From a virus: a DNA stretch of 22,450 nucleotides. The translations under genes were made by a program, and so were the position numbers. Shown piece by piece: positions 1-22,450 of this stretch. Location: IMG/VR virus record IMGVR_UViG_3300036791_000343, positions 1-22,450 of that record; one strand, given 5' to 3'. Every line of letters starts with the position of its first letter. Positions within the stretch are counted from its first letter, which is position 1. The notes beneath the pieces are model-generated. The model made no database searches and had not been told where the DNA came from. It saw nothing but the letters and a program-made list of their open reading frames with translations.

Positions 1-329
1 GTGAAATTTGATTCGCCATGCCGAAATCTTGTTAACATGACGGTTGTGTCAATACTGTCGATATCTTGTTGCACTCGGGCTGCGTCTTTAGCAGCCCGCA
101 CGTTCTTGTTGTCGTGGTAGATTTGATGACTTCGCTTAGGATGCATTCTAGCATACATAACGATGTCCACTACTCTCATACTCAACGGCAACGGAACGTC
201 ATGCTTGCTAGCGAAGGTGTAAAGGGGTTCGTAAATTCCGTTTTTACTCTCTGGAACTTCATCTAACTCCTGTCCGAAAATCAACTCTTCCAAAACGTAG
301 CAATCTGGAAGATAACTGTATTTGGGCAC
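1..329 (-). CDS. Downstream part of an interrupted late gene, runs off the left edge
   Basis: This frame is open from a GTG directly after the TAA at 330-332 to the window edge, about 109 codons. It continues in exactly the same frame as the 59-codon ORF at 330-509. The protein starts MPKYSYLPDCYVLEELIFG and is rich in charged residues, with no signal peptide or membrane segment. The spacing of aromatic residues across the break (FRVVW in the upstream part, then VPKYSYL and YVLEELIF here) resembles, from memory, an uncharacterised phage protein family that is a single polypeptide. I therefore think both parts were one gene. No good ribosome site precedes the GTG (only GGA about 12 nt upstream), so independent expression would need translational re-initiation after the TAA. 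Function unknown. Confidence 0.55.
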   Translation of the reverse strand, partial: MPKYSYLPDCYVLEELIFGQELDEVPESKNGIYEPLYTFASKHDVPLPLSMRVVDIVMYARMHPKRSHQIYHDNKNVRAAKDAARVQQDIDSIDTTVMLTRFRHGESNF

Positions 330-362
330 TTAGCGGAGTCCATACTCAGTGCCCAAATACAG
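316..362. repeat. Perfect 15-bp inverted repeat around the in-frame TAA
   Basis: CTGTATTTGGGCACT at 316-330 is the exact reverse complement of 348-362; the 17-nt loop carries a further GAGT/ACTC pairing. The arms lie in the coding frame on both sides of the stop. No T-run follows on either strand, so it is not an ordinary intrinsic terminator. Confidence 0.9.
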
Positions 363-509
363 CGGCCCCGAAAAGATAGCAAAGTTTCCGCATCGCTTCT
401 CCATCTGTTCCGGTGCCCAAACCACACGAAATCTTTGTCGACTATCGTCTGCACGGCCGTAACGTTCCAAATGCTTATTTACTTCCGTGCAGACAACGTC
501 GTCTTTCAT
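330..509 (-). CDS. Upstream part of an interrupted late gene (59 aa, ends at TAA)
   Basis: It begins with ATG at 509, with AAGGAC nine bases upstream, 18 nt after the capsid gene stop, so it is the next gene of the late operon. The product starts MKDDVVCTEVNKHLERYG and contains RFRVVWAPEQMEKRCGNF, ending at a TAA at 330-332 followed in frame by more than 100 further open codons. I verified the frame codon by codon from 509 through the TAA and beyond. The TAA sits at the loop-side end of a 15-bp-stem inverted repeat (316-362). Either the gene has been broken by a single-base change (GAA to TAA would suffice), or the TAA is read through, or re-initiation gives two polypeptides. Function unknown; the position next to capsid suggests a head-completion or virion-associated role, which is inference. 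Confidence 0.6.
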   Translation of the reverse strand: MKDDVVCTEVNKHLERYGRADDSRQRFRVVWAPEQMEKRCGNFAIFSGPLYLGTEYGLR

Positions 510-527
510 TTTACCAGAGTCCTTACC

Positions 528-1820
528 TTAGTAGCCCGAAGGAACTGTCAGACCGCTGATGTACGTGATCGACGCCGGGTTGTTGCTGTACAGCTGCCAT
601 GAGGCAACGATGTAAGCAAGTGTGCTGCCACCGAATCCACCGGACGCACCGCGTACCAAGAAATAACGGTTGCCGTTGTCGTCCAGCATGAATGTGCAGG
701 GATGAAACTCCGCTCTGCACCAGAACTCCATGTTATTGAAGTCGATGCGAGTCTTATCCCAGTTGTAGGACTCTTTAACAGGTGCCCCCGCCAGACGCAT
801 ATTGTCATCGAAGTAAAGGTCCAGTCCTTCCTCCTTGTTCTCCTTGTTGATAACAATGCTAAGCTGGCCAAGCTCTTCGTATGCCTGTTTCTGACAAGGA
901 TGCATCCATGCAAAGAGTTTCTTCCCACGGAGTTTCAGTCCAAGCCTGTCTCCAATTTTGTTAATGGCAAGCCTTGCCATCGGTAGGGCCAATGGCCCGC
1001 CCGCAATAACTTGATTGGATCGAATTTCCGGCGTGGTTGCACGATTGAATCCTAGCCAAGTTCCAACACTACTTGAGCTGGCATGGTACGGAACTCCTAA
1101 CAGCGACGTTGGCGGCGTTGTAGTGATTCCCTGCGAAACGATGAGATCACCGACTTGAGGCGCCGTATCTGGAGCATTTGCCGTCGGGGACTGGATTTGG
1201 ATAGTCTTATTAGGACCATCGTAGTACGTAATAGGATACGAACCAGCATTTCCAAGACCATGGCCGGTTCGCTTAGTCGCTAGCGTAGGGTCCCAGATGT
1301 CAATTTCCTGAGCGTAACGCATGAGACGTGCACCGAATCCGTCTGTCGTTAACGTGTAAGTATCAACGCCACCTGCGGAGGCTACGGTGGTGATGGTACC
1401 TAAAACACCGTTACCGGCTGTCATACAGAGTGAATCCTGTGCACGTCTCATCTCAGCCATGCCGTTGGCTAAGTCCCTTTTGAGTGTGTTGACCGTCGAT
1501 TTCCTTGTTGTATCCACGCCCCACCGACGCCGCATGGTCCATTCCATACGACCGATAAAGTCAACCGTGTTGACCTCAGCCTTATCGTACGTCGCCATGT
1601 CGCCACGTCCGGCATCGCCGCCGTCTGGATTCCACTGACCAGTTTTGATACCGGGCCGCAGTTCCAGTGGTACGCGCATTGCGATGGATGAAACAATTTC
1701 GGCAGGCCGTTTGTCAACTTGTGAGAAGAATGTATCATCGCGCTCATAAAGGAGTGGGATGGTAGGTTCGACCCGTTCTAATTCAGCAGCAATTACTTGA
1801 TTCTCAGACCCTGCTGGCAT
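528..1820 (-). CDS. Major capsid protein-like, 430 aa
   Basis: The 430-aa product lies directly after the scaffold-like gene in a portal, scaffold, capsid order, which is the main argument for the call. The sequence has no signal peptide or membrane segment. It contains a basic stretch near residues 95-115 (WTMRRRWGVDTTRKSTVNTL), typical beta-rich Gly/Thr segments in the middle, and an aromatic C-terminus ending in SGLTVPSGY. Its length fits HK97-fold capsid proteins without a fused protease, and no separate prohead protease was recognised in the window. The ATG at 1820 has AGGAG about ten bases upstream in the short gap after the scaffold stop. Expression is expected to be late and high. The assignment rests on synteny and general character rather than on a diagnostic motif. 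Confidence 0.8.
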   Translation of the reverse strand: MPAGSENQVIAAELERVEPTIPLLYERDDTFFSQVDKRPAEIVSSIAMRVPLELRPGIKTGQWNPDGGDAGRGDMATYDKAEVNTVDFIGRMEWTMRRRWGVDTTRKSTVNTLKRDLANGMAEMRRAQDSLCMTAGNGVLGTITTVASAGGVDTYTLTTDGFGARLMRYAQEIDIWDPTLATKRTGHGLGNAGSYPITYYDGPNKTIQIQSPTANAPDTAPQVGDLIVSQGITTTPPTSLLGVPYHASSSSVGTWLGFNRATTPEIRSNQVIAGGPLALPMARLAINKIGDRLGLKLRGKKLFAWMHPCQKQAYEELGQLSIVINKENKEEGLDLYFDDNMRLAGAPVKESYNWDKTRIDFNNMEFWCRAEFHPCTFMLDDNGNRYFLVRGASGGFGGSTLAYIVASWQLYSNNPASITYISGLTVPSGY

Positions 1821-1825
1821 TTTGT

Positions 1826-3037
1826 TTAACTCCTATATTTGATGTTTCCACTCAGGATATCCTCATCAGATGTTTTGGAATAGTCAATAGCTCTTGTGCT
1901 GTCAACTCTTCCATTACCGTGTTGAGACACCCGTCCGTTTAGTAGTTCCTTGCTTTTGGGTGTGACTTTTTCAATTCTCTTGACAGTCCTGTCCGCACTT
2001 TTAGCGCGGACTCCCATCGCTTCGGCAACTACTTTACGTCTGACAGTAGGAATTAAATCCTTAGCGCGCGCAAGGTACGCATTTATTATCTTACGCTTCC
2101 TGCCGTCATCATAGCCTTCACGTTTAGCTCTGGCCCAGCGTGATTTCTGTGAATTCATCCAAGCTGTGTCATGGGAAAGTTCTTCGGCTACCTGCATCAT
2201 GACATCCTTGATAACTGTTTTACGGAGAAACGGTGTCATTGCACCGTTGGGATCGAGTCCTTTTCGGATGGACGTCTGTATATCCCGCGTAATTGAATCG
2301 TTCACACTGCTAACAGCAGTGTTGAATGCCGTTGTAACTTGCTCGTTTGTCTCAGTGCTCTTAGGCGCACTCTTAACAAAGTTCTTTGATCCGTCGGCGG
2401 CTCCAGCATCACCAAAGATAATGTCTGCAATAAGCTTTGCAGCTTCTTGGTAAGCCTCACCTTCTTCTTTCTTCCCACGGCCAATTAACGTTGTACCTTG
2501 CTCGAATGCGTATCTGAGCACATTCTGAATAGGCTTGGCAACAACGTCGCCATACGTATTCGGATCTTTCTTGTGTAGAGCATCCAAGAAGTTTAAGGAG
2601 AAACGCTCAAACGATGCCTTGTCTGTGCTATGCACCGCATCGAGAATCAGCTCAGGATTTCCTTCCAGTGCACTTTCTCTCAAAGATACATAAGCGTCAA
2701 CATCCGCAAGGGATTCCTTAGCGTCTTCAATTGTTGGAAATAATCTTTCGTATTCCTGCCCTTTGAAGAAGGGCTGTTTAAGCTCAGGAAAATCCTTGAA
2801 GAGGTTGGGATACTTTTCCTTGACCGCAGCGTAGGTGGTCTTAAGTGGTGAAGTATCTAATACTTCTTCCTCTGCATCTGACGCAGCTGCGTCAGACTCT
2901 TCGTCTACGTCATCGACGTTGTCATCAGACTTGTTACCTTTACCTTCATCTTCATCCTCATAGTCATCAGGAAGGACAGAGTCCAACAACTTAATGTCGT
3001 CTTCGTTGTCTGCTATGGGTGTTTTATCATCAGGCAT
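1826..3037 (-). CDS. Scaffolding-like protein, 403 aa, acidic N-terminus
   Basis: Residues 8-60 are extremely acidic (for example NEDDIKLLDSVLPDDYEDED and several further Asp/Glu runs), followed by a mostly helical middle, and a very basic tail from about residue 300 (SRWARAKREGYDDGRKRKII, then TVRRKV and DRTVKRIEK). An acidic N-terminus, helical body and basic capsid-binding tail are typical of phage scaffolds, and the gene sits directly upstream of the capsid-like gene. The ATG at 3037 overlaps the end of the ATP-grasp gene by 8 nt; its Shine-Dalgarno GAGGAG lies inside that gene, so translation is probably coupled. A 20-bp palindrome (2877-2896) is embedded in the acidic region, encoding the SDAAASDAE area. 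No protease motif was seen. Confidence 0.75.
   Translation of the reverse strand: MPDDKTPIADNEDDIKLLDSVLPDDYEDEDEGKGNKSDDNVDDVDEESDAAASDAEEEVLDTSPLKTTYAAVKEKYPNLFKDFPELKQPFFKGQEYERLFPTIEDAKESLADVDAYVSLRESALEGNPELILDAVHSTDKASFERFSLNFLDALHKKDPNTYGDVVAKPIQNVLRYAFEQGTTLIGRGKKEEGEAYQEAAKLIADIIFGDAGAADGSKNFVKSAPKSTETNEQVTTAFNTAVSSVNDSITRDIQTSIRKGLDPNGAMTPFLRKTVIKDVMMQVAEELSHDTAWMNSQKSRWARAKREGYDDGRKRKIINAYLARAKDLIPTVRRKVVAEAMGVRAKSADRTVKRIEKVTPKSKELLNGRVSQHGNGRVDSTRAIDYSKTSDEDILSGNIKYRS
2877..2896. repeat. Dispersed palindrome, copy 1 (inside scaffold gene)
   Basis: TCTGACGCAGCTGCGTCAGA is a perfect 20-bp palindrome without spacer. It shares the core CGCA(A/G)CTGCG with the palindromes at 9504, 10310, 14196 and 14257. 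Confidence 0.85.
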
Positions 3038-4286
3038 ACTCGCTAGTCTCCTCTACCATGCTGGACAAGACTGTGTCCAAATCAGTTCGGTATTGTAGGT
3101 CTGGAACATTTACAAACTCAAGGACATCGTAGCAATCACTTACTGCAATCTTGCAGTCGGAATCCATGCCAAGCGTGATGCCTAGCACTCCTGTTCCACT
3201 GGAGTGCACAAGCTGACCGTCCTTGCAAAGGACTTCGTAGAAGTAGATTTCATCCTCTACGCTTTCAAACCCTTGAATGGGAATCCCTTCATTGGGTGAG
3301 AACTTCTCAGAATCCTTACCCTTCAAAAGCTCCGCCGGGTAGGGAGGAATACTAAACCTCACCGACGCCGCGTATTCTTCAACCATTGGCATTTTCTTTA
3401 GCTGGCCACTTAACAAATCAGAGAAGAACTCTCCAACGTCGCCTTTAATCAGACTGAATAATGCTGGCGTGGCGTCGTATCCCATACGTGGCGTCCACTC
3501 TAACCCGTAAACGCCCCTATCATTTACAACGGCGTTGAGATCAATCTGGCCGACGTAGCCATTCTTCACGCAGTACTCTTCCATGCGGGCTATGCCAGCA
3601 CTCATCACTTGAGTTTCATCGAGCCAAGTGACGTTGCCAGAACATCCAGTGGCTGGTCCAAGATCTTTGTCGAGAAACTTTTTGACTTCAACAGTGTGAT
3701 TTAATGGACGTATAAACTGTTTGCCGTCGCAGAACGCTTCAGAACTGACCACAACTCCCTTAATGAACTCCTGAAGGATAAAGTCATCTATATTCTTACC
3801 GAATTTAGATTCGACAAAACGCATATAGGCTATCAATTCTTCAGCATTTTCACTGACGTAAGTGAGCTTGCACGGCATACTTCCGTTTGGTTTAAATACC
3901 AATTTGCCATCGTACTTGCTGACGTACTCGATGCCTTCTTTGAAGTCTCTAAATTTCTTCGTCTCAGGAATTTTGATTCCTGATTTCTTCATGACATCAA
4001 AACCAAAGTCACGGTCACATTCTAATTGATCCATGAGGGCAGATGAACCGTAGACTTTATGTCCCAAACGTCGGAAGTTGTCGGCAACACTACCGTTTCC
4101 TGACATATCGAAGATGATAAGTGCATCAGATTCAGGAACCGGCATATTGACTTTAGGAAGAAGTCCATCCCACACATCCTTATAAATTCTATCATGGATG
4201 TACAATGAAACGTCATTACCCTCATCTTGAATTCTAGACAAAAGCCCGGCACCCTCTCCGCACTCTGAGTACATGAAATACTTCAT
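3030..4286 (-). CDS. ATP-grasp ligase, PurD (GAR synthetase)-like, 418 aa
   Basis: ATP-grasp enzymes join a carboxylate to an amine through an acyl-phosphate. Visible hallmarks in PurD order: a pre-grasp Rossmann-like start (MKYFMYSECGEGAGLL); GHKVYGSSALMDQLECDRDF at 75-94, like the segment before the grasp domain; the lysine strand LVFKPNGSMPCK at 129-140; LQEFIKGVVVSSEAF at 171-185, matching the usual QE(F/Y)..G.E.S; and metal-binding IDLNAV (248-253) and GLEWTPRMGYD (261-271). In PurD the last motif is normally E-F-N-x-R-F-G-D-P; here E263 and R267 remain but the Asn is Thr265 and DPE is changed to YDA. The substrate may therefore not be phosphoribosylamine. No other purine gene is nearby. 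The gene overlaps HNH (4 nt) and scaffold (8 nt), so it is a late gene. Activity and substrate are inference; the fold call is strong. Confidence 0.85.
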   Translation of the reverse strand: MKYFMYSECGEGAGLLSRIQDEGNDVSLYIHDRIYKDVWDGLLPKVNMPVPESDALIIFDMSGNGSVADNFRRLGHKVYGSSALMDQLECDRDFGFDVMKKSGIKIPETKKFRDFKEGIEYVSKYDGKLVFKPNGSMPCKLTYVSENAEELIAYMRFVESKFGKNIDDFILQEFIKGVVVSSEAFCDGKQFIRPLNHTVEVKKFLDKDLGPATGCSGNVTWLDETQVMSAGIARMEEYCVKNGYVGQIDLNAVVNDRGVYGLEWTPRMGYDATPALFSLIKGDVGEFFSDLLSGQLKKMPMVEEYAASVRFSIPPYPAELLKGKDSEKFSPNEGIPIQGFESVEDEIYFYEVLCKDGQLVHSSGTGVLGITLGMDSDCKIAVSDCYDVLEFVNVPDLQYRTDLDTVLSSMVEETSEYA

Positions 4287-4702
4287 TTTTCGTCTTTAAA
4301 GCCATCCATGACTTGCTTTTCAATGGACTCCAAAAATCTTTGATCTCTAACTGCTTTAGGCGGCCTGCCCAAATTTCCCATTGCTGCAATGTCTTTTGTA
4401 TTTTGTTTATGATCGCCCAGATACAAATGATCTGGATTAAAGCAGTTTGGAATTGTACATGGGGGCTTATGAAGTACCAAAATGGCGTTATCTAAACTGA
4501 TTTCTTTGTACAAACGGTAAGCCACTCGATGAACTAGGAATGCTACACCGTCGATACGTATCTGTCCATACCCATGATTGTTAGTAACACCCAGCCACAA
4601 CCAATGGCCATCCTCAGTTATTTTTCGATTGAATTCCAGTCGCTGCTGAACAGTTCCATAACGAATGTGACGAAATTCCGCTGGTAGCGCAAAAGGTCTC
4701 AT
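4283..4702 (-). CDS. HNH endonuclease, 139 aa (HNH_3-like)
   Basis: The small protein shows the phage HNH layout: W34-x-W and a GYG motif (NNHGYGQIRIDG, 41-52), an AHR-like HRVAY (58-62), then LH at 77-78, a C82/C87 pair, CFNPDHL at 87-93 with N89 and H92, and N101. H78, N89 and H92 are the expected catalytic and metal residues. Free-standing members of this family are usually homing or nicking endonucleases, and some help terminase. It overlaps its neighbours on both sides by 4 nt (ATGA), so it is fully integrated in the operon rather than a loose insertion. The C-terminus (LGRPPKAVRDQRF) could be a small DNA-binding segment. Confidence 0.88.
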   Translation of the reverse strand: MRPFALPAEFRHIRYGTVQQRLEFNRKITEDGHWLWLGVTNNHGYGQIRIDGVAFLVHRVAYRLYKEISLDNAILVLHKPPCTIPNCFNPDHLYLGDHKQNTKDIAAMGNLGRPPKAVRDQRFLESIEKQVMDGFKDEK

Positions 4703-4890
4703 ACCTTATCCTTGTTCCAGACCTTATCCACGCCATTGTACCAACGTCCACAAGCACACCCTGCCCAGTGGCTGTTTACTCCGATGCTAAGTTGCTTGCC
4801 GCATCCTGGGCAGTCGATGAAGTACCAAGCGGCAATTTCTTCTGGTCCGTAAGATAATTCAAAATGAAAAGATTGTTGTTGTGCTTGCAC
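4699..4890 (-). CDS. Small zinc-ribbon-like protein, 63 aa
   Basis: The GTG start at 4890 has a textbook AAGGAG six bases upstream, stronger than for any nearby ATG. The product has CPGCGKQLSIG followed after about 13 residues by a second Cys cluster, GCACGRWY, giving a plausible four-Cys zinc knuckle (CxxC...CxC). The N-terminus is Gln-rich (MQAQQQSFHF). It lies between the two-helix membrane protein and the HNH gene and overlaps the latter by 4 nt. No family recognised. A nucleic-acid or protein adaptor role is possible but is inference from the Cys pattern only. Confidence 0.75.
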   Translation of the reverse strand: MQAQQQSFHFELSYGPEEIAAWYFIDCPGCGKQLSIGVNSHWAGCACGRWYNGVDKVWNKDKV

Positions 4891-4891
4891 G

Positions 4892-5077
4892 TTATCTCCT
4901 TACAGGTATGGTGTATGACAGGAAGCCAAAGGCTTGCAGGACCAAAAGAAATGCAACGACGATCACAAGCACGTTGACCAGCGTTTTGATCGGTTGGGCC
5001 ATCGGAACGTATGTGTTCAGCAACCACAGGCCGATTCCGATTAGAACTAGCAGAACTATTAAGCTTACTAGTGGCAT
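4892..5077 (-). CDS. Two-helix inner-membrane protein, 61 aa (Thivi_2564-like)
   Basis: Two hydrophobic segments (about residues 4-22 and 34-53) are separated by NTYVPMAQPIKTL and followed by a short basic tail (PVRR). The start MPLVSLIVLLVLIGIGLWLL-NTY and the whole two-helix layout resemble the small bacterial and phage membrane family named Thivi_2564, as I recall it. The ATG directly follows the portal stop (TAAATG) and uses the AGGAG inside the portal end, so it is co-expressed with head genes. A holin or other envelope role is possible given the topology, but no lysis enzyme is visible beside it, so I do not call it a holin. Confidence 0.75.
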   Translation of the reverse strand: MPLVSLIVLLVLIGIGLWLLNTYVPMAQPIKTLVNVLVIVVAFLLVLQAFGFLSYTIPVRR

Positions 5078-7381
5078 TTATTCGGGTGCTCCTTCTGCAG
5101 ACGGCGGCTCCACGCCTGGAGGAGCTGTATGTTGCATCGTTAGTGTTTGCATCATTAATGCATTTTGATGCAGTTTCATATGAAGGATACAATTCAAATA
5201 TCCTGCAGGGTTCGTTTTTTTCATGTCAAGTCCTATAGGATCAACAAGCAGAGACTTGATGGTTGCAATGTGGACGGCATGGTCGTCAACATCCGGGTCT
5301 ATGGGAACGGAAGGGTTCATCATATCTATAGGCTGCGAGTTCGATAACTCATCAATTTCCATCGCCTGTTTATAGCGTTGCGCTTCTCCAGGGATCTTGA
5401 ACTCGTTTAGCGCAAGGTTGTCTTGTAGGTTGCGAGCATTCTCTGGTGTGTAAAGTGCAGAGTTGATGAACGGATTGTTGAGTTCGATGAACTTCATCAA
5501 CAAAGCATTCTTCTGAATAGAGCTGACAGGAAAAGACTCACTGCTCTCGCTCTCCACGCCGCCTGTTTTGCCCAGAAGTTCGCTTTGCCGAATCCAAACG
5601 TTAACATACTTCCCGTCCTGAAACTGTGCAAATTTCTGGTCTTCAACCACCGTTTCAGCATAAATATCAACTGCTCCGCCGACTGTGCGTTTCCACCAGT
5701 CTACAGCGTACTTTTGAACGATCATAAGTCGCTGAAGAGCCATTGCCCGTGATTGTTGATATTCGCTAAATGTCCTACTCTTTCCTTCAGACGGTCCTCC
5801 GTATATGGATGGAAAACTTCCTACAAGGAACTGTCCAGCCTGGTCAAGCTGGTTCTTGAACATCGGAACTTCTTTGGAGAGTGTTGTCCTTTGAAGAGTA
5901 TGGAAAGACGCTGCGAGGGGCTGTCCCTGCTTCGCCTTAGCCTTGTACATGTAACCGGGAGCGCTTTCAGTCTTACCGTACTGATCGAAATTAAGTACAT
6001 CAGCTTCTGCGAAGGAGGCAGGATTGCTATGATCAATTGTGTCCATTGTAAGATTAGCAAGCTGATTCTCCATGTCATTGACAGAGATTAATGGCTTCCC
6101 GATCGGATCGGAGTGGATATAAGTGCTCAATCCAGCCTGTCCAATTTCCCACTTCTTATCCAGACTCTCGTCTTCAGGCTGCGTAACATCGTTGTCTACC
6201 AGCGTGTCTAGCTTTCCAACGAAGGTGCAATGTACGCCACTTGGGTACCTCTTAAATAGGTCAATGCGAACCTTTTCATCGTCAATTAACCAATAACGAG
6301 ACGGTCTGAACCATGCCTGAGTTATTGTACTGAGATCCCGTGTGTTCATTCCTGGATCGTCAGGGTAGAGGTATCCTGTGCGGGAGAACCTATTAACGGA
6401 TTCAATGGTGTCCGAATCAATTGTCTTTGTGAGTTCAGACTCCTTGAAGTCCGGTTGAAGAGTCGCCTTAATGTTACTTTTTGAACTGTCGAGGAATAAT
6501 AGAAGATAATCGCACTCATCCTGATTGGTCGCATGGTATGGTATCTTGAACGACAATGGGCCAAATGTGCGTAACTTAACCCTTGTTTTAGACAAAACCT
6601 TAGTGCCAGTTTGTACAGGAACCTGCTCAGATCCTTCCTCCTCTTTCATCTCTGATCCGCATTGTGGACAAATATTTGTTGCTGGCGCGGCGTATTCCTG
6701 CAGTCCGACAGGACTAGAAGCTAAAGCTTGTACATCGCGTTCAGGATTAACACCGCCATCACCACCCATGCTGTCAGGTACAGCAGCATCTCCAGCCTCT
6801 TGTTCATATCCGCACGTCGGGCAAACCTTCTTACTAGTCGGACGTTCTTCCATGCCATATGCAGGAACTGTGTACGTGCCATATTTAAGATCGGCATCCT
6901 TATATCTGTATGACGCAACGATTCCTCCGTTCCAAAGGAAAAACATACCTTTCAAATAAATCATCGCAGCATTATTGTGTCTCTGAACAAGGTCGCCAAT
7001 CTTAGATTTAGTCCGTGCTGTCAACAAATCCAGGCTATCGTCTGCATCATCGGGTACCCATCGCAACGTAGGTAACTGTGCTGAGAGTGCACTGATAATA
7101 GCCTCACCATGCGCCCTATAAATATTGAGGACGTAATCGTAATAAGGCCCGTTACCTTCGTCGTCATCTTCCAGGAAATGTGACTTACGAGTGTTTATGT
7201 CTTCCGTCGAAAGCCAAGTCTGATCCCGTTCAGACCAGAACAAGTACTGCACACCATGCCAGTATTCCTCAAGTTTCTTCCATTCCTTGATCTGCGCCTT
7301 GTAAATCTCAAAGTCTTCCCGTTTACATTCACGGAGAATGTCTTCGAGAGCCTTTTTGATTTTCTCAGGTATCTTTGGCAT
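5078..7381 (-). CDS. Portal-like protein, 767 aa, with zinc-ribbon insertion
   Basis: The large product sits between the terminase-side genes and the scaffold/capsid genes, as expected for the dodecameric portal through which DNA is packaged. The N-terminus is charged and helical (PEKIKKALEDILRECK). Residues 80-110 (YYDYVLNIYRAHGEAI ... LPTLRWVP) and the later AMALQRLMIVQKYAVDWWKR helix resemble P22-type (large) portals. An unusual feature is an insertion at about 185-245 carrying two CxxC pairs (C187/C190 and C238/C241, in CPTCG and CPQCG), a zinc ribbon split by roughly 47 Gly/Pro/Ala-rich residues. The C-terminus (TMQHTAPPGVEPPSAEGAPE) is Pro-rich. The ATG at 7381 has no clear Shine-Dalgarno, so coupling to the upstream 57-aa gene is likely. 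Confidence 0.82.
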   Translation of the reverse strand: MPKIPEKIKKALEDILRECKREDFEIYKAQIKEWKKLEEYWHGVQYLFWSERDQTWLSTEDINTRKSHFLEDDDEGNGPYYDYVLNIYRAHGEAIISALSAQLPTLRWVPDDADDSLDLLTARTKSKIGDLVQRHNNAAMIYLKGMFFLWNGGIVASYRYKDADLKYGTYTVPAYGMEERPTSKKVCPTCGYEQEAGDAAVPDSMGGDGGVNPERDVQALASSPVGLQEYAAPATNICPQCGSEMKEEEGSEQVPVQTGTKVLSKTRVKLRTFGPLSFKIPYHATNQDECDYLLLFLDSSKSNIKATLQPDFKESELTKTIDSDTIESVNRFSRTGYLYPDDPGMNTRDLSTITQAWFRPSRYWLIDDEKVRIDLFKRYPSGVHCTFVGKLDTLVDNDVTQPEDESLDKKWEIGQAGLSTYIHSDPIGKPLISVNDMENQLANLTMDTIDHSNPASFAEADVLNFDQYGKTESAPGYMYKAKAKQGQPLAASFHTLQRTTLSKEVPMFKNQLDQAGQFLVGSFPSIYGGPSEGKSRTFSEYQQSRAMALQRLMIVQKYAVDWWKRTVGGAVDIYAETVVEDQKFAQFQDGKYVNVWIRQSELLGKTGGVESESSESFPVSSIQKNALLMKFIELNNPFINSALYTPENARNLQDNLALNEFKIPGEAQRYKQAMEIDELSNSQPIDMMNPSVPIDPDVDDHAVHIATIKSLLVDPIGLDMKKTNPAGYLNCILHMKLHQNALMMQTLTMQHTAPPGVEPPSAEGAPE

Positions 7382-7390
7382 GATACTAAA

Positions 7391-7564
7391 CTAATCAGCA
7401 CTGCCCTTTATAGCTTTAGTGAAACGACTCAACTTGCTGATCCTTCCACTAAGCTCATTCCTTTTACCCTTAAACCGCGTCGTGAAGTCCTTTTTGAACT
7501 TTCCGTGCGGCGTGGAGATTCCAGTGATGGATTCTCTTACTGTGTCACTAATTGGTTTCGGCAT
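7391..7564 (-). CDS. Small basic protein, 57 aa
   Basis: The ATG at 7564 overlaps the end of the preceding gene by 17 nt in another frame; AAGGGG lies about ten bases upstream. The product starts MPKPISDTVRESITGISTP and is then very basic (HGKFKKDFTTRFKGKRNEL), ending KAIKGSAD. It fills exactly the space between the 85-aa gene and the portal, which together with the overlap makes it likely real. No family recognised. The high Lys/Arg content would suit binding of DNA or the acidic portal or scaffold. Confidence 0.65.
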   Translation of the reverse strand: MPKPISDTVRESITGISTPHGKFKKDFTTRFKGKRNELSGRISKLSRFTKAIKGSAD

Positions 7565-7805
7565 GTTCTTCTGGCCCCTTAAAATCTAAAACTTCTGGTT
7601 CAACCTCTTCAATACGTGCACGGAAACGCCTTTCCAACCGTGCTTTGTAAGCTGGCCAACTCTCCTGTGCGATTCTTACCTTTCCAAGGTTGTCGTTCTT
7701 GACATGCACAGTAGTATCGCCTTCTGTAACTGAAACGCCGAGGTGCTGTAAAATCACGTTCGTTAAGCGAACGTTCTCTGCGCGTTCGGCACGAAGCATT
7801 TCCAT
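7548..7805 (-). CDS. Small protein downstream of terminase, 85 aa
   Basis: I chose the ATG at 7805, which follows the terminase stop by 7 nt and has GAGG five bases upstream. An alternative TTG at 7847 with GGGAGG seven bases upstream would add 14 residues and overlap the terminase end. The product begins MEMLRAERAENVRLTNVILQ, a probable short coiled coil, continues through VTEGDTTVHVKNDNLGKVR to a basic helix (AYKARLERRFRARIEEVEPE), and ends acidic. No family recognised. Position between the terminase and portal suggests a packaging or head accessory role (inference). Confidence 0.6.
   Translation of the reverse strand: MEMLRAERAENVRLTNVILQHLGVSVTEGDTTVHVKNDNLGKVRIAQESWPAYKARLERRFRARIEEVEPEVLDFKGPEEHAETN
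7758..7777. repeat. GTTCGTT..AGCGAAC repeat, copy 1
   Basis: GTTCGTTAAGCGAACGTTCT matches 13816-13835 at 19 of 20 positions and contains an ACGTTCG/CGAACGT stem (7756-7774). A third relative lies at 16740-16761. This copy is inside a coding region. Confidence 0.75.
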
Positions 7806-7812
7806 CAAGTCC

Positions 7813-9480
7813 TCAATAACGTCGCGGTGAGTCAATGGTTCTTCCAACTCTGCGCCTCCCCATCCGAACGCGGCCTGCGGAATGCAGCTGCGCGGTGTGT
7901 TCAATTTTGTCCATTTTCATGTAGTATGAAGTCATGTCGCCACTGTTCTGCAACTGCAACACAGCCTTTTCAACCTTCATAGCAGTTTCGTACTCACCCA
8001 TGCCGCCATCAAGATAACGTTGGCAAGCCTCGATGCCATAACGTGTCTCGTCGTAGGGATCATCACCGGGAAACTCCGCTACGTCCTCGTTGGGCTTGCC
8101 TTTCGTGTTGGCGGCGTAAACACAGTGTGGAATGGTTTCAACAGTCTTCGGGCACATGCCTTCAAAGATTTGAAACTTAGGGAGAAACCCTTCTGGCTTT
8201 TCTGGTTCATGCAGTGCCTTGTATTCCTCTAGTGCTTTATCGCCGTACATGCGCTTGATCTTCAACGCCGTGTCAACGTTGTAACCTTCTTGTGGCACGT
8301 ATCTTGGCGGCCTGGGAATAACTCTAATGTATTCCTGCATCAGAATTTTCCCGCCTATGCGATCGTTGTTAGCCTTCCTAGCTGGCCTGCCAAATGCCTC
8401 TGCAAACTCCTGAGCTATAAGACCTGTGCCCCTCTCCTGCCATGCCGACGGGTCCAAGACTACGTCCGTTAATTCTATGTCGGACGTCATACGCCGGATA
8501 TCGGTTGCCCAAGTGCTCACTTTCGTCTTAACGCACGTATGCTCTTTGGTCTTGTAAATTTTGGCGGGGTGTACTTCAGATGGAACAGGGTTTATTCTGT
8601 AAAGACCTGCGCAGGTCATTGCAGCGTATCCCCAGTCTATGGATAAAACTGAGGGCCAATAATACGGCACGGTGAATGGCTGAACAACATGCGTATGCTC
8701 TGAGAAATCATCAAAGACTTGGCCCTCAAAGGAGTCCCAACGGCCCTCAAGCTTGGCCGCTCTTTCACCCGCCGGCAGCGCTGCGAGCCTGCTTAAATAA
8801 TTCGGGTCAGAATCCATCAAGTAGATGTTATCTGTTGCCCGCGACGGAATGAAGATGGCATCGACTTGACGCTCTACACGTTTGCCCTTCTCATCGTCGT
8901 AGAAGACCTTGCGGCGGATTATTTTATATCCATCTTGGCAAGGCTTAATAAACCGATTATATACCCAAGTATGACCAATATTACCAGGGTTAGTGCCTGA
9001 CCTAACGATAGCGGGTAGTCGATTGTCCGACGAACGAACTCGTGTGAACGCGATGTAAATGTACTGGTATTCTGTAAAGGATGTGAGCTCGTCGAAGGCG
9101 GCGTAGTTGTATTGAGAAGTGTCGTACTTCTTGACGTCCTTCTCATTCTCACAATGGCCAAACTGGACCACTGCTCCGCTTGGAAAGGTCCATCGCTTTT
9201 TTGTGTCGTTGTAGGTAGCTCCACAGGGTCCATAGAACTCCGGTGCGCGGAGAATGATTTCAGCCTCAAGCTCAGGGTAGGTTCTCCTTAAGATAATGCC
9301 TTTGAATCGTGGATGGAGATGAAACTGTCTTGCTATAGGCATCATTAACAAGGTTTCAGACTTGCCGCCACCGGCTGCTCCGCCATACATTGCCTCAAAA
9401 ATGCTGTCAGGCAGAGACAAGAAATCCGCCTGCCTCTTATGAGGTTGCCAAGTTTTGATCGGGCTTGCTAATGAATCCAT
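7813..9480 (-). CDS. terL: Terminase large subunit, 555 aa
   Basis: This is the ATPase-nuclease motor that cuts concatemers and pumps DNA into the prohead. The N-terminal ATPase shows Walker A GGAAGGGKS (33-41), Walker B YAAFDE with D130/E131, and the coupling motif SGTNPGN (161-167). The RNase H-like nuclease has D282 in SIDWGY, D343 in VVLDPS, and a third acidic site near GDDPYDE (472-478). Length is normal. I start at the ATG at 9480 because the first residues match the adaptor region (MDSLASPIKTWQPHKRQADF). The longer TTG start at 9513 would lie inside a strong hairpin (9494-9535) and has no ribosome site. The ribosome site for 9480 is weak (AGG, six bases upstream). Confidence 0.97.
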   Translation of the reverse strand: MDSLASPIKTWQPHKRQADFLSLPDSIFEAMYGGAAGGGKSETLLMMPIARQFHLHPRFKGIILRRTYPELEAEIILRAPEFYGPCGATYNDTKKRWTFPSGAVVQFGHCENEKDVKKYDTSQYNYAAFDELTSFTEYQYIYIAFTRVRSSDNRLPAIVRSGTNPGNIGHTWVYNRFIKPCQDGYKIIRRKVFYDDEKGKRVERQVDAIFIPSRATDNIYLMDSDPNYLSRLAALPAGERAAKLEGRWDSFEGQVFDDFSEHTHVVQPFTVPYYWPSVLSIDWGYAAMTCAGLYRINPVPSEVHPAKIYKTKEHTCVKTKVSTWATDIRRMTSDIELTDVVLDPSAWQERGTGLIAQEFAEAFGRPARKANNDRIGGKILMQEYIRVIPRPPRYVPQEGYNVDTALKIKRMYGDKALEEYKALHEPEKPEGFLPKFQIFEGMCPKTVETIPHCVYAANTKGKPNEDVAEFPGDDPYDETRYGIEACQRYLDGGMGEYETAMKVEKAVLQLQNSGDMTSYYMKMDKIEHTAQLHSAGRVRMGRRRVGRTIDSPRRY

Positions 9481-9493
9481 TCCATGCCTGGGA

Positions 9494-9535
9494 GGACAGA
9501 CTATCTGGCGCAACTGCGCCAGAGGCAGTCTGTCC
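9494..9535 (-). promoter_or_regulatory. Two-tier hairpin just upstream of the terminase start
   Basis: Outer arms GGACAGACT / AGTCTGTCC (9494-9502, 9527-9535) enclose the palindrome TCTGGCGCA-AC-TGCGCCAGA (9504-9523). On the minus strand it ends 13 nt before the terL ATG and is not followed by Ts, so it is more likely a translation or RNA-processing element than a terminator. The inner part is copy 2 of the dispersed palindrome family. Confidence 0.8.
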
Positions 9536-9565
9536 TGTCCCCTCTACGACACGCGGACTTTAAAA

Positions 9566-9952
9566 CTACGACCCGACAGTCAGTTGGGTGCCGTGGAATC
9601 TAAAGAAGGGCTTGCCCGGCAGAGGACTGACTGGCATGAGAACCGTTGCTTGCTGTGGAAGAATGTCTGTAATGGCAACGATTGTCGGGTTGGTCGGCTG
9701 CACCGTTACTCCTAACCCATGCGTGTCTGTTGGACTGACCGCAATGACTGTTCCAACCAACTTGACTGTCAGTCCAACCGTGATCGGCGTCCCAACTGAA
9801 TCAACCACTGCCGGAGGTCCGGCTAGTGGGTTTACTATTGGATCTGCAGGCTGCACAGTTGGCGCATCTGCTTCCGTTACAACTGATTCTGTGCTTGTAC
9901 TGAACACAGTTGGATCGGGTTCAGGCTGCGGACTGTAAACGCTTGTACTCAT
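9566..9952 (-). CDS. Secondary virion protein with the shared VG..V small-barrel module, 128 aa
   Basis: I start at the ATG at 9952, with AAAGGA seven bases upstream, and not at the TTG at 9967. Residues 1-45 are low-complexity (Pro/Thr/Val/Ala, for example EPDPTVFSTSTESVVTEADA). From about residue 50 the protein carries VVDSVGTPITVGLTVKLVG, then PTDTH and VTVQPTNP, which aligns with the N-terminus of the big fibre and with the 85-aa protein at 13836. The pattern GTxIxVGxxVKLxGxVxxVxPxDxH is beta-rich and resembles KOW/SH3-like barrels. The ATG lies 12 nt after the stop of the 89-aa gene. Likely a virion component or attachment module; exact role unknown. Confidence 0.65.
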   Translation of the reverse strand: MSTSVYSPQPEPDPTVFSTSTESVVTEADAPTVQPADPIVNPLAGPPAVVDSVGTPITVGLTVKLVGTVIAVSPTDTHGLGVTVQPTNPTIVAITDILPQQATVLMPVSPLPGKPFFRFHGTQLTVGS

Positions 9953-9963
9953 GCTAATTCCTT

Positions 9964-10233
9964 TCAAATTGATCTTATCGAAAACTCTATGGATCTTGCT
10001 TCGTTTTCCACGCTGCCGGTATGCGTGATGCGAAGTGTAACTTCCACACGCATTTCATCTGTGTACTGGTCTATGACAACGTTGACTACCCTACGCAAAT
10101 GTTGCATTAGACCGTTGTCTTCGTCCGTGTTGAATACGACAGCATCTATTTTCTTGTTGAACTTGTCAATGACAGTGGATGGCTTACCAATGACACTGAC
10201 GTAAAATGGCTTCTTTGCAATGTCTATGCTCAT
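9964..10233 (-). CDS. Unknown late protein, 89 aa
   Basis: The ATG at 10233 follows AAAGGACAGGATTGC, a good ribosome site, 18 nt downstream of the T-run of the terminator at 10251-10306. It is therefore the first gene after that terminator, read either by read-through or from a promoter I could not identify. The product starts MSIDIAKKPFYVSVIGKP and alternates hydrophobic and charged residues (VVNVVIDQYTDEMRVEVTLR), suggesting a compact alpha/beta fold. No Cys, no membrane segment, no family recognised. Confidence 0.65.
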   Translation of the reverse strand: MSIDIAKKPFYVSVIGKPSTVIDKFNKKIDAVVFNTDEDNGLMQHLRRVVNVVIDQYTDEMRVEVTLRITHTGSVENEARSIEFSIRSI

Positions 10234-10250
10234 GCAATCCTGTCCTTTAT

Positions 10251-10306
10251 AAAAAAAACGAGTGTGCGCCGCGAAGAAAGGACATTAACTTCGCGGCCGT
10301 CACTCG
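10251..10306 (-). terminator. Strong intrinsic terminator within the late operon
   Basis: Read leftward: CGAGTG and GCCGCGAAG arms pair with CTTCGCGGC and CACTCG across a short internal loop, then eight Ts follow (the A8 at 10251-10258). It separates the fibre-side genes (10346 and above) from the terminase/head genes. Confidence 0.88.
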
Positions 10307-10309
10307 AAG

Positions 10310-10329
10310 TCCGACGCAACTGCGTCGGA
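10310..10329. repeat. Dispersed palindrome, copy 3 (intergenic)
   Basis: TCCGACGCAACTGCGTCGGA: 9-bp arms and an AC loop, 4 nt upstream of the terminator hairpin in the direction of transcription. Confidence 0.85.
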
Positions 10330-10345
10330 AACTGCAATCCTTGAA

Positions 10346-10558
10346 TTAGTTAGTGTTAGCCTCAACAGGCTCTGACACAGCCTCTCTAACCAATTCCTTC
10401 TGATTTTCTGCAAGCCTCCATCCCGTCCCTGTTATCTTGTGAATCCGTGCAAAGTAATTGAGAGTGGCTTGCCGTGCGATCATTAAACTCTTTTCCTGCG
10501 TTGCAATGTCTTCCATCGCTGCAATGGCAGTCTCATCTAGTGGGAAGTGTTCCAGCAT
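10346..10558 (-). CDS. Unknown late protein, 70 aa
   Basis: The ATG at 10558 shares its A with the stop of the upstream 29-aa membrane protein (TAATG) and has AAGGA seven bases upstream. The product is largely helical: MLEHFPLDETAIAAMEDIAT, then EKSLMIARQATLNYFARIHK, ending with VREAVSEPVEANTN. It is the last gene before the strong terminator. No family recognised. Confidence 0.65.
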   Translation of the reverse strand: MLEHFPLDETAIAAMEDIATQEKSLMIARQATLNYFARIHKITGTGWRLAENQKELVREAVSEPVEANTN

Positions 10559-10647
10559 TATTTATCCTTATGCTTGTGATCTAGCCATGCTGCAATCCCA
10601 AAAAGGATTGCAGCTATGGCTACGATCACTAAGAATTCCTTTGTCAC
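10558..10647 (-). CDS. Single-helix membrane peptide, 29 aa
   Basis: A GTG start at 10647 lies one base after the stop of the Pro/Gly-rich gene with AAGG just upstream. The product MTKEFLVIVAIAAILFGIAA, followed by WLDHKHKDK, is a single transmembrane helix with a charged cytoplasmic-type tail. The stop overlaps the next ATG (TAATG). A tiny one-helix protein among late genes could be a holin or antiholin-like or virion membrane peptide; nothing here proves that. The coding sequence contains a perfect 10-bp stem hairpin (10589-10614). Confidence 0.6.
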   Translation of the reverse strand: MTKEFLVIVAIAAILFGIAAWLDHKHKDK

Positions 10648-10648
10648 G

Positions 10649-11152
10649 CTACCTTTTGGCTGTCGGCTGCGTCGCCGGCGTAGGTACGGGAACCCAAACC
10701 CAAACCCAACCGTTTAGTTCAGGAAAGTAAGCCATTGCCCAGAATCCAGGAGTTTCACCGCCTGCCGATGTAGGCGGTAGGTTAATTGGCTGCGACGGCG
10801 TACCAGTAACTCCACCTGGCGGTTTTCCCGGAGGCGTGGGCCAAACTGTTGGTGGAGGTTCCGGTGGCAGAACAATCGGGTGCGTGGGTATCGGAGGCTG
10901 ACCTCCCGGCGCGATGGGATGAGCAGGATATCCCGGAGGTGGCCATACTCCTGGGGGCAGACCTCCCGGTGCAATAGGATGCGTGGGAAATCCTTCTCCA
11001 GCGCCTCCCCAAATTCCCGGAGGATAATGAATAGGATGCTCCGGGTGACCGGGACTTGGCCAAACTCCAGGTGGCGGATTGTAAATAGGATGTTCCGGGT
11101 GTTCACCACCGCCACCGACTGGAACTATCCAGGCTAAAACGGGTTTATTCAT
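10649..11152 (-). CDS. Pro/Gly-rich repeat protein, 167 aa
   Basis: It is built from degenerate repeats of the type HPxHPIxxPPGxWP: GEHPEHPIYNPPPGVWPSPG, GHPEHPIHYPPGIW, FPTHPIAPGGLPPGVWPPPG, YPAHPIAPGG and so on. The C-terminus is aromatic: GFWAMAYFPELNGWVWVWVP. Such a sequence cannot form a normal globular core in the repeat part and is probably extended and surface-exposed. I recall similar proteins beside fibre genes of uncultured phages, without known function. It directly follows the large fibre gene, so a fibre-tip, chaperone or adhesion role is reasonable inference. Ribosome site AAAGG about ten bases upstream of the ATG at 11152. Confidence 0.7.
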   Translation of the reverse strand: MNKPVLAWIVPVGGGGEHPEHPIYNPPPGVWPSPGHPEHPIHYPPGIWGGAGEGFPTHPIAPGGLPPGVWPPPGYPAHPIAPGGQPPIPTHPIVLPPEPPPTVWPTPPGKPPGGVTGTPSQPINLPPTSAGGETPGFWAMAYFPELNGWVWVWVPVPTPATQPTAKR

Positions 11153-11188
11153 TTTTAATACCTTTTCCTTTCAGTCTTCAAACTTTTA

Positions 11189-13687
11189 TTACGCAGCAAA
11201 CTTTACCCGGTTGCTATCTGCCGGGTCGTACCAAAGCTGTTTCGATCCGGCTGCCGGTGCCACGGATGGAAGATTTGTTATGGAGATGTTTCCGCCTGCT
11301 CCGGTCAAACTGACTGGCCCGGCCACTGTCAGCGCGGTTCCGGAATCCGGGGCGTTGATAAAGACGTTACCTGCGGAAAGAATCTGCACGCGGGTTTTCG
11401 GGCTGGCGATGTTGGTCTGGAAACTCAGAATGTCGGTTTGTAATTCAATCTGGCTGCCGGCGCCGGCGCTGCCAATTACAATGAGTGCCTGTCCGCTTAT
11501 TACAAGATTCTGAAGTTCGCATCCGATACGGGCAGAAGCGGTTCCCTGAGTGATGCAATACAGGTGCTGTCCGTTGGAAGCGGCTATTTGCAGTCCGGAC
11601 CAACCTGCCGAATCCGCCTGGGTGATGTTGAGGGCAATCGTGCTGCCTGGGGCCGATGGAATGGTTACGGCGGGGGCGGTCACGCTGTGAAACACGGCAT
11701 CGCCTGCGCCGGTGATCGTCGCAGCGTTCGAGGGCGTCGCAAAGGCGAGGGCTGCGCCCGCCGCGGTCGATGCGATCTCTCCTGCCACCGTGAGCGCGGT
11801 GCCGGAATCCGGGGCGTTGATGGTCACGTTGCCTGCGGAATTGACGGTCATGCGAGTACTGGGGGCCGGGCCGGTCTGAAAAAAAAGGGTTCCTGTGGGA
11901 GATGGGTTTAAGATTGCATTTGTGGGATCCAGCGTAAGCCCGGGGCCACTGGCGACGTTCACAATAACATAAGTTCCCGGACTTCCGGTAAGAGTGCAAA
12001 CGCCGTTGGGCTGAATGGATAACTCGAAATCTTTTCCTGCGGAATTTACCAGGTCGAGACCAGCCCGATTTGACGCATTGCTTTGAGTAATTATTAGTTG
12101 GTAGTTTGGGTTCGCAGAAGTGGTGGAAATTACGCCAGGTCCAGCCGTTGTGACGCTGTGAAATACGGCGTCGCCTGCGCCGGTGATGGTGGCCGCGTTG
12201 GACGGCGTGGCAAAGGCGAGGGCTGCGCCGCTGGCTGCGCTCACGATAGTGCCGGCGGGGAGGATTTGTGCCTTAACAGTGTCGTTGAATAAGAAATCAA
12301 TGCCTAAGAGGCTGCCAGTACCAGGCGTTGGTCCCGTGTATTCTCCAAACTGGAGTCTGGTGATCGTGTTGGCTGGGGTGCTTCCCTGTCCACCCCAAAG
12401 ATATATACCCGCAGAAGTCGGGGCAAGCCAGCCGGAAGCAACTACCAGTGCATCCGGTGATGTCACCCCATTATTCAGTATGATGTAAGAGGCATTTCCT
12501 TCGGCGGTAGGGGATAAATATAGAGCAGTATCGTGGGTCGGTGCGTTCGCTTTTATGTAAAGAGCACCACCGCCGTTATTGAGAGTCACTCCCGTCGCCG
12601 GTACACCAACTATCACGCTGTGGAACGTGGCATCTCCTGCGCCGGTGATCGTAGCAGTATTAGAAGGCGTGGCAAAGGCTAACGCTGCACCACTAACTAT
12701 GCTAGTAATCGCCCCAACATTCAACAGCTTCTTACTGTTTGCATTGACGTCTTGCAGCCAAGGAGTCTGTACGCCGCCGCCTGCTGTTATGCTTATTCCA
12801 TTTACTCTAAAGGAACCAGTTATATTGATGTCACCGAAAGCATCTACGGCGTAGGCAGGGGCAACGTTGCCACTCAAACCAAGCCATCCCGAGCTGGTTA
12901 GAACGCCTTTGTTGCCTGCAAGGAATAATGATTGAATATTAGTGAGGGAATGATTGGCGGCGTCTATGTTGCTGCCCCAAGGAGTTTGTCCGAGAACATT
13001 GACGCCATTTACTTGGAAGGAACCAGTGACATTGACTGTAGTTGCTGTGACCATGCTTGCTGCAACTGTTGCAACGTTGGTAAGAGTGAACCCACCACCG
13101 TTAATATTTTGTTGCCACGGCGTTTGCGTTTGAATAGGAACGCCGTTGACTAAATAGTTGCCTGTGACGTTAACGTTTCCTGTAACGGCTACTGGACCTG
13201 AGGAAATGCTTGCTACGTTGGTGAGTGTGAAGTTGGCTGCGTTGACGTTCTGTAACCAAGGCGATTGGCCAGGCAATGCTACGCCATTAACACGAAATGC
13301 TCCAGTAATGTTAACATCGCCCGTAACAGTAACGGGGCCAGTGGTAATGCTTGCAACGTTGTAAAGGTTTTTGTTGCCGCCGTCAATGTCAGTAACCCAA
13401 GGACTTTGGGACATGCCATTGCCTCCTGTACCCAAGCCCACAACCAACATGGCTGGCGAGATATTAACTGGGTTAGCGTTTACTGTAGCCTGTGGGATTC
13501 CGTTCTTGATGTCGTTCAGAATGCCCATATTGACTTTGGGCACAACTGGGTACGTGGGGGTTACACTGACTTCTCCGTAGTGAGTGTCTGTTGGTGCAAC
13601 TGAAGTAACTAATCCTGTGAAGCGCACCTGTGCGCCAACCGCTATGGGAGTCCCTAATGCATCGACCAGATTTGTTGCGCCTGCCAT
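11189..13687 (-). CDS. Large tail fibre/appendage protein, 832 aa
   Basis: Residues 1-80 are the shared VG..V module (NLVDALGTPIAVGAQVRFTG ... PTDTHYGEV), probably a virion-anchoring domain. Residues 95 to about 330 hold five repeats of roughly 47 residues beginning (S/T)PW and containing LxNVxxI, VTGxVNxTG and FxVNGV, one with a longer insert. The distal half carries three near-identical copies of SGAALAFATPSNAATITGAG plus FHSV, two copies of INAPDSGTALTVAG, and ends ITNLPSVAPAAGSKQLWYDP-ADSNRVKFAA, a familiar fibre C-terminus. No S74 autoprotease motif was seen. Such Thr/Val/Gly/Asn repeats form trimeric beta-shafts that bind the host surface. The distal third is visibly richer in GC than the proximal repeats, consistent with module exchange. 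Confidence 0.85.
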   Translation of the reverse strand: MAGATNLVDALGTPIAVGAQVRFTGLVTSVAPTDTHYGEVSVTPTYPVVPKVNMGILNDIKNGIPQATVNANPVNISPAMLVVGLGTGGNGMSQSPWVTDIDGGNKNLYNVASITTGPVTVTGDVNITGAFRVNGVALPGQSPWLQNVNAANFTLTNVASISSGPVAVTGNVNVTGNYLVNGVPIQTQTPWQQNINGGGFTLTNVATVAASMVTATTVNVTGSFQVNGVNVLGQTPWGSNIDAANHSLTNIQSLFLAGNKGVLTSSGWLGLSGNVAPAYAVDAFGDINITGSFRVNGISITAGGGVQTPWLQDVNANSKKLLNVGAITSIVSGAALAFATPSNTATITGAGDATFHSVIVGVPATGVTLNNGGGALYIKANAPTHDTALYLSPTAEGNASYIILNNGVTSPDALVVASGWLAPTSAGIYLWGGQGSTPANTITRLQFGEYTGPTPGTGSLLGIDFLFNDTVKAQILPAGTIVSAASGAALAFATPSNAATITGAGDAVFHSVTTAGPGVISTTSANPNYQLIITQSNASNRAGLDLVNSAGKDFELSIQPNGVCTLTGSPGTYVIVNVASGPGLTLDPTNAILNPSPTGTLFFQTGPAPSTRMTVNSAGNVTINAPDSGTALTVAGEIASTAAGAALAFATPSNAATITGAGDAVFHSVTAPAVTIPSAPGSTIALNITQADSAGWSGLQIAASNGQHLYCITQGTASARIGCELQNLVISGQALIVIGSAGAGSQIELQTDILSFQTNIASPKTRVQILSAGNVFINAPDSGTALTVAGPVSLTGAGGNISITNLPSVAPAAGSKQLWYDPADSNRVKFAA
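11685..12693 (-). repeat. Three long DNA-level repeats in the distal fibre
   Basis: Segments near 11685-11769, 12157-12239 and 12616-12693 encode SGAALAFATPSNxATITGAG-D-xFHSV and are also very similar as DNA (for example the shared CCTGCGCCGGTGAT). A second pair near 11325-11370 and 11790-11840 shares CCGGAATCCGGGGCGTTGAT. Long direct repeats of this kind permit recombination between fibre modules. Confidence 0.8.
12697..13405 (-). repeat. Five (S/T)PW repeats of the proximal fibre shaft
   Basis: Repeat units start at fibre residues 95, 142, 189, 235 and about 308. The first three are 47, 47 and 46 residues, the fourth has an insert (LFLAGNKGVLTSSGWLGLSG region), and the fifth leads into the distal half. 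Confidence 0.8.
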
Positions 13688-13835
13688 GCCGACTCTTTTA
13701 CACTAGCCTTTCATCCATCCCTCTTGCGTACGTCGCTATTACAATTGTGGCGCGGCATGGCATGCATCCCATCCCATCCCGTTCTGTGCGTCCAGCCATC
13801 CAGCCATCCATCATTGTTCGTTTAGCGAACGTTCT
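13688..13835. other. Intergenic gap with ATCC-type short repeats
   Basis: The 148-nt gap between the 85-aa gene and the fibre contains short-period repeats (CATCCCATCCCATCCC and CCAGCCATCCAGCCATCC), an 18-bp sequence GTGGCGCGGCATGGCATG at 13747-13764 that recurs inverted at 19152-19169, and the GTTCG repeat at 13816-13835. I see no gene and no convincing promoter. Confidence 0.6.
13816..13835. repeat. GTTCGTT..AGCGAAC repeat, copy 2
   Basis: GTTCGTTTAGCGAACGTTCT, 19 of 20 identical to 7758-7777, directly abuts the stop of the 85-aa gene. Confidence 0.75.
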
Positions 13836-14093
13836 TCAAGCACCAACCAAAAGCATTTTGGGTGCAACATTGACCGTTGTGCAAGCAAGGGTTGGAGACG
13901 GAACTCCGCCTGCGATGTCATTCACAAGGCTGATATTCGTCACAGGAATCCCTGCGGGGTTGTTCAACGTTACGACGCACTCGCCGAAATGGGCATCGAA
14001 GGCATTGATTGCAGTTACGACGCCGACTAACTTTACTGTGGCGCCGACGTTTATGACTGTTCCGATGGCATCGACGATACTTGTTGCTGGCAT
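13836..14093 (-). CDS. Stand-alone VG..V small-barrel module protein, 85 aa
   Basis: The whole protein is the module also found at the fibre N-terminus and in the 128-aa protein at 9566: SIVDAIGTVINVGATVKLVG, then a loop AFDAHFGECVVTLNNP, then VTNISLVNDIAGGVP, ending TVNVAPKMLLVGA. The order of invariant positions (VDxxGTxIxVGxxVKLxGxV, DxH, V..xNP) is the same in all three. The fibre copy even ends alike (VNISPAMLVVG). The ATG at 14093 has AAGGAAAAAG upstream. Inference: a multimeric virion module, perhaps binding the same partner as the fibre base. Confidence 0.65.
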   Translation of the reverse strand: MPATSIVDAIGTVINVGATVKLVGVVTAINAFDAHFGECVVTLNNPAGIPVTNISLVNDIAGGVPSPTLACTTVNVAPKMLLVGA

Positions 14094-14176
14094 GTTACTT
14101 TTTCCTTGTTTGTGATCTGAACTGTGAATCTAGTGCACCTGTGCCTAACCGGGGCTTGCTAACTCACGCATCCACG

Positions 14177-14231
14177 GGTGCGGTACCTAGGCCGATCTGA
14201 CGCAACTGCGTCAGAGGTGCCGTACCTAGGC
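14177..14231. repeat. Direct repeats flanking dispersed palindrome copy 4
   Basis: GGTGCGGTACCTAGGC (14177-14192) and GGTGCCGTACCTAGGC (14216-14231) differ at one base, 39 bp apart. Between them lies the palindrome TCTGACGCAACTGCGTCAGA (14196-14215). The rest of the 140-nt gap 14094-14233 shows no gene. Confidence 0.85.
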
Positions 14232-14233
14232 TA

Positions 14234-14608
14234 TTACTTTTGTAGTTCGGCATGGTCATGGCGCAGCTGCGCCATGTACGGAGTCCCAAACGCAAATTCT
14301 AAACTAGCAGCAGCTTCGCTGTCTTGGTGAACCACAACAACCTGTGCGATACCAGTGATAACGGACAGGATACCGTTAGCTTCCTTCACTTGTGCCGTCT
14401 CAGTCAAGGTTGCTGTACCTGCGTAGCCTGTTGCTGTAATGATGGCACCGTTTTTGTTCGATGGGTCTTCTACCACGCTAAAGATATTCCTGTCCGACGA
14501 ACTGTATGAAGGACGACCCACCTTCGCTTCAGAAGGATGACCGTCCGAATCAATTGGTTTGCCTAGCACTGCAACACTTTGAAACGTCGTGATTGTTATC
14601 GTCTGCAT
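14234..14608 (-). CDS. Ig-like (BIG2-type) virion protein, 124 aa
   Basis: The product is beta-rich: MQTITITTFQSVAVLG, then VGRPSYSSSDRNIFSVVEDP, GAIITATGYAGTATLTETAQ and LSVITGIAQVVVV. The pattern 'x-W/Y-x-S-S/D...x-x-V-x...GxAxITAxGxxGTAxLT' is that of bacterial Ig-like domains (BIG2) used in phage head decoration and tail proteins. The C-terminus (MAQLRHDHAELQK) is not part of the fold and contains palindrome copy 5. The ATG at 14608 has GGA about nine bases upstream. The specific structure it decorates cannot be told from sequence. Confidence 0.65.
   Translation of the reverse strand: MQTITITTFQSVAVLGKPIDSDGHPSEAKVGRPSYSSSDRNIFSVVEDPSNKNGAIITATGYAGTATLTETAQVKEANGILSVITGIAQVVVVHQDSEAAASLEFAFGTPYMAQLRHDHAELQK
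14257..14276. repeat. Dispersed palindrome, copy 5 (in coding sequence)
   Basis: CATGGCGCAGCTGCGCCATG, a perfect 20-bp palindrome near the 3' end of the Ig-like gene, 61 bp from copy 4. Confidence 0.85.
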
Positions 14609-14629
14609 TGCGTATCCACGTATCTCTCC

Positions 14630-15163
14630 CTATGCCACGCTGGCTTCCACCACTTCAAAATGAGATTCTTTCTTTATCTGTGGTGCGTAGACAACGAACT
14701 GCACGGCGTTAGCGTTGCCCGTTGCAGCAGGGCGGACGTTGCTGTAGACTCTGGAAAGACTTGCAGCGATTGCCGCACGATCCCGTGGTTTCTCCCCTGC
14801 AATGTCATCGGCGTCGAGGAGTCCCAGAACCTCAATTGTTTTAAGGAGTGCAAGTTCTTGCACCTGCTCTACCGAACGCGCAATGCGTTCGGCTAAGATA
14901 GGGTCCGCTGTATTCTTGGCTGACCGTACTTGCTGTGCTGTGATTCCCAGTTCTTCTGCGACTTTCGTAGCTGGCGCAAAATGCGCCTGCGTACCGGCTA
15001 CAACACGTAGCTCATCTGATTTAATCGGAGGGGTTACTTCACGCACAGGTGGAGGGGTTACAATAGTCGAAGTAGGCAATCCAGGCAAGACTCTCCCAAT
15101 GACATTCAGGAGATTTTTACCTGAAGCCAGCCTACGCTCTGCTTCCTGTGCGTCTATCAGCAT
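14630..15163 (-). CDS. Possible terminase small subunit, 177 aa
   Basis: This is the first gene of the late operon. A probable helix-turn-helix lies near residues 65-90 (KVAEELGITAQQVRSAKNTA), followed by a helical oligomerisation-type region (AERIARSVEQVQELALLKTI, then RAAIAASLSRVYSNV) and a beta tail VQFVVYAPQIKKESHFEVVE. DNA-binding HTH, helical core and a beta C-terminus are the usual small-terminase layout, and the leading position fits. However, the large terminase is more than 5 kb away, so another DNA-binding role is possible. The ATG at 15163 has only a weak ribosome site (GGTACC), and the leader contains three 13-bp A/T repeats. Confidence 0.5.
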   Translation of the reverse strand: MLIDAQEAERRLASGKNLLNVIGRVLPGLPTSTIVTPPPVREVTPPIKSDELRVVAGTQAHFAPATKVAEELGITAQQVRSAKNTADPILAERIARSVEQVQELALLKTIEVLGLLDADDIAGEKPRDRAAIAASLSRVYSNVRPAATGNANAVQFVVYAPQIKKESHFEVVEASVA

Positions 15164-15175
15164 GATGGTACCAAA

Positions 15176-15208
15176 TTTAATGCAAAAATTTAATGCAAAA
15201 ATTTAATG
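15176..15208 (-). repeat. Triple 13-bp A/T repeat in the late-operon leader
   Basis: TTTAATG occurs at 15176, 15189 and 15202 with CAAAAA between, a perfect 13-bp period. It lies in the transcribed leader, between the predicted start site near 15239 and the ATG at 15163. TTTAATG is also the outer part of the operator arm at 15302. Confidence 0.85.
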
Positions 15209-15245
15209 GAAGTTCGTTCGCGGCGAGATGGTCCTCCCCAAGTCC

Positions 15246-15274
15246 ATGATAGCAAAGGCTTTCGCAAAAGTCAA
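15246..15274 (-). promoter_or_regulatory. Late promoter, proximal (TTGACT-17-TATCAT)
   Basis: On the minus strand the -35 TTGACT (15274-15269), a 17-nt spacer ending in TGC (extended -10), and -10 TATCAT (15251-15246) point at the late operon about 85 nt upstream of its first ATG. A strong Shine-Dalgarno-like GGGGAGGA follows at about 15235 without a start codon at the right distance. Confidence 0.8.
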
Positions 15275-15301
15275 GAATTATTTTTGGGGAAGCGAACGAT
15301 C

Positions 15302-15322
15302 TTTAATGTACTGTACATTAAA
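15302..15322. promoter_or_regulatory. 21-bp operator-like palindrome
   Basis: TTTAATGTAC - T - GTACATTAAA: two perfect 10-bp arms. It starts 5 bp beyond the -10 of the distal promoter, so it covers that start site, and lies 27 bp upstream of the proximal -35. One arm (GTACATTAAA) recurs exactly at 18297-18306. Likely a dimeric regulator site. Confidence 0.75.
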
Positions 15323-15327
15323 TATTG

Positions 15328-15356
15328 ATTATACGGGACCCTTTTATGTATGTCAC
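15328..15356 (-). promoter_or_regulatory. Late promoter, distal (GTGACA-17-TATAAT)
   Basis: -35 GTGACA (15356-15351), 17-nt spacer, consensus -10 TATAAT (15333-15328) on the minus strand. The predicted start site falls within the 15302-15322 palindrome. Confidence 0.75.
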
Positions 15357-15375
15357 ACAGGCATAATTTTTGGAT

Positions 15376-15392
15376 ACCCGCCGCAGGCGGGT
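15376..15392. repeat. Short GC-rich hairpin upstream of the late promoters
   Basis: ACCCGCC-GCA-GGCGGGT, 7-bp arms and a 3-nt loop. There is no T-run; role unknown. Confidence 0.6.
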
Positions 15393-15435
15393 CGGAGGGA
15401 CCCATTAAAACAGGCCATAGGGGTAGGCACAAAAA

Positions 15436-15461
15436 AAATCCTGCCCGAAAGGGCAGGATTT
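15436..15461 (-). terminator. Intrinsic terminator ending the small-gene cluster
   Basis: AAATCCTGCCC-GAAA-GGGCAGGATTT forms a perfect 11-bp stem. Read leftward it is followed by a run of Ts (A-run at 15431-15438). It insulates the late promoters from the upstream small genes. Confidence 0.9.
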
Positions 15462-15484
15462 AATTTTCTGTGGTAGAATGTATT

Positions 15485-15619
15485 TTATTTTTTGTGTTTG
15501 CGATACGCTAGTATCTCGATTGAGACGATGCGTAGCAGACTGCCGAGCGCAAGTGTCAGTATGGCGAAGTGTTCTACAACCTGCGTCGCACTCGTAAGGA
15601 CGACAATAACGACTTCCAT
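15485..15619 (-). CDS. Small membrane protein, 44 aa
   Basis: The ATG at 15619 has GGAGGAAAA upstream, one of the best ribosome sites in the window, and lies one base after the stop of the previous gene. The product MEVVIVVLTSATQVVEHFAI, continuing LTLALGSLLRIVSIEILAYR and a KHKK tail, is one or two hydrophobic segments with a basic end. It is the last gene before the terminator at 15436. No family recognised; holin-like size and topology, but no further support. Confidence 0.65.
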   Translation of the reverse strand: MEVVIVVLTSATQVVEHFAILTLALGSLLRIVSIEILAYRKHKK

Positions 15620-15620
15620 T

Positions 15621-15773
15621 TTACTTTTCCTCCGTCGTCAGTGTGGCGTGTTCTGCTATCCACAAATCGAACATGTCAATGGACGGATTCAAAGGTTCAG
15701 TGTCCGTCAAGAATGCCCGGAGCTTAGACAGGTCGTAGACTTCGGAGTCAATAGCAAACGTGGTATCAATCAC
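15621..15773 (-). CDS. Small acidic protein, 50 aa
   Basis: A GTG start at 15773 overlaps the stop of the previous gene (GTGA), with GAGGT seven bases upstream inside that gene. The product starts MIDTTFAIDSEVYDLSKLRA, is acidic, and ends WIAEHATLTTEEK. Tight overlaps on both sides support it although it is short. No family recognised. Confidence 0.65.
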   Translation of the reverse strand: MIDTTFAIDSEVYDLSKLRAFLTDTEPLNPSIDMFDLWIAEHATLTTEEK

Positions 15774-15976
15774 GCTGTTACCTCTATCCGGCCGTCCATT
15801 GGCACAGTGACTGCAAGCGGCGTGCCGTACTCGCTCTTGAAATAAATCACGGTGTAGACTGCACTGACAACGTTAGGAACGTTGCCGCTATAAGACACGA
15901 TATGACCCGTAACGTCATCGACATTGCGGAGTGTATCGAACGCTTTACCGTTAAAGTTGATTCGCTCGATAGTCAT
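15770..15976 (-). CDS. Small protein, 68 aa
   Basis: The ATG at 15976 shares one base with the preceding stop (TAATG), with GGAG eight bases upstream. The product MTIERINFNGKAFDTLRNVD continues with beta-type segments (GHIVSYSGNVPNV, VYTVIYFKSEYGTPLAVTVP) and ends DGRIEVTA. No Cys, no membrane helix, no family recognised. Confidence 0.65.
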   Translation of the reverse strand: MTIERINFNGKAFDTLRNVDDVTGHIVSYSGNVPNVVSAVYTVIYFKSEYGTPLAVTVPMDGRIEVTA

Positions 15977-16197
15977 TAGTTTGACTCCGTTTCATAGGGC
16001 CGATAGATTCCGTCGTCGTCAGTTAAACCTTGCTTACAACGTCCGATCTCCCGGAAGTCAATTAACATACCGGAATCGTCTAGCACTGACTGGATAGACT
16101 CCGCCCGTTTGTTAGCTTGTTCCTCAGTCTCAAACTCTTTGCAGAATGACCACGAACCATAATGGTCTGTCTGAACATCAAATCTATAAGCAATCAT
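15976..16197 (-). CDS. Small protein, 73 aa, first gene of a leadered transcript
   Basis: The product MIAYRFDVQTDHYGSWSFCK, with EFETEEQANKRAESIQSVLD, has a compact alpha/beta look. The ATG at 16197 is preceded by AAAGGAC about 11 bases away, a hairpin, and an extended -10 promoter (16246-16251). It heads a four-gene set (15976, 15770, 15621, 15485) joined by 1-4 nt overlaps. No family recognised. Confidence 0.65.
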   Translation of the reverse strand: MIAYRFDVQTDHYGSWSFCKEFETEEQANKRAESIQSVLDDSGMLIDFREIGRCKQGLTDDDGIYRPYETESN

Positions 16198-16217
16198 CGT
16201 TTGTGTGTCCTTTCCGT

Positions 16218-16251
16218 TTTGGCCGCTTGCATTCGGCCAAACTCAAGTATA
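16218..16251 (-). promoter_or_regulatory. Extended -10 promoter with a hairpin starting at about +1
   Basis: Minus strand: GTGCTATACT includes TGC plus -10 TATACT (16251-16246). No good -35 is visible. The stem TTTGGCCG/CGGCCAAA (16234-16241 with 16218-16225) begins almost exactly at the predicted start site and is followed by the GGAAAGGAC ribosome site. A 5'-terminal hairpin of this kind usually stabilises mRNA. Confidence 0.65.
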
Positions 16252-16278
16252 GCACACTTGCATGACTGACGGTGTAGA

Positions 16279-16473
16279 CTAGTCTAGCCAAGGGTTACAG
16301 TACGGGTCTTCGCTGTACTCCATATCTAACAGAACTGCCCGGAGTGCAGCGTCCAATTCTGCGATTGTCTCAAACTCATGGCCGACTAGAATCACACGTG
16401 CATTAGAGCGTATGTATGCGATGGCAGACTCTAGCGTGTCTATCGCATGGTCTTGAATAGCAAATTTTTTCAT
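16279..16473 (-). CDS. Small helical protein, 64 aa
   Basis: The product MKKFAIQDHAIDTLESAIAY continues IRSNARVILVGHEFETIAEL and ends DMEYSEDPYCNPWLD. Leu/Ala spacing suggests amphipathic helices. The ATG at 16473 is preceded by a long A-run with AAAAGAAA and, before that, the hairpin at 16490-16515, so its translation probably depends on the A-rich standby region. No family recognised. Confidence 0.6.
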   Translation of the reverse strand: MKKFAIQDHAIDTLESAIAYIRSNARVILVGHEFETIAELDAALRAVLLDMEYSEDPYCNPWLD

Positions 16474-16489
16474 TTTTTTTTTTCTTTTA

Positions 16490-16515
16490 GGCCGGGAGTT
16501 TTTATTCTCCCGGCC
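16490..16515 (-). promoter_or_regulatory. Hairpin in the short gap before the 64-aa gene
   Basis: GGCCGGGAG/CTCCCGGCC, 9-bp perfect stem and an 8-nt loop. Read leftward it is followed by TAAAAG then As and not Ts, so it does not look like a terminator. It could be a stability or processing element between two small genes. Confidence 0.6.
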
Positions 16516-16520
16516 AAGTT

Positions 16521-16733
16521 TTAAACCGTTTCTACAGTCAGCTTACCGCCGACTAGGAAAAGATTAGTACCGGACATTCCTTTATATGCCGATACTAAAT
16601 ACCCGTTCTCGCTTGCACCTTCCCCACGTTGCACGTTTATATTAACGTCGTGCACGTAGAATGCCGTTCTTTTACCGACATCGTCAGTGTGAATGATTTG
16701 CTTTGTCATACTGATTTGATGCTCACCGTGCAT
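16521..16733 (-). CDS. Small protein, start uncertain, 62-89 aa
   Basis: The core starts MTKQIIHTDDVGKRTAFYVH and continues DVNINVQRGEGASENGYLVS, ending FLVGGKLTVETV, a beta-rich small protein. Three starts are possible. ATG 16733 is chosen here, without a ribosome site. ATG 16709 has GGTGAG 12 bases upstream. TTG 16790 has AGGAG eight bases upstream, but that site lies inside the terminator stem 16791-16827. The GTTCGC-AA-GCGAAC hairpin sits just upstream of 16733. No family recognised. Confidence 0.5.
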   Translation of the reverse strand: MHGEHQISMTKQIIHTDDVGKRTAFYVHDVNINVQRGEGASENGYLVSAYKGMSGTNLFLVGGKLTVETV

Positions 16734-16739
16734 TAAAAG

Positions 16740-16761
16740 GTTCGTTCGCAAGCGAACATTC
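16740..16761. repeat. GTTCGTT..AGCGAAC repeat, copy 3
   Basis: It contains GTTCGC-AA-GCGAAC (16744-16757) followed by ATTC. Aligned with copies 1 and 2 it has a 3-nt insertion (CGC) and one change. Confidence 0.6.
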
Positions 16762-16790
16762 TCAGAAAACGAACGATCTTTTTTAGACAA

Positions 16791-16827
16791 AAAAAGACTC
16801 CTAGATTTTTAGTCTAGGAGTCTTTTT
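16791..16827. terminator. Bidirectional intrinsic terminator, 15-bp stem
   Basis: AAAAAGACTCCTAGA and its exact complement TCTAGGAGTCTTTTT surround a 7-nt loop. T-runs occur on both strands, so it can stop both directions. It ends the 16844 gene 17 nt after its stop codon. Confidence 0.93.
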
Positions 16828-16843
16828 AATGCAGTGTGAGAAT

Positions 16844-17323
16844 TTAGGCGCTGACAGTCTGAGGTTTCGATGCTGCGATGGCATCCTTGACCATTTTAAC
16901 AGCCGCATCGTAGCTTGGAGCGATCCCCAGTGCGACCAGACCTTTAGCCTGCCGTTCGATAGTCTTGTCGATATCGACTTCCTTCGGTCGGAGACTCGCG
17001 CCGACATTGGCACGTTTTGTTAAGTCAAGCCCTTTTTCTGCAAGTGACATCTGAATCACCTGAGGGTTAACGGGTTTTTCAGGGTCACTTCCCTTAAACT
17101 CCGTCATGAAATAATCGACCATTTCATTGTAGAGTTTTTCGACACTCGCTTTGGAGTCTCCGTCCGGTACTTGTGCCGTTCCCGCAGTCTTACCGTCAAA
17201 AGTCTTTTCAACGGTTTTAACTGCGTCTCCGTTAGTGTGAGAGAAATAAATTCTCTCGTAATCCTGCTTAAGTGTTTCGCCCTTCGGGCCCTTGGCGAAA
17301 ACGATATCCTGTAATTTGAGCAT
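16844..17323 (-). CDS. Unknown protein, 159 aa
   Basis: I start at the ATG at 17323 with AGAGGAC just upstream. The longer form beginning at 17407 would overlap the promoter. The product starts MLKLQDIVFAKGPKGETLKQ, has DYERIYFSHTNGDAVKTVEK and a helical second half (VDIDKTIERQAKGLVALGIA, then YDAAVKMVKDAIAAS). It has its own strong promoter and terminator, so it is a monocistronic, probably highly expressed gene, unusual in this compact genome. No family recognised; a DNA-binding or host-takeover role cannot be excluded. Confidence 0.75.
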   Translation of the reverse strand: MLKLQDIVFAKGPKGETLKQDYERIYFSHTNGDAVKTVEKTFDGKTAGTAQVPDGDSKASVEKLYNEMVDYFMTEFKGSDPEKPVNPQVIQMSLAEKGLDLTKRANVGASLRPKEVDIDKTIERQAKGLVALGIAPSYDAAVKMVKDAIAASKPQTVSA

Positions 17324-17378
17324 TTCTTGTCCTCTTTTTCCTCTTCTGGGGCTTTGCCCCTTCCAACCTTCTAAACCA

Positions 17379-17407
17379 AGTTTAGCATGTTTCCCTTGAA
17401 TTGTCAA
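17379..17407 (-). promoter_or_regulatory. Strong promoter TTGACA-17-TAAACT
   Basis: -35 TTGACA (17407-17402), 17-nt spacer ending TGC, -10 TAAACT (17384-17379), reading leftward. A small stem GGGGC/GCCCC (17348-17360) lies in the leader before the ribosome site. Confidence 0.85.
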
Positions 17408-17416
17408 GGGATTAGG

Positions 17417-17548
17417 CTAACTTTTCTTGCAAATTTTTCGGTCGTCATCCCATCGAATGTCGCATGGCCTACGTGCTAACAATCTAGCCTGTAGCTTCTT
17501 AATGCGCCGTTTCAGTCTCCGTTGATACAAACTCTCTGTAGTACTCAT
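17417..17548 (-). CDS. Small very basic protein, 43 aa
   Basis: The ATG at 17548 has AAAGGAC with close spacing. The product MSTTESLYQRRLKRRIKKLQ, then ARLLARRPCDIRWDDDRKIC-KKS, is strongly basic in its first half, as for a small nucleic-acid-binding peptide. A competing frame (17499-17609, 36 aa, MNQVDSSQHQIMESENEKGH) has AAGGAA seven bases upstream and overlaps its start; I judge it less likely. No family recognised. Confidence 0.6.
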   Translation of the reverse strand: MSTTESLYQRRLKRRIKKLQARLLARRPCDIRWDDDRKICKKS

Positions 17549-17703
17549 TGTGTCCTTTCTCATTCTCGCTTTCCATTATTTGATGCTGGCTAGAATCCAC
17601 TTGATTCATTAAAATTCCTTCATTAAACTGCCCGACCTGCCCGACCTGCAAAACGAACATTTAACCTGCCCGCTGCATTAACCTCTAATACTAGTATAGC
17701 ACG
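17549..17703 (-). promoter_or_regulatory. Extended -10 promoter and long leader
   Basis: GTGCTATACT (-10 at 17698-17693) is identical over 10 bases to the promoter at 16246. It is followed by ATACTAGTAT (palindrome), a tandem CTGCCCGAC repeat and several CATTAA motifs before the 43-aa gene. A five-codon ORF with AGAGG upstream occurs near 17675. No other gene is convincing here. Confidence 0.5.
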
Positions 17704-17846
17704 CTTTCCATTAAAGATCGTTCGTTTGCTTGTTCGCTTAAACTCATTCTGAGCCAATTTAGGGTTCTTCCGGTACACTTCTGCGACATTTCTGGTGCAA
17801 TCTGGCGCAAATGGCGCGCAACTGCATTGTTATCATGCACATACAT
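17691..17846 (-). CDS. Possible small protein, 51 aa
   Basis: The frame MYVHDNNAVARHLRQIAPEM, then SQKCTGRTLNWLRMSLSEQA, ending NERSLMESVLY, looks protein-like with amphipathic helices. GGGAGG lies about 15-20 nt upstream, which is too far for a normal start, so the start may be the GTG just before. Its last codons overlap the -10 of the promoter at 17693. It would be the first gene behind the leftward promoter at 17996. No family recognised. Confidence 0.35.
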   Translation of the reverse strand: MYVHDNNAVARHLRQIAPEMSQKCTGRTLNWLRMSLSEQANERSLMESVLY

Positions 17847-17916
17847 CACATGGGGATCTATACTCCCCTCCCACACACCCACGGTGGTTCGCGGGGGAGA
17901 GGGGTTCGTTTCTTTT

Positions 17917-17947
<31 letters not shown>

Positions 17948-17982
17948 TAAATCAACTACTTACCAACCTAACCCAAAACCCT

Positions 17983-18041
17983 TAAATGTTCACTTTTTAT
18001 ATAGAAAATTTTACCTAAGTCAAATTTCTAAATGTTCACTT
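17983..18041 (-). promoter_or_regulatory. Leftward promoter bracketed by identical 13-bp repeats
   Basis: Minus strand: -35 TTGACT (18023-18018), 16-nt spacer, -10 TATAAA (18001-17996). TAAATGTTCACTT occurs at 17983-17995, directly after the -10, and at 18029-18041, 5 bp before the -35. This is the geometry of a repressor that binds both sides of a promoter. Confidence 0.65.
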
Positions 18042-18103
18042 GCTGGCTCGCCCTCTCTGGCCCGCTTCCTCCTATCTTGTTGAAAACAAAGGGAAAAAAC
18101 CCC

Positions 18104-18133
18104 TTGACAACGGCCCGGCAGGGGTGGTAGGAT
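18104..18133 (+). promoter_or_regulatory. Rightward early promoter TTGACA-18-TAGGAT
   Basis: -35 TTGACA (18104-18109), 18-nt GC-rich spacer, -10 TAGGAT (18128-18133). It is the only good promoter in front of the rightward operon. TTGAAAACAAAGG just upstream is repeated at about 18278, further down the leader. Confidence 0.7.
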
Positions 18134-18158
18134 GGGGATGGCCCTCCCCACTCCGGCC

Positions 18159-18305
18159 ATGAACATGAAACCAAAGGACTTAGGCCCATTAACACCACGG
18201 AGAACACCGGAAGACCCATTAAAAACCCAGAGAAAATCCCTAAAATGGCACGGAACGGGTTTGGATTCGCAAGTTATTGAAAACAAAGGACTTGTTGTAC
18301 ATTAA
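18159..18305 (+). CDS. Possible small protein, 48 aa
   Basis: The frame MNMKPKDLGPLTPRRTPEDP, then LKTQRKSLKWHGTGLDSQVI, ending ENKGLVVH, is open from the promoter to the next gene. No clear ribosome site precedes the ATG at 18159 or 18165. The tail overlaps the operator half-site at 18297. It is either a real first early peptide or simply a leader; undecided. Confidence 0.35.
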   Translation: MNMKPKDLGPLTPRRTPEDPLKTQRKSLKWHGTGLDSQVIENKGLVVH

Positions 18306-18306
18306 A
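18297..18306. promoter_or_regulatory. Operator half-site in the early leader
   Basis: GTACATTAAA is identical to one arm of the 15302-15322 palindrome. It lies 21 nt before the ATG at 18327. The other arm is not conserved. Confidence 0.45.
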
Positions 18307-18326
18307 AAGAAAGGACTAGTCTTACA

Positions 18327-18473
18327 ATGAAAGACGAACGGTTTAATAAAGCAAAGGACAAATACCGTGAGGCGCTAAAACGTCGCGGCGGTAAGATTGT
18401 GGCCAAGCCAGAAAAGACAATCGACGAACGTGCGCTGGCTATCGTGGTAAACAAATTAATGAAGAAGGACTAA
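18327..18473 (+). CDS. Small basic protein, 48 aa
   Basis: The ATG at 18327 follows AAAGGAC with about ten bases between. The product MKDERFNKAKDKYREALKRR, then GGKIVAKPEKTIDERALAIV and VNKLMKKD, is helical and basic. The stop shares one base with the next ATG (TAATG). No family recognised; a small DNA-binding or regulatory peptide is plausible. Confidence 0.7.
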   Translation: MKDERFNKAKDKYREALKRRGGKIVAKPEKTIDERALAIVVNKLMKKD

Positions 18474-19117
18474 TGACACCAACCCAGTCAAACTTACAAC
18501 TACCACTTTGTTCACTTTGTGAACAACCCTTTGACACCTTCGGCGACACATGCCAAGCGTGCCTGACTAAGAACTTCGATGCCGAGTCCGGCACTGTGCA
18601 AGCTCCTCCCATGCCAGTTCCGTCAGACTCAACGTTGCAAGACGTAGCGGAGATTTACCGCAAGGACAACGTCTTCATTAACAGCTTGACCGTACTAACA
18701 GGTGCAGAGGCGGTCGCTATAGACATCGAGCATGAGAATTTCGTATACAATAACGTTCTCCGCGATGCCAACGGCGACCTGTATCCGGATTGGAACACAC
18801 GTGGGCAGAATCACATTGCCAACATGAAACGCATGGTTGAAACCTTCCGTGTGAAAGATGGCTCCACGCGTCGAGCACTTGCTTTAACACGAGCAGCAGA
18901 GTTAGAAAAGCTCACACCAGAAGAGCGCGAGGCGTGGAAGAAGTCTTTAGACAAGCCAGCAGCGCGGGCTAAGTCTGAAGTCACAGAAATCAAAACAGCG
19001 GCCAAGCGTCAAACTCTCATCGAGAAACAGATTGCAGGTCTGCTAGCCATACCGGGCATGACGGAAGATTCAGACTTGGTTAAAACGTTGCGTGCAGTGC
19101 AGGCTAAGAAGGGATAG
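18473..19117 (+). CDS. Zinc-ribbon protein, 214 aa
   Basis: The N-terminus has two CxxC pairs, C13/C16 (CSLC) and C27/C30 (CQAC), a four-Cys zinc ribbon. The middle (residues 55-120, TLQDVAEIYRKDNVFINSLT and WNTRGQNHIANMKRMVETFR) is alpha/beta. The C-terminal 85 residues are helical and charged (ELEKLTPEEREAWKKSLDKP, TEIKTAAKRQTLIEKQIAGL). It is translated in overlap with the 48-aa gene and precedes the helicase by about 100 nt. It could be a helicase partner or DNA-binding accessory (inference). No family recognised. Confidence 0.75.
   Translation: MTPTQSNLQLPLCSLCEQPFDTFGDTCQACLTKNFDAESGTVQAPPMPVPSDSTLQDVAEIYRKDNVFINSLTVLTGAEAVAIDIEHENFVYNNVLRDANGDLYPDWNTRGQNHIANMKRMVETFRVKDGSTRRALALTRAAELEKLTPEEREAWKKSLDKPAARAKSEVTEIKTAAKRQTLIEKQIAGLLAIPGMTEDSDLVKTLRAVQAKKG
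18508..18526. repeat. TTGTTCAC-TTT-GTGAACAA hairpin in coding sequence
   Basis: 8-bp arms with a 3-nt loop near the start of the zinc-ribbon gene. It shares TGTTCACTT with the two promoter-flanking repeats at 17983 and 18029, so it may be a further binding site for the same regulator. Confidence 0.6.
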
Positions 19118-19215
19118 CTGGACAGGATACGTGGATGCACGCATCGCATGCCATGCCATGCCGCGCCACGGTCGTAGTAATTAAAACTAAGGAAACTAAC
19201 TAAAAGGATACAAAC
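19118..19215. other. Intergenic gap with GCATGCC repeats
   Basis: It contains CATGCCATGCCGCGCCAC (19152-19169), an exact inverted copy of 13747-13764, and the ribosome site AAAAGGA of the helicase. No gene seen. Confidence 0.6.
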
Positions 19216-20796
19216 TTGATACTCAAACAACATTGCAGTTATTGCAAAGAGAAGAAGGAAGTGACCCGCGTTCTAAAGGATGAAAACGGTCTAACGCGTT
19301 TCTTCGCATGTGGTCACATGCAGCGCGTTAACTACGTTAAGCCATCCGACTTCGCCAATATTACCTCGTCGGACAACAAAACGCCATACCCATTCCAACT
19401 GGAAGGCGCTGCATTTGCGGCAAACGCAAACTTTAGAGCATTGATTGCAGACGAATGCGGTCTTGGCAAGACGGTTCAGGGGCTTTCATTGCTCTCCCGA
19501 CCGGAGACCTTGCCTGCCTTAGTTATATGCAAGGCAGGCTTGCGTATGCAATGGGTACGCGAGACGCACCGTTGGATTGCACAGCACGGTCAAGTTATAA
19601 TAAGCGAAAAGGAACCCAATCTTGGTCTTAAAGTTGCTTTCATTAGCATGGATTTGTTACATCGCTTCAAAGATATGGAGGCGTTTGTAAAGCGCTTCGG
19701 CTTTAAAACCATAATCTTAGACGAATGCCAAGCGATTAAGAACCACGATAGCAAACGCACGAATGCCATCCGTGCGTTATCCTCACACATTCCCTACTTT
19801 ATAGCGTTATCCGGCACGCCGATCAAGAACCATGCTGGAGAGTACTTCCCAATCCTCAACATTCTCCGCCCTGATCTATTCCCAACCTTGCGTGGCTTCT
19901 ACAACGACTGGACAGATTCTTACTTCAACGGCTATTCAATGAAGACCGCTGGGCTACGACCCGGCAGGGAAGAGTTATTCCAGACTTTTACAAAAGATTT
20001 CATTATCCGCCGCACAAAGTCAGAAGTCCTACCGCAACTTCCCAAAGTAGCGCGGCAGCCCCTGTTCAGCGAGTTGGGCAAGGATGTCGAAAAGGCTTAC
20101 TTAAAAGAGTTAGACGAGTTCGAGGATTACTACAATTCAGGCAAGGATGCCGGGAATCCTATAGCTCGTGGAGCTACTTTAATTGGATTCTTCTCCCGCA
20201 TGCGCCACCTTACCGGTCTCAGCAAGATAGACCCATGCGTAGCATGGACGGAAGAGTTCTTAATGAGCACTTCTAAGAAGCTGGTCATATTTGTCCATCA
20301 CAAAGACGTAGCTACCATTCTGAAAGAAAAGCTAAGGCTGTTGACTTTATCGTGGCCGTCTGAATACGGTGCAGAGCCTCTAACCTTAGAAGCGGAACAT
20401 GACATGCGTCAGCGTCAGGATGCCATCGACCAGTTTCAGTCTTCTAACAGCCGTATTCTGATAGCCTCAACTCTCGCCGCAGGTGAGGGAGTGGATGGCA
20501 TACAGAATGTGTGCAGTGACATAGTAATTCTAGAGCGGCAATGGAATCCGGCCAACGAAGAGCAGGTGGAGGGACGCATCGAACGCATGGGTCAGAATGC
20601 TTCCAACTTAACATCAACGTACATGATTGCAACGGGCACAATCGACGAGTTCTTTGCAGAGATTGTAGAGCGCAAGAGAGTATACGTGGCCAACACCTTA
20701 GACGGCGTGGTCGGTGCTAAATGGAACGAGAATAGCATCATGAAAGAACTTGCTGAGTCTCTCTCACTGAACGGTCGGAAACGTTGGAGCTGGTAA
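19216..20796 (+). CDS. SNF2-type superfamily 2 helicase/translocase, 526 aa
   Basis: The protein moves on DNA using ATP. Motif I is ADECGLGKT (78-86), motif II LDECQ (168-172, DEAH-type box as DECQ), motif III ALSGTP (197-202). Motif V/VI at the end is ASTLAAGEGVDG followed by EEQVEGRIERMGQ (448-460), with the arginine-finger pair R454/R457. An N-terminal zinc knuckle (C7/C10, with C32/H34 in ACGH) precedes the helicase core, unusual for the compact phage forms. The start is TTG at 19216 with AAAAGGA seven bases upstream, and the next Met (residue 35) falls inside the zinc knuckle. In phages such proteins act in replication, recombination or remodelling of bound proteins. Confidence 0.93.
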   Translation: MILKQHCSYCKEKKEVTRVLKDENGLTRFFACGHMQRVNYVKPSDFANITSSDNKTPYPFQLEGAAFAANANFRALIADECGLGKTVQGLSLLSRPETLPALVICKAGLRMQWVRETHRWIAQHGQVIISEKEPNLGLKVAFISMDLLHRFKDMEAFVKRFGFKTIILDECQAIKNHDSKRTNAIRALSSHIPYFIALSGTPIKNHAGEYFPILNILRPDLFPTLRGFYNDWTDSYFNGYSMKTAGLRPGREELFQTFTKDFIIRRTKSEVLPQLPKVARQPLFSELGKDVEKAYLKELDEFEDYYNSGKDAGNPIARGATLIGFFSRMRHLTGLSKIDPCVAWTEEFLMSTSKKLVIFVHHKDVATILKEKLRLLTLSWPSEYGAEPLTLEAEHDMRQRQDAIDQFQSSNSRILIASTLAAGEGVDGIQNVCSDIVILERQWNPANEEQVEGRIERMGQNASNLTSTYMIATGTIDEFFAEIVERKRVYVANTLDGVVGAKWNENSIMKELAESLSLNGRKRWSW

Positions 20797-20975
20797 TGCA
20801 CAATCTTCAAGCAGACAAAGAGCTGGCAAAGCAGATCGTGGATGCGCTAATCCGCGACCACTCTATCGGAGTAACGGACTCTGACCATGCACAGCAAACA
20901 GTATTCACGGTAATCCGCAGGTACACTTGCGGATGGTATGAAAGCAATCCAAACTCAGAACCAGCTAAACAATAA
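20796..20975 (+). CDS. Small protein, 59 aa
   Basis: The ATG at 20796 overlaps the helicase stop (TAATG) with GGAG upstream inside the helicase end, so translation is coupled. The product MHNLQADKELAKQIVDALIR, then DHSIGVTDSDHAQQTVFTVI, is mainly helical and ends CGWYESNPNSEPAKQ. No family recognised. Confidence 0.65.
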   Translation: MHNLQADKELAKQIVDALIRDHSIGVTDSDHAQQTVFTVIRRYTCGWYESNPNSEPAKQ

Positions 20976-20991
20976 AGGACAAAACCAAACG

Positions 20992-21252
20992 ATGACATTT
21001 GACGAAGCAGTTAAAACAATCAGTCCGGTAGACATACCGGACAACATCGAGCTAATGAAAAGCATTGAAAACAATGCCGACATTGTAAGAAGATTCAAGA
21101 ATATTGCCATGCTGACAGCATTGGAAACCATAACAAGCGATATTGATCCGATCAATTCTATATACGCCTCAGCAATAACAGCATTCACGTTGGGCGTGGC
21201 GGTCGGACAGAGAATGATGGCATCGGACAAGGAGGACATCGCCCATGCCTAA
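20992..21252 (+). CDS. Small protein, 86 aa
   Basis: I start at the ATG at 20992 because AAAGGAC lies about 12 bases upstream; the longer start at 20938 overlaps the previous gene. The product MTFDEAVKTISPVDIPDNIE, then MKSIENNADIVRRFKNIAML, has a hydrophobic stretch SAITAFTLGVAVGQRMM that might be a buried helix or weak membrane segment. It overlaps the next gene by 8 nt. No family recognised. Confidence 0.65.
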   Translation: MTFDEAVKTISPVDIPDNIELMKSIENNADIVRRFKNIAMLTALETITSDIDPINSIYASAITAFTLGVAVGQRMMASDKEDIAHA

Positions 21253-21496
21253 AATCATAACACTGAAAACTCCGCCATGCCCAGGATGCAAGCTAGTGCG
21301 CGGCATCGCAGTTCTCGAAGATGATTACGCACGTTGGAAAGCAGGTGCACTGATTCAGAAGGCATTCCCCAGGATGTCAGCGTCGGATAGGGAGGCACTG
21401 ATAACAGGCTACTGCGATGAGTGCTGGAATAAGCTTATCGTTGATCCCGTTGATGAAGCACTGAGCAAAATGCAAGGAAAGGCTGGCAATCTCTAA
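21245..21496 (+). CDS. CxxC pair protein, 83 aa
   Basis: The layout CPGCKLVRGI, then DDYARWKAGALIQKAFPRMS, ASDREALITGYCDECW is a pattern I recall from small uncharacterised proteins of many phages (CxxC at the start, a DYxxWxxGxxIQxxFPxMS core, CxxC in the second half). The two CxxC pairs suggest one zinc site. It overlaps the previous gene by 8 nt and shares its stop with the next start. Role unknown; conserved early phage protein. Confidence 0.75.
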   Translation: MPKIITLKTPPCPGCKLVRGIAVLEDDYARWKAGALIQKAFPRMSASDREALITGYCDECWNKLIVDPVDEALSKMQGKAGNL

Positions 21497-21663
21497 TGGA
21501 ATTTCTAGGATTCGCATTCCTAGTTCTAGCATGGATGGGCATATCGAGATACATTAAAGCCCTAGATGACAAGAATCAAATCCTTAAAATGATGGTGCTG
21601 TCTGAAATGCAAGAACGAGACAGACAGCACAAACAAGAGCAATACGAACAGGACGGAGATTAA
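21496..21663 (+). CDS. Single-span membrane protein with charged tail, 55 aa
   Basis: The ATG at 21496 overlaps the preceding stop (TAATG). MEFLGFAFLVLAWMGISRYI is a hydrophobic N-terminal helix followed by a strongly charged, Gln/Glu-rich tail (KALDDKNQILKMMVLSEMQE, then RDRQHKQEQYEQDGD), likely a short coiled coil. The tail layout resembles phage spanin-type or membrane-anchored small proteins, but no partner is visible. No family recognised. Confidence 0.6.
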   Translation: MEFLGFAFLVLAWMGISRYIKALDDKNQILKMMVLSEMQERDRQHKQEQYEQDGD

Positions 21664-21666
21664 CTC

Positions 21667-21888
21667 ATGCCAACGGTAAACTCAAAAAAGCTAATTGACG
21701 ACCTTATAGCAGCCAACGGTCATTATCCCGATGACCCGCAGGCATTGCAAATGTCATCCTACCTTAATCAGTGGGGTGACACAAGCTATAACATCGCATA
21801 CACGCCAGACGAAGTGTTCTCATTGAACACATCGCCATTTTGCAGGGACATCAAGGTTCTATGGCGTCGGAAAAAAGGGAAGGTCTAA
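21667..21888 (+). CDS. Small protein, 73 aa
   Basis: The ATG at 21667 follows GGAG with about eight bases between. The product MPTVNSKKLIDDLIAANGHY, then PDDPQALQMSSYLNQWGDTS, ends CRDIKVLWRRKKGKV with a basic tail. No family recognised. Confidence 0.65.
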   Translation: MPTVNSKKLIDDLIAANGHYPDDPQALQMSSYLNQWGDTSYNIAYTPDEVFSLNTSPFCRDIKVLWRRKKGKV

Positions 21889-21900
21889 TCAAAGCCAAAC

Positions 21901-22450
21901 ATGACCCAAAAGATTATAGCGGCTGATTCACAAGTGCTCAACAGTGTGCAATTCTGCATGAGGGCAATGAAGTACAGTCATGAAATGAATCTGCGATCCG
22001 TTCAACCAAAGGACTATCTCGAACGCGGAGACCTGCTGCACGTAATGCTTCAGACATATTACACCTTGAAGAAATACCGTGCACGCTGGTCCCTGAACCG
22101 ACCTCATCCACGGCATTCTGACGCCGTGGTAACGCACGCAGATGTTGTAGATATCTGCGTACGCGTCGGAAGGCACCATGCCATCAAGTTGGTATTGGAT
22201 CTAACAGAGGTTGAAGTTGTCATCGCAGCATTCCGCGAGTACTGCACCTATCGCGCCACGGATGCGTGGGACAGGATAATTGCCGTGGAACAGGTGGGAT
22301 CTTTTATTCTCTTTGAGAATGAGGAGTATAAAATAATTTATCAAGTAAAGATAGATTTAGTGGTAGAACTTGATAACCTACCAGTAGTCGGCGTGGATCA
22401 CAAGAGTACTAAGAGAAGGTCCGAAGACGTAATCGGGCCGGATGGGACCA
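21901..22450 (+). CDS. PD-(D/E)XK (RecB/Cas4-type) nuclease, N-terminal part
   Basis: About 183 codons are visible before the edge. The PDDEXK_1 layout is clear: FCMRAMKY near residue 18-25, ERGDLLHVML with G43 and H47, E130 (IIAVEQ), IDLVVE with D152 (149-156), and VDHKST with D166 and K168. Glu/Asp/Lys at these spacings form the catalytic site. Such nucleases in phages serve DNA recombination and processing of ends, typically beside helicases and recombinases, as here. The ribosome site is weak (AAGG about 15 bases upstream of the ATG). The start at 21901 is the first ATG after the previous stop. Confidence 0.85.
   Translation, partial: MTQKIIAADSQVLNSVQFCMRAMKYSHEMNLRSVQPKDYLERGDLLHVMLQTYYTLKKYRARWSLNRPHPRHSDAVVTHADVVDICVRVGRHHAIKLVLDLTEVEVVIAAFREYCTYRATDAWDRIIAVEQVGSFILFENEEYKIIYQVKIDLVVELDNLPVVGVDHKSTKRRSEDVIGPDGT

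Follow-up and report, generated by a model that had tools for sequence, protein, structure and literature searches.

GAR synthetases (GARS), the PurD enzymes (EC 6.3.4.13; TIGR00877, PF01071/PF02843; PDB 2YW2, 2XCL, 1GSO), are the closest solved relatives that searches returned for the phage protein analyzed here. In Aquifex PurD, residues D212, R287, and E292 touch glycine, K143, K214, and E185 are among the ATP contacts, and the experimental PRA-binding residues of GARS are not established (PMC8880213). Two "extra" haloarchaeal PurD-like proteins, rrnAC0307 and Hlac_1553, were set aside as not GARS by Brown et al. (2011) because they lack GARS_N, the sites that bind Mg, and the Asp of PS00184 (PMC3261824). 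On the viral side, a snow-virus paper counts purD as a phage auxiliary metabolic gene, and our literature search for "PurD-like" phage proteins found no paper.

The stretch of DNA analyzed here (the window) is an entire virus record of 22,450 bp, with no further genome beyond it. As the original prediction held, positions 3030–4286 contain an ORF for an ATP-grasp ligase joined to its neighbors by 4- and 8-nt overlaps; it lies on the minus strand, and the plus strand of this interval is full of stops. The stop of the HNH gene and the ligase ATG share 4 nt (GAAAAATGAAG), the ATG of the scaffold-like gene and the ligase stop share 8 nt (GAGTATGCCTGATG), and start/stop overlaps are frequent around the ligase gene. 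The names "scaffold" and "portal" derive from position and composition, since profile searches with both proteins (including PHROGs for the portal) gave no match, whereas the capsid orthologue in the related locus L005 matches the major head protein family phrog_14242. Elsewhere in the window, a long T-rich run at about 17900–17960, read as a Phe stretch in plus-strand ORFs, separates the minus-strand late genes from plus-strand genes, and a SNF2-type helicase (19216–20796, plus strand; PF00176 E 9e-30; phrog_62 E 5.8e-87) belongs to another transcription unit. Three minus-strand ORFs (9566–9967, 11189–13687, and 13836–14093) carry a similar ~80-aa stretch (VDAIGTxIxVGAxVKLVGVVTA...), apparently a duplicated virion-protein module.

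Table. Ligase gene, its conserved residues, and neighboring late genes in the window.
Feature	Position	Strand	Basis and remarks
Major capsid protein	528..1820	-	54% identity to L005 orthologue
Scaffold-like protein	1826..3037	-	Position and acidic N-terminus; orthologue at same place in relatives
PurD-like (non-GARS) ATP-grasp ligase, 418 aa	3030..4286	-	ORF, profiles, model, and residue table
R400-x-D402 C-domain motif	3081..3089	-	Common to GARS (YRxDIG); invariant in all three groups
E263-W-T265-P-R267-M-G269 metal/substrate motif	3480..3500	-	GARS counterpart E-F-N-x-R-x-G-D-P-E
D249	3540..3542	-	Invariant acid at position of GARS Tyr/Phe
E200-V-K202-K203	3678..3689	-	E200 at position of GARS glycine-contacting D212; K202 = K214
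K132, ATP-binding lysine	3891..3893	-	K143 of Aquifex PurD; 25/25 phage, 14/14 cellular, 9/9 GARS
HNH endonuclease	4283..4702	-	phrog_1872 E 5.5e-21; slot position not conserved
Cys-rich (zinc-ribbon-like) protein, 63 aa	4699..4890	-	Slot position not conserved
Two-helix membrane protein, 61 aa	4892..5077	-	Slot position not conserved
Portal-like protein	5078..7381	-	Named by position; 44% identity to L005 orthologue
Terminase large subunit (TerL)	7813..9513	-	phrog_979 E 7e-46

The window protein matches PF01071 (GARS_A) above cut-off (E 2.5e-15) and TIGR00877 (purD) with an E-value of 1.6e-30, yet the 106 bits of the latter match stay far under the curated cut-off of 288 bits; likewise, its GARS_C match lies below cut-off, and GARS_N (PF02844) was matched by none of the 20 family members searched. 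Structure prediction, which had been proposed as a check, yielded an AlphaFold2 model (pLDDT 88, pTM 0.87; 19-sequence input) with the full three-domain GARS fold, its 15 best Foldseek matches in the PDB being all GARS chains (TM 0.7–0.8). These fold matches, together with the invariant K132, K202, and E263, place the protein in the ATP-grasp superfamily, and the anticipated PurD-like character is thus borne out by both profiles and model. PHROGs holds no matching family, and the viral structure library BFVD gave partial ATP-grasp matches (best TMq 0.46) and no full-length one. The companion claim that purine synthesis is not the role was also upheld by the low purD score, by changed residues, and by the tree, where canonical GARS are set apart at 100/100 and the ligase family falls outside their clade; close relatives clustering inside canonical GARS with purine-pathway neighbors, the pattern that would speak against this claim, were not encountered. 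Its position outside GARS, D249, and an ExTxRxG motif assign the window protein to a non-GARS PurD paralogue family of phages and archaea. On sequence grounds, the window ligase and its relatives are not GARS.

To compare active-site residues, we aligned 25 phage and 14 cellular sequences with 9 canonical GARS. K132, K202, E263, R267, G269, R400, and D402 are kept in all three groups, PurD and the ligase thus sharing the K132/K202/E263/R267 positions as well as the C-domain motif. The stretch GLEWTPRMGYD (residues 261–271), originally flagged as departing from the PurD motif, indeed does so, with T265, Y270, and A272 replacing the GARS Asn, Asp, and Glu; D249 similarly replaces Tyr, and the PS00184 pattern R[LF]GDPEx[EQIM] is absent, RMGYDATP standing in its place. 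Position 265 is Thr in every phage and cellular row and Asn in all nine GARS rows, and both D249 and T265 are invariant among all relatives compared. At the GARS D290 position, most rows have Tyr or Trp, and 10 of the 17 carriers in the window's group have Leu. The Aquifex glycine contacts D212, R287, and E292 correspond to E200, R267, and A272 in the window, the Arg alone being retained, and the GARS-typical N-terminal loop residues are gone from the family. Given the PRA-binding residues of GARS being unestablished, the proposal of a changed acceptor is based on this altered loop and on the D290 and E292 losses. Read along with the Aquifex contacts, the residue table indicates an ATP site kept with conservative changes and an altered glycine site and E-x-N metal pair; the predicted metal site with T265 is unusual. 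One residue of the original prediction had to be corrected: position 139, taken for a lysine, is Cys, with K132 and K202 being the lysines conserved at the ATP site.

An IMG/VR scan with the window sequence alone retrieved no relative. A two-row profile based on a distant phage homologue (MW202796, 26% identity) hit 157 IMG/VR contigs, and a 20-row profile revealed that at least 539 contigs encode relatives. The homologue itself, a 443-aa ORF of phage ct2os315 (19950–21281), is not annotated as a CDS in that record. Scanning of bacterial and archaeal genomes gave 147 matches, the best 80 of which are mostly haloarchaeal chromosomes, the others belonging to Nitrososphaerota, Woesearchaeota, Micrarchaeota, Bacteroidales, and Rhodothermia, with some phage-like contigs. 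Loci were taken from the best 80 matches per scan, and statements on genomic position cover this sampled part of the family. In the tree, the cellular paralogues nest within the phage-containing family beside ct2os315-like phages (97/95); several long branches, including a member from an unusual contig of uncertain kind (L026), make deep phage placements unsure.

Chromosomal copies scored about 317–390 bits with the phage profile, versus 60–149 bits for canonical PurDs. Nine genomes carrying the paralogue on a chromosome were examined for purD, and five of them (G005, G014, G012, G009, and G013, from two haloarchaea, one micrarchaeote, one member of the Bacteroidales, and one of the Rhodothermia) also hold a canonical PurD over the purD cut-off, the paralogue scoring 96–107 bits with that profile. 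In the other four, which are small or incomplete (0.9–1.7 Mb; G004, G007, G008, and G011), no canonical PurD was found, so a purine role may be conceivable there. In haloarchaeal genomes, for instance L095, L121, L136, and L154, carotenoid (bacterioruberin-type) genes and a universal stress protein gene are often found no more than several kb from the paralogue. Archaeal neighborhoods were nonetheless discarded as a guide to function: the loci examined, with ORF calls that perform poorly on GC-rich DNA, displayed no clear pathway neighbors, and neither the stress protein, carotenoid, and LOR/SDH-type genes recurring near some haloarchaeal copies nor the peptide transporter, aminotransferase, and M1 peptidase near Nitrososphaerota copies form a consistent operon.

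Relatives of the window's phage were gathered with the capsid as main bait, and the portal–scaffold interval was read in 82 intact loci, with simple ORF picks as gene calls. The scaffold directly follows the portal-like gene in 55 of them, the slot being empty; 11 hold other genes there, and the remaining 16 have the ligase, which in every case is the final same-strand gene ahead of scaffold and capsid (a small opposite-strand ORF called between ligase and scaffold in L198 is probably spurious). In a capsid tree built with a short search, the 17 carriers, counting the window, all belong to a single clade of 24 rows (99), and carrier distribution requires three changes versus 15.7 in shuffles; some contigs in these counts have capsids that are identical or nearly so. 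Pairwise ligase distances track those of both scaffold (Mantel r 0.85) and capsid (r 0.80), with a permutation p of 2e-4, and the pairwise dN/dS of the ligase is 0.01–0.16 where measurable, a sign of purifying selection. Slot, clade, and co-divergence therefore support, for the window's phage group, the idea that ligase, scaffold, and capsid genes travel together, and absence of the ligase gene from all close relatives, named beforehand as contrary evidence, is not what we found. The gene is, however, missing from many near relatives that share this capsid; in three 45–48-kb contigs of the same capsid clade with a ligase-free slot (L201, L203, and L205) it was found nowhere, whereas all 16 carrier records gave a match with the same query. 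In other phage groups, the ligase follows internal-virion-type genes and precedes fiber and lysis genes, and in further ones it comes after small cell-wall hydrolases. These varied late-module positions and the co-divergence indicate an accessory gene that settled in several slots and was then inherited for long. The ligase is, thus, a late accessory gene of variable virion/lysis-region slots, long kept once acquired.

The portal–scaffold interval (L196–L308; window 4283–5077) is an exchangeable slot whose non-empty versions hold fiber-like proteins among others. While the non-purine reading and the scaffold/capsid linkage of the original prediction stood, its conserved zinc-ribbon/HNH/membrane cassette did not: the 16 carrier relatives have none of these three genes in the slot, and HNH genes in L206 and L308/L292 stand upstream of the portal. 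Sec-signal-like starts were scored in 26 of 76 slot genes versus 44 of 1113 elsewhere by a crude, home-made predictor, which makes this a lead and not evidence of the target. In other loci (L006, L329, L343, L349, and L373, among others), Peptidase_M15_4, Tlde1, Hydrolase_2, and lysozyme-like ORFs swap directly upstream of the ligase. In about ten loci, among them L319, L320, L322, L324, L354, L370, and L386, the ligase is preceded by a recurrent ~130-aa protein (cluster c15) that shows a conserved HExxE-like stretch (IHELIEA, LHEFVEA) and matches nothing in Pfam or PHROGs.

Having altered metal ligands as well as a changed donor pocket and acceptor loop, the ligase probably no longer makes GAR. 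We consider it probably a catalytically competent ATP-grasp carboxylate–amine ligase, derived from GARS or sister to them, with changed donor and acceptor, serving as a late accessory enzyme. By analogy with family chemistry, ATP would phosphorylate a carboxylate held by R267/E200, and an amine would attack the resulting acyl phosphate to form an amide, with donor and acceptor other than glycine and PRA. Because the PurD-like C-domain and lid are retained, a small-molecule or carrier-tethered acceptor appears the likeliest, at roughly even chances, and a protein as the direct recipient of an amino acid is distinctly less likely. Late-gene placement and the changed active site together suggest that these phages seem to run an uncharacterised ligation late in infection. 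More tentatively, this widespread PurD-derived family of tailed phages and archaea may perform late amide ligation, for example amino-acid tagging of virion or envelope molecules; if true, phages would thereby encode post-synthetic modification of a new kind.

RimK and TTL enzymes add amino acids or peptides to protein targets, and the phage ligase could similarly place an amino acid or short peptide on a virion protein (fiber, decoration, capsid, or scaffold). Its virion-gene surroundings in every phage group sampled, its co-divergence with capsid and scaffold, and the often fiber-like or secreted-looking slot mates and downstream genes speak for such a role; however, chromosomal paralogues occur in cells outside any phage-like context, the many same-capsid relatives devoid of the gene indicate that it is dispensable for assembly, and the PurD-type ligases with a C-domain that we know of act on small molecules, all of which leaves this a minority reading. 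Slightly less probable still is an envelope ligase that late in infection modifies a precursor of peptidoglycan or of the surface, aiding lysis enzymes or blocking superinfection. In many relatives the ligase directly follows unrelated cell-wall hydrolases (Peptidase_M15_4, Tlde1/YkuD, Hydrolase_2), often with overlapping ends, and it adjoins lysis-like genes in 24 loci versus 7.6 expected. This test is biased, since some seed families were chosen for adjoining the ligase, and within three genes the excess nearly vanishes (32 versus 23.8 expected); moreover, the slot in the window's group contains no recognized lysis gene, and paralogue-bearing haloarchaea have no murein. The lysis link is therefore suggestive, a lead rather than evidence of the target.

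Two other readings are far less probable. That the fold persists as a noncatalytic part of the virion or of its assembly would suit a gene adjoining scaffold or internal virion proteins, but K132, K202, E263, and R267, invariant over phages and cells, are not needed for structure alone, making this very improbable. An auxiliary GAR synthetase raising nucleotide supply is, if anything, even less credible: although purD and GARS domains are the top named matches, the score, the missing R[LF]GDPE core of PS00184, the loss of E292, and the place outside the GARS clade all oppose it, purF was not found in 12 carrier phage records (control genomes gave purF matches), and five paralogue genomes have a PurD of their own. 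Score, tree, residue table, and lack of purF led us to reject the canonical GARS reading; a defense-system family was also dropped, with no PADLOC match. The preferred reading thus remains a ligase with changed substrates.

Although carried by so many viral contigs, the gene has no PHROGs or PADLOC family and no full-length BFVD match. Such genes can be annotated as "purD" auxiliary metabolic genes, and the non-GARS evidence removes a false metabolic claim, pointing instead to an uncharacterised ligation kept under strong selection beside capsid, fiber, and lysis genes, to whose chemistry the archaeal paralogue offers a genetic route. Compared with PurD, the ligase family shares the fold and ATP-grasp domain and differs in its glycine- and metal-site residues, its N-terminal loop, its lack of a GARS_N match, and its carriage by phages with no detected purine-pathway partner gene. 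The haloarchaeal rrnAC0307 and Hlac_1553 apparently belong to this family, as judged from congeners (L121, L137, and L119) with the same altered motif; unlike the phage genes, they are chromosomal. A link to thaumarchaeal mobile elements was rejected, the published report having a PurD gene only as an integration target. The Pseudomonas phages Peetri and Aura also encode a PurD-like domain with a weak purD match (35 bits), but in a 694-aa fusion within a QueC-like gene cluster (Peetri 10921–13005), not among virion genes, and these neighbors suggest a link of the Peetri protein to modified-base synthesis. LUZ24-like phages resemble the window's phage in being small and encoding an ATP-grasp enzyme, which differs in its 291-aa length and in residing in an early-gene module with an amidoligase and a glutamine amidotransferase (PMC3890496).
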